A stretch of DNA of 64,000 nt from Meiothermus cerbereus DSM 11376 (GTDB taxonomy: Bacteria > Deinococcota > Deinococci > Deinococcales > Thermaceae), in contig NZ_JHVI01000001.1 in the NCBI RefSeq assembly GCF_000620065.1, forward strand, positions 62,001 through 126,000. Direction: 5' to 3'. How positions within the stretch are numbered: position 1 is the stretch's first letter; each line of letters starts with the position of its first letter. The position numbers were made by a program, and so were the translations under genes. Positions 1 to 64,000 of this stretch are shown here, one piece after another. The notes below the pieces were generated by a model. The model worked only from the letters and a program-made list of their open reading frames with translations. It made no database searches and had not been told where the DNA came from.

Positions 1-237
1 GCCCTGGCCAACCTGATGGTGATGGTGCTGGCCCTGCCTGTTGCGGTACGCCGGGCCACCAGTCCAGGCACCGCGCTGGCCCTAGCCCTGGTGCTCACCA
101 TCGCCTATTACGTGGCCTTTAGCACCGGCAAGGTACTGGCCCTCTCTGGCCCGGTTCCCCCCGAGGTCGGGGCCTGGGGCGCAAACCTGCTGGGCCTGGG
201 GGTGGGTTTGTGGATGGGGAAAGGCATCTACCGTTGA
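1..237 (+). CDS. LptF/LptG-family permease, C-terminal end (partial)
   Basis: The reading frame is open from the first base and ends at a TGA. The 78 visible residues form at least two hydrophobic segments, the second containing YYVAFSTGKVLALSG, and the end reads WGANLLGLGVGLWMGKGIYR. This matches the C-terminal membrane part of YjgP/YjgQ (LptF/LptG) permeases, in which a last helix pair follows a proline-containing loop (here PVPPEVGAW). Family members form the inner-membrane part of lipopolysaccharide-type transporters. The N-terminal part lies outside the window, so LptF cannot be told from LptG. Confidence 0.7.
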   Translation, partial: ALANLMVMVLALPVAVRRATSPGTALALALVLTIAYYVAFSTGKVLALSGPVPPEVGAWGANLLGLGVGLWMGKGIYR

Positions 238-296
238 CGGTGACCCGGTTCATTGCAGCCTTAGGCTTCACCTCTGCTGGGGATCAGGGTCATGTG

Positions 297-417
297 ATAT
301 GAACCCCGCCTGAATCGTTCCGTTGGGGATTGTTGGAGCGCCATCGTTTTTCAGGCTGTTGCTACCCGCGCTTCAGGCGGGGGCCCCAGAAAAAGAACAA
401 ATCAAAGACATTTCTTG
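297..417. repeat. palindromic intergenic repeat R1, copy 1
   Basis: A 121 bp sequence that recurs almost unchanged at 3806-3927. It starts ATATGAACCCCGCCTGAA and ends GACATTTCTTG. Perfect 11 bp arms CCCCGCCTGAA (304-314) and TTCAGGCGGGG (372-382) can form a long hairpin. The loop centre (about 326-345) differs between copies while arms and flanks are kept, as expected for a folded element. No coding capacity is seen. Confidence 0.8.
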
Positions 418-482
418 TGAACCCCTAAAAGCCGTCGAAACGCGCTGATTTTTCAGGCTGTTGGGCCCCAGCGAAAAACCAC

Positions 483-540
483 CGCACCCTTCACAAACGT
501 TGCCATCAGGCTTAGAGGCTCGATGATTATGAAGGGTGCA
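483..540. repeat. diverged REP-like element R3
   Basis: CGCACCCTTCACAAACGTTGCC (483-504) matches the first part of the element at 18285-18342 with one mismatch. The right end GAAGGGTGCA forms an inverted repeat with GCACCCTTC (484-492 against 531-539), so the piece can fold. Confidence 0.5.
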
Positions 541-567
541 TTATGCTAATCCAAGGGTGTTTTTTCT

Positions 568-1683
568 ATGATTTCGATTCTGGATCTCAAGCGGGAGTAC
601 CTCGAGCTCAAAGGGGAAATTGATGCTGCCATAGAACGGGTTCTAACCTCTGGCGGGTTCATCGGGGGGCCCGAAGTCGCTGCCCTGGAAGACGATCTGG
701 CCGCCTATTTGGGCGTTCCTTACGTGGTCTCTTGCGGTTCCGGCACCGATGCCCTGGCCATTGCCTTACGGGCTATGGGAATTGGGCCAGGGGATGAAGT
801 CATTACCACGCCTTTTACCTTCGTTGCCACCATCGAGGCCATCCAGCACGCTGGGGCCAGGCCGGTGCTGGTAGACATCGACCCTCAGACCTATAACCTT
901 AATCCCGACCTCCTCGAGCCAGTCCTCTCGCCGCGCAGCAAGGCCATACTGCCCGTGCACCTGTACGGCCAGGTCGCGCCCATGCAAGCAATTCTGGCCT
1001 TCGCCCAAAAGCACGGGCTACAGGTGCTGGAAGACGCTGCCCAGGCCATCGGCGCGCGATATTACCCAGACCAGCCAGCAGCCCAGCCCCACGCCCACGC
1101 CGGCACCCTGGGCCACGCCGCCGGATTTAGCCTGTATCCCAGCAAGAACCTCGGTGCCTATGGCGATGGGGGCTTTATTACCACGCATAGTGAGGCCATC
1201 GCTCAGGAGTCGCGCCTGCTGGCCAACCACGGCTCCAGGGAGCGCTATCACCACCTGCGTGCGGCTGGTTACACCTCGAGGCTCGACGCCATGCAGGCTG
1301 CCATCCTGCGGGTCAAGCTGCCCCATCTGGAGGCCTGGAACGCACGCCGCCGCCAGATTGCCGCACGCTACACCCAGGCCCTGAAGGGCTACGTGCAAAC
1401 CCCCTGCGAGATGCCCTACGCGCTGCACGTCTATCACCAGTACACCATCCGCCACCCCGAGCGCGACCGGCTGGCTGCCCACCTTAGACAACAGGGCATC
1501 GGTAGCAGCATCCATTACCCGGTACCGGTACACCTGCAACCCGCCTACCGCGGGCTAGCCCCTGCAGGCTCCCTTCCCGCCGCGGAGGCAGCCGCCCGCG
1601 AGGTGCTGAGCCTGCCCATGCACCCTTTCCTGGAAGAGGCCGAGGTAGAAGCAGTGGTGCGGGCGGTGCAAAGCTACGCCTGA
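568..1683 (+). CDS. DegT/DnrJ/EryC1/StrS-family PLP-dependent aminotransferase
   Basis: This 371-residue protein has the full length of the sugar aminotransferase family, which transfers an amino group to keto-sugar nucleotides for surface polysaccharide or glycan synthesis. Family marks are the GSGTDALAIALRA cofactor-binding segment near residue 57, PFTFVATIEAI near 82, EDAAQAIGA at 155-163 (PLP-pyridine Asp156) and SLYPSKNLGAYGDGG with the Schiff-base Lys at 193. The closest subgroup appears to be the WecE/WbpE-like 3-keto or 4-keto sugar enzymes, but the exact sugar cannot be read from sequence. No other sugar-pathway gene adjoins it; repeats and an LptF/G-type permease lie upstream. Confidence 0.85.
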   Translation: MISILDLKREYLELKGEIDAAIERVLTSGGFIGGPEVAALEDDLAAYLGVPYVVSCGSGTDALAIALRAMGIGPGDEVITTPFTFVATIEAIQHAGARPVLVDIDPQTYNLNPDLLEPVLSPRSKAILPVHLYGQVAPMQAILAFAQKHGLQVLEDAAQAIGARYYPDQPAAQPHAHAGTLGHAAGFSLYPSKNLGAYGDGGFITTHSEAIAQESRLLANHGSRERYHHLRAAGYTSRLDAMQAAILRVKLPHLEAWNARRRQIAARYTQALKGYVQTPCEMPYALHVYHQYTIRHPERDRLAAHLRQQGIGSSIHYPVPVHLQPAYRGLAPAGSLPAAEAAAREVLSLPMHPFLEEAEVEAVVRAVQSYA

Positions 1684-1714
1684 ATACTGCACATTCTATA
1701 GACCCAGACCCCTT

Positions 1715-1720
1715 TATACT
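1715..1720 (+). promoter_or_regulatory. -10 box, near-leaderless promoter of M3 peptidase gene
   Basis: TATACT ends 8 nt before the ATG at 1729 and no Shine-Dalgarno sequence is present, so transcription probably starts at or just before the start codon. No consensus -35 is seen. Confidence 0.55.
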
Positions 1721-1728
1721 GAGTTGCT

Positions 1729-3756
1729 ATGCCGGAAAACCCCTTACTGCAAATCCGCTACGATATTCCTTTTAGCCAGATCCGCCCTGAGCACATCGAG
1801 CCCGCCATCCAGAGCCTGCTGGCCCAGGCCGAAGCCGAATTTCAGGCCATTTTGCAGGTAGATGGCCCGCGCACCTTCGAAAACACCCTGCTGCCCCTGG
1901 ATCGGCTGGGCGAGGGGCTGGGCTACGCCTTTGGGCTGGTGGCCCACCTCGAGAGCGTGGTCTCGAGCCCCGAGCTACGGGCCGCCTACAACGCCGTCAT
2001 CCCCGCCATCTCCGCTTTCTACACCCGGGTGCAGATTTCTGCCGAGCTGTACCAGGCCCTAAAAGACTTTGCGGCCTCCCCCGAGGCCCAGCAGCTCAGC
2101 CCCGACTGGGCCCGCTTCCTCAAGCTGCGGCTGGACGAGTTCCGCCGCCAGGGGGCCGACCTTCCGCCCGAAAAGAAAGCCCGCCTCGAGGCCCTCAACA
2201 CCCGGCTTTCGGAGGTCACCACCCAGTTCGAGCAGAACCTCACCGACTCCACCGCCGACTGGGAGCTCTACCTGGACGAGACCCAGGTCGCGGGCCTGCC
2301 GCCCAGTGCCCTCGAGGCCGCCCGCCAGAGCGCCCGCGCCAAGGGGCGGGAGGGCTACCGCTTCACCCTGCAGCAGCCCAGCTATCTGGCCTTGCAAACC
2401 TACCTGGACGACGGCGAAATTCGCAAACAGGTCTACCTGGCCTACCACCGCCGCGCCACCGAGCTGGGCCGCGACAACCGCCCCCTGATTGACGAAATTC
2501 TCGCCCTCCGCCGCGAGAAAGCCGCGCTCCTGGGCTATGCCAACTTTGCCGACTACGTGCTGGAAAACCGCATGGCGGGCAAAGCCGAGACGGCCCTTCG
2601 CTTCGAGCAAGACCTGAAGGCCGCCTATGAGCCCTACTTCAAAAAAGAGCTGGCGGCCCTCGAGGCCTTTCGCCGGGAGCTCGAGGGCCCTCAAGCACCC
2701 CCGCTGGAGCCCTGGGACATCGCCTACTATGCGGAAAAGCAGCGCAAGGCCCTCTACCACTTCGACGAGGAAGAACTGCGGCCTTACTTTGCCCTGCCCC
2801 AGGTGCTCAGCGGGCTTTTCGAGGTGGCGCAGCGGGTGTTTGGCCTCGAGGTGCGGGAAGTACAGGGCGTGGACACCTGGCACCCCGAGGTCAAAACCTA
2901 CGAGATTTACCGCGAGGGCCGGCGCATCTGCCGCTTCTTCACCGACTGGCACCCCCGCGAGAACAAACGCGGTGGGGCCTGGATGAACTCACTCATCCGC
3001 GGGGTGCGCCAGGGCGAAACTACGGAGCCCCACCTGGGCCTGATGTGCGGCAACCTGACCCCACCCGTGGGCGACCAGCCTGCCCTGCTGACCCACCGCG
3101 AGGTCGAGACCATCTTCCACGAATTCGGCCACCTGCTGCACCTGGCGCTCTCGAGCGTAGAGGTTCGCAGCCTGGTGGGCACCCAGGTGGCCCGCGATTT
3201 TGTGGAGCTGCCCAGCCAGATTATGGAAAACTGGTGCTGGGAACGCCAGGCCCTGGATCTGTTTGCCCGTCACTACCAGACCGGTGAGCCCATCCCGGAC
3301 GAGCTTTTTGAGAAAATGCTGCGGGCCAGGAACTACTGGGCCGCCAACCTGGGCATGCGCCAACTGGCCTTTGGTACGCTTGACCTGGCCCTGCACGTTC
3401 ACTACACCCCCAGCGATGGCGATGTCGTCACCTACGCCCGGCAGGTCATGCAACCCTTCATGCCCGCCCCGCTTCCCCAGGACTTCGCCTTCGTGGCTGG
3501 TTTTGCTCATCTATTCGGTCATCCGGTGGGCTACGCTGCCGGCTACTATTCCTACAAGTGGTCGGAGGTGCTCGACGCCGATGCCTTCTCGCGCTTCAAG
3601 GCCGAAGGCATCTTCAACCGCCAGACCGGCGAAGACTTCATCACCCACATCCTTAGCAAGGGCAACGCGGCCGATCCGGCCGAACTCTTCCGCCGCTTCC
3701 TGGGGCGCGACCCCGACCCCAAGGCCCTGCTGGCCCGGTCGGGGCTGCTGGACTAG
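1729..3756 (+). CDS. M3-family oligopeptidase (oligopeptidase A / Dcp-like)
   Basis: This 675-residue cytoplasmic zinc metallopeptidase would degrade short peptides left by proteolysis. The catalytic HEFGH sits at residues 464-468, in the family context [13 protein letters not shown]; the typical downstream substrate-binding stretch [24 protein letters not shown] is also present, which points to the M3A (PrlC/Dcp) branch. Length agrees with the family. No signal peptide is seen. The ATG at 1729 has no ribosome binding site but follows a -10 box by 8 nt. A perfect 13 bp inverted repeat just after the stop may end the transcript. Confidence 0.92.
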
Positions 3757-3772
3757 TCGCGGCACGCCTGAA

Positions 3773-3805
3773 TACCCAGTCCAACCAAAACCGTTGGACT
3801 GGGTA
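3773..3805. terminator. hairpin after M3 peptidase gene
   Basis: Perfect 13 bp arms TACCCAGTCCAAC (3773-3785) and GTTGGACTGGGTA (3793-3805) surround a 7 nt loop. No T-run follows, so it is either a weak terminator or an RNA-end stabiliser. Confidence 0.45.
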
Positions 3806-3927
3806 ATATGAACCCCGCCTGAATCGTTCCGTTACACAGAGGTTAGGGCATCATCGTTTTTCAGGCTGTTGCTGCCCGCGCTTCAGGCGGGGGCCCCAGA
3901 AAAGACCAAATCAAAGACATTTCTTGA
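3806..3927. repeat. palindromic intergenic repeat R1, copy 2
   Basis: Same orientation and structure as the copy at 297-417, with arms at 3813-3823 and 3882-3892. The two copies agree outside a stretch of about 20 bases in the loop. Confidence 0.8.
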
Positions 3928-3941
3928 ACGCTTTGTGCGTG

Positions 3942-3970
3942 CCCCATCCTGGCAAAGTCAGGATGGGGCT
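3942..3970. terminator. hairpin between convergent genes
   Basis: Arms GCCCCATCCTG (3942-3952) and CAGGATGGGGC (3960-3970) are perfectly complementary with a 7 nt loop. It could end transcription from either side, though no T-run is present. Confidence 0.35.
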
Positions 3971-4088
3971 CAGGCGAGCCGCTTCATGCGCTCCGGCACG
4001 TGATATGAAATCTCGCTGGGTTGTTCCCTTGATGTGGTGAGCCTGAGCGGTAACAGGTAAAGGGAACACCTGTGATGGATGCCAGTAT

Positions 4089-5195
4089 CTACGGTCGGCG
4101 TGCGCCTGTGGCCTGCGGAGCAGAGGCACCCACACCGGCCAGGCGGGCAAACTCCTTGGGGTCTACCGCGCGCGACATCCCCATTTCGTAGGTAATCAGC
4201 TTGCGCTTGTACAGGTCGGCCAGGTGAGCGTCCATGGTAATCATGCCGAGCTGGCCACCCGTTTGAATCACGTTGATCAGCTGGTGGCTCTTGCCTTCGC
4301 GGATGAGCGCCCGCACGGCCGGGGTTGCAATCATCAGCTCATAGGCCAGCACCCGCCCACCGCCAAAGGCCTTGGGTAGAAGCTGCTGGGTCAGCACCGC
4401 TACTAAGTTGTTGGAAAGCTGTACCCGTACCTGTTCTTGCTGCGACTCCGGAAACACGTCGATGATGCGGTCAATGGTCTCGGGGGCGCTGTTGGTATGC
4501 AGCGTGCCCATGACCAGGTGGCCGGTCTCGGCAGCAGTAATAGCTGCTGCGATGGTTTCGTAGTCGCGCATCTCCCCTACCAGAATCACGTCGGGGGCCT
4601 GGCGCAGCACCGAGCGCAGGGCTTTGTCGAAACCGTGGGTATCGGAGCCGATTTCGCGCTGGTTGATGATGGAAGACTTATGGCGGTGGAAAAACTCGAT
4701 GGGATCCTCGATGGTCACAATGTGGCAGCGCTTCTTCTCGTTGATGTAGTCAATCATCGAGGCCAGGGTGGTGGACTTGCCCGAGCCGGTAGGCCCGGTC
4801 ACCAACACCAGGCCCCGCGGGTTCAGGGCAATATCGGCCACGCCTTTGGGCAGGCCCAGCTCCTCAAAGCTTTTGATGCTGGAAGGCACCACCCGCAACA
4901 CCCCACCCACACTGCCGCGCTGCAAAAAGATGTTGACCCGGAAGCGGCCTTTGCCGGGCAGGCTAAAGGAGAAGTCGAGCTCTTTTTCTTCCTCAAAAAC
5001 CCGCTGCTGCTTTTCGTCCATCAGGGCATAGGTCAGGCGCCGGGTTTCCTGGGGGGTCAGGGGTTCAAATTCGGTGGGGTGAAACTCGCCATCCACCTTG
5101 ACCATCGGCGGAAGACCCACCGTGATTACCAGGTCTGAGGCGCTTCGTTCTACCGCCAGGTTAAGCAGGTCTACAATATCAGGTGCTTTACTCAT
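4089..5195 (-). CDS. pilT: type IV pilus twitching motility ATPase PilT
   Basis: This 368-residue protein is a full-length PilT, the hexameric cytoplasmic ATPase that powers pilus retraction. It carries the Walker A motif GPTGSGKST at 134-142, the Asp box VTIEDPIEF, the Walker B region PDVILVGEMRD and the His box TGHLVMGTLHTNSA. The ATG at 5195 is preceded by GGAGAGG and a possible TATCCT -10 box. A second, diverged PilT lies at 11561-12661. No other pilus gene adjoins it, as is common for dispersed pilT genes in Thermus relatives. Confidence 0.95.
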   Translation of the reverse strand: MSKAPDIVDLLNLAVERSASDLVITVGLPPMVKVDGEFHPTEFEPLTPQETRRLTYALMDEKQQRVFEEEKELDFSFSLPGKGRFRVNIFLQRGSVGGVLRVVPSSIKSFEELGLPKGVADIALNPRGLVLVTGPTGSGKSTTLASMIDYINEKKRCHIVTIEDPIEFFHRHKSSIINQREIGSDTHGFDKALRSVLRQAPDVILVGEMRDYETIAAAITAAETGHLVMGTLHTNSAPETIDRIIDVFPESQQEQVRVQLSNNLVAVLTQQLLPKAFGGGRVLAYELMIATPAVRALIREGKSHQLINVIQTGGQLGMITMDAHLADLYKRKLITYEMGMSRAVDPKEFARLAGVGASAPQATGARRP

Positions 5196-5325
5196 AGGCC
5201 TCTCCAGTTGCCAATTAGGATACGCCAGGTCGAGGGCCGGGTATGTTTATATGCCCAAGCAAAGCTTTTGAAGGTCGCTGGCGCAGCCCCCACCGACCAA
5301 TGTTTTGCGCTTGCAGCACCTGGCC

Positions 5326-5865
5326 CTACTTGGCACCCAGGTATTTGAAGTAGCGCTCGCGCGTAATCATGCCGTGCACGGTATCGCCATCGGCCACAAA
5401 CACAATCGGGTGCTGGCGGAACAGCGAACCCAGCTCACCTGCGGCGGTATCGCCAGAAACCACCGGGGCCTCGTCCCAGGGCACCAGTGAGTCGGCGATG
5501 CCGATAACGCCCACCGGATGCCCGGCCTCGAGCAAAACAGCAATATTGCCCTCGAAGGATTGTAGCGCGGTGATAACCGGCACCGGCCTGGCCAGCTTGC
5601 GGGCCGAGGTGGGGGCCAAAATACCAGCAGAAAGCAGGGTGGTGGTGGTTACTTTGACCGCTTTTTTGGCAAGCAAAAGGCTGAGGGTAAAAACCAGCAA
5701 GAAAGCCAGCCCCTCGAGGACACCAAAAAAGTTAAAGCCCTCCCACCCAAAGCGGCCTCGCCCACCCAAAGCCAGGTGTATAAGCCCCGAAACAACCAGC
5801 CCTGCAATCAGGGCTGCGAGATAAGCAATTAGACCCGCCAGGCGTAAGTCACGAACAGTTCGCAT
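5326..5865 (-). CDS. small membrane protein with CBS-like C-terminal domain
   Basis: The 179-residue product has two predicted membrane segments (about residues 9-33 and 46-66) followed by a soluble part. The soluble part has a CBS-like repeat pattern: VPVITALQSFEGNIAVLLEAGHPVGVIGIADSL, then a second half ending PIVFVADGDTVHGMITRERYFKYLG. CBS pairs usually bind adenine nucleotides and regulate a partner activity. The role here is not known. The ATG at 5865 follows a TAGACT -10 box by 9 nt. Confidence 0.6.
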   Translation of the reverse strand: MRTVRDLRLAGLIAYLAALIAGLVVSGLIHLALGGRGRFGWEGFNFFGVLEGLAFLLVFTLSLLLAKKAVKVTTTTLLSAGILAPTSARKLARPVPVITALQSFEGNIAVLLEAGHPVGVIGIADSLVPWDEAPVVSGDTAAGELGSLFRQHPIVFVADGDTVHGMITRERYFKYLGAK

Positions 5866-5874
5866 CTGGCTTCT

Positions 5875-5880
5875 AGTCTA
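5875..5880 (-). promoter_or_regulatory. -10 box, near-leaderless promoter of CBS membrane protein
   Basis: TAGACT on the minus strand ends 9 nt before the ATG at 5865, with no Shine-Dalgarno sequence between. Confidence 0.45.
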
Positions 5881-5985
5881 CACCGGCCCAAGGGGTGTCT
5901 ACAGCAGAACCTGAGGCCACAGGGTTTGCGCGGGTGCACCATCACCTCCGGCACAGCCTGGGCCGTGGTACGGAGTGTTTGCGGG

Positions 5986-6696
5986 CTATGGCTCGAGCCA
6001 CTGCAAATCCTCTACTTTGTCGATGTCCACGCCCACCTCGGCATAAGGGGTAATGAGCGCTCTGGCCGGAACCCCGATAATTTGCGAGACCCTGGCCTCG
6101 AGCCCGGCAATATCGGCCTGACCCAAAAGCACCTTAAGCAGGGTTGCAAAGCCAATCATCTGGGCCAGCGCCAGGGGTTTTTTACGCAGCTCCAGGGCCC
6201 GCCTGAGCAAAGGCAGGGCTGTAAAAAAGAGTTTTTTGTCGATGATGACCAGATTACCCCCGGTAAAGTAGCCCTCGCGAACCCGGGCATAGGTGCGGCG
6301 CATCCCAGGGAAGCGCTGCTCAATGGTTGCTTTGGCAATGATGGTATAAACGAAACCCGCCTGGGGCGCGTTTTCCAGCACCCAGCGTACAGCTTCCTGG
6401 CGCAAAAACGGCATGTCGCCGGTAGCGACCAGCACCTTGTCGCCCTCGACGGCATTAATTCCCGCCTCGAGGTTGGCAATCAGGCTGCCCTGGTCGGGCA
6501 GGGCTACCCTGGGTGGAGGGCTCAGGGGCACGGGCGGCCCCACCAAAATTACCTCCAACCCGGCCTGCGTCAGGGCCTCGAGGGTGTACTCCACCAGCGG
6601 ACGGCCCCGGTAGGGCACCAGGGTTTTGCTGGCCACGCCAAACTTTTGCGCTAGGGGATCGCTGGCATAGCCTCCGGCCAACACAATCGCTTCCAC
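5986..6696 (-). CDS. nucleotidyltransferase-family protein (MobA/sugar-nucleotide type)
   Basis: The 236-residue protein starts EAIVLAGGY and continues with KTLVPYRGRPLVEYTLEAL, the Gly-rich NTP-binding loop and lysine region of the NTP_transferase fold. VATGDMPFL supplies the metal-binding Asp. Such enzymes attach a nucleotide to a phosphorylated sugar, cofactor or alcohol. The loop is imperfect compared with MobA (LAGGYASDPLAQKF rather than LAGGxSxRMG), so the substrate is uncertain. Translation starts at a GTG (6694-6696) placed 6 nt after a TAAACT box, which implies a leaderless message. Confidence 0.7.
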   Translation of the reverse strand: MEAIVLAGGYASDPLAQKFGVASKTLVPYRGRPLVEYTLEALTQAGLEVILVGPPVPLSPPPRVALPDQGSLIANLEAGINAVEGDKVLVATGDMPFLRQEAVRWVLENAPQAGFVYTIIAKATIEQRFPGMRRTYARVREGYFTGGNLVIIDKKLFFTALPLLRRALELRKKPLALAQMIGFATLLKVLLGQADIAGLEARVSQIIGVPARALITPYAEVGVDIDKVEDLQWLEP

Positions 6697-6702
6697 CCGC
6701 TT

Positions 6703-6708
6703 AGTTTA
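6703..6708 (-). promoter_or_regulatory. -10 box, leaderless promoter of nucleotidyltransferase gene
   Basis: TAAACT on the minus strand ends 6 nt before the GTG start at 6696. It lies between two divergent leaderless genes. Confidence 0.55.
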
Positions 6709-6751
6709 CCCTTGGTTGCCTGCCTCTCTTTACCCAGGCCCCACCAACCGA

Positions 6752-6757
6752 TACCCT
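6752..6757 (+). promoter_or_regulatory. -10 box, leaderless promoter
   Basis: TACCCT ends 6 nt before the ATG at 6764, which argues for that ATG over an upstream in-frame start at 6716. Confidence 0.45.
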
Positions 6758-6763
6758 AGTGGC

Positions 6764-6967
6764 ATGGACGACCTACTCGAACGGCTGGGAAACTATCTGG
6801 TCTGGCGCATTGGTAAGGCCGAGGGTGAGGAGGTGCTGGTGGTACGGGTCGGGCTGGCCTCAGCCACCCCCGAGTTCGGCCATCTTGCACGCCTGCGTAA
6901 CGTATCCGATGAGGAAATCGAGCAACTAGCCCAGGCCGGGCAGCTACGCATCGAGTGGGTCAACTGA
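6764..6967 (+). CDS. small protein of unknown function (67 aa)
   Basis: This acidic 67-residue protein runs from MDDLLERLGNYLVWRIG to a TGA that overlaps the next ATG (TGATG). The overlap indicates translational coupling with the 6967-7398 gene. No known domain is recognised; the sequence has a central GLASATPEFGHLARLRNVSDEEI segment and no membrane helix. The start is chosen because it sits 6 nt after a -10 box. Confidence 0.6.
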   Translation: MDDLLERLGNYLVWRIGKAEGEEVLVVRVGLASATPEFGHLARLRNVSDEEIEQLAQAGQLRIEWVN

Positions 6968-7398
6968 TGGTACTGGAAAAGTCTTTCAACCTACGGCTGG
7001 CAGAACCCCCTGAGCGGCTGCTCCAGCCCGAGCGGGTGTTTGCTGGCAAACCCCCTTTTGGCGAACTGACCCGCACGGATACCACCCTCCAGGGCTATCT
7101 GGTGGCCGAGGCCCCGCTGTTTGGAGAAATCCATTTTCCTTTCCAGAGCCGTATTCACCCACAGGGCATAACGGCTCGCCTCGAGGCCCTGCGCCTCCCC
7201 GACCCCCCGGCCTTCTGGGCCGAGCTCGAGGGCCACGGCGAGGTGGTCGAGGGGGGCCTGGTCTACCAGCTCACCCTTCGCATCCACGCCACCTTGCCCC
7301 AGGGCGAAAAATGGGGCGGACGGGCCCTGGGGCGCCTGGCCGAAGCCGCCTTCGAGCGCAATGTGGAGCGGGTTTTAGAGCGCCTTACCCAGGGCTGA
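6967..7398 (+). CDS. conserved hypothetical protein (DUF3809-like)
   Basis: The 143-residue product resembles DUF3809-type proteins that I associate with Deinococcus-Thermus; this assignment is from memory of the family, not a search. It alternates beta-type segments (GELTRTDTTLQGYLVAEAPLFGEIHFPFQSRI) and ends in an amphipathic helix (AEAAFERNVERVLERLTQG), a layout like START/polyketide-cyclase-like folds. No active-site motif or membrane segment is seen. It is coupled to the preceding 67-residue gene by a 1 nt stop-start overlap. Confidence 0.6.
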   Translation: MVLEKSFNLRLAEPPERLLQPERVFAGKPPFGELTRTDTTLQGYLVAEAPLFGEIHFPFQSRIHPQGITARLEALRLPDPPAFWAELEGHGEVVEGGLVYQLTLRIHATLPQGEKWGGRALGRLAEAAFERNVERVLERLTQG

Positions 7399-7483
7399 CC
7401 CCCATCACCAACCCCGGCCAGGCTGGTTCAGCAGGCCCAAACACAGCTTCGGACATATACTAGTAACTGTCGGAGGTGGAACT

Positions 7484-8161
7484 ATGCTCGAGGTACGCTA
7501 TCTGGGACATTCGGCGCTGCTCATTAGCGATGGCACCACCCGCATCGTGGTAGACCCCTTCCTTACCGGCAACCCCAAAGCAGCCCTGGCAGCCAACCAG
7601 GTAGCCGCCGACCTGATTGTGCTTACCCATGCCCACGGCGACCACTACGGCGACAGCGTGGCCATCAGCCAGCGCACCGGAGCCCCCATCATCTCCAACT
7701 TCGAGATTGTCAGCTACGCCGAAAAGCAGGGTGCTAAGGGGGTGGGTATGAATCTGGGCGGTACCTATAAGTTTAAAGGCGGCTGGCTCAAGTGGTTTCC
7801 GGCCTGGCACTCCTCGTCGTTCCCGGATGGCACCTATGGTGGGCTAGCCCAGGGCTTTGTGCTCGAGCTCGGCGGCAAGCGCATTTACAACGCTGGCGAT
7901 ACCGCCCTTTTTAGCGATATGGCCCTGGTCGCCCAGTACAGCCCCGACCTGGCTATTTTGCCCATTGGCGACCATTTCACCATGGGGCCAGACGATGCGC
8001 TAAAAGCCCTCGAGCTAACCCGCGCCAAACAAGTTTTACCCGTGCACTACAACACCTTTCCCCCCATTGCCCAGGACGGTGCGGCCTTTGTCCAGCGGGC
8101 CGGCCTGCTGGGGGTGGGGGGCCAGGCCCTTCAACCAGGTGAACACATAACGCTTTCGTAA
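7484..8161 (+). CDS. UPF0173 family metal-dependent hydrolase
   Basis: The 225-residue protein is a complete UPF0173 (YtkL-like) metallo-beta-lactamase-fold enzyme. LTHAHGDHYGD holds the HxHxDH metal-binding motif; later ligands are in PAWHSS, NAGDTALFSDM and LPVHYNTFP. The natural substrate of this family is not established. The ATG has a strong GGAGGTG ribosome binding site, with a TATACT -10 box at 7456-7461 giving a short leader. It reads toward a protein kinase gene 31 bp downstream. Confidence 0.85.
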   Translation: MLEVRYLGHSALLISDGTTRIVVDPFLTGNPKAALAANQVAADLIVLTHAHGDHYGDSVAISQRTGAPIISNFEIVSYAEKQGAKGVGMNLGGTYKFKGGWLKWFPAWHSSSFPDGTYGGLAQGFVLELGGKRIYNAGDTALFSDMALVAQYSPDLAILPIGDHFTMGPDDALKALELTRAKQVLPVHYNTFPPIAQDGAAFVQRAGLLGVGGQALQPGEHITLS

Positions 8162-8192
8162 CAGGCCCTTTGTTGCAATTAGCCACAACCTC

Positions 8193-9056
8193 ATGGACTA
8201 TCGCCGACTGACCCGACAACACTATAAGCTCGAGATGCTCCTGGGCCTGGGGCGATCGTCCCAGGTGTATCTGGCCCATGCCCCCGACGGCACCAAAGTG
8301 GCCCTCAAGGTGCCGCGCCGCGAGGTGCGCACCGACCGGGCCCTCACCGAGCGTTTTGCCCAGGAGGTTGCCCTGTCGCTTACGCTGAACCACGCCAACC
8401 TGGTGCGGGGGCTTTCGGGCCGCCCTGAGGGGGAAGGGGCCTTTCTGGCGCTGGAGTACTTCGAGGAAGGCACCCTCGAGGACAGGCTCAAAAAAGGCCC
8501 CCTTAGCCGCGAAGAAGCCCTCGAGTGCTTGTGTCAAATTGCCCATGCGCTCATTTACCTCCACGACCGCGGCATCATCCACCAGGACGTCAAACCGTCC
8601 AACATTTTTATCGCTGGCACGCTCTTCAAACTCGGCGACTTTGGCGTAGCCAAGACCCGCGAAAACCCCAAACCCCTGGAACGGGCCGGAAGCCCCTTCT
8701 ACATGGCCCCCGAGCTATTTCTGGGGGAACCAGCCACCCCCGCTTCGGACGCCTATTCGTTTGGGGTAATGGCCTTTGAGCTGCTGGCTGGCAAGCGGCC
8801 CTTTGTGGGCGAAACCCTGGAAGAAATCTCCCACGCCCACCTGCACCGCCTGCCGCCCCCCACCAACCTTCCACCCCACCTCGACCGGATTGTACGCAAC
8901 CTCCTGGCCAAAGACCCCGCCCTCCGGGCCACCCCCAAAGCCTTTCTCCAGGTCGTGCAGGGCAACACCCAGACCGAGGCTACCCCCAGCAAAAGCTCCC
9001 CGGAAGAGAAGCCTTCCAGGGGCAAGGGGCTGTTTGGCTTGTTTCGCAAGCGCTAG
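8193..9056 (+). CDS. serine/threonine protein kinase
   Basis: This 287-residue cytoplasmic Hanks-type kinase has a glycine loop LGLGRSSQVYLA, ATP-binding Lys39 in VALKVP, the catalytic loop IIHQDVKPSN and GDFGVAK, followed by APE in FYMAPELFLG. The catalytic loop is HQD rather than HRD, so it is a non-RD kinase that may not depend on activation-loop phosphorylation. After the kinase domain there is only a short basic tail ending LFGLFRKR and no membrane helix or sensor domain. Its targets are unknown. It may be co-transcribed with the UPF0173 gene. Confidence 0.9.
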   Translation: MDYRRLTRQHYKLEMLLGLGRSSQVYLAHAPDGTKVALKVPRREVRTDRALTERFAQEVALSLTLNHANLVRGLSGRPEGEGAFLALEYFEEGTLEDRLKKGPLSREEALECLCQIAHALIYLHDRGIIHQDVKPSNIFIAGTLFKLGDFGVAKTRENPKPLERAGSPFYMAPELFLGEPATPASDAYSFGVMAFELLAGKRPFVGETLEEISHAHLHRLPPPTNLPPHLDRIVRNLLAKDPALRATPKAFLQVVQGNTQTEATPSKSSPEEKPSRGKGLFGLFRKR

Positions 9057-9383
9057 AAGCCGCTGCCCACAAAAACCGTGTGAACGGTGTCTCTCAAATG
9101 CGCGCTGCGCTACTCAGCGCAATTTTGTTGGTCAAAACCGCCTGCTGCAGGTGGGGGCCTCAACGAAAAGCACCCATCAAGAACGCCTCCCAACAAGTCC
9201 GCACAAAATGCTTTCAGGGTGTTGGTGGGCGCATCAGAGCGCTCTTCACAACAATTGAGCCGCTCAAAACTCGATTGCTTTGTCCTGCACAGCACAGTTG
9301 CCTCCCGGATGGGAGGCAACGTCTGTGAAGGGTGCGATAGAGCTTCTGCCGATAAACTATAGGCAAGCAAAGTGAGGCCCGTT
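9057..9383. other. intergenic region with REP-like element, no gene seen
   Basis: This 327 bp gap contains the inverted copy of repeat R3 (9282-9339). Short open frames here lack ribosome binding sites and recognisable content. GAGG at 9374-9377 lies about 6 nt before the ATG at 9384 and serves the next gene. Confidence 0.5.
9282..9339. repeat. REP-like element R3, copy 1
   Basis: Its reverse complement matches 18285-18342 over about 58 bp with one or two mismatches. The centre TTGCCTCCCGGATGGGAGG is part of a near-perfect palindrome (TTGCCTCCC against GGGAGGCAA), so it folds into a compact hairpin. Confidence 0.75.
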
Positions 9384-11309
<1,926 letters not shown>

Positions 11310-11323
11310 CAAGGCCCCCTCGT

Positions 11324-11357
11324 AAGAAATGTCTTTTTGCTGGGGCCCCACCCGAAG
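11324..11357. repeat. truncated inverted fragment of repeat R1
   Basis: AAGAAATGTCTTT, a small deletion, then CTGGGGCCCC and CGAAGC match the reverse complement of the right end of R1. It lies directly after the CoA synthetase gene. Confidence 0.5.
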
Positions 11358-11409
11358 CTGCGCCAGGAGCTGCCCTGGCATCCGGTCGGCTTTGGCCTGC
11401 CCCGATGTG

Positions 11410-11536
11410 ATACCAGATTCGGTTAGTTCGTCACCGAACGGTGACGAACTAACCCGACCGAAGGGAGTGCTCTAGGATTCAAAAAGATAGCCTCTTAGCG
11501 CTTTTTGTTTGAAGATTATCTTTTTGAATCCGGTAT
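11410..11536. mobile_element. MITE-like element, copy A (127 bp)
   Basis: Identical in design to 21531-21657 and related to 51426-51583. Ends are imperfect inverted repeats ATACCAGATTC / GAATCCGGTAT. Inside are two hairpins: 16 bp arms at 11421-11436 and 11439-11454, and 15 bp arms at 11475-11489 and 11517-11531. It carries no gene, so it would need a transposase in trans. It sits between convergent genes and its second hairpin could act as a terminator. Confidence 0.75.
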
Positions 11537-11560
11537 GAGAGGCTCTGGGGATTATGCCGA

Positions 11561-12661
<1,101 letters not shown>

Positions 12662-12861
12662 CTGAAGGCTCCCTTGTGTCCACACTTGACGGGGTGGATT
12701 GTGCTCGAGTCCACCAACCACCGCGACCCAGCCGCTATTGCGATGAGTGCCTGGTATCCATACCGGCCTGGCCGCACGGTCGGTGTCCATCTGAAATCCA
12801 CGCCCATGAGTATAGAATACCTGCCCGGCCTCATCCCCCTTAAATGAACAAGCCAAAACGC

Positions 12862-15800
12862 TTAACCAGGGGGCTCAGCGGAGTGCATGTCCTGGTCGAT
12901 GAGCTCGATGAAGGCCTCCACCACCCGGGGGTCAAACTGCTTCCCGCTTTGCTCGCGGATGTAGTCCAGGGCTTTCTCCTTTGGCCAGGCCTGGCGGTAA
13001 GGCCGGTCGGAGGTGAGGGCGTCGTAGACGTCGATCACCGCAAAGATACGGGCCTCGAGGGGGATGGCCTCGCCCTGGAGCCCCCGCGGGTAGCCCGAGC
13101 CGTCCCAGCGCTCGTGGTGGGCATAGGGGATGGCCAGGGCCTTGCGCAGGAAGGGAATACCCGAGAGCCACTGATAGGCCAGGGTGGGGTGCTTGCGCAT
13201 GAGCGCCCACTCCTCCTCGTTGAGCTGGCCAGGCTTGAGCAGCACGGCGTCGGGCACGCCCAGCTTGCCCACATCGTGCAGGATGGCCCCGCGCCGCAGG
13301 TGTTCGATGTCTTCTTCCGACAACCCCAGCTTGCGGGCCAGCTTCACCGTCAGTTCGGTAACGCGCTGGGTATGGCCGGCGGTCTCCTGGTCGCGCAGCT
13401 CCACCGCCTGGGCCCAGCCCATAAGGGTCAGGTCGTAGGCCACTTCCAGCTCGAGCTTGGCCCGTTGCAAATTCTCGAAGAGCTGGCTGTTCTCGATGGC
13501 GATGGCCCCCTGGGTGACCATGGCCTGCAAAACCTCCTCCTCCTCGCCCGAGAGCTCCCAGGGGCCACGGGTGAAGGCCACCAACGCCCCCAGCAGCTCC
13601 CCCTTGGCCAGCAGGGGCCAGGCCCGCATGGCCAAAAAGCCCTCGCGCAGGGTGAACTCGGGATCGAAGCCAGGGTCGCGGCTAAGGTCGTCTACCACCA
13701 CCGGCCTCCGCTCCAGGGCGGCCCGGCCCGCGTGCCCCTGCCCCAGCGGAATGCTGTAGCGGTGGATCTCCGCAAAGGGAGAGTGGAAGCCGCGGGCCAC
13801 AACCGGCTCGAGCCGGTGGCTTTCCTTGCGGTACAGCAGCACCGCGACCGCATCCAGGGACAGTCGCATAAGCTGGTCGCACAAGACCCCCAGGGCCAGG
13901 CGCAGGTCCAGGCTGGAATTGATGGCCTGGTCAACGGTGCGTAAGGCCTCGAGCTGGCCCACACGCGCCTCGAGCTTGCGTCGCAGCGAGGCCCGGCGCA
14001 CCGCGTTGCCAATCACCTCGCCCATAAGCTCCAGGCGCTGCACTTCGCGCGCGCTAAGCTCGCGGGGGTGGGCCACCGCCAGCGTGAGCACGCCCACCCG
14101 CAAGCTTCCCGCCCGCAGGGGCAGCACCACCCCACCCCAGCCGGGTGGTACCAGGTGGCGGATGCCCGGGCGCACCCTGGGGTCGGCGGCAAACTCGCGG
14201 CTCTGGTAGAGCATCCCCTGCAGCAGCACCCAGCCGGTTATGCTTTCTTCCCGGGCGACCGGCGGGGTGGGGATTTTGAGCAACCAGCCCTGGCTGGCCA
14301 TCTCCTCCAGGGCGTGGGTCTCGGGGTCGTAGAGCAGTATGCTGCCCACAGGGGTCTCCAGGAGGGCCAGCGTCTCGTCCAGGGCGGCCTGGAGCATCTC
14401 CTTGAGGTCGTCGGAGCGGCGCAGGGCCTCGGAAAGCCGAACCACCGCCTCGAGGTCGAGCTGGCGCTCCTGGGCCTCGGTAACGTCGAAGCCCACACCC
14501 AGAACCGCTGGATGCCCCCCCAAGTCTACGCGGGCCGCCGAGTAGTCCAGCCAGCGCGTCTGGCCGCTTTTGGTCTGGATGCGGAAGCGGTAGCGGCCCT
14601 CCACCTCCTCGCCCCGCAAGCGGGTCTGGCCGCGGGCGCGCACCATCTCCCGGTCGAGGGGGTGTATAAACTCCCAGATCGGGCGGCTTTTGATTTCCTC
14701 CAGCGAGTAGCCCGTGATGCGCTTGGCCTCGAGGTTGGCAAAAACCAGACGATCCTCCTGCCACATCAGGGTGAGGGCGGGTGCGGTCTCGGAGAGGGTG
14801 CGGAAGAGGGCTTCCTGCTCGGCCAGGGCGCGCTGGGCCTCAATTTCGGCGGTGGCGTCGTAGGCAAAACCGGTCAGGAGCTGGCCTTCTGGGGCGGCCA
14901 CCCGCTGCTCCTGGAGCCAGATCCACCGCCCGCTCTGGCCGTGGCGGTAGCGGTAGCGCAGCACCTTAACCTCGCCAGGGGTGCCCGCATTGTTGGGCAG
15001 GCTGGCCCGATCTTCGGGGTGGATGTTGTCCCACCACAAAGAGGGGTTGTGCAGCAGGGCCTCGGGGGCGTGGCCCAGGATTGTCTGGGCCTGGGGGCTG
15101 ACATAAAGCAGCCGGCCGGGCTCTCCCGGTAGGAATTCCACCTGGAACACCACCCCCGAAAGTGCTTCCACCATGGCCTTGAAGCGGCTTTTTTCCTGCT
15201 CCAGCGAGCGCCGGAGCCGGTCTTCCTCGGTGATGTCGCGCACGTTGAGCACAATGCCCCGCACCGCGGGGTGGTGCAGCAGGTTGCGCCCCCAGATGCG
15301 CGCATGGCGGTCTTCCCCAGAGGCATCCAGGATGCGCACACGGTACTCGCGGGTCTCGCCGGGGTGGTGCACCATGTACTCGAGCGCGGCCTCGGCATAG
15401 GGGCGGTCGTCGGGGTGCACGAAGTCGAGGATATTTATCGGCTGGTGCAAATAGCCTTCGGGGTTGTAGCCCAGCACCTGCCCCACATTGGGGCTGACGT
15501 AGCGCATGGTGCCGGCTTCGTCCATCAGGTATATAAGGTCGGAAGTATTCTCCACCAGGGCCCGGAAGCGCTCCTCCAGCCGGGCTTGCTCGCTGATGTC
15601 AATTAAACTGCCCTCGAAATAGAGCACCTGCCCGCGGCTATCCCGCACCGGAAGGGAGTACGCCTGCACCCACAGCACCTGGCCATCCTTGCGCCGCAGG
15701 CGAATGCGCTGGGCCAGCATCAAGCCGGATTTAGCGGCCTGCTGAATAAGTTGTTCGCGCTCTGCGACCTCGAGGTACAGCGCCCGGGCATTCAGGCCCA

Positions 15801-16275
15801 AAAGCTCTTCTCGGCTGTAGCCCAGCATGGTGCAGAGGGTGGAGTTGGCCTCGAGGATATGCCCGTCCGGCGTCGAGCGGTACAGGCCCACCGGTACCGA
15901 CTCGAAAAGTTCCCAGCGGCGCTTGCGCTCGAGGAGCTTGTCCAACGCTTCTTGCAGGCCGTGGGGAAGCCTCGAGGCGCTCACAAACTCGGTCAAGGTG
16001 GGTGCTGCTTCCACCAGCGCCAGGGCCTCGAACTCGGCGGGCACCAGCGCGACCACCGGGGTATCGGGGGCAAAAGTTTTTACAAGGCGCAGCGCCTCCA
16101 GGCCATACCCTGGCCCGGCACAGAGAATTACCACATCGCAGGCCCCTTTACTCAGAAGCTGCTGGAGCGTGGGCAGGTCTCTGGCCGTATGCCACTCTGC
16201 CCGCAAACCCTCGAGGCTTCGCTGAATAAGCGGGTCATCGTGAGGGTTTTGGGTCGCCAGTAGGATCCGCAGCAC
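12862..16275 (-). CDS. multi-PAS/GAF sensor with HD-GYP c-di-GMP phosphodiesterase domain
   Basis: This 1137-residue soluble protein is a large sensory phosphodiesterase. In order: a degenerate receiver-like domain (about 1-120, with ILCAGPGYG where the phospho-Asp would sit), four PAS domains (about 135-235, 255-345, 365-475, 490-600), two GAF domains (about 615-770 and 795-935) and an HD-GYP domain (about 955-1125). The HD-GYP domain is intact: HDVGK at 1000-1004, HHERWDGSGYP with GYP at 1061-1063. The GTG start at 16275 is 6 nt after a TATAAT box. The degenerate receiver suggests control by PAS/GAF ligands rather than phosphorylation. Confidence 0.9.
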   Translation of the reverse strand: MLRILLATQNPHDDPLIQRSLEGLRAEWHTARDLPTLQQLLSKGACDVVILCAGPGYGLEALRLVKTFAPDTPVVALVPAEFEALALVEAAPTLTEFVSASRLPHGLQEALDKLLERKRRWELFESVPVGLYRSTPDGHILEANSTLCTMLGYSREELLGLNARALYLEVAEREQLIQQAAKSGLMLAQRIRLRRKDGQVLWVQAYSLPVRDSRGQVLYFEGSLIDISEQARLEERFRALVENTSDLIYLMDEAGTMRYVSPNVGQVLGYNPEGYLHQPINILDFVHPDDRPYAEAALEYMVHHPGETREYRVRILDASGEDRHARIWGRNLLHHPAVRGIVLNVRDITEEDRLRRSLEQEKSRFKAMVEALSGVVFQVEFLPGEPGRLLYVSPQAQTILGHAPEALLHNPSLWWDNIHPEDRASLPNNAGTPGEVKVLRYRYRHGQSGRWIWLQEQRVAAPEGQLLTGFAYDATAEIEAQRALAEQEALFRTLSETAPALTLMWQEDRLVFANLEAKRITGYSLEEIKSRPIWEFIHPLDREMVRARGQTRLRGEEVEGRYRFRIQTKSGQTRWLDYSAARVDLGGHPAVLGVGFDVTEAQERQLDLEAVVRLSEALRRSDDLKEMLQAALDETLALLETPVGSILLYDPETHALEEMASQGWLLKIPTPPVAREESITGWVLLQGMLYQSREFAADPRVRPGIRHLVPPGWGGVVLPLRAGSLRVGVLTLAVAHPRELSAREVQRLELMGEVIGNAVRRASLRRKLEARVGQLEALRTVDQAINSSLDLRLALGVLCDQLMRLSLDAVAVLLYRKESHRLEPVVARGFHSPFAEIHRYSIPLGQGHAGRAALERRPVVVDDLSRDPGFDPEFTLREGFLAMRAWPLLAKGELLGALVAFTRGPWELSGEEEEVLQAMVTQGAIAIENSQLFENLQRAKLELEVAYDLTLMGWAQAVELRDQETAGHTQRVTELTVKLARKLGLSEEDIEHLRRGAILHDVGKLGVPDAVLLKPGQLNEEEWALMRKHPTLAYQWLSGIPFLRKALAIPYAHHERWDGSGYPRGLQGEAIPLEARIFAVIDVYDALTSDRPYRQAWPKEKALDYIREQSGKQFDPRVVEAFIELIDQDMHSAEPPG

Positions 16276-16281
16276 TAGCAG

Positions 16282-16287
16282 ATTATA
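16282..16287 (-). promoter_or_regulatory. -10 box, leaderless promoter of HD-GYP sensor gene
   Basis: TATAAT on the minus strand ends 6 nt before the GTG start at 16275. No Shine-Dalgarno sequence is present. Confidence 0.6.
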
Positions 16288-16355
16288 GTCCTCTTTGTAG
16301 CCTGAACCTGTTCAAGTCTACACCCTCTGGTCTTCGGGCAGGCCCGGCCAGCAAT

Positions 16356-16386
16356 CAATCGGTAGCTGGTTTGGCCCTACCGATTG
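16356..16386. terminator. hairpin downstream of M28 peptidase region
   Basis: Perfect 10 bp arms CAATCGGTAG (16356-16365) and CTACCGATTG (16377-16386) with an 11 nt loop. No T-run follows on the minus strand, so termination is only possible, not shown. Confidence 0.35.
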
Positions 16387-16405
16387 GGCAGTCCAGGGGA
16401 AAATC

Positions 16406-16598
16406 TTACTTAAAGCGGTTGGAGCCCGGATGAGCCAGCGAGGGAAGGTTCATCAGCTTGCTGGTCTCGCGGTAACCTGGCAGGTCGCGGTACCAGTCCT
16501 TGTAGCTCGAGCCCCCGCTGGCAATCCATGGGTCAAATTTCAGGTAGCCATCCCGAATGTCAATACCCAGGCTAACCCAGCCTCCGGGCCGGTTCTGC
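16406..16598 (-). other. orphan coding-like stretch after M28 peptidase
   Basis: An open frame continues for about 60 codons past the peptidase stop in a different frame, including GIDIRDGYLKFDPWIASGG and YKDWYRDLPGYRE, with codon use like real genes here. A good start codon is missing: the nearest in-frame ATGs lie inside the peptidase gene (start of the open frame at 16669), or near the end of the stretch. It may be a short gene with overlapping start, or a remnant. No family is recognised. Confidence 0.3.
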
Positions 16599-17675
16599 TC
16601 AAACCAGCTGGCGCACCAGTGTACGGGCATAAAACAGGGTTTCCTGCACTGCCTCCCAGTCGACCCCATCGGGCCGGTCGGTAGGCCAGTGCCAGTTGGG
16701 TGGTATCCCGTTCTTCAAACGAATAAGCGTCAGGCAGGGGATTTTTCTTGCGGCAAAAGGGCGGGTATCGAAGTAGGCCAGGCGATAGGCCAAAGGTTGC
16801 GCGCCTGGGGTGGCCTTGGCCCGCTCGAGCAGGGCCCCCCGATAGGCATGGTAGATCAGCATCCCCTCGCCGGTGGCATAAAACAGCTCGCCCTGACCCA
16901 CGTTGTCGATGTTAAGCACCAGGGCATCGGGTGGGATTCGCCCCGAGCGCACCAGGAACTCGGCCCCCTTTGCTCCAACCTCCTCGCTGCCTGTAAGGGC
17001 CAGCACCACCCGGTGGTCGGGTAGGGGATCCCGGCGCAGCTCCTCGAACAAGGCCACCGCCACCGCCACTCCTGTCGCGTTGTCGTTGGCTCCATTGACA
17101 TAAGGCGCGCCCAGTTCACGCAAAGCCAGAAGCACTGCCTGTACCAGAAAATACAGGCCCAGTAGCTGCGAAACCCCTGTCCACAAAGCCCCCAAGGGCA
17201 GCAGCGTAGCCAGCGCTGCATTAATCAGAAAGTTGTGGCGAAAAAACCGTACCCGTTTGGGGTGGTAGAGGAAAAAGGTCTTGGCCGTATCGTAGTGGGC
17301 CATCAAAGCCAGGGTCTTGCGGCCCTGTCCAGTCTGGGCCAGCACATTTTGCGAGGGGTAGCGGTCAAAAAGCTTCCGCCAGGGTACCCACCAGCCCGAA
17401 AAATGCGCCCAGAAGCCGAGGGCGCCCACCAGGGCCAGCCACCAAAGCCCCAGCCAGCCTCCCAGGGCCAGCAACAGGCTGATCAGGATGAGCTCAGGGC
17501 CATAGCTGCGCGGGGCCATAAAGGGCTGCACTTCCACCTGATATTCGGGATCCTCCGCAGTGCGGGGGCTGGTCTGCTCGAGGTAGGCTTTAATTTTCCG
17601 GGCTGCCAGGGCCTCGCAAGCCGTGGCGCTCCCCCGGTGGGGCAGGGCACAGAGTTCTTCCCAGAGGTGGCGCAT
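16599..17675 (-). CDS. M28-family peptidase with internal membrane segments
   Basis: The 358-residue protein is a zinc aminopeptidase-type enzyme. Metal ligand motifs appear in order: LMAHYDTAK, GANDNATGVAVA, GSEEVGAKG, NIDNVGQ and HWPTDRPD. Unusually, hydrophobic segments lie before the first motif (about residues 59-95) and between the first two (about 150-190), which would anchor the enzyme in the membrane. The substrate is unknown. ATG 17675 sits 6 nt after a TAAGCT box. Confidence 0.8.
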   Translation of the reverse strand: MRHLWEELCALPHRGSATACEALAARKIKAYLEQTSPRTAEDPEYQVEVQPFMAPRSYGPELILISLLLALGGWLGLWWLALVGALGFWAHFSGWWVPWRKLFDRYPSQNVLAQTGQGRKTLALMAHYDTAKTFFLYHPKRVRFFRHNFLINAALATLLPLGALWTGVSQLLGLYFLVQAVLLALRELGAPYVNGANDNATGVAVAVALFEELRRDPLPDHRVVLALTGSEEVGAKGAEFLVRSGRIPPDALVLNIDNVGQGELFYATGEGMLIYHAYRGALLERAKATPGAQPLAYRLAYFDTRPFAARKIPCLTLIRLKNGIPPNWHWPTDRPDGVDWEAVQETLFYARTLVRQLV

Positions 17676-17681
17676 GGCTGT

Positions 17682-17687
17682 AGCTTA
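17682..17687 (-). promoter_or_regulatory. -10 box, leaderless promoter of M28 peptidase
   Basis: TAAGCT on the minus strand ends 6 nt before the ATG at 17675. Confidence 0.45.
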
Positions 17688-17792
17688 ACGCTGCAGACAA
17701 AAAACAGGACACGGGGGGTCTGGGGGTTTTGCATCACACTTTGTGCGAAAGGCCCTTTGTCCCCACCAAGCCCAGGGCTTAAACTTGGAGGC

Positions 17793-18095
17793 ATGGGTAA
17801 GAAGCGTCGGGAAGAAAAGCTCAAACGCAAAACACAGCAGCGCGTACCGCTCTCGGGCCGGGACATGCTGCGTATATTCCCCAGTCTGCTCCTGCGGGCT
17901 TTTATTGTGGTCATGCCGCTAACCCTGCTCATGACCATCCTGGGCGGCAGTGGGGTTACGCTGTTCAACAACTTCTGGGTACAGATGGGGGCTTATCTGG
18001 CGGCTTACATCGTGTTCAACAAGTTTATCTTTGGCCCCATCCGCAACTACCGACCTGTGCAGGCCAACCCCTCCAGCACGCCCAAAGCCAAGTAG
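17793..18095 (+). CDS. small membrane protein of unknown function (100 aa)
   Basis: The product begins with a lysine/arginine-rich stretch (GKKRREEKLKRKTQQR) and has two hydrophobic segments, about residues 31-50 and 60-80, then a polar tail. This positive-inside pattern fits a small two-helix inner-membrane protein. GGAGG lies just before the ATG at 17793. No family is recognised. Confidence 0.6.
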   Translation: MGKKRREEKLKRKTQQRVPLSGRDMLRIFPSLLLRAFIVVMPLTLLMTILGGSGVTLFNNFWVQMGAYLAAYIVFNKFIFGPIRNYRPVQANPSSTPKAK

Positions 18096-18106
18096 TTGCC
18101 TTTGTC

Positions 18107-18125
18107 GCGGCCTGTCTTTGGCCGC
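18107..18125 (+). terminator. hairpin after small membrane protein gene
   Basis: GCGGCC (18107-18112) pairs with GGCCGC (18120-18125), and outer CTTTGT/ACAAAG can extend it. It lies 11 bp after the stop codon; a short TTT follows. Confidence 0.35.
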
Positions 18126-18284
18126 GTGCACAAAGTTTCCTGGTATACCCCTGGCGTGGTAGCCCCGCCGGCACACCGTGCAACCACAACACACCAGGGC
18201 TGTTTTTTAGGGAGGGCACATGCTGCCGAGGCCCCACACAACCGCCTCAAGCAGGAGGTGGGGCGTCAGATGTGTTGTTGGCGT

Positions 18285-18342
18285 TATCGCACCCTTCACA
18301 GACGTTGCCTCCCATCCGGGGGGCAACTGTGCTGTGCAGGGC
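18285..18342. repeat. REP-like element R3, copy 2
   Basis: Near-identical inverted counterpart of 9282-9339, starting TATCGCACCCTTCACAGACG. It sits directly downstream of rsfS (minus strand) and might help end that transcript. Confidence 0.75.
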
Positions 18343-18375
18343 ACAGCCATCAAGGTGGTAGGGGGTCAATGTGCT

Positions 18376-18720
18376 CTAAATTCGCTTTGCGTCAGCCCAG
18401 AAGCCTTCCAGGTCGTAGTACTCACGGGCCTCGGCACTCATCAGGTGCACCAGCACCGGGCCATAGTCCAGGAGCACCCAGCGTGGGCTGGGGCCTTCGA
18501 CCTTGTTGGCCCGGATACCTTCTTCTTCCTGTAGTTTTTCCCGCACGGCCCGCTCGAGGGCTTGCAGGTGGGGTTGGGAGGTTCCGGTGGCAATTACAAA
18601 GTAGTCGAGCGAGTCGGAGACAGCGGTCAGGTCCAGCGCCACCACATTCTCGGCCTTCTTGTCTTCCAGGGCTTCTTTGATCTGGCGGATGAGTGTTTGG
18701 GTATCAATGGCTTTGACCAT
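18376..18720 (-). CDS. rsfS: ribosomal silencing factor RsfS
   Basis: The 114-residue protein is a typical RsfS/YbeB/Iojap member, which binds ribosomal protein uL14 and blocks subunit joining when nutrients are low. Diagnostic segments are ENVVALDLTAVSDSLDYFVIATGTS, VEGPSPRWVLLDYGPVLVHLMSAEAREYYDLEGFW. It follows obgE on the same strand; both act in ribosome maturation. A TACAAT box 8 nt before the ATG suggests it also has its own promoter. Confidence 0.95.
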   Translation of the reverse strand: MVKAIDTQTLIRQIKEALEDKKAENVVALDLTAVSDSLDYFVIATGTSQPHLQALERAVREKLQEEEGIRANKVEGPSPRWVLLDYGPVLVHLMSAEAREYYDLEGFWADAKRI

Positions 18721-18728
18721 TCGTCCTT

Positions 18729-18734
18729 ATTGTA
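18729..18734 (-). promoter_or_regulatory. -10 box, near-leaderless promoter of rsfS
   Basis: TACAAT on the minus strand ends 8 nt before the ATG at 18720. AAGGA lies in the spacer, so a short ribosome-binding leader is also possible. Confidence 0.4.
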
Positions 18735-18753
18735 CACAAGTGGGCAGGACAGG

Positions 18754-20004
<1,251 letters not shown>

Positions 20005-20068
20005 AAATCCTTCACCAAAAAAAACGAAGGCCAGAAGCACAGGCTTCCGCCTTCGGGGCAAATTCTGG

Positions 20069-20344
20069 TTAGTCGCCCGCCTGTGCTACTTCCAGGGGCT
20101 TGACCCGCACGAAGCGGCCCATGCGGCCCTTGTCGGCAAACTCCACCACGCCGTCAATGAGCGCAAACAGGGTGTAGTCGCGGCCCTGGCCCACGCCCGC
20201 ACCGGCGCGGAACTTGGTACCACGCTGGCGCACCAGCACGTTACCCGCCTTGACCACCTGGCCCTCGAAACGCTTGACCCCCAGGCGCTTGGCTTGGCTG
20301 TCGCGCCCGTTTTTGGTTGAACCCAGACCTTTCTTGTGTGCCAT
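20069..20344 (-). CDS. rpmA: 50S ribosomal protein bL27
   Basis: The 91-residue protein starts [16 protein letters not shown] and contains [24 protein letters not shown], as in bL27, whose N-terminal tail reaches the peptidyl transferase centre. No N-terminal cleavage extension is present. It lies between rplU and obgE. Confidence 0.97.
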
Positions 20345-20362
20345 AGTGAGCTCCTTCAGGGC

Positions 20363-20399
20363 GCCGATAGCTCATAGCAGATGGCTAAAAGCTATCGGC
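20363..20399 (-). promoter_or_regulatory. hairpin between rplU and rpmA
   Basis: GCCGATAGCT (20363-20372) and AGCTATCGGC (20390-20399) are perfectly complementary. GCTATC/GATAGC units recur nearby (to 20405). It may be an RNA processing or attenuation point that sets the bL21:bL27 ratio, but this is inferred. Confidence 0.45.
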
Positions 20400-20405
20400 T
20401 ATCAG

Positions 20406-20711
20406 CTAAGCGCGAATCTCCTTCACCACAATCTCGGTGTAGGGCTGGCGGTGGCCCCGCCGACGGCGGTACTGGACTTTGGCCTTGAATTTGGCCACCA
20501 CTACCTTTTTGCCTTTGCCGTGCTCGAGCACCTCGGCCACCACCTTGGCGCCGGGTACGGTGGGGCTGCCAATCACAGTCTTCTCGCCACCCAGCATCAG
20601 GGCGTCGAACTCCACGGTATCGCCGGGGTTGGCCTCGAGCTTCTCCACACGCAGCTTGCTGCCCGCTTCTGCGCGGTACTGTTTACCACCGGATTTAATG
20701 ATTGCGTACAT
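20406..20711 (-). CDS. rplU: 50S ribosomal protein bL21
   Basis: The 101-residue protein [25 protein letters not shown] ... [18 protein letters not shown] is a standard bL21, which binds 23S rRNA in the 50S subunit. It is the first gene of the minus-strand rplU-rpmA-obgE-rsfS group. ATG 20711 is chosen over a GTG two codons upstream because homologues begin MYAII. Confidence 0.97.
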
Positions 20712-20793
20712 GACCACACTCTCCAGTTAGCCGTCCGGGATGCAGGTGCAATCCAACCAAACGGCTCGGGCCTTTTGACCCAGCCAACTGACA

Positions 20794-20822
20794 ACTATAG
20801 CGGCTATGGCCAATTGTTTCAA
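20794..20822 (-). promoter_or_regulatory. sigma-70 type promoter of the rplU operon
   Basis: On the minus strand TTGAAA (20822-20817) and TATAGT (20799-20794) are separated by exactly 17 nt. This is the clearest full -35/-10 promoter in the window and gives an rplU leader of about 75-80 nt. Confidence 0.7.
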
Positions 20823-20948
20823 GTGCTTGTCGCGGCCTCGCGGCCCCAGTGGGGGCGCTTGCTGGAAACTTCCAAAAATGTGGTAGGCTCTCTTTTGCGG
20901 ATGGGCAGGAGTTTCCAAACCTGCTCCCGCCCTCGGCGGAGGCTTAGA

Positions 20949-21515
20949 TTGATAAGCACAAGCTCTGTCGTTGATTACGCTGAAAAGGTGCGCCAGCTGG
21001 TCAAACCTGAGCGCTACGAACATATTCTGCGGGTAGCCGAGTTGGCCGCCCAGATTGCCGCAGCCAACGGGCTTGACCAGGAGAAAGCTTATTTGGCAGC
21101 AATCCTGCACGACGCGGCGCGCGACCTCAGCGCCGAACGCCTGCAGCAGCTTGCTCCACCCGAAAACGATATCGAGCGTCAGAATCCCCTGGCCCTGCAT
21201 GGGCGGGCGGGCCGACGACTGGCCCAGGAATGGGGCATCGAGGATCAAGAGGTGCTCGAGGCCATCGAGGGCCACGTCTACGGGGTTGATCCCGAACATA
21301 AAATCGGCATGGCGCTCTACATCGCCGATGTCTCCGAGCCGGGCCGCGGGGTCAATCAGGAGATCCGCGAAATGGCGCTGGCGGGGCAGCTCGAGGAGGC
21401 CTACCAGAAAGCCGTGATCTGCAAAGTCCGGTATCTGCAGAAAAAGGGCATCGAGCCCCACCCGCGCACCTGGGCCGCCTATCAAGCGCTGCGAGCAGCG
21501 CCAGATGAGCCATAG
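20949..21515 (+). CDS. yqeK: YqeK-type HD-domain hydrolase (predicted symmetrical Ap4A hydrolase)
   Basis: The 188-residue protein has the HD-domain ligands [19 protein letters not shown] and [14 protein letters not shown], and the YqeK-typical ending (IADVSEPGR ... [19 protein letters not shown]). YqeK proteins cleave diadenosine tetraphosphate to ADP. The TTG at 20949 is preceded by GGAGG at a good distance, so it is the likely start. It lies divergent from rplU and upstream of an LCP gene; the yqeK-LCP-rsfS grouping is common, although here rsfS is on the other strand. Confidence 0.82.
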
Positions 21516-21530
21516 CCCACCATGCCTCTA

Positions 21531-21657
21531 ATACCAGATTCGGTTAGTTCGTCACCGAACGGTGACGAACTAACCCGACCGAAGGGAGTGCTCTAGGATT
21601 CAAAAAGATAGCCTCTTAGCGCTTTTTGTTTGAAGATTATCTTTTTGAATCCGGTAT
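21531..21657. mobile_element. MITE-like element, copy B (127 bp)
   Basis: Sequence and structure appear the same as the copy at 11410-11536, in the same orientation, with ends ATACCAGATT and CCGGTAT. It lies between yqeK and the LCP gene, which run in the same direction, and could separate their transcripts. Confidence 0.75.
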
Positions 21658-21705
21658 AACCTGCTATGTGGCCCAGCCGGGAAGGCCATAGGCCGTTCAA
21701 TTTTG

Positions 21706-21711
21706 TAATCT
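21706..21711 (+). promoter_or_regulatory. -10 box, leaderless promoter of LCP gene
   Basis: TAATCT ends 7 nt before the ATG at 21719, which favours that start over the GTG two codons upstream. Confidence 0.45.
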
Positions 21712-21718
21712 AGTGGTC

Positions 21719-22975
21719 ATGGCGCAACCGCACAGACCCCCCCACAGCAAATCGGGGTCGTTGGCTTACCACCGGGCTGGGCCACGCTTTTCACTAATTT
21801 TTCTGGGGCTGGCCCTGCTGGCCCTGGCCGGGGCCCTGGCCTATGGGCCTGCGCTTCAGGAAGTGCGGGCTGGGCTGTTTGGCGAATACCAGGGAGGCAG
21901 CCCTCCCGAAGAGCTCAGTCTGGTGGTCGCAGCCCGCGACACCGAATACTGCGGCTACCATACCCCCTGCGGACCGGGGCTACGCACCGATACCATCTTT
22001 TATATGCGCTTGCGCGGCTCGGAGGCCACCGTGGTGGCCATTCCCCGCGATTTGCGCTACAGCGGCGAAACGCCAGCAGGCTACTTCGAGGGCAAGATTA
22101 ACGCCGTCTACGAGCGAGGGGGTGGGGCCGATGCCCTGCGCCTAGCAGTAGAAGACCTGCTGGGTGTACCGGTGCAGCATTACCTGATTCTAACCTTTGA
22201 AGCCGTGATGAAGCTGGTGAATGCGGTGGACGGGGTGGATGTGGTGCTGCCCTATCCCATGAAGTACACCGACCGGGCCGCCGGGCTGTACATAGATTTT
22301 CCGGCAGGGCCCGTGCACCTCGACGGCAAAGATGCCGTTAAGTACATGCGCTTTCGCCGCTGGGAAGGCTCCGACCTGGGCCGGCTGGATCGCATTAAGG
22401 AGGTGATGGGGCTGGCCCTCCGCAAGGCCCAAAGCCCCCGCTACTGGCCGCGCCTGCCGGGGGTTGCCAGCGCGGTATGGGACTCCCTCGAGACCAGCCT
22501 TCCCGCCAGCGAAGCCCTGCGGCTGCTGCCCAGCCTGCGTAGCCTGAGCCTGAGGAGCGCTACCCTGCCCACGCTGGAGGAGGGCAACTACCTGATCCTC
22601 GACCAGGCCGCCATGTCTTCCTTTACCGCCGGGCTCCTGGGCCACGCCTCCGATGCCGAGGCGATGGCCCGGCTGGTGCAGGCCGAGGCCCTGGGTCTCA
22701 AAAGCCTTTTGCTCGACCAGAGCGGTACTAGGCTGGGTGAGCGTTACCGCCAGGGCTTTATAGAAATGGGCATTCCCGCGCCCGACGTGCAGGTGGGGGA
22801 GGTAGGGGGCTCGAGCATGGTTCTGGTGCGCAGCGGGGTTTCGGTGGTGGGGCGTGAATCCCCGGCGTTCTTGCTGGCCAAAGATTACGCCGATCTGCTC
22901 CACCTGCCCCTGCAAACCCGCATTCGCCTCGAGCCCAGGGGTTACGATGTGATTATTGTGCTGGGGCCCGCCTGA
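21719..22975 (+). CDS. LytR-CpsA-Psr (LCP) family cell-envelope protein
   Basis: The 418-residue protein has one N-terminal membrane anchor (LIFLGLALLALAGALAYGPAL) and an extracellular LCP domain with RTDTIFYMRL, VVAIPRDLRY, GKINAVYERGG, and the arginine-rich RFRRWEGSDLGRLDRIKEV. LCP enzymes transfer lipid-linked glycopolymers to the cell wall. A C-terminal region (about residues 320-418: LVQAEALGLKSLLLDQSG ... VLVRSG) resembles the LytR_C domain. It may act on S-layer-associated secondary polymers, which is an inference. Confidence 0.88.
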   Translation: MAQPHRPPHSKSGSLAYHRAGPRFSLIFLGLALLALAGALAYGPALQEVRAGLFGEYQGGSPPEELSLVVAARDTEYCGYHTPCGPGLRTDTIFYMRLRGSEATVVAIPRDLRYSGETPAGYFEGKINAVYERGGGADALRLAVEDLLGVPVQHYLILTFEAVMKLVNAVDGVDVVLPYPMKYTDRAAGLYIDFPAGPVHLDGKDAVKYMRFRRWEGSDLGRLDRIKEVMGLALRKAQSPRYWPRLPGVASAVWDSLETSLPASEALRLLPSLRSLSLRSATLPTLEEGNYLILDQAAMSSFTAGLLGHASDAEAMARLVQAEALGLKSLLLDQSGTRLGERYRQGFIEMGIPAPDVQVGEVGGSSMVLVRSGVSVVGRESPAFLLAKDYADLLHLPLQTRIRLEPRGYDVIIVLGPA

Positions 22976-23018
22976 GCAAGCATCCCTTGCGCGGCCTCCT
23001 GCACCCCGGGGCCCGCTG

Positions 23019-23201
23019 CTACTCGTCGGGCAGGGGCTCGTCGTCGGGGTCGAAGGCGTAGTAAAACTTGAGCGGATGCACCTCGACCACCCGCAGCACC
23101 TCGCCGCATTCGGGACACTCCACCTCGAGGCCCACCCAGGGGTTGGGCACCTCGATCAGCTCGCTACAGACCGGACATTGTGCAGCTTCCAGGGTTTCCA
23201 T
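23019..23201 (-). CDS. LysW-like zinc-ribbon small protein (60 aa)
   Basis: This acidic 60-residue protein has paired CPVC (residues 9-12) and CPEC zinc-ribbon knuckles and a layout like LysW/ArgW, the amino-group carrier proteins of Thermus lysine biosynthesis. It ends EPLPDE instead of the EDWGE-type tail on which LysW carries its cargo, so a carrier role is doubtful. The ATG at 23201 has an excellent GGGAGGTGA ribosome binding site; the longer upstream frame is not conserved in character. No lysine gene adjoins it. Confidence 0.65.
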   Translation of the reverse strand: METLEAAQCPVCSELIEVPNPWVGLEVECPECGEVLRVVEVHPLKFYYAFDPDDEPLPDE

Positions 23202-23349
23202 GCTCACCTCCCACAGCTTTGACCGCACCCAAACTGTTGTACCCAGCACCAGCATGGCAGGTTGGGGTGGATCGAATGTCCCAGCGCGACTGTTACAGCT
23301 CGAGTCGTAGCCACCGGGCAACAACCCATGCTGGTTTTCAGCACCAGCT

Positions 23350-23379
23350 TATCGCACTCTTCACAGGCGTTATCTCCGA
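23350..23379. repeat. diverged REP-like fragment R3
   Basis: TATCGCACTCTTCACAGGCG resembles the left part of 18285-18342 with a few changes. It precedes the deoC promoter. Confidence 0.45.
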
Positions 23380-23405
23380 ACCCTACAGGCTGGCTGGCGC
23401 TAAGC

Positions 23406-23411
23406 TATAAT
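23406..23411 (+). promoter_or_regulatory. -10 box of deoC promoter
   Basis: TATAAT lies 31 nt before the deoC ATG. GAGG sits about 7 nt before the ATG, so this gene has a conventional short leader. No good -35 is visible. Confidence 0.45.
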
Positions 23412-23442
23412 CGGCTGTACTCGAGCCCTACGAGGCCCACTT

Positions 23443-24426
23443 ATGGCAACCGCAACCATACCTCAAGCCCATCCACTGCCGGAACGCAACCCCGGCACCC
23501 CCTTCGATCCCGGTGTGCTCGAGGGCGCTCTGGTCAACAAGAGCGCCGTTGAGCGTCGGGCCGCCACTCTGCCCACCCGCCGTACCGTCAAGAAGGAGTG
23601 GCAGGCGGCCTGGCTTCTTCACGCCATCAAAACCATAGACCTCACCACCCTCTCGGGCGACGACACCCCCGGCACGGTGCGACGCCTGTGCGCCAAAGCC
23701 CGCCAGCCGGTACGCCCAGAGCTCCTGCGGGATCTGGGTGTGCCTCACCTGCGGCTCACCACCGGCGCAGTCTGCGTTTATCACGAAATGGTGCCCACTG
23801 CGGTAGCTGCCCTCGAGGGCTCCGGCATCCCGGTGGCTGCGGTTTCGACGGGGTTCCCGGCGGGCCTCAATCCGCACCGCCTCAAGCTGCAAGAAATTGA
23901 GGCCTCGGTAGCGGCTGGGGCCAGCGAAATAGACATCGTCATCTCGCGCCGCCATGTCCTCCTGGGCAACTGGAAGGCCCTCTACCAGGAGGTGCGTGAC
24001 TTCCGCGAGGCCTGCGGCCCGGCCCACATGAAAAGCATCCTGGCGGTGGGCGAGCTGGGTACCTTCAAGAATATCTATAAAGCCAGCATGGTCTGCATGC
24101 AGGCCGGCTCCGATTTCATCAAAACCTCCACCGGCAAAGAAGCCGTTAATGCCACCCTGCAAAACAGCCTAGTGATGGTTCGGGCCATCCGGACTTTCTA
24201 CCAGCAGACCGGCTACAAAGTAGGCTTCAAGCCCGCCGGGGGCATCCGCACCGCCAAGCAGGCCCTGGACTGGCTCATCCTGATGAAAGAAGAACTCGGC
24301 CACGAATGGATGCAGCCCCACCTCTTCCGGATTGGGGCCAGCGCCCTTCTGAACGACATCGAACGGCAGCTCGAGCACTTCGCTTACGGGCGCTATGCCT
24401 CCATGCAGTACCAGCCGCTGGGATAA
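23443..24426 (+). CDS. deoC: deoxyribose-phosphate aldolase
   Basis: The 327-residue enzyme cleaves 2-deoxyribose-5-phosphate to glyceraldehyde-3-phosphate and acetaldehyde. The Schiff-base lysine is Lys227 in FIKTSTGK and the second catalytic lysine is Lys263 in GFKPAGGIRT. It has about 70 extra N-terminal residues compared with short bacterial DeoC and so resembles the longer, animal-like class. An aldehyde dehydrogenase gene follows after 72 bp and could oxidise the acetaldehyde formed. Confidence 0.93.
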   Translation: MATATIPQAHPLPERNPGTPFDPGVLEGALVNKSAVERRAATLPTRRTVKKEWQAAWLLHAIKTIDLTTLSGDDTPGTVRRLCAKARQPVRPELLRDLGVPHLRLTTGAVCVYHEMVPTAVAALEGSGIPVAAVSTGFPAGLNPHRLKLQEIEASVAAGASEIDIVISRRHVLLGNWKALYQEVRDFREACGPAHMKSILAVGELGTFKNIYKASMVCMQAGSDFIKTSTGKEAVNATLQNSLVMVRAIRTFYQQTGYKVGFKPAGGIRTAKQALDWLILMKEELGHEWMQPHLFRIGASALLNDIERQLEHFAYGRYASMQYQPLG

Positions 24427-24498
24427 AAGCAGCGGCGCGCAAAACTCGAGCGTGGTCGGCCCAGAGCCATATTGCACTATCAAATCCAGGAGCCACCC

Positions 24499-26859
24499 AT
24501 GACCCTCACAGAAATTATGGAAACCCTCCCCTACGGCCCCGCCCCCGAGGCTGCCCAGCCCGCCATGGACTGGCTCAAAGCCCATAAGGGCAAATTTCAG
24601 CTTTTCATCGCGGGCAAGTGGCGCAACCCCGCCAGCAAGGAATGGTTCACCACCATCAACCCGGCCACCGCCCAGAAGCTGGCCGAAGTGGCCCAGGCCA
24701 GCGCCGCCGACGTGGACGAGGCCGTCAAGGCGGCCCGCAAAGCCTTTGCAGGCTGGAGCCAGACCAAGGGCCATGTGCGGGCCCGCTACCTGTATGCCAT
24801 GGCCCGCCAGATTCAGAAGCACGCCCGCCTGTTTGCCGTGCTGGAAACCCTGGACAATGGCAAGCCCATCCGCGAGACCCGCGATATCGACATTCCCCTG
24901 GTAGCCCGCCACTTCTACTACCACGCCGGCTGGGCCCAGCTTATGGAAAGCGAGCTGGCGGGCTATGCGCCATTGGGCGTGGTGGGGCAGATCATCCCCT
25001 GGAACTTTCCCCTGCTGATGCTGGCCTGGAAGGTAGCCCCCGCGCTGGCCATGGGCAACACGGTGGTGCTCAAGCCCGCCGAGTTTACCCCCCTGACCGC
25101 ACTGCTGTTTGCAGAAATCTGTCAGAACATCGGCCTTCCGCCGGGCGTGGTCAACATCATTACCGGCGACGGTAAAACCGGTGCAGCCCTGGTGGAGCAC
25201 CCCGGTGTCGACAAAATTGCCTTTACCGGCTCCACCGAGGTGGGGCGAATCATCCGCAAGGCCACCGCTGGAAGCGGCAAAAAGCTCTCGCTCGAGCTGG
25301 GGGGCAAGTCGCCTTTTGTGGTGTTCGAGGATGCCGACCTCGACAGCGCCGTAGAGGGTGTGGTGGATGCCATCTGGTTCAACCAGGGGCAGGTCTGCTG
25401 TGCGGGCTCGAGGCTCTTGGTGCAGGAGGGCATCGCCGAAAATATGTACACCAAACTTCGCGCCCGCATGGAAAAACTGCGGGTAGGTGATCCGCTGGAC
25501 AAGGCGGTGGACATCGGGGCCATCATCGCGCCCGTGCAACTACAAAAAATCCAGCAGTTGGTGCAAAAGGGCGTAGAGGAAGGGGCCAAACTCTGGCAAC
25601 CGAGCTGGGCTGTCCCTGCCGAGGGCTGCTTCTACCCCCCCACCCTTTTCACCGAGGTGGCCCCCGCCTCGACCATCGCCCAGGAAGAGATCTTCGGGCC
25701 GGTGCTGGCCGCCCTGACCTTCCGCACCCCCGAGGAGGCCGTCCGGCTGGCCAACAACACCCGTTACGGCCTGGCCGCCTCCATCTGGAGCGAGGACATC
25801 AACCTGGCCCTCGACGTTGCCACCCAGATTAAGGCGGGCACCATCTGGATCAACAGCACCAACCTCTTCGATGCCGCCAGCGGCTTTGGCGGCTACCGCG
25901 AGTCGGGCTTTGGGCGCGAGGGGGGCAAAGAGGGGCTGTGGGAGTACGTCAAGAAAATCGAGCAGCATCGTACCGCCCAGGGCCAAACGTCCAGTGCCCG
26001 GGGCCTCACAGCCAGGGCCAGCGCCGAGTCCCTCCCCCCCATTGACCGCACCGCCAAACTCTTCATCGGGGGTAAGCAGGTTCGCCCCGATAGCGGCTAC
26101 AGCAAGGCTGTGTACGCCCCGGATGGGCGCCTGGTGGGCGAGGTGGGGCTGGGCAACCGCAAGGACATCCGCAACGCCGTGGAAGCCGCCCGCTCAGCCC
26201 AGGAGGGCTGGCGCAAAACCGCTGCACACAGCAAGGCCCAGATCCTTTACTTCCTGGCCGAAAACCTCTCCGAGCGGGCCGAGGAGTTTGCCCGCCGCCT
26301 CAGCGAGCAGACCGGGCAGGATGGAGGGGCCGAGGTCGAGGCGGCCCTCGAGGCCCTGTTCACCGCCGCAGCCTGGGCCGACAAATACGAGGGCCTGGTG
26401 CACCCCACCCCGCTCCGCAACGTAACCCTGGCCATCCCGGAACCGATTGGGGTAATGGGCATTCTCTGCCCCGACGACCAGCCCCTGCTGGCGCTGGCCC
26501 GCCTGGCTGGAACCGCCCTGGCCATGGGCAACACCCTGGTGGTGGTGCCTTCGCCGCTGGCCCCCTTGAGCGCCACCGATTTTTATCAGGTGCTGGAGAC
26601 CTCCGACGTCCCTGCCGGAACCTTTAACATCGTCACCGGCGAGCGCGACGAATTAGCCCGTACCCTGGCCGAGCACGACGACGTGGACGCCGTCTGGTAC
26701 GCCGGCCCGCAGGCGGCGTGGGCCCTGGTGGAAAAGGCCAGCGCTGGCAATATGAAGCGCACCTGGACCCTGCCCCATAGCGGCCCGCTGCCCGACACCC
26801 AGGAGATTCTGCGGCAGGCCACCCAGGTCAAAAACATCTGGGTTCCCTACGGCGCCTAA
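24499..26859 (+). CDS. two-domain aldehyde dehydrogenase (ALDH16-like)
   Basis: This 786-residue protein joins a complete NAD-dependent aldehyde dehydrogenase (about 1-490; general base Glu266 in LELGGKSPF, catalytic Cys300 in GQVCCAGSR) to a second, shortened ALDH-like domain (about 515-786) that keeps the cofactor-fold features but has no catalytic cysteine region. This is the arrangement of the ALDH16 family. ATG 24499 has AGGAG 8 nt upstream. Lying behind deoC, it likely converts acetaldehyde to acetate in deoxyribose use. Its stop overlaps the stop of the convergent gene by 4 nt. Confidence 0.85.
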   Translation: MTLTEIMETLPYGPAPEAAQPAMDWLKAHKGKFQLFIAGKWRNPASKEWFTTINPATAQKLAEVAQASAADVDEAVKAARKAFAGWSQTKGHVRARYLYAMARQIQKHARLFAVLETLDNGKPIRETRDIDIPLVARHFYYHAGWAQLMESELAGYAPLGVVGQIIPWNFPLLMLAWKVAPALAMGNTVVLKPAEFTPLTALLFAEICQNIGLPPGVVNIITGDGKTGAALVEHPGVDKIAFTGSTEVGRIIRKATAGSGKKLSLELGGKSPFVVFEDADLDSAVEGVVDAIWFNQGQVCCAGSRLLVQEGIAENMYTKLRARMEKLRVGDPLDKAVDIGAIIAPVQLQKIQQLVQKGVEEGAKLWQPSWAVPAEGCFYPPTLFTEVAPASTIAQEEIFGPVLAALTFRTPEEAVRLANNTRYGLAASIWSEDINLALDVATQIKAGTIWINSTNLFDAASGFGGYRESGFGREGGKEGLWEYVKKIEQHRTAQGQTSSARGLTARASAESLPPIDRTAKLFIGGKQVRPDSGYSKAVYAPDGRLVGEVGLGNRKDIRNAVEAARSAQEGWRKTAAHSKAQILYFLAENLSERAEEFARRLSEQTGQDGGAEVEAALEALFTAAAWADKYEGLVHPTPLRNVTLAIPEPIGVMGILCPDDQPLLALARLAGTALAMGNTLVVVPSPLAPLSATDFYQVLETSDVPAGTFNIVTGERDELARTLAEHDDVDAVWYAGPQAAWALVEKASAGNMKRTWTLPHSGPLPDTQEILRQATQVKNIWVPYGA

Positions 26860-27575
26860 AGGGAAGTTTCGTAGCGCGGCAAGCGGGGCCCCAGACTCAG
26901 GCGGGCGGTGCCCAACAAAAAAGCCAGCTTGAACCAGTCCCACTGGGTATAGGGGGCCAGAAAGGGGCCGGGGCGGGCCCCTTTCGCAAAGCGCTGCAGG
27001 TCGGCCTCGAGGCTGGGCAGGCCCAGCAGTTCGCGCTGCAACGCCACCACCTCGAGGGCCTCCGAGGGCCACTCCCCCAGACCGCCCAGGCCAAAGGTGG
27101 CAAAAAGGGTGGGCCTGCCCTCAAAAGCCCGCGCCCGATCCACAATGTGGGCATAGGCCCGGGGGTCGGCCTCCCGCTTTTCTACGGCCACCCGCATTGG
27201 CCTTAGCGCCGCCTGGCGCAAAAGGGGGTCGTCGTCGGCGTGGGCCAGCAGCACGGCAGCCGCAAAAGCCCCTGCTGCCCCAACCACCCGCCTGCCCGGC
27301 CAGCCCGTTTGAATCGCCTCCCAGAGCAGCCTATTGGAGGCCTCCACAGCCGACAGGTAGCCCCGCACCAGAGCAGGCTGGGGCTGTGGGTATCTACGCA
27401 GGGCGGCATGAAAAACAAACGGCAGGGGCACGCCTCTAGCCACAGCCTCTTTCTCGGCTGCTTTGAGGCGGGCGGCAAACTCGGGCATGCTGCGCTTGGC
27501 CCGCCCGACCGCAAGAATCCAATCCTGTTGGGTAAAAAACAAACGCAGCAACCTACCTCGCAGCTCCCAGTTCAT
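26856..27575 (-). CDS. hypothetical protein (about 239 aa)
   Basis: No family is recognised. The protein is basic and alanine/leucine rich, with mostly helical pattern (FAARLKAAEKEAVARG, AAGAFAAAVLLAHADDDPLLRQAAL) and no convincing signal peptide. HEAT-like helical repeats are possible. ATG 27575 is suggested because a TGTACT box ends 5 nt upstream; an in-frame GTG at 27587 is the alternative. It converges on the ALDH gene with a 4 nt stop overlap. Confidence 0.55.
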   Translation of the reverse strand: MNWELRGRLLRLFFTQQDWILAVGRAKRSMPEFAARLKAAEKEAVARGVPLPFVFHAALRRYPQPQPALVRGYLSAVEASNRLLWEAIQTGWPGRRVVGAAGAFAAAVLLAHADDDPLLRQAALRPMRVAVEKREADPRAYAHIVDRARAFEGRPTLFATFGLGGLGEWPSEALEVVALQRELLGLPSLEADLQRFAKGARPGPFLAPYTQWDWFKLAFLLGTARLSLGPRLPRYETSL

Positions 27576-27656
27576 GGCGCAGTACACCCAGAAAAACTGG
27601 CTTCATCAAGCGTGGGCAAAAGCCGGCGCAAGCCTTGCTGGTAAAAATTGCCCCCT

Positions 27657-28112
27657 TCAGGCAACCCCCTCAAACCGCAGCAACCACTCCTTAACACCCT
27701 CGCGCCCGGCAAACCCGCCCAGGCGACCATCGGCGTGGATGACCCGCTGGGCCGGAACCACCAGGAAGAACGGACAGGCCCGCATACCCGCCCCCACCGC
27801 CCTGGGGGAAAGGCCACACAAGCGCCCCATCTGGGCATAGCTGCGGGTCTGGCCCATGGGAATACGCCGAACCTCCTCATACAAAGCTGCCCGCCTTGGC
27901 TCGAGGCCCCCATAATCCAGGGGCACCTGCAAAAAAGTCTCGCCCCTGCCGGAAAAATAACCCTGTACCCGCCGGGCCAGGTCGTGCAGCAAGGGGTTGG
28001 GGCGCTCTGGCAGACCCTCGCCCAGCACCAGCAGCTCCAGCGACTGCAAGGTCTGGGTGCTGGCCCTGGCGTATAAGGGGCCAATGGGGGTGGGAATCAG
28101 CAGGCTGTACAT
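27657..28112 (-). CDS. alkyltransferase-like protein (ATL), Cys replaced by Ala
   Basis: The 151-residue protein has the O6-alkylguanine-DNA alkyltransferase fold: RRIPMGQTRSYAQMGRLCGLSPRAVGAGM is the DNA-binding helix-turn-helix with the arginine finger region. Where active enzymes have PCHR, this one has PAQR (residues 120-123, Ala121). Without the acceptor cysteine it cannot remove alkyl groups; such ATL proteins instead bind O6-alkylguanine and recruit nucleotide excision repair. An ATL with Ala at this place is known from Thermus thermophilus. The His-to-Gln change is less usual. Confidence 0.85.
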   Translation of the reverse strand: MYSLLIPTPIGPLYARASTQTLQSLELLVLGEGLPERPNPLLHDLARRVQGYFSGRGETFLQVPLDYGGLEPRRAALYEEVRRIPMGQTRSYAQMGRLCGLSPRAVGAGMRACPFFLVVPAQRVIHADGRLGGFAGREGVKEWLLRFEGVA

Positions 28113-28133
28113 AACAGCAAAGACAAACCCAGG

Positions 28134-28775
28134 TCATGACTTTTGTGCAGTTCGCGCGGCCTTCTCGGGTTTGCCGGTTTCCCTGGCGAGGGCGCCTTCC
28201 AACATCAGGTCGAGGAATTTGGTCATCTCGTCTGAGAGCTGTCGCCCTGGGGTATAGGCCGCCCAGCGCAACGCCGAGAGCAGGTACACATCGGCAATCG
28301 AACGGGAGATGCGCTCGAGCGACATGTCTTGCCGCAGCTGGCCCTGTGCTTTTAGTGGGCGCAGGATCTCGGCTATCAGGTCACCCAGGGGCAGGGCCTC
28401 GAAAGCTGCTTTGGCCCGCTGGGGGTCTGGGTTCAAAAGCTCGTAGGCCAGGGGCGATAGCAAGGCCCGCTCGCGCTCGCTCAGCGCGGCCAGGCGGTTC
28501 CACAAGCGGCGCAGGATCTGAAGCGGCGGCTCGCCCTGAGCCAATTCTGCCAGGGCCTGTTCGCGTAGCTCGCCCAGCTGTTGCGCCCCAAAATCGAGCA
28601 GCACAGCCTCTTTATAGGCGTAATAGTTGAAAAAAGTTCCCCGCGAAACGTGGGAAGCCTTGGCAATATCGGTGGCTGTGGTGTGGTGAAAACCCTTTTC
28701 ACGGAACAGGTTGATGGCGGTGCGGAAAATGCGGTCTCGACGGCGCTGCTTTTGCCTTTCCCGAAGCGTGGGCAT
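28134..28775 (-). CDS. TetR-family transcriptional regulator
   Basis: This 213-residue regulator has an N-terminal helix-turn-helix (RDRIFRTAINLFREKGFHHTTATDIAKASHVSRGTFFNYYAYKEAVL) and a helical ligand domain ending LDLMLEGALARETG. The ligand is unknown; NYYAYKEAVL-type recognition helices occur in several lipid and drug regulators. ATG 28775 sits 6 nt after a TACAAT box. It precedes the ATL gene on the same strand and is divergent from the PLD gene. Confidence 0.88.
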   Translation of the reverse strand: MPTLRERQKQRRRDRIFRTAINLFREKGFHHTTATDIAKASHVSRGTFFNYYAYKEAVLLDFGAQQLGELREQALAELAQGEPPLQILRRLWNRLAALSERERALLSPLAYELLNPDPQRAKAAFEALPLGDLIAEILRPLKAQGQLRQDMSLERISRSIADVYLLSALRWAAYTPGRQLSDEMTKFLDLMLEGALARETGKPEKAARTAQKS

Positions 28776-28781
28776 GATGAG

Positions 28782-28787
28782 ATTGTA
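28782..28787 (-). promoter_or_regulatory. -10 box, leaderless promoter of tetR gene
   Basis: TACAAT on the minus strand ends 6 nt before the ATG at 28775. Confidence 0.5.
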
Positions 28788-28976
28788 CCCAAGTCCAATA
28801 AAATGTGCTAGTCGGCACCTGGTCGGAAATATCTCTTCGCATAGCATAGGGTAGATCCCGGTAGAGCCGTTTCAGAAAACCACTTCGAGCTGAGGATGCG
28901 CTGCCCGTAGCCCACGTCCCTGGCCTCGACGGCAAACGAACAAAAGCTGCCCAGCGTTGTACAGTAGACATCTGCT

Positions 28977-30107
28977 ATGCGTCGTCGTGCCAATTTAAAT
29001 CTGCTTGGGGCTGTGTGGAGCCTGTTCCGCCCCAGAACAAGCCGCCGCCGGGGCCGCTCTGGTGGCGACCGGCTTTGGCTATTCCTGCTTTTTCTGGGCG
29101 TGGTGGGTTATCTGCTCTGGGACGCCTACCTGCGCCCGATCCCTCAGGCGTACAAGTCCAGCGGGGGCCTCGAGCTGTACTTTGCCCCCCAGCAAGGGCG
29201 CGAGGCCAAGGGCCGTCTGATTGGCCTGATCAGCACTGCACAGAACCGGGTCGAGGTGGCTGCGCTCGAGCTCGAAGACCGCGAAATTGGCCAGGCCCTC
29301 CTGCAGGCAGCAGCCCGCGGGGTGCAGGTGCGAATGCTCAACGACAGCGACTACCGCCGCGAGACCCGCGAAAGCCTGGGCGTGCGCAGCAACAATCCGG
29401 CCCGCTGCGAAACCTTAAAGCGGGTGCAGGTCTGCTATGACAGCCGCGCCCACGCCCTGATGCACCACAAGTTTGTACTCATAGACAACCTGGGGGTCTG
29501 GACCGGCAGCACCAACCTGACCTGGAACGCCTTTGAGCGCAACAACGAAAACAGCCTATGGCTTCCTGTGGAGGGGCTGGTGCAGGTGTACCGGGCCGAG
29601 TTCGAAGCCCTGTTTGCCGGTCAGGAAAACGGCCTGGGCCGCTTTGAACGCTTCCAGATAGGCAACACCCTGGGCACGGTCTACTTCAGCCCCGCCGGTG
29701 GCCGCGAAGCCCGCGGCGCCATCCTCGAGGTGCTGGGGCGCGCCAGCCGGGAAATCTGGGTGGCTGCTTATGTCCTGACCGATACCCGCATCACCCAGGC
29801 GCTGGTCAAAGCCCACCAGCGTGGGGTTCGGGTGCGGGTGGTGATTGATGCGCGCAACCTGGCCAATTCTCGGGACGAAACCTTAAAGCAGGCCGGTATA
29901 GACGTGCGCAAAGACGGCAACCCCTACACCATGCACCACAAGGTAATGGTGGTGGACGGGGAATGGGTGGTTACCGGCAGTTACAATTTCACCAATTCGG
30001 GTTTTGGCCGCAACAACGAAAACCTGCTGATCTTGCGCGACAGCAGCTTAGCCCAGCGCTACCAGCGTGAGGTAGAGGCCATCTGGCGTGCCGGAAGCCG
30101 CTTATGA
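28977..30107 (+). CDS. phospholipase D-family protein with two HKD motifs
   Basis: The 376-residue protein has a basic N-terminus, a membrane anchor (about residues 36-52, [16 protein letters not shown]) and two PLD repeats. The catalytic motifs are His163-x-Lys165-x4-Asp170 (MHHKFVLID) and His320-x-Lys322-x4-Asp327 (MHHKVMVVD), each followed by a GS(T/Y)N(L/F)T motif. It could be a phospholipase/transphosphatidylase or a nuclease acting outside the membrane. A TACAGT box ends 11 nt before the ATG. Its stop overlaps the maf start by 4 nt. Confidence 0.87.
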
Positions 30108-30697
30108 AAAACCTCCCCACCTTGATTTTGGCCTCGCAAAGCCCGCGCCGGGCCGAGCTTTTAAAGCGGCTGGCACTGCCTTTTGAAGCGCGCCCTGCTG
30201 ATATTGACGAAGAAGCCCTAAGGCACCTCGAGCCCGCTCAGATGGCCCAGGAACTGGCCGCGCAAAAAGCCAGGGTCATCTGGCAACCGGGGCTTTGGGT
30301 GCTGGCTGCCGATACGGTGGTCGCGCTGGAAGGCGAGACCCTGGGCAAACCCAAAGACCTGGAGGAAAACAAGGCCTTCTTAAGGCGCCTTTCGGGTCGT
30401 ACCCATACGGTCTACACGGGCTTTGCCATCCTGAAGCCGGATGGCTTCTTGCACCGCGAGGTGGCTCTGGCCCAGGTAACATTCCGCCCTTTGCGATCGT
30501 GGGAGCTCGAGTGGTATGCCCAGAGCGGCGAAGGGCTGGACAAGGCCGGAGGATACGGCGCACAGGGGCTGGGCATGGTCTTGCTGGAGCGCATTGAGGG
30601 CGACTTCTACACCGTGATGGGCCTGCCCGTGAGCCGGGTCTGGCAGCACTTGTACGAGCTGGGCTACTTCGGCCTCGAGCCCGACGAAAAGCGCTAG
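30104..30697 (+). CDS. maf: Maf-family nucleoside triphosphate pyrophosphatase
   Basis: This 197-residue protein has the Maf signature [16 protein letters not shown], the catalytic AADTVVAL with its Asp, and [15 protein letters not shown]. Maf proteins hydrolyse non-standard or pyrimidine nucleotides such as dTTP, UTP and modified forms to monophosphates. The ATG overlaps the preceding stop (ATGA), so the two genes are translationally coupled. It converges on valS. Confidence 0.92.
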
Positions 30698-30704
30698 CCG
30701 CAGG

Positions 30705-33320
30705 TCAGGAAAGCCGGGCCAGGTTTTGCCGGATGCGCTCGAGCTGGGCCTGGTTCTCGGCCAGCCGCTCCCGCTCGGCCTGCACAATAGCCGGGTCGGC
30801 CCGCTCCACAAAACCAGGGTTAGCTAGCTTCTTCTGCCCCTGCTCAACCTGCTTTTCCAGCTCGAGCAGCCGCTTGCGCTGGCGTTCCAAAAAACTCGAC
30901 AGGTCGCCCTCGGGCTGGAGGTACACAGTGGTGTTGGCGGTCACCTGAGCGATGGCCTTCTGGGGCATCCCCAGCGCAGGCTGGGCTTTGCTAAGAAAGC
31001 GGAACAAAGACAGGTTATCCATCACCAACTCGGCCCCTGGCCCGTCCAAATGCACCACGATCTCCTGCTGGGGCGCAAGGCCCAGCTCGGCCCGCAGGTT
31101 GCGGGTGGCGGTAATGGTTTGTTGCAGGGTCTCGAAGGCTTTTTCGGCCTCGAGGTCGCGTTCCCCCACCTCCGGCCAGTCCTGCAGGGCCAGCTGCTTG
31201 GTATCGCCGGTCAGGGCTTCGTAAAGCTCGGAGGTGATGAAGGGCATGATGGGGTGCAGCAGCTTGAGCAGGGCCGCTAGGGTAGACTCCAGGGTCTGCA
31301 AGGTGGCCCGGTTGCCCTCGCGCAAGGCCGGCTTGGCGGCCTCCAGGTACCAGTCGCAGAACTCGCTCCAGACCAGCTCGTAGACCAGCCGGGCGGCGCG
31401 GCCCAGGTCGAAGGCCTCATAAGCCTCGGTAATCTCGGCGATGCCCCGGCTAAGGCGCGAGCGCATCCAGCGGTCGGCCAGGGTCAGATCCTGGCCTTTG
31501 GCCTCGGGCACCTGGCGGAGTGCGTCCTTGTTCATCAGCACAAACCGCGCGGCGTTGTAGAGCTTGTTGGCAAAGTTGCGCCCCTGCTCGTAGCGCCGCT
31601 CGTCGTGGCGGATGTCCTGCCCGCCGGTGGCCAGGTAGTCCCAGGCGAAGCGGCAGGCATCGGCCCCGTATTTGTCGATGAGCTCGAGGGGGTCGATGCC
31701 GTTGCCCTTGCTCTTGGACATCTTCTGGCCCTTGGCATCGAGGTACAGCCCGTGCAGCACGATGGTGTGGAAAGGGGCCTGGCCGGTGAACTGGTAGCCC
31801 GACATCTGCATACGGGCCACCCAGAAAAAGATGATGTCGTAGCCCGTGACCAGCACATCGGTGGGGTAGAACTTCTGCAGGTCGTCGGTAGCATCGGGCC
31901 AGCCCAGGGTGGAAAAGGGCCACAGCGCCGAGGAGAACCAGGTATCAAACACATCCTCATCGCGCCGCAGCTTGAGGTGGGCGTAGCGGGGGTCCTGGTC
32001 GCAGTCGAGGTCGGGGTTGGAGGGGTCGGGCACGTAGATGTTGCCCTCTTCGTCGTACCAGGCCGGAATCTGGTGGCCCCACCAGAGCTGCCGGGCGATG
32101 GCCCAGTCCTTGATGTTTTCCAGCCAGTCGCGGTTGACCTTTTCCCAGCGCTCGGGTACAAAGCGCATCTCGCCTCTGTCCAGGCCCGCCAGCACCTTCT
32201 CGGCCACCGGCTTCATGCGCACGAACCACTGCTCGAGCAACATCGGCTCCACCGGGGCTTTGGTGCGCTCGGAGTAGCCCAGGGCGATGGTGTAGTCCCG
32301 CACCTCGCGCAGATGGCCGGCTTCTTCCAGGGCCTGTACCACCCGCTTGCGGGCCTCGAAGCGCTCGAGGCCCCTAAAGGCCTCTGGCACCCGCTCGCCC
32401 GTAAGGCAGCCCTTCAGGTCAATCACGCTGGGCATCTCGAGGTTGTGTCGGCTGCCGATCTCGAAGTCGGTGGGGTCGTGGGCCGGGGTAATCTTCAAAG
32501 CCCCCGTACCAAAGTCCATCAACACCGCCTCATCGGCGACGATGGGGATGTAGCGCTCGGTCAGGGGAATACGGGCTTTCTGGCCCACCAGGTGACGGTA
32601 GCGTTCGTCGGCGGGGTTCACCGCAATGGCCACATCGGCAAAGATGGTCTCGGGGCGCACCGTGGCGATCTGGATCTCGCCGCCGCCCAAAAGGGGGTAG
32701 GCCAGGGTGTAGAGCTTGCCGGGGGTGGGTTCGACATTGACCTCGAGGTCGCTCACCACGGTCTGGGCCACCGGGTCCCAGTTCACGATGCGCTGGCCGC
32801 GGTAGGCCAGGCCCTGGTGGTAGTACTCGATGAAGGCCCGACGCACCGCGCGGGAAAGCCCCTCGTCCATGGTGAAGCGTTCTCGAGTCCAGTCGCAGGA
32901 AGCCCCAATGCGCCTGAGCTGGTGCAGGATGGCCCCCCCGTTTTTCTCCTTAAAGGCCCAGACCCGCTCTAAAAACTTCTCGCGTCCCAGGTCGTGGCGG
33001 GATAGCCCCTCCTGGGCCAGTTCTTTCTCCACCAGCACCTGGGTAGTAATACCGGCGTGGTCGGTGCCGGGCAGGTACAAAGCCTCGTAGCCCTGCATGC
33101 GTTTGAAGCGGATCAGGGTGTCGATGATGGTGTTGTCCAGCGCGTGCCCCAGGTGCAGGTTGCCGGTCACGTTGGGGGGTGGGATCACGATGGTAAAAGG
33201 GCCTTTACCCTTGTGGGCGTTGAGTTCGGGCTTGAGGGGATTGCGGGCCCATTCCTCGGCCCAGCGGGGTTCCACGGTCTGGGGGTCGTAGGTTTTGGGT
33301 AGTTCCTTAGGTTCAGTCAT
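30705..33320 (-). CDS. valS: valyl-tRNA synthetase
   Basis: The 871-residue class I enzyme charges tRNA-Val. The HIGH motif is HLGH at residues 56-59 within PPPNVTGNLHLGHALDN and the KMSKS motif is in KMSKSKGNGIDPLE. The CP1 editing domain (about 190-330) includes DFGTGALKITPAHDPTDFEIG. The C-terminal coiled coil (about 805-871) is present. ATG 33320 is used because GGAG lies about 6 nt upstream. It overlaps by 8 nt the stop of an unknown gene, and both lie behind a T-box leader whose specifier reads GUC. Confidence 0.97.
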   Translation of the reverse strand: MTEPKELPKTYDPQTVEPRWAEEWARNPLKPELNAHKGKGPFTIVIPPPNVTGNLHLGHALDNTIIDTLIRFKRMQGYEALYLPGTDHAGITTQVLVEKELAQEGLSRHDLGREKFLERVWAFKEKNGGAILHQLRRIGASCDWTRERFTMDEGLSRAVRRAFIEYYHQGLAYRGQRIVNWDPVAQTVVSDLEVNVEPTPGKLYTLAYPLLGGGEIQIATVRPETIFADVAIAVNPADERYRHLVGQKARIPLTERYIPIVADEAVLMDFGTGALKITPAHDPTDFEIGSRHNLEMPSVIDLKGCLTGERVPEAFRGLERFEARKRVVQALEEAGHLREVRDYTIALGYSERTKAPVEPMLLEQWFVRMKPVAEKVLAGLDRGEMRFVPERWEKVNRDWLENIKDWAIARQLWWGHQIPAWYDEEGNIYVPDPSNPDLDCDQDPRYAHLKLRRDEDVFDTWFSSALWPFSTLGWPDATDDLQKFYPTDVLVTGYDIIFFWVARMQMSGYQFTGQAPFHTIVLHGLYLDAKGQKMSKSKGNGIDPLELIDKYGADACRFAWDYLATGGQDIRHDERRYEQGRNFANKLYNAARFVLMNKDALRQVPEAKGQDLTLADRWMRSRLSRGIAEITEAYEAFDLGRAARLVYELVWSEFCDWYLEAAKPALREGNRATLQTLESTLAALLKLLHPIMPFITSELYEALTGDTKQLALQDWPEVGERDLEAEKAFETLQQTITATRNLRAELGLAPQQEIVVHLDGPGAELVMDNLSLFRFLSKAQPALGMPQKAIAQVTANTTVYLQPEGDLSSFLERQRKRLLELEKQVEQGQKKLANPGFVERADPAIVQAERERLAENQAQLERIRQNLARLS

Positions 33321-34155
33321 GGTTGCTCCGGGGTGACAGGTGGTATATTTGTTTTTCGTCCTGGAAGCTGGCTTCCTCGTAAGCCACCCCAACCACCCTG
33401 GTATTTTCGTCAAAGGTGTGGCTCCAGAAGCCCACGGTCAGGCGGTTGCCCTCGAGGCTCACCGTACCTACCGCTATTTCCTTCCACCCGTCTTCATCTT
33501 CGTCTTCGTCGTCATGGTCGAGGTCGCCTTGATCCAATTCTTCATCCACTTCAAAGTCTTCTATGCCGAGGAGCTCATAGTCGCCTTCGTCCAGGTCGTC
33601 CAGGTCGTCATCGTCCTCCTCGAGGTCGTCCAGGTCAATCGCGCTGAGGGTACAGACCTGACCCACCAGGCTGCGGACGGGGTTGTTGGGCTGACCGAAG
33701 CGGGTGCTGAACTCCGGACGGAAGGGGGTGTATTCGATGAGCGCCACCAGCATGTACTCGCCCAGCTCCCATTTGCACTCCAGCAAGGGCGGCAGCGGCT
33801 CGTCCCGGTCGGGGTCGTGGTCGGGCGGAGGGGTGGCGATGGGCGCGTTGAGCAGCTCGACGACCATCCGCTTGCGTGCCTTGCCACTAACCTCTATGGG
33901 TGCACCTCGGCCCAAGAAATCTTCCATCTTCCAGTGCTTGAGGCGGGACTTCAGCTCGCCAAGCGCTTCCTCGAGGCTATCCACAATCCGCATGGCATCG
34001 CCCCTTTGCAAGAAGTACCAGCCGGGATACTCCTTGGATTCCACGGCTGGGATTTCCTTCCCCAGAAGCTTGAAGAACCGGGGCGTCCGGCTCAGCCACA
34101 GCAGGCCGGGCTCGTAGTGGGGCTCGAGCTGCCATTCTTTAGGGATGCTGTTCAT
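33313..34155 (-). CDS. unknown acidic protein co-transcribed with valS
   Basis: The 280-residue protein has no domain I recognise. An N-terminal half with tryptophan-rich stretches (KEWQLEPHYEPGLLWLSRTPRFF) leads to a very acidic run at about residues 174-223 (mostly Asp/Glu), then a beta-rich end (VGTVSLEGNRLTVGFWSHTF). ATG 34155 has AGGAGG 6 nt upstream. The stop lies 8 nt inside valS, so valS translation is probably coupled to it. It is the first gene after the valine T-box, so its level should follow tRNA-Val charging. A link to tRNA or protein synthesis is inferred only from this position. Confidence 0.75.
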   Translation of the reverse strand: MNSIPKEWQLEPHYEPGLLWLSRTPRFFKLLGKEIPAVESKEYPGWYFLQRGDAMRIVDSLEEALGELKSRLKHWKMEDFLGRGAPIEVSGKARKRMVVELLNAPIATPPPDHDPDRDEPLPPLLECKWELGEYMLVALIEYTPFRPEFSTRFGQPNNPVRSLVGQVCTLSAIDLDDLEEDDDDLDDLDEGDYELLGIEDFEVDEELDQGDLDHDDEDEDEDGWKEIAVGTVSLEGNRLTVGFWSHTFDENTRVVGVAYEEASFQDEKQIYHLSPRSNHD

Positions 34156-34273
34156 GTAACCTCCTGCATATCGCCCAAATTGATACCGCATCAAGCTCTT
34201 ACAGCCCGAAGCGGTGCATTGACTAAATCATCCTTGGCGTTGTGTCTCATCCATTGTTCCTTCATACCTCACT

Positions 34274-34554
34274 TGTAAAACAAAAACGCCCCTGCAGACT
34301 TGGCTGCACGGACGAGGGCTTTCCCCGCGGTACCACCGCGCTTCCTGAAGCACCGATTCCAGGCGCTTCAGGCACTCTAACGTGCTGTATCGGGCACCCC
34401 CGGCAGGCTCTACGCTCCCGTAGGAGTTTCTTCCTGCTGGCTCGCGGGCGACGTTCGGTTTGTGCCGTTCCCAGATGCCCTCTCAGCCTGTGGGGCACCC
34501 TTTCTGTGGGGGCAGCAAACCTACTCTTCCCGGTCTACGCCTAATGGCATTATA
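34274..34554 (-). ncRNA. T-box riboswitch leader (valine specifier GUC) with promoter and terminator
   Basis: Reading the minus strand: a TATAAT -10 box (34554-34549), a Stem I region with GGAAGAGTA and AGGCTGAGAGGGCAT, a specifier-like GAACGTCGCCC with GUC at 34452-34450, the conserved T-box GGTGGTACCGCG (34337-34326), and an intrinsic terminator with an 11 bp stem containing one mismatch (34314-34304 with 34297-34287) followed by a T-rich tract (34286-34274). Uncharged tRNA-Val would stabilise the antiterminator and allow transcription of the acidic-protein gene and valS. T-boxes are known in the Deinococcus-Thermus phylum. The specifier fits the downstream synthetase. Confidence 0.88.
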
Positions 34555-34637
34555 CAGCAATCCCAAGGGCCTTTGGATCGGCCCCCAAAGGCCAGTAATG
34601 GCGTGCCGAACTGCGGTCAGGTGGATTCGGCAAGCGC

Positions 34638-34781
34638 CTAAAAGGCCTGGGTTAACTCCAGAACGAGCCAGCCCAAGAAGAAAACCGCCGAGAATACCGC
34701 TATGGCGTAGCGTACAGAGGTCTTATCAGCTGCACTGCGGCCAAAAATGCTTTTGAGGAGGTTTGGGTTGCGGCTGGCCAT
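34638..34781 (-). CDS. single-pass membrane miniprotein (47 aa)
   Basis: An open frame of 47 codons from ATG 34781 encodes MASRNPNLLKSIFGRS followed by a polar stretch and one membrane helix (about residues 25-42, YAIAVFSAVFFLGWLVLEL). AGGAG lies 8-9 nt upstream. It begins 17 bp after the stop of the diguanylate cyclase gene and runs in the same direction, so the two may be one transcript. No family is recognised. Confidence 0.6.
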   Translation of the reverse strand: MASRNPNLLKSIFGRSAADKTSVRYAIAVFSAVFFLGWLVLELTQAF

Positions 34782-34797
34782 GGGGCATCACTCCTTT

Positions 34798-35475
34798 TTA
34801 GTAATACATTCCGGGGAAGGTTTGATTGCGGCCTGAGCTTTTGGCCTCGGCCTGAAAGCGGTCGGCGCGGGCCAGTACGGCCTGAGCGGTGGCTTCGTCG
34901 TCGCGGCTGGCAAAGCCCAGGCTGATGGTTACCTTAAGTTCGGGGTGGAGCTGGTTCCAGGGGTATTTCTGCACCGACATACGCAGCCGCTCGCACACCC
35001 CAAAAGCCCGGTCGCCGGTGATGCCACGCAAAATCAGGGCAAACTCCTCACCTCCGAGCCTTCCGGCCACATCTGAGGCGCGCAGGGCTTTGCGCGCCAG
35101 TTGTCCGATGCGGCGCAAGACCTCATCGCCGGTGGACTGGCCAAAGCGCTCGTTTATGGCCTGGAAGCCATCCAGGTCAAAGCTGACCACTGTAAAAACT
35201 TCGCCGCTGGCAAAAACCCGCTCGAGGGCCTTTTCAAAAGCAACTTTGCCCGGCAGGCCGGTCAGTGGGTCATCGGCTTCAATTCCATAGCCCTCCAGCA
35301 GGGGGCTACGGGCATTGATCAGGCTATGGTTGCGTTCTTTTACCAAGCGCTCTACCGACTCCAGAATATCCTTTAGCGAATCGAGGCTGCTGCTGGACTG
35401 TGCAATCTGATTACGCATCTGCTCGAGCATTTGCAGCAGTTTAATATCTTCATCACGCAGCTTTTCCGTGCTCAT
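34798..35475 (-). CDS. diguanylate cyclase (GGDEF domain)
   Basis: The 225-residue cytoplasmic protein starts with a helical/coiled-coil segment (about 1-55) and ends in a GGDEF domain with DDPLTGLPGKVAFEKAL, FDLDGFQAINERFG and an active-site RLGGEEFALIL. It should make cyclic di-GMP from GTP; no membrane segment or clear sensor is present. The start is set at ATG 35475, which lies 10 nt after a TATAAT box, while the longer upstream frame looks non-coding. It is divergent from mrp. Confidence 0.85.
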   Translation of the reverse strand: MSTEKLRDEDIKLLQMLEQMRNQIAQSSSSLDSLKDILESVERLVKERNHSLINARSPLLEGYGIEADDPLTGLPGKVAFEKALERVFASGEVFTVVSFDLDGFQAINERFGQSTGDEVLRRIGQLARKALRASDVAGRLGGEEFALILRGITGDRAFGVCERLRMSVQKYPWNQLHPELKVTISLGFASRDDEATAQAVLARADRFQAEAKSSGRNQTFPGMYY

Positions 35476-35485
35476 CTTGCAGCGG

Positions 35486-35491
35486 ATTATA
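35486..35491 (-). promoter_or_regulatory. -10 box, near-leaderless promoter of diguanylate cyclase
   Basis: TATAAT on the minus strand ends 10 nt before the ATG at 35475, leaving a leader of a few nucleotides at most. Confidence 0.5.
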
Positions 35492-35579
35492 TGGGGGCGG
35501 GTGGCTACCGTTTGTGCGATTTGACCATCACGTGTTTCTGCGTATCCACCATTGGTTGGATTGACAAAATTGTGTTTTT

Positions 35580-35598
35580 GGTCACCTGTAATGTGACC
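35580..35598. promoter_or_regulatory. palindrome GGTCAC-N7-GTGACC, possible operator
   Basis: A perfect 6 bp dyad lies in the divergent region between the diguanylate cyclase and mrp genes. A SufR-like regulator is encoded after mrp and could bind it; that is inference. Confidence 0.4.
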
Positions 35599-35629
35599 CC
35601 AGCCCCGTTCATCAGAGCATTTCCAGGCA

Positions 35630-35635
35630 TAATCT
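35630..35635 (+). promoter_or_regulatory. -10 box, near-leaderless promoter of mrp
   Basis: TAATCT ends 9 nt before the ATG at 35645. An overlapping CATAAT is an alternative. Confidence 0.4.
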
Positions 35636-35644
35636 GAATACGAG

Positions 35645-36694
35645 ATGAGTACGCTCAGCGAAGCCCTGGTACTGGAAGCCCTGAAAACCGTCAACGACCC
35701 TGAGCTACATAAGGACCTGGTGTCGCTGGGGATGGTCGAGCAAATTGCTGTAGAAGGAAGCAAAGCCACAGTCAAAATCAACCTAACCACCCCGGCCTGC
35801 CCTCTAAAGGAAAAAATCGCGGGGGACGTGCGCGCGGCCCTTGGCAAGATTGGTGCGAGCGAGGTCGAAGTGCATTTTGGCGCCCAGGTGCGCGGGCCTC
35901 AGAACCTGCCTCTGCCCGGCATCAAGCACATTGTGGCGATCGGCTCGGGCAAGGGGGGCGTGGGCAAAAGCACCGTTGCTGCCAACCTGGCCATCGCGCT
36001 GGCCCAGGAAGGCGCCCGTGTGGGTTTGCTGGACGCCGACATCTACGGCCCCAGCCAGGCTCAGATGTTTGGCACCCAGGGTGAGAAGTTGCGCGTAGAC
36101 GAGCAAAAGCGGATGGTTCCGCTAAAGCGCTATGGCATCAAGCTCATCAGCATCGCCAACATCGTCCCGCCGGGCCAGGCCATGGTCTGGCGCGGCCCCA
36201 TTTTGCACGGCACCATCAAGCAATTTTTGCAGGAGGTGGCCTGGGGCGAGCTCGACTATCTAATCGTGGATTTGCCTCCTGGCACCGGTGATGTGCAACT
36301 TTCCTTATCGCAGCTCACCCAGCTTTCGGGGGGCGTCATCGTCACCACACCACAGGACGTAGCGCGCATCGACGCAGAGCGGGCATTGGACATGTTCAAG
36401 CGGGTACAGGTCAGTATCCTGGGCGTAATCGAGAACATGTCGTTTTTTGAGCAAAATGGACAAAAAACCTACATCTTTGGGCAGGGCGGGGGCCGCAAAA
36501 TGGCCGAGCAATACAAAACCGCTTTCCTGGGTGAAATCCCTATTGCGCTCTCGGTGCGCGAGGGGGGCGACAGCGGCGTGCCGGTGGTGATTGGGGCCCC
36601 CGATTCGCCAGAAGCTTTGGCTTTCCGTCAGGCTGCGCGCAATTTAGCAGGTCAGTTGTCGGTACAGTCTCACCTGCTGCTGCCGATGGCCTAG
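35645..36694 (+). CDS. mrp: Mrp/NBP35-family P-loop ATPase (Fe-S carrier-like) without CxxC
   Basis: This 349-residue protein has an N-terminal MIP18/DUF59 domain (about 1-90, with TPACPLK) and a deviant Walker A ATPase domain GSGKGGVGKST near residue 99, then DADIYGPSQ and DLPPGTGD. Mrp proteins normally carry an Fe-S cluster between two subunits through a C-terminal CxxC after ENMSYF. Here the segment reads ENMSFFEQNGQKTYIFG, and the whole protein has only one cysteine (Cys52). It may therefore not hold a bridging cluster. It is followed 7 bp later by a SufR-like regulator. Confidence 0.88.
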   Translation: MSTLSEALVLEALKTVNDPELHKDLVSLGMVEQIAVEGSKATVKINLTTPACPLKEKIAGDVRAALGKIGASEVEVHFGAQVRGPQNLPLPGIKHIVAIGSGKGGVGKSTVAANLAIALAQEGARVGLLDADIYGPSQAQMFGTQGEKLRVDEQKRMVPLKRYGIKLISIANIVPPGQAMVWRGPILHGTIKQFLQEVAWGELDYLIVDLPPGTGDVQLSLSQLTQLSGGVIVTTPQDVARIDAERALDMFKRVQVSILGVIENMSFFEQNGQKTYIFGQGGGRKMAEQYKTAFLGEIPIALSVREGGDSGVPVVIGAPDSPEALAFRQAARNLAGQLSVQSHLLLPMA

Positions 36695-36701
36695 GGGTGT
36701 T

Positions 36702-37337
36702 ATGGCTTTGGGAATGGGCGAGACCAAACTGCGAATCCTGGAGACCCTGCGCTCGAGGTCGAGCTGTGCCGGCTCGCTGGCCGAGTCGCTGGGCATCTCC
36801 AAGGTTGCGGTGCACCGCCATTTAGAGGACCTCGAGCGCGAAGGTTTGGTGCGGGCCCGCCTGGAAAAAAACGAAGGCCGAGGCCGCCCCAAGCAGGTCT
36901 ATCAGGCCGTAGACGAGCAAGCCCCCTATGCCCGCATGTGCGCCGATGTGCTCACCCACCTCAAAGAGCTTTTTGGTGAAGGGCTGGTGCTGGAGGTATT
37001 GAACCGGCGTAACAACAAGCTGCTCGAGGAACTCGCCCCACACCTAGAAGGTCTGAGCCTGGAACAAAAACTTTACCGCCTGGCCGAGTTTCTCACCGAA
37101 CAGGGCTATCAGGCCAGTTTTTTCTACGAAAATGGACGCTGGTACCTGGAGCAGGGGCGCTGCCCCAAGCTGGCCCTTTCGCTCGAGCACAGTGAGTTTT
37201 GTCAGACCGAGCTCGAGCTGTACCAGAAGCTGCTGGGCGTGCCCGTAACCCGCGAAAAGCGCATTTCTGCCGGAGGCGACTGCTGCCGCTATCGCATCGA
37301 AGCCGAAAGTCCGTCTGACCAACAAAACACCTGGTAA
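36702..37337 (+). CDS. SufR-like Fe-S-binding transcriptional regulator
   Basis: The 211-residue protein has an N-terminal winged helix-turn-helix of DeoR/ArsR-like type (LRILETLRSRSSCAGSLAESLGISKVAVHRHLEDLEREGLV, then GRGRPKQVYQ). The C-terminal part carries cysteines at 154, 167, 194 and 195 in a context (RCPKLALSLEHSEFCQTELELYQKLLG ... CCRYRI) typical of SufR, which represses Fe-S assembly genes while holding a cluster. It follows mrp closely in the same direction and probably senses Fe-S status. No suf genes are in the window. Confidence 0.78.
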   Translation: MALGMGETKLRILETLRSRSSCAGSLAESLGISKVAVHRHLEDLEREGLVRARLEKNEGRGRPKQVYQAVDEQAPYARMCADVLTHLKELFGEGLVLEVLNRRNNKLLEELAPHLEGLSLEQKLYRLAEFLTEQGYQASFFYENGRWYLEQGRCPKLALSLEHSEFCQTELELYQKLLGVPVTREKRISAGGDCCRYRIEAESPSDQQNTW

Positions 37338-37430
37338 TAACCAGCAGCCCTCCCGCTAAATGCAGCTTTGGTTCAAATAACCAACTTTAACGCACCCGCT
37401 TCTGCTATCTTTTCGGTAGCAGGAGGTGCT

Positions 37431-37466
37431 ATGTGTCTTTTTTACAGGAAAAGGGAGGGTCGCTAA
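37431..37466 (+). CDS. possible 11-residue upstream peptide
   Basis: ATG 37431 with AGGAGG 4 nt upstream opens the frame MCLFYRKREGR, whose stop TAA overlaps ATG 37466 (TAATG). It could couple translation into the EAL gene at that ATG, or the ribosome binding site may simply serve GTG 37433. Confidence 0.25.
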   Translation: MCLFYRKREGR

Positions 37467-39649
37467 TGGCTAAGCCAGACCGCCGCCCTGCCGCCTGCCC
37501 CACCCCCGATCCACTGGACTTATCCCAGGGGATTATGGTGGTGCGTACCGACCTCGAGGGGCGTTTTGTTTATGCAAACCGGGCCTACCTGGGATATATG
37601 GGGCTGCAAACCCTGCCTATAGGAACAAGCGCTTTGCAACACATCGCCCCTAAAGACTTACCGGCTGTAGTGGAGACCGTAAAAAAGGTACTCGAGCATC
37701 CCGGTCAAACCGGTTGGGTAGAGTTCAGCAAGCCATTTAATAAACCCTGGAACCTGGGCCGCTGGGAGTTTATGGCCCTGGTAGACCAACAGGGCAAGCC
37801 TGTGGGCATTCAGTGTATAGGCTACGAGGTTGGCGACAGCTACCGCCAGGCCCGCTTCCAGGAGGCCTCGCTGGAGCTTCTGGCCTCGGGATTGAAGGAA
37901 ACGCTGTCGCCCGAGCAGGTTCTAAAGCAGGCACTGGAAGCAGCGTTGAAGGTAGTCCCGGTAGCCCAGGCGGGCAGCGCAACCCTCCTCTATCCAGAAG
38001 GCCATTTTCGCTTTGTGGCGGCCCACGGCTACGATCTGGCAGCACTGCAGAAGGTTCATCTGTTCCCCCAGGAGCCGCTTTCGCTAAGCCAGCATATTCA
38101 AGCCAGGATATTTACCCATGCCGATATCATCCGATTTAACGAACGCCTCGACCCCGAGCGGCGGGCCGTTTTGGAGGGGCCGGGGCATGCCAGCGCCATC
38201 CAGGCTATGCTGGCAACCCCGGTAGTGGTCAAGGGTACGGCTCGAGCCTACCTGTACCTCGACCACTTCGACCGTCCCGACGCCTTCGACGAGGTTGACC
38301 TACACCACCTGGAGGGGCTAGCCCACCATGTGGCCGGGCTGCTTTACGGAAGTGAGCTGCGCAGCGAGGTTCACTTTAGACGCTACCATGACCCTCAAAC
38401 CGGGTTGACCAATCTGCAAAGCCTTACGGAAACGCTGTCCAAGCGGTTGCCGGCCCCCCGGGCCTTAGTGGCCCTGCACTGCCACTCGCTCGAGCGCATT
38501 CGGCGGCTGGAAGGCGAGGAGGTCTGGGCGGCAGTGGTGCAAGCCGTAGCCAATGCAATGCTGGCCGAGCTACGCCCAGCCGACCATCTGGCTTACGAAA
38601 AGAACACCTTCTGGTTGCTTCTGGAAGGGGTAGACAACCCATCAGGCATTCAGGCGGTGCTCTCGCGGCTATACCAAAGCATAAACAGCAAACTGGCCCC
38701 GCGCTGGCGTCAGCTCAACTTTAACCCACGGGTGGGGGTGGCTTTCGCCCAGCCCGGTATCGCCACGCTCAAGCTGCCCCAGGCCGCCGAAATAGCCCTT
38801 AAGCAAGCCCAGCAGCCTGGTCAGGTGCGCTTTTATGAATCCTCGCTGGAGCAAAACGTGCTCGAGGACGACTGGCTCCACCAGGCCCTGGGGCAGGCCC
38901 TGCGGCCGCTCAAGTCTGGCGAAGCGCCCCTGGGCTTCCGTCTCCACTTCCAGCCCATCCGGGCCCTTGCCAGCGGGCAACTGCAGCACCTCGAGGCCCT
39001 GCTGCGCTGGCAGCACCCCGAACGGGGCCTGATTTCTCCGGCCAAGTTTTTGCCCATCATCGAAGAAGAAGGCTGGATGGGAGAGCTGGGCGACTGGATT
39101 ATAGGGGAGGCTGTGGCATGTTCTGCGAGATGGGGGGTGCCGATTGCGGTCAACCTGGCCGCAAGCCAGCTCGAGCCCTGGCTTCCCCAGCAGATCAGCG
39201 CACATCTACAGCGCCACGGCCTGGCCCCACAAGCACTGATCCTCGAGGTGACCGAACAGGTGGCCCTGGACGAGACCAGCCTGTCGGTGCTGCGGCAACT
39301 GGCCCTGCAGGGGCATCCCCTGCATCTCGACGATTTTGGCACCGGGTTTTCCTCCCTGGAGCGAATTACCGCCCTGCCCCTGGCGGCCATCAAGCTGGGC
39401 CAGGGGTTCATCAAAAACCTGGGTTCCGACCCCAGTGCCCAAACCTCTGAGGCCCGCCTGTTGCGGGCAGTACAGGCCCTGGGCAGCGGCCTGGGGCTCA
39501 AGGTAATCGTGGAGGGCATCGAGAGCGAAGCCCAGCTTCAGTTTCTATTGGCCGAGGGGTTTTCGCTGGGTCAGGGCTACCTGCTCGGAAGACCCACTGC
39601 AATTGAGTCCTACGCGCAACTGCAGGCCTTACAGCAAGGAGGCCCATGA
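37433..39649 (+). CDS. PAS-GAF-(degenerate GGDEF)-EAL c-di-GMP phosphodiesterase
   Basis: This protein of up to 738 residues has a PAS domain (about 20-130), a GAF domain (about 150-300), a degenerate GGDEF domain (about 315-460, with EKNTFWLLLEG where GGDEF should be) and an EAL domain (about 480-735). The EAL domain keeps LEALLRW, LEVTEQ, DDFGTGFSSL and VEGIE, so it may be active. GTG 37433 has AGGAGG 6 nt upstream; ATG 37466 also has a good GGAGGG site and is an alternative start. Its stop overlaps the next gene by 4 nt. Confidence 0.87.
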   Translation: MSFLQEKGGSLMAKPDRRPAACPTPDPLDLSQGIMVVRTDLEGRFVYANRAYLGYMGLQTLPIGTSALQHIAPKDLPAVVETVKKVLEHPGQTGWVEFSKPFNKPWNLGRWEFMALVDQQGKPVGIQCIGYEVGDSYRQARFQEASLELLASGLKETLSPEQVLKQALEAALKVVPVAQAGSATLLYPEGHFRFVAAHGYDLAALQKVHLFPQEPLSLSQHIQARIFTHADIIRFNERLDPERRAVLEGPGHASAIQAMLATPVVVKGTARAYLYLDHFDRPDAFDEVDLHHLEGLAHHVAGLLYGSELRSEVHFRRYHDPQTGLTNLQSLTETLSKRLPAPRALVALHCHSLERIRRLEGEEVWAAVVQAVANAMLAELRPADHLAYEKNTFWLLLEGVDNPSGIQAVLSRLYQSINSKLAPRWRQLNFNPRVGVAFAQPGIATLKLPQAAEIALKQAQQPGQVRFYESSLEQNVLEDDWLHQALGQALRPLKSGEAPLGFRLHFQPIRALASGQLQHLEALLRWQHPERGLISPAKFLPIIEEEGWMGELGDWIIGEAVACSARWGVPIAVNLAASQLEPWLPQQISAHLQRHGLAPQALILEVTEQVALDETSLSVLRQLALQGHPLHLDDFGTGFSSLERITALPLAAIKLGQGFIKNLGSDPSAQTSEARLLRAVQALGSGLGLKVIVEGIESEAQLQFLLAEGFSLGQGYLLGRPTAIESYAQLQALQQGGP

Positions 39650-41913
39650 GCCGCGTATTTAGTCGCTCAGCTGCTAACCTACTCTATGGTGCAGTGGTGC
39701 TCTGTGTGCTGGTGTTTGTGTTGTTGCCAGATTCCCTCGAGTCCCATCAGACGTACAGGCTGCCCTTTCTGATGGTTTTTACGGCCACCACCGCCAGCAT
39801 CTATGGTATGGGCTGGGGGTTTTTGGCCGCTGGGGCGTCGGCCTTGCTGCTGGCCCAGTGGATGGGGCTTCAGGCATTGGACGGGGTGTTGCTGCTATTG
39901 TCGGTGGTTCTTGCCAGTAGCATCGGGAGCAGCCTTCGCACGGCCCACCGCCACGCTAAAGCGCTGGCCCGCAGCCACCAGTTAATTGCAGAGACCTTGG
40001 AGATTTTTCCCAAGATCGACAAACGTCAGGCCTTGTTGGAAAGCCTCCCAGAGCGTCTGGTCAGCTTTGCCTCAGGCGGCCACGTGGGCATCTGGCTACC
40101 CCAAGCGCACAGTTTCCGCCTTCTCGCCTGTGTCCCTGATATTGGCCTACAGGAAATTTCAGCCCAGGGTGTGGTGGGCCGGGCATTTCGTGAGGGCAAA
40201 CCCCAGTATGTGCCCGATGTACGAAAAGACTCGAGTTTTATCGCAACACCTGGCCTTACCAGTGTAGCCGAACTGGCCCTTCCCCTATTTGAACGGGGGG
40301 AAGTGGTGGCAGTGCTCAATCTGGAAAGGGCCAGGCCCTTTCTGTCCGAAGAAGTGGATGGACTAATTCGCTTTGCCGAAACGGTCAGCCTGCAACTAGA
40401 CCGACTGGCCGACCTCGAGATCCGCCGCCTGCTCTCCGACCTTTCCATCCAGATGCAAAAGGTACGATCTCTGCAGGAAGCTGCCGAGCTGGCACTTTTG
40501 CTCCTCTTGCACGGTCTATCCCTCGAGGCCGGGGTGGTTTGGGAGGCTCGAGGCGCAAGGATGCGGGCCTTGGCCCACCAGGGGGTAAACGAACCCAGCC
40601 TGCTGGAGGTGTTGCACAACGGGCTGCCCTATGGGTATGGCCTGGCCTGGGAGGTTTATGCCACAGGAAAACCGTACTTTACCCAGCGCTATGCGGAAGA
40701 GACACGCGGTGTAAAACCCCTACAGGATTTGGGCTGGCAAACCTTCGTGGCACACCCCATCCCCACCGCCGGCAGCAAGAGAAGCCGCTTTGTGCTGGTG
40801 GTAGGCTCCCCCCAGGAAAGAGCCTGGAGAAGAGCAGAAAAGGAACTCCTGCTGCTGTTTTGCCGCAACCTGGGCATTGGCTTTGAGCGGCTGATCGAGC
40901 GGCTCCATCACGAGGGGGTAAATCGCCTGACGCAAGAACTGCTGGAAGAGCCCTCGGAGAATCTTTACCATTTGGTGCTGGTGGAGGCCATCGAGCAGGT
41001 GCCCGGAAGCGAAGCGGGAAGCCTCCTGGTGCTCGAGGATGGAAAATACCGCTACAAGGCCGCTGTAGGATACGACCTTGTGGGGTTACAGGCCGCACCC
41101 AGCAGCCCGGCGGATATGCTCGATTGGTATGGCCTGGGAGAAGAACGCTCCCGCCAGGGGGAACCCCGCATCCTGAGTGCAGAGGAGACCGAAATCTACA
41201 AGGTCAGCTACCAGACTGCGCCACCAGAAATCATGGACACTGCCGGCAGGGCGCGCGAGATTAAGGCCAACCTTTGCTTGCCCATCGCTTACCGGGGCGA
41301 GGTGCTGGCCTACCTCAACCTGGACAACCTGCACGATCCGCAGGCCTTCGCAGAGGATAGCCTGCACGCAGCCCAATTTTTCGCAGCGCCACTGGCCACC
41401 CTGCTGCACGATGTCAGAATTCATCGTCTGCTGGAGGAAGCAGCCCTTACCGACTCCCTGACCGGGCTGCCCAACCGTCGGGCCTTCGACAAGGTGCTCT
41501 CTGAGGAGCTCGAGCGGGCCGTTCGGTATGGTTATCCGCTTTCGCTGGCGATCATGGACTTAAAGGGCTTCAAAGCCGTAAACGACAAACTGGGCCACGC
41601 CACCGGCGACCTCGCGCTCATCCGGGTGGCCCAGTTGCTGGAAGAAGAACGTCGTGGCGGAGACCATCTTTTCCGCTGGGGCGGCGACGAGTTCGCAGCC
41701 ATCTTCCCACATACCGACAAGGGCGAAGCCTTGGTTGTGGCCAAACGCTACGCACAGATAATCGAATCGATCAGCTTTGGCCAGCAACGCCTCGGCGTAA
41801 GTATAGGGCTAGCGGCTTATCCCGAAGATGGCTCTAATCCAGATAAACTACTTGTCGCTGCAGACAACCGCATGTATGAGGCCAAGGCTTTGGGCATCCC
41901 CTTGAAAACTTGA
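39646..41913 (+). CDS. membrane GAF-GGDEF diguanylate cyclase
   Basis: The 755-residue protein starts with several membrane segments (about residues 10-95), then has two or three GAF-type sensory domains (about 115-560) and a C-terminal GGDEF domain (about 590-755). The GGDEF motif RWGGDEFAAIFPH and DSLTGLPNRRAFDKVL are intact, so it should make cyclic di-GMP. It overlaps the EAL gene by ATGA, making an operon with opposing enzyme activities. Confidence 0.87.
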   Translation: MSRVFSRSAANLLYGAVVLCVLVFVLLPDSLESHQTYRLPFLMVFTATTASIYGMGWGFLAAGASALLLAQWMGLQALDGVLLLLSVVLASSIGSSLRTAHRHAKALARSHQLIAETLEIFPKIDKRQALLESLPERLVSFASGGHVGIWLPQAHSFRLLACVPDIGLQEISAQGVVGRAFREGKPQYVPDVRKDSSFIATPGLTSVAELALPLFERGEVVAVLNLERARPFLSEEVDGLIRFAETVSLQLDRLADLEIRRLLSDLSIQMQKVRSLQEAAELALLLLLHGLSLEAGVVWEARGARMRALAHQGVNEPSLLEVLHNGLPYGYGLAWEVYATGKPYFTQRYAEETRGVKPLQDLGWQTFVAHPIPTAGSKRSRFVLVVGSPQERAWRRAEKELLLLFCRNLGIGFERLIERLHHEGVNRLTQELLEEPSENLYHLVLVEAIEQVPGSEAGSLLVLEDGKYRYKAAVGYDLVGLQAAPSSPADMLDWYGLGEERSRQGEPRILSAEETEIYKVSYQTAPPEIMDTAGRAREIKANLCLPIAYRGEVLAYLNLDNLHDPQAFAEDSLHAAQFFAAPLATLLHDVRIHRLLEEAALTDSLTGLPNRRAFDKVLSEELERAVRYGYPLSLAIMDLKGFKAVNDKLGHATGDLALIRVAQLLEEERRGGDHLFRWGGDEFAAIFPHTDKGEALVVAKRYAQIIESISFGQQRLGVSIGLAAYPEDGSNPDKLLVAADNRMYEAKALGIPLKT

Positions 41914-41972
41914 GCGACTAAGTGTCTCCATAAGCGAAATGCAAGATGCCATACCGAAAGTTTGTCGGGGAA

Positions 41973-42029
41973 TTGCGCCAGGTATGCATTGACTCATTCC
42001 GCTGGTTTTGCCAATCTGCCCTGGCGCAA
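41973..42029. repeat. inverted repeat downstream of GGDEF gene
   Basis: TTGCGCCAGG (41973-41982) and CCTGGCGCAA (42020-42029) are perfect 10 bp arms separated by 37 nt. It may be a transcript-end structure or an operator for the following HD gene. Confidence 0.4.
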
Positions 42030-42123
42030 CTTATACGCCCTCACGCCGCCACAAGCCAAAAGCACCCTGGTTTTCGCTGCAGAGGAACCATGATAAGCTC
42101 TCCTTCAGTTGGCCCTGCAGCAC

Positions 42124-42777
42124 ATGGGACGCAATTTCGAACTTTCACACGGGGGCCGCAAGCGGCTCATTGGCCGCTGGAAGGCCTTGCTTAGCTCGCT
42201 TGGGATAGACCCCAATTCGCACTTTCACATGCTGGAAGACCTATTCACTCGCCACAGCGAGCCCCAGCGGCACTACCACAATCTGCTCCACCTCAGCACC
42301 CTGTTCTCGCTGTTACCGGCAAAGCCCCACCTCGAGTTCGCCATTTGGTTCCACGATGCCATCTACGACCCCACCCGCACCGACAACGAAGCCAAAAGCG
42401 CACACCTGGCCGAACAGAGCCTAAAACGCCTAGGGATAGACCCAGAGCTTATCCAAGCTGTAGTAGATATCATCTTGGCCACGCAAAGCCATCAGTCGAA
42501 CGACCCCGATACGGCTTTGTTTCTGGACGCCGACCTCTCCATTCTGGGCGCCGACCGCAAAACCTACAAAGCCTATGCCCAGGCCATCCGGGACGAGTAC
42601 GCCTGGGTTCCAGAGGCGCTGTTCCGGGAACGACGCGCCCAGGTGCTACAAAAGTTTCTGTCGCGCCAGCGCATCTACCAGACCCCTGCTTTTGCCATGC
42701 TGGAGCAACCCGCCCGCGAGAACCTGCGGCATGAGCTGCAAACTTTGCTGGAGCCTGGCCATAACCGGCGCAAATGA
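42124..42777 (+). CDS. HD-superfamily metal-dependent hydrolase (COG4339-like)
   Basis: The 217-residue protein has the ligands of a small HD-domain family: RHYHNLLHL, FHDAIYD and DADLSILG. These proteins are predicted metal-dependent phosphohydrolases with unknown substrate. Two starts are possible: ATG 42124 (used here) and an in-frame TTG at 42109; neither has a clear ribosome binding site. Confidence 0.75.
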   Translation: MGRNFELSHGGRKRLIGRWKALLSSLGIDPNSHFHMLEDLFTRHSEPQRHYHNLLHLSTLFSLLPAKPHLEFAIWFHDAIYDPTRTDNEAKSAHLAEQSLKRLGIDPELIQAVVDIILATQSHQSNDPDTALFLDADLSILGADRKTYKAYAQAIRDEYAWVPEALFRERRAQVLQKFLSRQRIYQTPAFAMLEQPARENLRHELQTLLEPGHNRRK

Positions 42778-42813
42778 GTGCAAAAAGCCCTCGGAGCCCA
42801 GGAATGGCATGGC

Positions 42814-44769
42814 TCAATAGGCTGCGGGGGTGTGGTCAGCCAGGGCCTGCCAGTAGCGCTCGAGGTCCTCCGCCAACTGCTGGGCCAGACCCAAGCGATA
42901 CGCAGTGGCCACCCGCTTGCCCAGTGCACGAGCCAGGGAATCGGAGCTGGCCTCCAGGGCTGCCAGGGCTTTCTCTGAAAGGGCTATGTATACCTGCTCC
43001 GGATGGGCCGGTACGGGCGGCAGGCTGAACCAGTAGCTAGCCTCCTCGGGTTTGACCACCGCGGCCCCCCTGCTGGTAAACCAGTCGGCACCCTCCGGGT
43101 GAACATAGACCCGGGCCGCCTGGGCCACCGCCTGGCGCACCGCTTGGGCAAATGGCACTGGAATGGCCCACCCCGCTTTAGGGGTGGGCAAGGGGCGGTA
43201 GGCTTGCGCCCTCAGTTCGACGTTTTGCTCACCGTTCCACTCGCTTAGCACCAGGCCCGCAGCCAGCTCGATGTGTTCTGGCAGGCTTTCGCCATTGTCA
43301 CGCCATTTGATGACCCGGATGCCATTCAGTCGGAACGACAGGTGCTTGCCTTCGCCCATAGTGCGCACATGCTCCGGTTTGCCCTGGGTATAAAACAGCG
43401 GCTCAGGGTTGCCCTCCCCCAGGGGCTCGAGTAGCCTCAAAGCCTGGTGTAGTTCGGCCAGGTCTTCCCCATCCAGCCATCCGTCCAGAACAATTTCAGG
43501 CACTGGCACCGGAAACTGGGCTGCGTAGCGGTGAATGGCTTCAGTGAAAGCGGGAATCTGTTCCTCCTGAATGGCAAAACCCGCCGCCTGGGCATGGCCC
43601 CCAAAGCGTTTGAGGAAAGACCTAGCAGCCTGCAAAGCCCCCACCGCGCTAATACCAGGCGTCGAGCGCACCGAGCCCTTGCCATCGGCAATGATAAAGA
43701 CCGGTTTGTAGTAGCGCTCGAGCACCCGGCTGGCCACGATGCCCATCACGCCCGGATGACCCTCGGCATCGTGAATAACCAGGGCAGGCTGAGTGGGGTC
43801 TATGCTGGGCCAGATGCGCTGTAGCATCTCCTCCTCGATGCGCTGGCGCTGCTGGTTGAGGCGGGTCAGGTGCTCGGCCAGGGAGGGGGCTTGCAGCGGA
43901 TCCTGGGTGGTGAGGAGCTCCAGGGCCACCTCGGCCTGTCCCAACCTCGAGGCCGCATTGATTCGGGGGGCAATGCGAAAAGCAATCTCGCTGGCGCTAA
44001 ACTCACGGCAGTGCTCGGCGGCCAGCACCTTCAGGCCCAGATTGCTCGAGTCGCGCAGGCGGGAGAGCCCCTCTTTGACCAAAGCCCGGTTAAAGCCCCG
44101 CAAGGGGGCCACATCGGCCACCGTGCCGATGGCGGCCAGGTCGGCATACTCCAGGGGCGGGTCTTTCCCCAGCAGCTCGTACACCTGCCACAGCAGCAAA
44201 AACGCCACCCCCGAACCCGTAGGGTGGGCCTGACCTTCCAGCCAGGGCGAAAGGGCCGGATGCACAATCAGACCTGGCGGCGAGGAAGCACCCGGCGTGT
44301 GGTGGTCGGTTACCAGCACCGAGACCCCATTTTCTACCAGCTCGCGCAATTCGGCGTGATTGGAGATGCCGCAGTCTACAGTAATGAACAGGTCGCAGGC
44401 TTCTAGATGCTCTGGCACCCGCTCCATCAAGACACCGTAGCCTTCGCTCAAGCGATGGGGAATGAAGGGGTGGATGTCGGCCCCCAGTTTTCCCAGGCCG
44501 TTGAGCAGGATGGCCGTTCCGGTAAGGCCGTCGGCATCGTAGTCGCCGTGCACGCGGATGCGCTCACGTTTTTCTAAAGCCTCGATAATGCGAACCGCCG
44601 CTTGCCTCAGGCCTTCGATGGGCAGCAGCTTTAGAGGGGGCTCGAGGTCTTCGACCCGCTTGAAGCCCCGGTTCCACAAAACCGCCGCAGCCAGCGGGGG
44701 GATGCCTAGTTGTTCCACTAGCGGGCGGAGTTCGGAGACTGGCGGCCATTCACGAAATTTCCAGATCAT
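42814..44769 (-). CDS. recJ: single-strand DNA exonuclease RecJ
   Basis: This 651-residue DHH-family nuclease degrades single-stranded DNA 5' to 3' in recombination and mismatch repair. The motifs are HGDYDADGLTG, ITVDCGISN, VTDHHTPG, GTVADVAPL and FGGHAQAAGFAI (DHHA1). It ends with an OB-like region and an extra domain (about 535-651), as in Thermus RecJ. ATG 44769 has GGGAG 7 nt upstream. Confidence 0.94.
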   Translation of the reverse strand: MIWKFREWPPVSELRPLVEQLGIPPLAAAVLWNRGFKRVEDLEPPLKLLPIEGLRQAAVRIIEALEKRERIRVHGDYDADGLTGTAILLNGLGKLGADIHPFIPHRLSEGYGVLMERVPEHLEACDLFITVDCGISNHAELRELVENGVSVLVTDHHTPGASSPPGLIVHPALSPWLEGQAHPTGSGVAFLLLWQVYELLGKDPPLEYADLAAIGTVADVAPLRGFNRALVKEGLSRLRDSSNLGLKVLAAEHCREFSASEIAFRIAPRINAASRLGQAEVALELLTTQDPLQAPSLAEHLTRLNQQRQRIEEEMLQRIWPSIDPTQPALVIHDAEGHPGVMGIVASRVLERYYKPVFIIADGKGSVRSTPGISAVGALQAARSFLKRFGGHAQAAGFAIQEEQIPAFTEAIHRYAAQFPVPVPEIVLDGWLDGEDLAELHQALRLLEPLGEGNPEPLFYTQGKPEHVRTMGEGKHLSFRLNGIRVIKWRDNGESLPEHIELAAGLVLSEWNGEQNVELRAQAYRPLPTPKAGWAIPVPFAQAVRQAVAQAARVYVHPEGADWFTSRGAAVVKPEEASYWFSLPPVPAHPEQVYIALSEKALAALEASSDSLARALGKRVATAYRLGLAQQLAEDLERYWQALADHTPAAY

Positions 44770-44862
44770 GCAAGATCTCCCAACCAACACCTGCCAAGGG
44801 CAGGCCATCTAAGGCATCTACCTGGGCATCTACCTGGGATGAGACGACCCCCAACCAGCCCA

Positions 44863-45174
44863 TCAGGTCTGCCGGTCGGGAATGACCGGGGTTTCTTCGG
44901 GGTGCTGCTTTTTGAGGGCCTCGAGTTCAGCCTTAACCTGGCGTAATTCTCGGTCGCGCCGGTTGAGAGCAGCCTGGGCATTCACCCAGCCGGTAAGCCC
45001 GTACAGCCCCATCACACTCAAGCCCAGCCCAAAGGCCGTCACCAATAAAAAGCTCAGATGTACCAGGCCCCAGGGTGTGCCAATCAAAAGACCCGGTTCC
45101 AGAACATACACTGCCCAGGCCAGAGCAGCCACCCCCAATACCACCACGAAGGCCAGTGCGTTGAGCACTTTCAT
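44863..45174 (-). CDS. LapA-like small membrane protein with coiled coil
   Basis: The 103-residue protein has two membrane helices (about 6-26 and 38-62) followed by a charged coiled-coil tail (RRDRELRQVKAELEALKKQ), a layout like LapA/DUF1049 envelope proteins. ATG 45174 lies 6 nt after a TAAACT box. The role is unknown. Confidence 0.6.
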   Translation of the reverse strand: MKVLNALAFVVVLGVAALAWAVYVLEPGLLIGTPWGLVHLSFLLVTAFGLGLSVMGLYGLTGWVNAQAALNRRDRELRQVKAELEALKKQHPEETPVIPDRQT

Positions 45175-45180
45175 GCTAGA

Positions 45181-45186
45181 AGTTTA
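45181..45186 (-). promoter_or_regulatory. -10 box, leaderless promoter of LapA-like gene
   Basis: TAAACT on the minus strand ends 6 nt before the ATG at 45174. Confidence 0.5.
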
Positions 45187-45208
45187 CTCCATGGCATCGG
45201 GCCCTGGC

Positions 45209-45910
45209 TCAAACCCATTTCTTCAGGTCGATGCGGCCCTCGTAAATGGCTTTGCCGGTAATGGCGCCCTCCACACCCAGGCGCCTCAGGCCCTCGAGGT
45301 CGGCGTCCGAAGCGATGCCACCCCCCGCAATCAAGAAGCCCGGCCAGGCTGCGCGAACCTCGCGGATCACCTCGAGGTCGAGCCCGGCCAGGGTTCCATC
45401 CCGCCGCACATCGGTGTAGATAAGGGTACGCACCCCCAGCTCCCACATCCGCAGGCCCAAATCCTGCACCCTGAGGGCTGTTTCCTCCGCCCAGCCCGAG
45501 ACCACCACCTCCAGGCCCCGCGCATCCAGGCTGACCACCACCCGCTCGGCGCCAAACTCCCCTAGCATCCGCTCCAGCACTTCCGGCGCTTTTACAGCCA
45601 CCGTACCCACCACCACCCGGCTGGCTCCCAGGGCCAACACCTCCCTGGCCGCCTCCAGGCTGCGTATCCCACCCCCTACTTCAAAGGGGATAGCCAAAGA
45701 GGCAGCCAGCGTACGCAACACCGCCCGGTTTTCTCCCCGTCCCAAAGCCGCGTCCAGGTCGACCAGGTGTAGCATCCTGGCCCCTTGCTTCTGCCAGTGC
45801 AGGGCGGCCTCCAGCGGGTTTTCGTAATAGACGGTTTCCTGGCGGGGGTCGCCCTCAAACAAGCGAACGGCCCGCCCGGACTGGATGTCTACCGCAGGAA
45901 TCACCAACAT
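45209..45910 (-). CDS. hisA: phosphoribosylformimino-AICAR ribotide isomerase HisA
   Basis: This 233-residue TIM-barrel enzyme catalyses the fourth step of histidine synthesis. It starts MLVIPAVDIQSGRAVRLFEGD and has paired phosphate-binding halves (FEVGGGIRS and IAGGGIASD); Asp8 and Asp in YTDVRRDGTL are the catalytic pair. It stands alone rather than in a his operon. ATG 45910 lies 6 nt after a TACAAT box. Confidence 0.94.
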   Translation of the reverse strand: MLVIPAVDIQSGRAVRLFEGDPRQETVYYENPLEAALHWQKQGARMLHLVDLDAALGRGENRAVLRTLAASLAIPFEVGGGIRSLEAAREVLALGASRVVVGTVAVKAPEVLERMLGEFGAERVVVSLDARGLEVVVSGWAEETALRVQDLGLRMWELGVRTLIYTDVRRDGTLAGLDLEVIREVRAAWPGFLIAGGGIASDADLEGLRRLGVEGAITGKAIYEGRIDLKKWV

Positions 45911-45916
45911 TGGGGG

Positions 45917-45922
45917 ATTGTA
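45917..45922 (-). promoter_or_regulatory. -10 box, leaderless promoter of hisA
   Basis: TACAAT on the minus strand ends 6 nt before the ATG at 45910. Confidence 0.55.
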
Positions 45923-45945
45923 TCAAGCCTGCCAGAGCAAAATCA

Positions 45946-46839
45946 TCAGTAAATTTTCTTCCCCAACAAACTGCTGGCCAGCTCGACCATCATCCGGGCG
46001 GTGCGGTTAGCGATGTCCAGAATGGGGTTCACCTCAACCAGATCCAGGCTGGTAACCAGGCTGGCATCGGCCAGCAGCTCCATAAGCAAGTGGGCCTCGC
46101 GGTAGGTCAGGCCCCCTGGCACGGGCGTACCCACCCCCGGCGCTATTTCGGGGTCCAGCACGTCGGCATCCAGCGAAACGTGCACCCGGGAAAAACCAGC
46201 GAACTTTGCCGCAACCTGCTGAGCAATGGCCGGAATGCCCTGCACATCCACCTCTTTCATGGTGAATACCGTAACCCCCCGCTCGCGCAGCAGCCGCACC
46301 TCGCCCGGATCCAGGCTGCGAATCCCAATGAGGACCACGTCTTCGGGCCGCACCTTGGCCCCCGGGCGACCCAGGTCTACTAGGCGGGGGTCGCCCAGGC
46401 CGCACAGGTGCGCCAGCGGCATCCCGTGAATGTTGCCGCTGGGGCTGGTCTGGGGGGTGTTGAAATCGGCGTGGGCGTCTACCCAGATCACCCCGATGCG
46501 CTCACCCCGACTGGCCCCCGTTACCGACCCCATGGCAATGGAGTGGTCGCCCCCCAGCACAATGGGAAACACCCCAGCGGGCATCTGGTTCAAGGCTTCG
46601 ATGGTGTCGAGGCAGACTGCCCGGATGGCCTCGAGGTAGCCCAGTCCTCCCAGCGCTTGCTGGGCGCGCAGACTCTCAACCACCGGCACCTTGATATCGC
46701 CGTAATCGTGCACACGGTGGCCCAGGCCCTGAAGCACCTCCTGTAAACGTCCGTAGCGCATGGCGCTGGGGCCCATGTCTACCCCACGCCGACCCTGACC
46801 CAGATCCATCGGAACGCCTAAGATACCGATATCCTTCAT
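45946..46839 (-). CDS. rocF: arginase
   Basis: The 297-residue ureohydrolase converts arginine to ornithine and urea using two manganese ions. Ligand motifs are GGDHSIAMG, DAHADFN and SLDADVLDP. The arginase branch (rather than agmatinase) is suggested by GVPMDLGQGRRGVDMGPSAMR near the start and the SGNIHGMPL active-site segment. ATG 46839 lies 8 nt after a TAGACT box; the longer upstream frame is not conserved in character. Confidence 0.93.
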   Translation of the reverse strand: MKDIGILGVPMDLGQGRRGVDMGPSAMRYGRLQEVLQGLGHRVHDYGDIKVPVVESLRAQQALGGLGYLEAIRAVCLDTIEALNQMPAGVFPIVLGGDHSIAMGSVTGASRGERIGVIWVDAHADFNTPQTSPSGNIHGMPLAHLCGLGDPRLVDLGRPGAKVRPEDVVLIGIRSLDPGEVRLLRERGVTVFTMKEVDVQGIPAIAQQVAAKFAGFSRVHVSLDADVLDPEIAPGVGTPVPGGLTYREAHLLMELLADASLVTSLDLVEVNPILDIANRTARMMVELASSLLGKKIY

Positions 46840-46847
46840 ACCCCCAC

Positions 46848-46853
46848 AGTCTA
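46848..46853 (-). promoter_or_regulatory. -10 box, near-leaderless promoter of arginase
   Basis: TAGACT on the minus strand ends 8 nt before the ATG at 46839. Confidence 0.5.
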
Positions 46854-46957
46854 CCGTCGGGCGTGCAGCGATGCAGCCAGCCTGCTGGGGCCATTGACCT
46901 GAAGCCATTTCGGCGCTAACATAAAGAGCTACGCTTAGCGCGCAAGCATTGGGAAAA

Positions 46958-47512
46958 ATGAAACACCGACCTTTACAAAACATCAACCTCGCGCAGCTCC
47001 TACGCGAGGGAGGCAGCACCAGCGCCAGGGACGAAATCCAGGATTACATTGCCCTGCACAACGAGCGCATACCCCTGGAAGGAAAAGCGCTCTGGAAGGC
47101 AACGGTCACCCGGATAGAAGGTGAGGGGGGGCTGGAGTTCTGGCTTTCGGGTGAGATTGCCGGCAACGCCATCATGGAATGCCGTCGCTGCCTGACCCCT
47201 ACCCCTACCCCTGTACGGGCCCATTTTCAGTATCTGCTTCGCTACCAGGCGGGCTTGCAGCACCTCGAGGCCATCGAGGAGGACGAAGAGGAAATTCTGC
47301 TTTTTGGTCATCCCGACCTCGACTTAGAACCGCTTCTGAGCGAAGCTTTTGCCCTCGATCTGCCCTACACCGCCCTCTGCAAAGAAGACTGCAAGGGCCT
47401 ATGCCCGGTCTGTGGGGCCAACCTCAACGAGGTGGACTGCGGTCACCTGCCCCAAACCCAGACCAAGCTGGCCGCCGAGCTTTCTAAGTTGCTGGGCGAG
47501 ATTAAAGACTGA
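46958..47512 (+). CDS. YceD/DUF177 family protein
   Basis: The 184-residue protein has the DUF177 pattern: CRRCLTP in the middle, an acidic stretch (EAIEEDEEEILLFG), and CKEDCKGLCPVCGANLNEVDCGH near the end. These cysteines look zinc-binding. YceD proteins are linked to 23S rRNA or 50S assembly and usually precede rpmF (bL32), but no rpmF follows here. ATG 46958 is preferred; a TTG at 46949 is an alternative. Confidence 0.82.
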   Translation: MKHRPLQNINLAQLLREGGSTSARDEIQDYIALHNERIPLEGKALWKATVTRIEGEGGLEFWLSGEIAGNAIMECRRCLTPTPTPVRAHFQYLLRYQAGLQHLEAIEEDEEEILLFGHPDLDLEPLLSEAFALDLPYTALCKEDCKGLCPVCGANLNEVDCGHLPQTQTKLAAELSKLLGEIKD

Positions 47513-47516
47513 TGCT

Positions 47517-47532
47517 CGCGTTATAGCGAGAG
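47517..47532 (+). terminator. small hairpin after YceD-like gene
   Basis: CTCGC and GCGAG around GTTATA form a short stem just after the stop codon. There is no T-run, so a terminator role is weakly supported. Confidence 0.25.
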
Positions 47533-47638
47533 CGCAAACCCAGGGCATTACCCGTGCGCGCAACCGCTGGTAGGGCTGCCCGCACTGCGCCGGAGAAGCC
47601 AGCCTCAATCCACCACATGGGCAGCCTGGCCTTGGTGT

Positions 47639-47644
47639 TAGGCT
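47639..47644 (+). promoter_or_regulatory. -10 box, leaderless promoter of CHAD gene
   Basis: TAGGCT ends 6 nt before the ATG at 47651. Confidence 0.35.
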
Positions 47645-47650
47645 ATTCTT

Positions 47651-48358
47651 ATGCCGGCCATTGCCTTAGACCGCTGGCTCCAGCACCTCGTAAAGCACCT
47701 GCCCGTGGCTAAAGAGGGCCGCGACCCCGAAGGCGTTCACCAGGTACGGGTGGCCGTACGGCGGCTGCGGGTGTGGCTGCGGCTGGCCGGAATGCGGGTA
47801 CTCGAGGACGACCTGGCCTGGCTGGTACGTGCGGCGGGCGAGGTGCGCGACCTGGAGGTGTTGTTGCAGCACCCCGACCTGCCCAAAGCCTTCCGCAACT
47901 GGGCCGCCTCCAGGCTGGAACAAGCTCGAGCCGCCTTGGTACCGCTGCTGGATAACCCTCGGCTGGCCGGGCTGCTTCAGGCCCTCGCCAACCTGCCACC
48001 CCTGGACGAGGAAGCAGCCAAAGCTCGACTAAAGCGCTTTGTTCGTCAAGCCGCGCGCAAAGCCGAGGAATGGCGTAATCAGGACAGCATCGAAAGCCTA
48101 CACGCCTTGCGCCGGGCCCTGCGCCGCCTGCGCTACGCCAGGGAGTGGCTGGGGCTGGACAGCCAGGACGAGAAGGCCCTCCAGGAGATTTTCGGGCAGG
48201 TGGGCGACCTGAGCTTCACCTTGAGGTACCTGGCCGCCTTTGAGGCCGAAGGTAGCAGGGTGCCTGCGGCCTACAAGCGGCAGCTCGAGGCCCAGTTGAC
48301 CGAAGCCCTTGAGGCAGCTCGAGCAGCCTGGCAAACACATCAGGCTGACCTGGGGTGA
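47651..48358 (+). CDS. CHAD domain protein
   Basis: The 235-residue helical protein has the CHAD signature GVHQVRVAVRRLRVWLRL near the start and a second positively charged half, ESLHALRRALRRLRYAREWLG. CHAD domains bind inorganic polyphosphate through rows of basic residues. No CYTH domain is attached or encoded next to it. It stands alone between the YceD-like gene and rpsT-thx. Confidence 0.85.
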   Translation: MPAIALDRWLQHLVKHLPVAKEGRDPEGVHQVRVAVRRLRVWLRLAGMRVLEDDLAWLVRAAGEVRDLEVLLQHPDLPKAFRNWAASRLEQARAALVPLLDNPRLAGLLQALANLPPLDEEAAKARLKRFVRQAARKAEEWRNQDSIESLHALRRALRRLRYAREWLGLDSQDEKALQEIFGQVGDLSFTLRYLAAFEAEGSRVPAAYKRQLEAQLTEALEAARAAWQTHQADLG

Positions 48359-48503
48359 GCAGCAGGCAGTTTGGTTTAGACGCCACACAGCGCATTTGAC
48401 CCCTGCATTCGCGGGCACCTACCCAAAGCAGGTCTTCAAAGTTCAAATTGCGAGGTTGACGGCCATTGTTCCGCAGTACAACAAACAGGTGGCAAAACTG
48501 CCA

Positions 48504-48530
48504 CAAAAAAACCGGAGGAAAGTCCTCCGG
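48504..48530 (-). terminator. intrinsic terminator of rpsT-thx
   Basis: On the minus strand CCGGAGGA pairs with TCCTCCGG (48530-48523 with 48519-48512) and is followed by a run of seven Ts (48511-48505). This is the clearest intrinsic terminator in the window. A second hairpin (48489-48504, GTGGCA/TGCCAC) follows. Confidence 0.85.
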
Positions 48531-48546
48531 TCAGGCCCAACAGGTA

Positions 48547-48627
48547 TTACTTTTTGCGGGGACGGTATTTACCGTGGGAACCACGGAAGATTTTTCCACG
48601 ACGGGTGCGACGATCACCTTTGCCCAT
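48547..48627 (-). CDS. thx: 30S ribosomal protein bTHX
   Basis: A 26-residue, very basic peptide MGKGDRRTRRGKIFRG ... KYRPRKK matches the Thermus Thx protein, which fills a cavity in the head of the 30S subunit. It starts 10 bp after the rpsT stop on the same strand, and an intrinsic terminator follows, so rpsT and thx form an operon. Confidence 0.93.
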   Translation of the reverse strand: MGKGDRRTRRGKIFRGSHGKYRPRKK

Positions 48628-48636
48628 GTTTTACTC

Positions 48637-48930
48637 CTAAGCTTTGGCTCCGCCCAAAAGCTGGTTCACCTTGCTCATCAGGCGGGACTTACGACGGCTG
48701 GCCGCGTTCTTGTGCAGGGTAGAGCCTTTGGCGGCCTTATCGATCAGGCTTTCGGCATAGCGCATGACCCGAACCGCTTCGCCCGCATTGCCTTCTTTGG
48801 CCAGGGCCACCGCTTTCTTGCTGATGGTCTTGATGGCCGACATCTTGGACTTGTTGCGGGCACGACGCTTAAGCGACTGCCGGTGGCGCTTGATGGCCGA
48901 GGGGTTACGTGCTGTCTTTTTCTGTGCCAT
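48637..48930 (-). CDS. rpsT: 30S ribosomal protein bS20
   Basis: This 97-residue lysine/arginine-rich protein starts [27 protein letters not shown] and ends in the typical [22 protein letters not shown], as in bS20, which binds 16S rRNA. ATG 48930 has GGAGA upstream. A TAGACT box at 49011-49016 (minus strand) could start its transcript. It is followed by thx. Confidence 0.96.
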
Positions 48931-49045
48931 AGTTCTCCAATATTGCCAAATTGGGGGCTGCGGAGTTCGCACCAATGGCGAAAAAGCAGCCTCGAGGCAA
49001 ACCGCTCACAAGTCTAGCATAAGGCCAGCCCCCATGCCTAGACCC

Positions 49046-49429
49046 TCAAAACTCGTTGCGGGCCGCAACCCAGTCCATACGCACCTGGCCGCGCGCATCC
49101 TTGAAGCGGAAATAAACATCGTACAGGTTGGCATCGGCGGGGTAGCGAATTTCATCCGAAAAGCGGCCCTGGTAACGCTTAATCAGGCCAGGGCTGCTCT
49201 GGCCCGCGCGGCGAATCTCCACTTCAAAGCTCCCTTGGCGCAACTCGCCGCTCACCATTACTTTGACAAAAGACCGAATGCCTGTCACACGCACCTGGTT
49301 GCGGGTCTCGCCGGTGTAGTTCCAGTAGTAAACCGGGGTAAAAGGGGCATAACCCACCGCCAGGCCATAGCGCTCGGCATAAAAGTACACACCACCTGCA
49401 ATCAGGGCCAGAAATAAAAGCATTCGCAC
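49046..49429 (-). CDS. exported or membrane-anchored protein of unknown function (127 aa)
   Basis: It begins with a hydrophobic segment (MLLFLALIAGGVYFYAERYG) that could be a signal anchor, then a beta-rich domain (NQVRVTGIRSFVKVMVSGELRQGSFEVEIRR ... YDVYFRFKDARGQVRMDW). No family is recognised. The GTG at 49429, placed 6 nt after a TATACT box, is the likely start; ATG 49423 is an alternative. Confidence 0.6.
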   Translation of the reverse strand: MRMLLFLALIAGGVYFYAERYGLAVGYAPFTPVYYWNYTGETRNQVRVTGIRSFVKVMVSGELRQGSFEVEIRRAGQSSPGLIKRYQGRFSDEIRYPADANLYDVYFRFKDARGQVRMDWVAARNEF

Positions 49430-49435
49430 GGTTCA

Positions 49436-49441
49436 AGTATA
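49436..49441 (-). promoter_or_regulatory. -10 box, leaderless promoter
   Basis: TATACT on the minus strand ends 6 nt before the GTG at 49429. Confidence 0.5.
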
Positions 49442-49442
49442 A

Positions 49443-51385
<1,943 letters not shown>

Positions 51386-51392
51386 AGAGGTT

Positions 51393-51398
51393 ATCCTA
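51393..51398 (-). promoter_or_regulatory. -10 box, leaderless promoter of Rieske gene
   Basis: TAGGAT on the minus strand ends 7 nt before the ATG at 51385. It lies 28 bp from MITE copy C. Confidence 0.4.
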
Positions 51399-51425
51399 AC
51401 GGAGCATGGCTTCGTGTAGGAGGTT

Positions 51426-51583
51426 ATACCGGATTCAAAAAGATAATCTTCAAACAAAAAGCGCTAAGAGGCTATCTTTTTGAATCCTAGAGCACACCCC
51501 TCGCTGCGCTCGGCGAAGAAAGCGCATCCCTTCGGTCGGGTTAGTTCGTCACTGTTCGGTGACGAACTAACCGAATCTGGTAT
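51426..51583. mobile_element. MITE-like element, copy C (158 bp, inverted)
   Basis: This is the reverse-oriented version of the elements at 11410 and 21531, with the same ends and both hairpins, but with 31 extra bases inserted between them (within about 51494-51526). One base in the first hairpin loop region also differs. It lies between the ccm cluster and the Rieske gene. Confidence 0.75.
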
Positions 51584-51618
51584 TGGACACCGTGGCTCGA
51601 GCAGGTGGACAAATGTGG

Positions 51619-52608
51619 CTACAATCCTCCCAGGTATTGCAGCAAAGCCTGCATCTCCTCGTCGCTAAGGGCGACCGCCGGCATCTGGCCCCGGCCCTTG
51701 AGGACAATCTCCCGCACCGCCTCCGGCACCTTGTTGATGGGATTTCCTTGCAGGCGAGGCCCCGAACCCCCCTGGGCCTGGGCCCCGTGGCAGGCCGCGC
51801 ACTTGCTCAGGTACACCTGTTGCCCCTTGGAGGTAGCGCCTAGCTGGCTTTTGGCAGTCTGAATCAGGTTCTGCACCTGTTCCCTGGCCTGGCCGCCGGC
51901 CTTCAAATAGCCTTCCCAGGCCACGATGGCCTCCGCAGGACGGCCCAGTTGAAAGTAGGCATTGCCCAGAAACAACCAGCCCTCCGCCACGCCGGGCTCG
52001 GCCCGCACTGCCAGCTCGAGGGCCTGCGCCCCCTCCTCGGGCCTCCCGCTCATAAACAGCAGGATGCCAATCCGGCGCACGGCATTGGCGTTGCGGGGCT
52101 CGAGCTCGATCACCCTCAGATAGCCCTGCACGGCCCGCTCGAAATCCTGCAGTTCGTAGGCTTTGTTGGCATAGGCCAGCCAGTCGGCGGCCTTTCCGCT
52201 TTGCTCGGCCCGGCGTTGCAGGTTGCCCAGTTCGCGGGCCTCATTGCGGCTGGTAATGATGGTCTCGCCGGGCAGCCGCGGCACCGTGTAGGCCCAAAGA
52301 CCCACCCCCAGGGCCACCAGGCTCAGGGTTATGGCCCCCAGCGTAACCGGGCTCAGGCGGCGCGGGATGGGGTTTTCCTGGCCCAGCTCGGCCAGCTGGT
52401 GCTCCAGCCGCACGGCCTGGGCCAGCAGGCGTTTACGTTCCTCGCCCTCGGCTTCCCGGGCCAGCGATTTGAGCACCTCGAGCTCGGCCCTGAGCTCCTG
52501 TGGGCGCGGGCTTTGGGGAAAGGGCTGGGCCTGGGCGCGCAGGGGCCTGAGCGCATAAGCCAGAGCCAACACAAACAACAAAGCAAGTAGAAGGTAGGCA
52601 ATTATCAT
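51619..52608 (-). CDS. CcmI-like TPR protein fused to a c-type cytochrome domain
   Basis: The 329-residue protein has an N-terminal membrane helix, a coiled-coil segment (about 37-75), a second helix (about 88-110), TPR repeats (about 140-255) and a C-terminal class I cytochrome c domain. The heme motif is CAACH at 270-274 with an axial-ligand candidate Met309 in GRGQMPA. CcmI helps bring apocytochromes to the CcmF/H ligase; a covalent heme domain on it is unusual. It is the last gene of the ccm cluster and overlaps ccmH by 4 nt. Confidence 0.82.
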   Translation of the reverse strand: MIIAYLLLALLFVLALAYALRPLRAQAQPFPQSPRPQELRAELEVLKSLAREAEGEERKRLLAQAVRLEHQLAELGQENPIPRRLSPVTLGAITLSLVALGVGLWAYTVPRLPGETIITSRNEARELGNLQRRAEQSGKAADWLAYANKAYELQDFERAVQGYLRVIELEPRNANAVRRIGILLFMSGRPEEGAQALELAVRAEPGVAEGWLFLGNAYFQLGRPAEAIVAWEGYLKAGGQAREQVQNLIQTAKSQLGATSKGQQVYLSKCAACHGAQAQGGSGPRLQGNPINKVPEAVREIVLKGRGQMPAVALSDEEMQALLQYLGGL

Positions 52609-53096
52609 GGTTGTCGCTCAGGGGGTTGTAGTTCGGCCTCGAGGCGGGCGATTTCTTCGTCAGAAACATCGGTAACGGACGCTTTAGCCTGGGCCCCAAC
52701 CCGAACCAGGTAGCGCCACAAGCCAAAGCCCAGTAGGCCCAGCCCCAAGAGCGGCGAAAGCCAGACCCAAAGGGTCAGGCCCCGGGCTGGGGGCTCGTAG
52801 AGAATCCAGTCGCCATAGCGCTCAATAAAAAACGCCCGGATCTCGGCCTCCGACTTGCCCTGGGCCAGCTGCTCGGCAATGATGCGGCGCATCTCCACCG
52901 CAATTCCGGCATTGGACTCCGCCGCCGACTCACCCTGGCAAACCGGACAGCGCAGCTCGCGGGCAATCTCGAAAACCCTGGGAGAGAAGTCGGGGGGCGG
53001 GGTGTTGGGGGCGGGCTGGGCCAGCACAGAGGCCAGCAGCCAGCAGCCAATGACCAGCAAGGGCCCGATCACCGCGCTTTTACCCCAGGGCCTCAT
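52605..53096 (-). CDS. ccmH: cytochrome c maturation protein CcmH
   Basis: The 163-residue protein has a signal or anchor sequence, the redox motif LRCPVCQ (Cys50, Cys53) and a C-terminal membrane helix (about 105-128), as in CcmH/CycL. It reduces the apocytochrome CxxCH disulfide and works with CcmF. Start and stop overlap both neighbours by 4 nt. Confidence 0.93.
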   Translation of the reverse strand: MRPWGKSAVIGPLLVIGCWLLASVLAQPAPNTPPPDFSPRVFEIARELRCPVCQGESAAESNAGIAVEMRRIIAEQLAQGKSEAEIRAFFIERYGDWILYEPPARGLTLWVWLSPLLGLGLLGFGLWRYLVRVGAQAKASVTDVSDEEIARLEAELQPPERQP

Positions 53097-53620
53097 GGCA
53101 ACACCTTCCTCAAATAGTCCTGCAACTGGGCCTCACCCAGCTCGCCGGTGTGGCGATCCAGCACAATGCCGTTGCGGTCAATAATGAAGGTCTCGGGCAC
53201 GCCGTAGTAGCCATACTCGATGCCAATACGCCCACGCTCGTCGTAGACGCTGGGAAAGCTCAGCCCGTACTGCTGAATAAACTTAAGGGCCTCGCTTTCT
53301 TTGTCCTGTACGTTGACCCCCAAAAACAGCACCTGGTCTTTGTAGCGCTGGTGGTATCGCTCCAGCAGCGGGGCCTCGGTGCGGCAGGGAACGCACCAGC
53401 TAGCCCATATGTTGAGGAAAACCGGCTTATTCAGGCCCTGCTTAATGCCCATTTCCGCCCCATACTGGGCCCGGTAAGGCTCGAGCAGCGGCAAGCTGAA
53501 GGTGGGTGCAGGCTTGCCCTTCAACACCGATTTAAGCTCGTTGGGATTGGGGCGCTGCATGCCCCAGTAAAACAGCCCCCCCAGCAACAAGACCCAAATT
53601 GGCCAGAACCTAAGCACCAC
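53093..53620 (-). CDS. ccmG: thiol-disulfide oxidoreductase CcmG/DsbE
   Basis: The 175-residue membrane-anchored thioredoxin-fold protein has WASWCVPCR (Cys76, Cys79) and the GVPETFIIDRNG segment with the cis-proline loop. It supplies electrons to CcmH and apocytochrome outside the membrane. It lies between ccmF and ccmH. Confidence 0.93.
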   Translation of the reverse strand: MVLRFWPIWVLLLGGLFYWGMQRPNPNELKSVLKGKPAPTFSLPLLEPYRAQYGAEMGIKQGLNKPVFLNIWASWCVPCRTEAPLLERYHQRYKDQVLFLGVNVQDKESEALKFIQQYGLSFPSVYDERGRIGIEYGYYGVPETFIIDRNGIVLDRHTGELGEAQLQDYLRKVLP

Positions 53621-53644
53621 ACACCTCTTGTGTTAACACTTGCA

Positions 53645-55651
53645 TTAATCTCCTGCCATTGGGGACATCTGCCGACTGGTGGCCCTGGCCCCACTGGGCC
53701 AGAGGATATACAGTGTCCCCAAAACGATAATCAAACCTGCCACCCACAGCCACCAAACCATGGGTGTAACGATAATCTTGATGGTGGCCCACTGCCCTTT
53801 TTCCTGGTCAAACTGCATCAAAACAAAGTAGTAGTCGTTATAGAGCGAGTATTTGACCACCGGTGTGGCCAGCGGCGAGCCCATCTGCGGGTAGAAGTTG
53901 AGCCGGGCCTGATAGCGCCCATCCGCACCCCAGCCCTCCCGGCTGGTCGAGCGCACCTCGATGGGCGCGATGGCGGCAAAGCGGTTGGGCTCTTCCCGAA
54001 CCTCGAGGGGAAGCAGGCGAACCTCCAGGCCTCGAGTCTGCCAGATCTCCCCTACCTGAAGGGTCTTTTGCTCGGTAACCCGGTAGGTCTGGCTAAAGGC
54101 AATGGTCAGTGCGGCCAGGGCCACCCCAAAGTGCACGATGTGCGAGCCAAAACGGCGCTTGTGGCTACCAGCCAGCTCCACCAGGGCCTGTGCCGGTGAG
54201 ATGCCCAGTGCGCGAGCCCGCTCCCGCACGCCCTGGGCCACCATCAGCCAGATGGCGGTCAGGTTGTAGGCAAAAAGCCCTATGGCCAGCGAGACCCCCA
54301 CGCTCAGACCCAGCAGCAGGCCCAGCAGGGTTCCCACGCCCAGCGCGATGAGCATCGCCATCAGGTTACGCAAAACCTGGGCGCTGGAGTTACGCCAGGG
54401 CAATACCGGGCCAACGCCCATCAAGAGCAGCATAAAGATACCCAGCGGAACCGAGACCTGGTTGAAGAAAGGCGCCCCTACCGAGACTTTGGCCCCACTT
54501 ACAAGCTCCACCACCAACGGCCACAAAGTGCCCAGCACCACCACAAAAGCAAAGGTGCCAAAGAACAAAGCACCGGCCAGCAAGGCTCCTTCGCGGCTGT
54601 TCCAACGCACCTCGCCCGCCTCGCGTATCTCGGAGGAAACCCGGGCCAGCAAGCCCAGTCCCACGGCCATCACGCCCAGCAAAAACAGCAAGAACCAGGC
54701 CCCCACCGGCCCGCTGGCAAAAGCATGCACCGACTGGATGACCCCCGAACGGGTGAGGAAGGTACCAAACACCGTAGCGGCAAAGGCCAGGGTAACGAAA
54801 GCGAAATTCCAACCCTTGAAAAGCCCTTTACGCTCTTGCACCTGGGCGGTGTGAAGGAAGGCCGTAGCCAGCAGCCAGGGAATGATGGAGGCGTTCTCGA
54901 CCGGATCCCAGGCCCAGTAGCCCCCCCAGCCCAGAATCTCGTAGCTCCACCACTTTCCGGTGAAAATAGCAGCCGTCAGGAAGCCCCAAGCCACCAGCGT
55001 CCACCAGCGGGTCTCGAAAATCCAGCTCTGGTAGCGCCGGGCCACCATAGCGGCCACCGCGTAGGCAAAAGGCACCGACAGCCCCACAAAACCCAGGTAC
55101 ATCAAGACTGGGTGCACCGCCATCATCCAGTGGTTTTGCAGCAGGGGGTTGGTGCCCCGGCCATCGGGGGGCGGGTTGGGCACAGCATCGAAAGGGTGGG
55201 CCACAAAGACCATCACCGCAAAGAAAAAAACCTGTACCGCAAACAGCGTGCCCAGCGCCATCGGCGCCCGCCAGACATCCAGGCTATGGCCCGCCCGCAG
55301 GCTAACCAGCCAGGTGTAAGCCGTCTGGAGCATGGCCCACAGCAAAATGGAACCCTCCAGGGCTGCCCAGGGTGTGACCAGCTTGACCCACAGGGGATTG
55401 TTGGCCGAGCTGTGGTTGGCCACGTATGAGACGCTAAAGTCGTTGGTCAGGATGGCCCACTCGAGCGCACCAAAACTAACCACTGCGGCCAGCAAACTAA
55501 GGGCCGAGAGGCGCTTGGCGGCCTCGAGGTAGCGCCCATCCCGCAAGGTGTAGGCCAGGGTTGCCAGCACCAGGCCCAGCACCGAGAGGATAAGGGCAGC
55601 CACAAGGGCTACACCGCCCAAAAGTCCAGGTGTCACGCCAACCCCCATCAC
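53645..55651 (-). CDS. ccmF: heme lyase subunit CcmF
   Basis: This 668-residue protein has about 15 membrane segments and the WWD heme-handling motif GGYWAWDPVENASIIPWL, with conserved histidines around it. CcmF with CcmH attaches heme to apocytochrome c. Its start overlaps the ccmE stop by 4 nt. Confidence 0.96.
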   Translation of the reverse strand: MMGVGVTPGLLGGVALVAALILSVLGLVLATLAYTLRDGRYLEAAKRLSALSLLAAVVSFGALEWAILTNDFSVSYVANHSSANNPLWVKLVTPWAALEGSILLWAMLQTAYTWLVSLRAGHSLDVWRAPMALGTLFAVQVFFFAVMVFVAHPFDAVPNPPPDGRGTNPLLQNHWMMAVHPVLMYLGFVGLSVPFAYAVAAMVARRYQSWIFETRWWTLVAWGFLTAAIFTGKWWSYEILGWGGYWAWDPVENASIIPWLLATAFLHTAQVQERKGLFKGWNFAFVTLAFAATVFGTFLTRSGVIQSVHAFASGPVGAWFLLFLLGVMAVGLGLLARVSSEIREAGEVRWNSREGALLAGALFFGTFAFVVVLGTLWPLVVELVSGAKVSVGAPFFNQVSVPLGIFMLLLMGVGPVLPWRNSSAQVLRNLMAMLIALGVGTLLGLLLGLSVGVSLAIGLFAYNLTAIWLMVAQGVRERARALGISPAQALVELAGSHKRRFGSHIVHFGVALAALTIAFSQTYRVTEQKTLQVGEIWQTRGLEVRLLPLEVREEPNRFAAIAPIEVRSTSREGWGADGRYQARLNFYPQMGSPLATPVVKYSLYNDYYFVLMQFDQEKGQWATIKIIVTPMVWWLWVAGLIIVLGTLYILWPSGARATSRQMSPMAGD

Positions 55652-56079
55652 TGGGTCTCCTCGATGAGCTTGCGCACCTGCTCGGGCGTCCAGCCTTCCT
55701 TGGGGGCCTGGTAGGTTTCGGAGTGCTTGACCAGGAGGTTCTGGCTTACAAAGGTTTCGCCTTCAAACCTGCCCTCCACCACCACCCCACGGTTTTCGCC
55801 AAAGAGGGCCGGAGGGGTGGTGCCTGAGGAGCGGATGGGAATCTCCTTGACCCCGTCGGTTACCACAAAGCGCAGCTCGAGAGTCTGGGGGTTATAGGAA
55901 AGCGAGCCTTCCTTCACCAAGCCCCCCAGACGCACCGCGCGGTTCTGGTAGCGCTCTGCTTGCTGAAAGTATTCGCTGGGGGTGATGAAGTAGACCAGGT
56001 TCTGGCCCAGGCCTCCAAAAATCAGGTAGGCCAGGGCTACACCCACCACCGCTAGTCCAACCATGTATTTCGGTTTCAT
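55648..56079 (-). CDS. ccmE: heme chaperone CcmE
   Basis: The 143-residue periplasmic protein has one N-terminal helix and an OB-fold. The heme-attachment site is His119 in VKHSETY, with Tyr123 as the expected partner ligand. It passes heme from CcmC to CcmF. Confidence 0.94.
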   Translation of the reverse strand: MKPKYMVGLAVVGVALAYLIFGGLGQNLVYFITPSEYFQQAERYQNRAVRLGGLVKEGSLSYNPQTLELRFVVTDGVKEIPIRSSGTTPPALFGENRGVVVEGRFEGETFVSQNLLVKHSETYQAPKEGWTPEQVRKLIEETQ

Positions 56080-56102
56080 ATGTACCTCGAGGAAGCTGCC
56101 CC

Positions 56103-56225
56103 TTATTTATTCCTCTGATAGCGCCAGATCAGGTAGCCCAAATAGCCAAACACCGAAGCATAGACCACCGCATAAGTCCAGACCACAAAGGGGTTGGCCG
56201 GGTTCCACAGGGGGTTATCGGGCAT
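56103..56225 (-). CDS. ccmD: CcmD-like small membrane protein (40 aa)
   Basis: MPDNPLWNPANPFVVWTY opens a 40-residue protein with one membrane helix and a basic end (RYQRNK). Size, helix and place between ccmC and ccmE identify it as CcmD, which helps release holo-CcmE. GGAGG lies in the end of ccmC, and one base separates the ccmC stop from this ATG. Confidence 0.85.
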   Translation of the reverse strand: MPDNPLWNPANPFVVWTYAVVYASVFGYLGYLIWRYQRNK

Positions 56226-56226
56226 C

Positions 56227-56919
56227 TCAGGCCTCCTCTTTGGCGGCTTCGCGGGCGGCAATAATGCCGCGCAGCCGCACCAGCCCAATAAACAGCAGCG
56301 TAAAGGCCGCTAGGTTGACCAGCATGGGAATCAGGATGGCCGCATCCACATTGATTTTCCCGGTGGTAAGGTCGATGGACTGGGTCTGGTGCAGGCTACG
56401 CCACCACTTGACCGACATATAGCTGATGGGCACGTTAATGGAGCCCAGAATCGCCACCCCCGCGGCGGCCTTGGCCCGCAGTTCGGGGTCTTCGATGGCA
56501 CCCCGCACCACCACATACCCCACATAGATGGCAAACAAAATGGCCGTGGTGGTCAGGCGGGGCTCCCAGTCCCAGTACACCCCCCAGGTGGGCCGGGCCC
56601 AAAGCATCCCGGTCAGCAGCGCCAGGGCCATGAAGATGAGGCCTACCTCCACCGTTGCCGCCGCCACACGGTCGTGGTGGGCCCGGCGCCGCACCAGATA
56701 GGCCACCGAGTAGCCCAGCGCGGCAAAACTGGCCAGATAGGCCATCCAGGCCATCGGGACGTGCAGGTGAAAGATTCGGGCCACATAGCCCTGGCTCTGG
56801 TCGGGGGGCGAACCCATGGCCATGATAAACCCCACCACCGCGCCCACCACACCCAGGCCCAGGATACCCAGGGTCAGGCCATCCAGGCGGTTGGTTTGGT
56901 TGGAGTGTGCTAGCTGCAT
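56227..56919 (-). CDS. ccmC: heme exporter/handling protein CcmC
   Basis: This 230-residue protein has six membrane segments and the WWD motif WGVYWDWEPRLTTTAIL, with HLHVPMAWMAY as the first conserved His region. CcmC loads heme on CcmE. ATG 56919 has GGAGAGG 6 nt upstream; longer in-frame starts at 56943 and 57009 are possible. Confidence 0.94.
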   Translation of the reverse strand: MQLAHSNQTNRLDGLTLGILGLGVVGAVVGFIMAMGSPPDQSQGYVARIFHLHVPMAWMAYLASFAALGYSVAYLVRRRAHHDRVAAATVEVGLIFMALALLTGMLWARPTWGVYWDWEPRLTTTAILFAIYVGYVVVRGAIEDPELRAKAAAGVAILGSINVPISYMSVKWWRSLHQTQSIDLTTGKINVDAAILIPMLVNLAAFTLLFIGLVRLRGIIAAREAAKEEA

Positions 56920-57093
56920 TCGAGTCCTCTCCTCTATCTTCATATGTATTCTGACCTGAAACAGATTAAGCTGCGTAAACCACGTTACATCTATCCGGTC
57001 TAGGTGCATTCGTAGGTTGCGCTCAACGCTTCCAGATTACCCTCAGAAGCCACCTCTGTAGCGCACTTTACCTTTGGTAATGGCCGCCATAAC

Positions 57094-57759
57094 CTACCCC
57101 TCGAGCATGTACGGGAAGACCATCGCACACACCGTCACGTAAATCACATCAAAAACCAGCAGCAAGCGCAGCCAGTCTAAAAGCTCGGCCACCGGAACAC
57201 CCTGGGCCAGCCCCTGGGTGAAGCGCACCGCCGCCAGCACCACCGGAATCACCAGCGGAAAGAGCAACAGCGGCAGGAGCACCTCACGCCCCCGCAGACG
57301 GGCCAGCATGCCCGCATAGAAGGTGGAGATAGAGGCATAGCCCAACGAACCCAGCATCAAGGTTAGAACGTACCAATACCAGTTTTGCATGGGTAAGTAG
57401 AAAAGCCCCGCCGTCAGAACCAAGAGCGCCAGCCCCACCACCAGCAGCAAGGCGAACTGGAACAGGAGCTTCCCGAAGTAGATCCACTCCCGGCTGCCGG
57501 GGGTCAGGAGCAGATCGTCGAGGGTGCCGTCCTCGACCTCGAGGCCAAAGGCCCGTCCGGCCAGCAGGCTGCCGGCAAAAGCCAGGGCCACCCACAGCAC
57601 CCCTGGGCCTGCTTTTTGCAGGTCTTGGGGGTTGGGCCCAAAAGCCATGGCCAGGATAAAAAGCATCACCGCCAGGAAAAACACTGCCGACAAGATGCCT
57701 GTTCGCCCCCGAAACTCCAGCACCAGATCGCGCCAGGCCAGCCAGAAAATCCGCTGCAC
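57094..57759 (-). CDS. ccmB: heme ABC transporter permease CcmB
   Basis: The 221-residue, six-helix protein has the CcmB features GLEVEDGTLDDLLLTPGSREWIYFGKL and FPLVIPVVLAAVRFTQG. CcmB works with the ATPase CcmA to release heme-loaded CcmE. No ccmA gene lies in this cluster. The GTG at 57759 lies 7 nt after a TACCCT box. A 175 bp gap separates it from ccmC. Confidence 0.92.
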   Translation of the reverse strand: MQRIFWLAWRDLVLEFRGRTGILSAVFFLAVMLFILAMAFGPNPQDLQKAGPGVLWVALAFAGSLLAGRAFGLEVEDGTLDDLLLTPGSREWIYFGKLLFQFALLLVVGLALLVLTAGLFYLPMQNWYWYVLTLMLGSLGYASISTFYAGMLARLRGREVLLPLLLFPLVIPVVLAAVRFTQGLAQGVPVAELLDWLRLLLVFDVIYVTVCAMVFPYMLEG

Positions 57760-57766
57760 AGGGCTA

Positions 57767-57772
57767 AGGGTA
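57767..57772 (-). promoter_or_regulatory. -10 box, leaderless promoter of ccmB
   Basis: TACCCT on the minus strand ends 7 nt before the GTG at 57759. Confidence 0.35.
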
Positions 57773-57823
57773 TCGGTTAGAGGGCACCACGTAAAGGGTC
57801 AGGCCTCAAAAACGCGCTCGTCT

Positions 57824-58051
57824 TCACGAATCGGCCTCGCCCACATAGCGGAATCGGGGAAGGCGCTTCCCCTCCACTTCCACATCTTCCAAGAACATGC
57901 TCAGGGGGCGTACCCACATGGTTTCGGGCTCGAGGCCGTAGCGGGTTTCGTAGACCACAAACCACTCTTCGGTTTCGGAATGGCGGGCCAGACCGTGCAC
58001 CCAGTAGTGCTTTCCTTTGTAGTGCTGGTACAAACCCTGCTGTAAATGCAC
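57824..58051 (-). CDS. DUF1653 family protein (75 aa)
   Basis: The protein follows the DUF1653 pattern: GLYQHYKGKHYWVHGLARHSETEEWFVVYETRYG ... MWVRPLSMFLEDV. Function is not established. GAGGTGAG gives a good ribosome binding site for ATG 58051. It precedes ccmB on the same strand. Confidence 0.85.
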   Translation of the reverse strand: MHLQQGLYQHYKGKHYWVHGLARHSETEEWFVVYETRYGLEPETMWVRPLSMFLEDVEVEGKRLPRFRYVGEADS

Positions 58052-58148
58052 AACTCACCTCGCTGGAACCTATGGCTTTGCGCTTATTCCATGCCCACAT
58101 GTTAGCTGTTTGGCATCCATGGCTACTGGGTATTCGTGGGCACCGCTC

Positions 58149-59285
58149 TCAAATCCAATACGGCCGCACTGACTCCAACATCCGCTCGGCAATCTGGCGG
58201 TTGCGGCGCTCAATTTCGGCCTTGCGGGGTATTTCGGGGTAGGCCCCCTGGGGGTCAAAGAGGGTATGGGTCAGGAAGTGCCCTAGCTGCGTACCCCAGC
58301 GCCTGAGCCAGGGTTCGGGCAGGTGGTCGGGCAGCGGCAGGTCTTGCAGGGTTAGGTACAGCAAAGCCCAGATGCGGCTGGTGGCATCGAGGCTATAACC
58401 CCCGCCCAGGGTGTAAACGGCCCGCCCCCCCGCAAAAGCCGCAGCGTACTGGCGCAGCAGGGGAAAGATTTTGGCGTAGGCCTGGGTGGTTAGCAAGATT
58501 TCGGCCAGCGGATCCTGGAAATGTGCGTCGGCGCCACACTGCACCACCAGCACATCGGGGCGGAACCAGCGCAGGGCTGGCTCGAGGCCCATCTGCAAGA
58601 CCTCTAGGTAAGACTCATCCTCGGTAAAGGGTTCCAAAGGGATGTTCAGCTTGCGCCCGGTGCCATCGGCCTTACCAATCTCGTGGGTGTGGCCGGTACC
58701 GGGGTAGAGGTAGCGGCCCGACTCATGGATCGAGAAGGTGAGCACACCTGGCTCGTCGTAGTGAATCCACTGCACCCCATCGCCGTGGTGTACGTCAATG
58801 TCGATGTAGGCCACCCGCAGGCCCTGCTGGGTGAGGTGGCGAATAGCCACCGAAAGGTCGTTGTAGACACAGAAACCCGAGGCCAGGTCTTTCTGGGCAT
58901 GGTGCAGGCCACCCCCCAGTTGCAAAACTTCCTTGGCTTGCCCACTCGAGACCATCCGGGCGGCGGTTAGGGTGCCCCCCACCAGCCAGCGGGCCGCCTC
59001 ATCCATGCCGGGAAAGATGGGGGTGTCGGCGGTTCCGATACCGTAGTGTTCGAAGTCGGGCGAGCGTTCGCCCCGCGAGGCGGCCTCCACCCGCCGCACG
59101 AAGGATTCCAGGTGCACGCTGCGCACCTCCTCGCGGGTGGCCTGTGCGGGCTCCACAAAATGCAGCGGATGGCCCAGGTGCTCGAGCAAATCCAGTAGCA
59201 TCTCCAGGCGCACCGGGCTAAAAGGATGCTGGGGCCCAAAATTGTAGAGCTGGTACTGGGGGCTGTAGATAACGGGAACGCTCAT
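58149..59285 (-). CDS. acuC: histone deacetylase-family protein AcuC
   Basis: The 378-residue zinc deacetylase has GGGLHHAQKDLASGFCVYND, DIDVHHGDGVQW and CGADAHFQDPL with the expected His/Asp zinc ligands. AcuC in Bacillus removes acetyl groups from acetyl-CoA synthetase. Its start overlaps the AcuB-like stop by 4 nt. An acyl/acetyl-CoA synthetase at 9384-11309 is a possible target. Confidence 0.9.
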   Translation of the reverse strand: MSVPVIYSPQYQLYNFGPQHPFSPVRLEMLLDLLEHLGHPLHFVEPAQATREEVRSVHLESFVRRVEAASRGERSPDFEHYGIGTADTPIFPGMDEAARWLVGGTLTAARMVSSGQAKEVLQLGGGLHHAQKDLASGFCVYNDLSVAIRHLTQQGLRVAYIDIDVHHGDGVQWIHYDEPGVLTFSIHESGRYLYPGTGHTHEIGKADGTGRKLNIPLEPFTEDESYLEVLQMGLEPALRWFRPDVLVVQCGADAHFQDPLAEILLTTQAYAKIFPLLRQYAAAFAGGRAVYTLGGGYSLDATSRIWALLYLTLQDLPLPDHLPEPWLRRWGTQLGHFLTHTLFDPQGAYPEIPRKAEIERRNRQIAERMLESVRPYWI

Positions 59286-59917
59286 AAAGTCTTGCTGGGC
59301 ATTTCAGGAGGCCAGCGCACATCATAGCCCTGCTGACGCAACTCTCGAGCGATTTTGCGCGTATCCAGGGTACCCACCCGCACCACCGTGGTCACGCTGC
59401 CCTCGCCGCAGGGGTAGGTGAGCAGGGAATGGATGTTGATGTTCTGTTGGGCCAGCTCCCCGCTCAGGCGGGCCAGCTCGCCGGGCCGGTCGTCGAGGCA
59501 GACCTCGAGCCGCCCGCTGGGCTTTTCTACCCCGGTCAGCCGCAAGAGCGCCTCCAACAGGTCAATTCCGGTTACGATACCCACCAGCCGATCGCCCTCC
59601 AGGATGGGCAGGGCCCCAATCTTGCGCTGGCGCATGACCCTCGCCGCCTCTTCCACCGGGTCGAGGGGGTCGCCCGTGACCACTGGGTGGGCCATCACCT
59701 GTCCTACCGGCGTGTCTATAGGCTGTGCGCCCCCTGCGGCAAAAGGGCTGGTGGCCAGCCGAATATCGCGGTCGGTAATCATCCCCACCAGACGGCCTTC
59801 CCGCATCACCGGAATGTGCCGAATGTTGCGCTGCAACATGATGTGGTAGGCCGCCTCGAGCGTCACCGAAACGTCCACTGTCAGTACCGGACTGTGCATT
59901 ACGTCTTTGACTAACAT
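59282..59917 (-). CDS. acuB: CBS-CBS-ACT protein (AcuB-like)
   Basis: The 211-residue protein has two CBS domains (about 1-60 and 75-130) and a C-terminal ACT domain (about 137-205, LEVCLDDRPGELARLSGELAQQNINIHSL). This is the AcuB layout, a likely nucleotide- and amino-acid-sensing regulator. ATG 59917 lies 7 nt after a TAGACT box. Confidence 0.88.
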   Translation of the reverse strand: MLVKDVMHSPVLTVDVSVTLEAAYHIMLQRNIRHIPVMREGRLVGMITDRDIRLATSPFAAGGAQPIDTPVGQVMAHPVVTGDPLDPVEEAARVMRQRKIGALPILEGDRLVGIVTGIDLLEALLRLTGVEKPSGRLEVCLDDRPGELARLSGELAQQNINIHSLLTYPCGEGSVTTVVRVGTLDTRKIARELRQQGYDVRWPPEMPSKTL

Positions 59918-59924
59918 TTATTCC

Positions 59925-59930
59925 AGTCTA
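59925..59930 (-). promoter_or_regulatory. -10 box, leaderless promoter of acuB-acuC
   Basis: TAGACT on the minus strand ends 7 nt before the ATG at 59917. Confidence 0.5.
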
Positions 59931-60006
59931 ATGCACCCAAGCCCAGAGGCCGCTAGGGGCATTTGTCTGCTGGCGCAAACGCACCCACCAATTGCCCTGG
60001 CTCGTC

Positions 60007-60012
60007 TACACT
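60007..60012 (+). promoter_or_regulatory. -10 box, near-leaderless promoter of ABC permease gene
   Basis: TACACT ends 8 nt before the ATG at 60021. Confidence 0.4.
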
Positions 60013-60020
60013 GAAGGCGC

Positions 60021-61679
60021 ATGCTGACCCTGCGCTTGCAGCTTTTGTGGAATGGGTTTCGTCAGTCGCCCGCCTCGGCCCTGGTGGGGGTTTTGCTGGG
60101 GGCTCTGCTGGCGTATGGGGCCTGGTGGGGCACAAGCTGGTTTTTGAACTTCATTTCCAACGAGCTTTTTGGTAGCAGCACCTTCGTGAACCGCCTGGCC
60201 GCGGCTTTTACCCGCGATGTGCTGGTAGACCGCATCCTGGGCAGCCTGCTGCTGGTGCTCTCGAGCTCGGTGGTGCTGTCGGCCCTGCCCAACGCGGTGG
60301 CCGTGCTCTACACCTCCGAAGACCTGCCCCTGCACCTCACCCTACCGCAAAAAGCCAGCCGGGTCTTCCTCTTTAAGGTGGGCGAGGTGTTTGCCACCAC
60401 CGCCCTGCTTCCTTTGCTGCTGGTGCTGCCGGTGCTCTTTGCCTACGGTGCGCACTACGGCGCTGCGCCGGTTTTTTATCTTGGGGCGGCTTTGCTGATG
60501 CTGGCTTTGTTTGCCTTCCCGGTGGTGCTGGGGGTGGGGCTGGCTTTGCCGCTGGTGCGCTTCGCTCCGGCAGGGCGTGCGCGGGAATGGGCGGCGGCCC
60601 TGGGCGCGGTGCTGGGCGGGCTGCTTATCTTTTTGCTGCGGGCGCTGCGGCCCGAGGTTTTGCTGCAAACCAACTTTGCCAACCCCGAGGAACTCGACCG
60701 CTTCCTCCAGACCTTCCGCGACCCCAGTGCGCCCTTTTTGCCCTCGGCCCTGGCCCAGCAGGCCCTTAAGGGGCTGGTGCGGGGCGAGCTCGAGCCGCAG
60801 TTTTGGCTACTTTTGGCCCTGTCGGGTGGGCTGCTGCTGCTGGCCGGGCTGGTGGCGGGCTATGCCTACCAGCAGGGTTGGGTGCGGGCCCTGGAAGGCA
60901 CCGTGCGCGAGCGCGGCATCCTGCGCCCAGGCCTGCTGGATCGCTGGTCACTATCGAGCCGGGTGGGCGCACTGTGGGCCCGCGACCTGCGGCTGTTTTT
61001 CCGCGACGCCAACCAGGCTTCCCAGCTCATTCTGGTGGGGGTGCTGGTGCTTTTGTACACCACCAGCCTGCAATACCTCCCCCTGGGCGACACCCGCTTT
61101 CAGGTGGTGGCGGGCTTTATGCACCTGGCCTTCCAGGGCTTTGTGATCGGCGGGGTGGGGGTGCGGCTGGCCTACCCGCTCTTGAGCCTCGAGGGCCAGG
61201 GCTACTGGATGCTGCAAACCGGCCCGGTAGCCAAGTCCACCATCCTACTCACCCGCTTGGGCCTGGCCCTGTTTTTCCTGCTGCCGCTGGGTCTGGCCCT
61301 GGGCTACTACTCGCCGCGGGTGATCGGCCTGGACGACAACCTCACCCAGATTTCCCTGATTCTGGGCCTAGCCTCGGCCATCAGCGCCGCTGCTTTGGGG
61401 GTGGGGCTGGGAGCCGCTTTCCCCAAGTTCGATGCTTCAAACCCCGCCGAGGTGCCCATCGGGATCGGGGGCTTTTTGTACATGGGCTTGATGCTCCTGC
61501 ATGCGGGGTTTCTGGTGCTCCTGGCCAGCCGCCCAGTCTACCTGGCCATCACCCAGCGGCAAAACGACTACCTGGGTAGCGCCGAAGGCCCTTTGTGGCT
61601 GCTGCTGGTGGGGGCCGTAACCCTGATTCCAGCCCTGCTGGCGCTGTGGTTTGGCTACCTAAGAATGGGAGAAAGGTGA
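60021..61679 (+). CDS. ABC-2-type exporter membrane subunit (putative)
   Basis: The 552-residue protein has about 12 hydrophobic segments with cytoplasmic loops, the first reading LVGVLLGALLAYGAWWGTSWFL. DLPLHLTLPQKASRVFLFKVGEV and LSLEGQGYWMLQTGPVAKSTILLTRLGLAL resemble coupling segments of large bacterial ABC exporter permeases. No ATPase gene adjoins it, so a partner must be elsewhere, perhaps upstream on another transcript. The next gene starts 4 bp after its stop and encodes a secreted protein. Confidence 0.65.
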   Translation: MLTLRLQLLWNGFRQSPASALVGVLLGALLAYGAWWGTSWFLNFISNELFGSSTFVNRLAAAFTRDVLVDRILGSLLLVLSSSVVLSALPNAVAVLYTSEDLPLHLTLPQKASRVFLFKVGEVFATTALLPLLLVLPVLFAYGAHYGAAPVFYLGAALLMLALFAFPVVLGVGLALPLVRFAPAGRAREWAAALGAVLGGLLIFLLRALRPEVLLQTNFANPEELDRFLQTFRDPSAPFLPSALAQQALKGLVRGELEPQFWLLLALSGGLLLLAGLVAGYAYQQGWVRALEGTVRERGILRPGLLDRWSLSSRVGALWARDLRLFFRDANQASQLILVGVLVLLYTTSLQYLPLGDTRFQVVAGFMHLAFQGFVIGGVGVRLAYPLLSLEGQGYWMLQTGPVAKSTILLTRLGLALFFLLPLGLALGYYSPRVIGLDDNLTQISLILGLASAISAAALGVGLGAAFPKFDASNPAEVPIGIGGFLYMGLMLLHAGFLVLLASRPVYLAITQRQNDYLGSAEGPLWLLLVGAVTLIPALLALWFGYLRMGER

Positions 61680-61683
61680 AAAT

Positions 61684-62085
61684 ATGCGTATCGTAGGGTT
61701 CTTTTTGCTGCTTCTTTCCAGTTTGGGGCTGGCCCAGGTGCAAAACCGCGAGGCCCTTATCACCGACTTCCGGCAGGTGCAGGGGGTCTGGACCATTAAG
61801 CTCGATTACGTCGAGGTCAAGGACTGCAACCGCGACGACTGCCCCGCAGGCATCGAGGTGTCCAACCAGAACCCCTTGATCCGCACCTTCCGCTTTACCC
61901 GCAGCACCAAAATTTACCTGCTCAAAAACGCCGGTGAATACTTCCAGGCCACCCCCCAGCAGCTCATCCAGGGCCTGGGCGGAAAAAACTTCGGCTGGTC
62001 TTTTGACAAGTACACCCCGTTCTACATCAAGGTGAACGAGGCCAGACGGGAAATCCTCGAGCTGCGTCAGATGTATCTGCCTTGA
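61684..62085 (+). CDS. secreted protein of unknown function (133 aa)
   Basis: It begins with a signal peptide (MRIVGFFLLLLSSLGLAQ, likely cut after the A) and has two close cysteines in VKDCNRDDCPAG that could form a disulfide or bind metal. Otherwise it is beta-rich and soluble. It starts 4 bp after the permease gene, so the two are probably co-transcribed. No family is recognised. Confidence 0.65.
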   Translation: MRIVGFFLLLLSSLGLAQVQNREALITDFRQVQGVWTIKLDYVEVKDCNRDDCPAGIEVSNQNPLIRTFRFTRSTKIYLLKNAGEYFQATPQQLIQGLGGKNFGWSFDKYTPFYIKVNEARREILELRQMYLP

Positions 62086-62164
62086 AACCTGCGTGTAATT
62101 GCATCTTCGGTAAAAAGCAGTCTGTGGTGAGGGCCTGAAGTACAATCGGGAAACGAGGTCTGCT

Positions 62165-63358
62165 ATGTTCGACTTTTACCAGGTAACCGAGCTGCTCACC
62201 CCCGAAGAGCGCGAGATTCAGAAAGCGGCCCGCAAGTTTCTCGAGGCCGAGGCCCTGCCCCACATTGCGGAGTGGTGGGAGAACGCCGAGTTTCCGGTGC
62301 ACCTCATCCGAAAGTTTGGCGAGATGGGCTTTCTGGGCACCACCATCCCCAGCGAGTACGGCGGGATGGGGGCCAGCGCGGCGGCCTACGGGGTGGTGGG
62401 CTACGAGCTCGAGCGCATCGACTCCGGCCTGCGCAGCTTTTGCAGCGTGCAGAGCAGCCTGGTAATGTACCCCATCTGGGCCTATGGCTCCGAGGAGCAA
62501 AAACGCGAATACCTGCCCAAACTGGCCACGGGCGAGTATGTGGGCTGCTTTGGCCTGACCGAGCCCGATGGCGGCAGCGACCCCGACGCCAACATGAAGA
62601 CCCGCGCCCGGCGCGACGGGGGCGACTACATCCTGAATGGCTCCAAGATGTGGATTACCAACGGCAACCTGGCCCACATCGCCATCATCTGGGCCAAGGA
62701 CGACGAGGGGATAGTGCGCGGCTTTATCGTGCCCACCGATACCAAGGGCTTTAGGGCCAACAAAATCCAGCACAAGGCCAGCCTGCGGGCCTCCGTGACC
62801 AGCGAGCTGGTGCTGGAGGACGTGCGGGTGCCGGCCAGCGCCATGCTGCCGGGGGTGAAGGGCCTCAAGGGGCCGCTTTCTTGCCTGACACAGGCCCGTT
62901 TTGGCATCGCCTGGGGGGCGCTGGGGGCTTTGGAGGCGGTGTATACCGAGGCCCTCGAGTTCGCTCAAAGCCGCGTCACCTTTGGGGCCCCCATCGCCAG
63001 CCGCCAGCTGGTGCAGGAAAAGCTGGTGCGTATGGCTGCTGACCACACCAAGGGTCTGTTGCTGGCCTGGCGCTTAGCCCAGCTCAAGGACGCCGGCACC
63101 CTCAAACCCGCCCAGGTCAGCCTGGGCAAGCGCGACAACGTGCGGGCCGCGCTCAACGCCGCCCGGGCCGCCCGCGAAATTTTGGGGGGCAGCGGCATCA
63201 CCCTGGAGTACCACAGCATCCGCCATATGCTGAACCTCGAGACTGTGGACACCTACGAGGGCACCCACGACATCCACACCCTGATCCTGGGCCGCGAGCT
63301 GACCGGCCAAAACGCCCTAGGCGAGAGCCCCAAGAAGGAAGCGGTGGGCTCGAGGTAA
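62165..63358 (+). CDS. acyl-CoA dehydrogenase, glutaryl-CoA dehydrogenase-like
   Basis: This 397-residue FAD enzyme oxidises an acyl-CoA. GCFGLTEPDGGSDP and MWITNG bind FAD and substrate, and the catalytic Glu is in DTYEGTHDIHTLILGRELTG, a form typical of glutaryl-CoA dehydrogenase. Ser-Arg-rich RIDSGLRSFCSVQSSL also fits. It could act in lysine or tryptophan breakdown. A TACAAT box lies further upstream and GAGG precedes the ATG. Confidence 0.88.
   Translation: MFDFYQVTELLTPEEREIQKAARKFLEAEALPHIAEWWENAEFPVHLIRKFGEMGFLGTTIPSEYGGMGASAAAYGVVGYELERIDSGLRSFCSVQSSLVMYPIWAYGSEEQKREYLPKLATGEYVGCFGLTEPDGGSDPDANMKTRARRDGGDYILNGSKMWITNGNLAHIAIIWAKDDEGIVRGFIVPTDTKGFRANKIQHKASLRASVTSELVLEDVRVPASAMLPGVKGLKGPLSCLTQARFGIAWGALGALEAVYTEALEFAQSRVTFGAPIASRQLVQEKLVRMAADHTKGLLLAWRLAQLKDAGTLKPAQVSLGKRDNVRAALNAARAAREILGGSGITLEYHSIRHMLNLETVDTYEGTHDIHTLILGRELTGQNALGESPKKEAVGSR

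Positions 63359-64000
<642 letters not shown>

Follow-up and report, generated by a model that had tools for sequence, protein, structure and literature searches.

A valine T-box leader ahead of an orphan gene and valS in Meiothermus cerbereus, and its relatives in Deinococcota

The T-boxes of tyrS and glyQS in Bacillus subtilis are the standard examples of the class I type that attenuates transcription. T-boxes before ileS, leuS and valS have been discussed (PMC2494555), and the Thermus/Deinococcus group is among the T-box carriers whose T-boxes have been entered in RegPrecise (PMC3766115). Wels et al. (2008) found two T-boxes in three Deinococcus/Thermus genomes, located before the isoleucine and glycine ligase genes of D. 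radiodurans (PMC2494555). Here we describe a T-box in a 64,000-nt stretch of the Meiothermus cerbereus genome, referred to as the window, where it lies on the minus strand upstream of an uncharacterised gene and valS.

The leader shares with class I T-boxes (RF00230) the AGUA and GAA motifs of Stem I, a specifier codon, Stem II, Stem III, the core GGTGGTACCGCG, a UGGN bulge, an antiterminator opposed to a terminator with a T-run, and a synthetase gene downstream. It differs from the standard cases in that it is GC-rich, scores below the Rfam cut-off and belongs to an operon whose first gene is uncharacterised. It resembles the Firmicutes valine T-boxes before valS in its specificity and target, whereas the phylum is another one and a passenger gene separates leader and valS. 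The isoleucine and glycine T-boxes of D. radiodurans are of the same phylum and the same mechanism class, but that survey gives no valS T-box for the phylum (PMC2494555) and valine T-boxes were found here in about 41 of 111 Deinococcota genomes. Our literature searches found nothing relevant on valS T-boxes in Meiothermus, Thermus or the phylum, although an earlier description may exist, and nothing on T-boxes together with Nudix genes; TBDB may list the present leader. The kind of control is known, its gene content and spread in Deinococcota are poorly described, and the membership and the operon content are new. The mechanism expected here is textbook; the interest of the locus would lie in the many leaders below the standard cut-off and in the recurring passengers.

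Identity and specificity of the valS leader

The first-pass annotation had described a valine T-box ahead of valS with a TATAAT box, a Stem I-like region, a GUC specifier, the T-box core and a terminator with a T-tract. All of these elements are present on the minus strand (Table 1), and the assignment is upheld by a full-length model match, the specifier, homology and covariation. RF00230, the Rfam T-box model, matches the minus strand at 34546-34305 with 80.9 bits and an E-value of 7.7e-18, and all model positions (1-219) are covered. The match is significant but falls under the curated gathering score of 93, and for this reason nothing is reported when the window is scanned with Rfam at default settings. 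The fold energy of the leader is below that of shuffled sequences (z -2.7); we consider homology, rather than this comparison, to be the real evidence. In every other member of the family that was searched, Thermus excepted, a GUC-bearing leader likewise lies ahead of valS. In an alignment of 23 valS leaders (22 from Thermaceae and one from family f4), RNAalifold finds compensatory changes in 26 of the 62 consensus pairs, mostly in Stems I, II and III.

The Rfam alignment places GUC in the specifier loop, as had been proposed, and this specifier is invariant in 23 of 23 aligned valS leaders. In valS leaders L194 and L199 it was unreadable by the search pattern used. The genome carries a matching tRNA-Val with anticodon GAC (G000:C7), in which A73 precedes CCA, and the resulting ACCA end is complementary to the UGGU bulge of the antiterminator. 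The two other T-boxes of this genome behave likewise: the glyS T-box, which serves as an internal control, has the bulge UGGA and a tRNA-Gly with U73, and the ileS T-box has UGGU and a tRNA-Ile with A73. At all three T-boxes the specifier agrees with the downstream synthetase (valS-GUC, ileS-AUC and glyS-GGC). We therefore class the valS leader as an ordinary valine T-box that attenuates transcription.

Table 1. Features of the valS operon and its leader in window coordinates, with the two other T-boxes of the genome
Feature	Position	Strand	Basis or remark
-10 element TATAAT of the leader	34549..34554	-	sequence; most of the 23 valS leaders have a TATAMT-like hexamer at this distance
Leader RNA of the valine T-box, full extent of the Rfam match	34305..34546	-	RF00230, 80.9 bits
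Stem I, including its apical region and the AGUA/GAA motifs of the specifier loop	34439..34541	-	Rfam alignment; compensatory changes, RNAalifold consensus
AGUA motif	34525-34522	-	sequence
Specifier codon GUC (valine)	34450..34452	-	directly after GAA-N of the specifier loop, Rfam alignment
Stem II	34403..34437	-	RNAalifold consensus
Stem III	34344..34372	-	both sides of a pair changed in up to 13/23 sequences
Antiterminator with T-box bulge UGGU (34335-34332)	34306..34341	-	11 pairs kept in 23/23 sequences
T-box core GGTGGTACCGCG	34337-34326	-	sequence
Intrinsic terminator hairpin and T-run TTTTTGTTTT	34277..34314	-	10/11 pairs, 6-nt loop, -16.0 kcal/mol
24-codon ORF MKEQWMRHNAKDD...	34191..34265	-	after the terminator
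Uncharacterised gene, 280 aa, first gene of the operon	33313..34155	-	acidic disordered stretch; RBS AGGAGG before ATG
valS, valyl-tRNA synthetase	30705..33320	-	Pfam PF00133, PF08264, PF10458
ileS T-box (L002)	G000:C14:55789-56025		specifier AUC
glyS T-box (L003)	G000:C17:2193-2421		specifier GGC

A consensus scan found no clear -35 element to go with the TATAAT hexamer. Just upstream of this promoter, a 47-codon ORF (window 34781-34638, minus strand) with a hydrophobic stretch and an RBS-like AAGGAG might encode a small membrane protein.

Expression platform and operon

The terminator consists of a hairpin (34314-34287) and a T-run (34286-34277) on the minus strand. The antiterminator (-15.7 kcal/mol) and the terminator (-16.0 kcal/mol) have 8 nt in common and are therefore mutually exclusive, which bears out the attenuation-type platform that had been suggested for this leader. 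Among the 23 sequences, 93.9% of cells in the terminator are paired, compared with 33-51% for slid partners, and two terminator pairs are changed on both sides. The antiterminator gives no covariation evidence because its pairs hardly vary across the 23 leaders. Folded as a whole, the leader has the terminator hairpin in its minimum-energy structure, which is what the absence of tRNA would lead one to expect and is neutral on the response to tRNA. Downstream, the uncharacterised gene lies between the T-box and valS in one operon as annotated: the two genes are co-directional and the start of valS overlaps the end of its neighbor by 8 nt.

We propose, with high confidence, that a class I T-box with a long Stem I responds to tRNA-Val(GAC) and thereby governs transcription of the operon formed by the uncharacterised gene and valS. 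Under valine shortage, uncharged tRNA-Val would pair with the leader at two places, through its GAC anticodon at the GUC specifier of Stem I and through its ACCA end at the UGGU bulge. The antiterminator would be stabilised in this way, and RNA polymerase would read through into both genes. Once tRNA-Val is charged, the antiterminator's 3' strand would instead pair into the terminator and transcription would stop near 34277. The tRNA binding, read-through and valine response in this scheme are expected by analogy with other T-boxes.

Termination is the best reading over translational control because of the conserved antiterminator and terminator and the compensatory changes in the valS leaders. 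Were the leader to act on translation, its 3' hairpin would hide a ribosome binding site. Such a platform appears to exist in Deinococcota, as an alternative hairpin in valS leaders L085, L026 and L192 pairs the Shine-Dalgarno sequence GGAGGAGG with CCUCGUCCGC just before the start codon; this suggests translational rather than transcriptional T-box control at these loci of the same phylum. In M. cerbereus, however, the 3' hairpin is rich in GC, lacks a Shine-Dalgarno sequence and has TTTTTGTTTT after it, and the ribosome binding site of the uncharacterised gene lies about 110 nt beyond it, which makes a translational mode very improbable here.

The region past the terminator bears on two other alternatives to simple attenuation by the T-box. 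The uncharacterised gene might in effect escape the T-box, both it and valS being driven by a second promoter located between the terminator and this gene or inside the gene. The 121 nt that separate the T-run from the start of the gene leave enough space for one, and the content between T-box and valS differs among relatives; on the other hand, the genes are co-directional and overlapping, and no sigma-70-like promoter was found in 34150-34800, which is weak evidence as the same scan misses the leader's own promoter. On balance we regard a second promoter as unlikely. The same interval holds a 24-codon ORF that could be a working leader peptide and attenuate the operon at a second level. It comes with an RBS-like GTGAGGT and stops shortly before the uncharacterised gene, but it contains only two valine codons, and the small ORF found in the nearest relatives (20-44 aa) is conserved neither in length nor in sequence, being unrelated beyond its first codons. 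The ORF begins with M-K-E-Q where the Nudix gene of genome G034 begins with M-R-E-Q. The leader-peptide reading was rejected as the main one on account of this lack of conservation and the Nudix-like first codons, and we judge it very improbable; from the four codons, the ORF is probably what remains of a Nudix gene that has been lost.

T-boxes in the genome and in Deinococcota

Control by a T-box is not, as had been claimed on the grounds that tyrS lacks one, specific to valS: the genome contains three T-boxes, those of valS, ileS and glyS. The tyrS gene (window about 49605-50387) indeed has no T-box, yet this says little. Nor did the data support fewer T-boxes among the relatives of Thermus: at E<=0.001 one was detected in 103 of 111 Deinococcota genomes. 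In only 14 of these does a T-box exceed the Rfam cut-off, a possible reason for their apparent rarity in the phylum. Control of synthetase genes by tRNA sensing would thus be widespread in Deinococcota and largely missed by the standard cut-off, and the leaders of thermophiles may offer stable material for structural work.

The genomes with valine T-boxes fall into three groups. Within the family, each of the 23 members outside Thermus has one at valS, and so do 15 genomes from other families. In G005-G007, a GUC T-box stands before Nudix genes; in G006 and G007, valS follows on the same strand after 2-3 kb. Each of the 27 genomes of genus g4, which we infer from gene content to be Thermus, has one T-box; in those read it is the ileS T-box, and no valS T-box was found in this genus.

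In family f5, inspection by eye placed a T-box before an apparent thrS (L007). At two further loci of this family (L005 and L031), also identified by eye, the T-box precedes what looks like a secreted alpha/beta-hydrolase or peptidase-like gene, which would be an unusual target.

Genes between the T-box and valS

The less expected part of the finding is what lies between the T-box and valS. The distance from T-box core to valS ranges from 71 to 1241 nt across the 23 family members. The slot holds nothing sizeable in G027, G029, G031, G032, G035, G036 and G041. It is occupied by the orphan protein, that is, the product of the uncharacterised gene, in M. cerbereus (G000) and in G026, G028, G030, G038, G039, G040 and G043, with a divergent copy in G071; by one or two Nudix domains in G023, G024, G025, G033 and G037; and by a Nudix domain followed by the orphan in G034 and G042. 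Outside the family, the slot contains the orphan (G003), two Nudix domains (G001) or a methyltransferase (G109). The Nudix and methyltransferase assignments are from Pfam and were made on representatives.

The orphan protein is 64-78% identical to its counterparts in eight relatives of the same genus. Its near relatives are in M. taiwanensis and M. hypogaeus and the next genus is Calidithermus, so that the organism groups with Meiothermus. A search of the genome contigs with this protein recovered only such near relatives, in Meiothermus and Calidithermus, and no match was found in Pfam-A, NCBIfam or PDB sequences. An iterated search with a profile of 12 members, in contrast, detected a homologue in all 27 g4 genomes. 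At the seven loci checked, this homologue lies ahead of valS in the same orientation, and an additional locus (L121) had no valS match within its stretch. The acidic orphan protein is kept before valS in most Thermaceae, Thermus included. As it precedes valS in g4, where no valS T-box was found, the link between orphan and valS is independent of the T-box. In L122-L128, the gap from the orphan to valS varies by some hundreds of nucleotides.

The predicted structure of the orphan protein is of fair quality, with a pLDDT of 80 and residues 180-221 disordered. Foldseek returned no match at E<=0.001. When mainly residues 147-279 were compared, the C-terminal barrel resembled PH/EVH1-like domains at a middling level (best Z 6.5, rmsd 3.4, 72 residues aligned). 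Given this score and the Foldseek result, no function was drawn from the similarity.

The orphan gene is a passenger of the operon, and its link to the synthetase is conjectural. One tentative and rather doubtful idea is that the valine T-box of Deinococcota controls, besides valS, a shared stress or quality-control cargo. The orphan and the repeatedly recruited Nudix hydrolases would then be partners of ValRS; they might, for instance, clear a by-product that the idle synthetase makes, such as Ap4A, or bind ValRS or tRNA-Val. Regardless, the recurrence of the orphan family and the Nudix hydrolases in the slot provides a testable lead on proteins that may work with valyl-tRNA synthetase. At L021, L022, L024, L033, L034, L059, L073, L183, L164, L174 and L186, Nudix hydrolases of one domain, or of two to three domains fused together, follow immediately on a GUC T-box and stand ahead of valS, in part at a distance of some kilobases.
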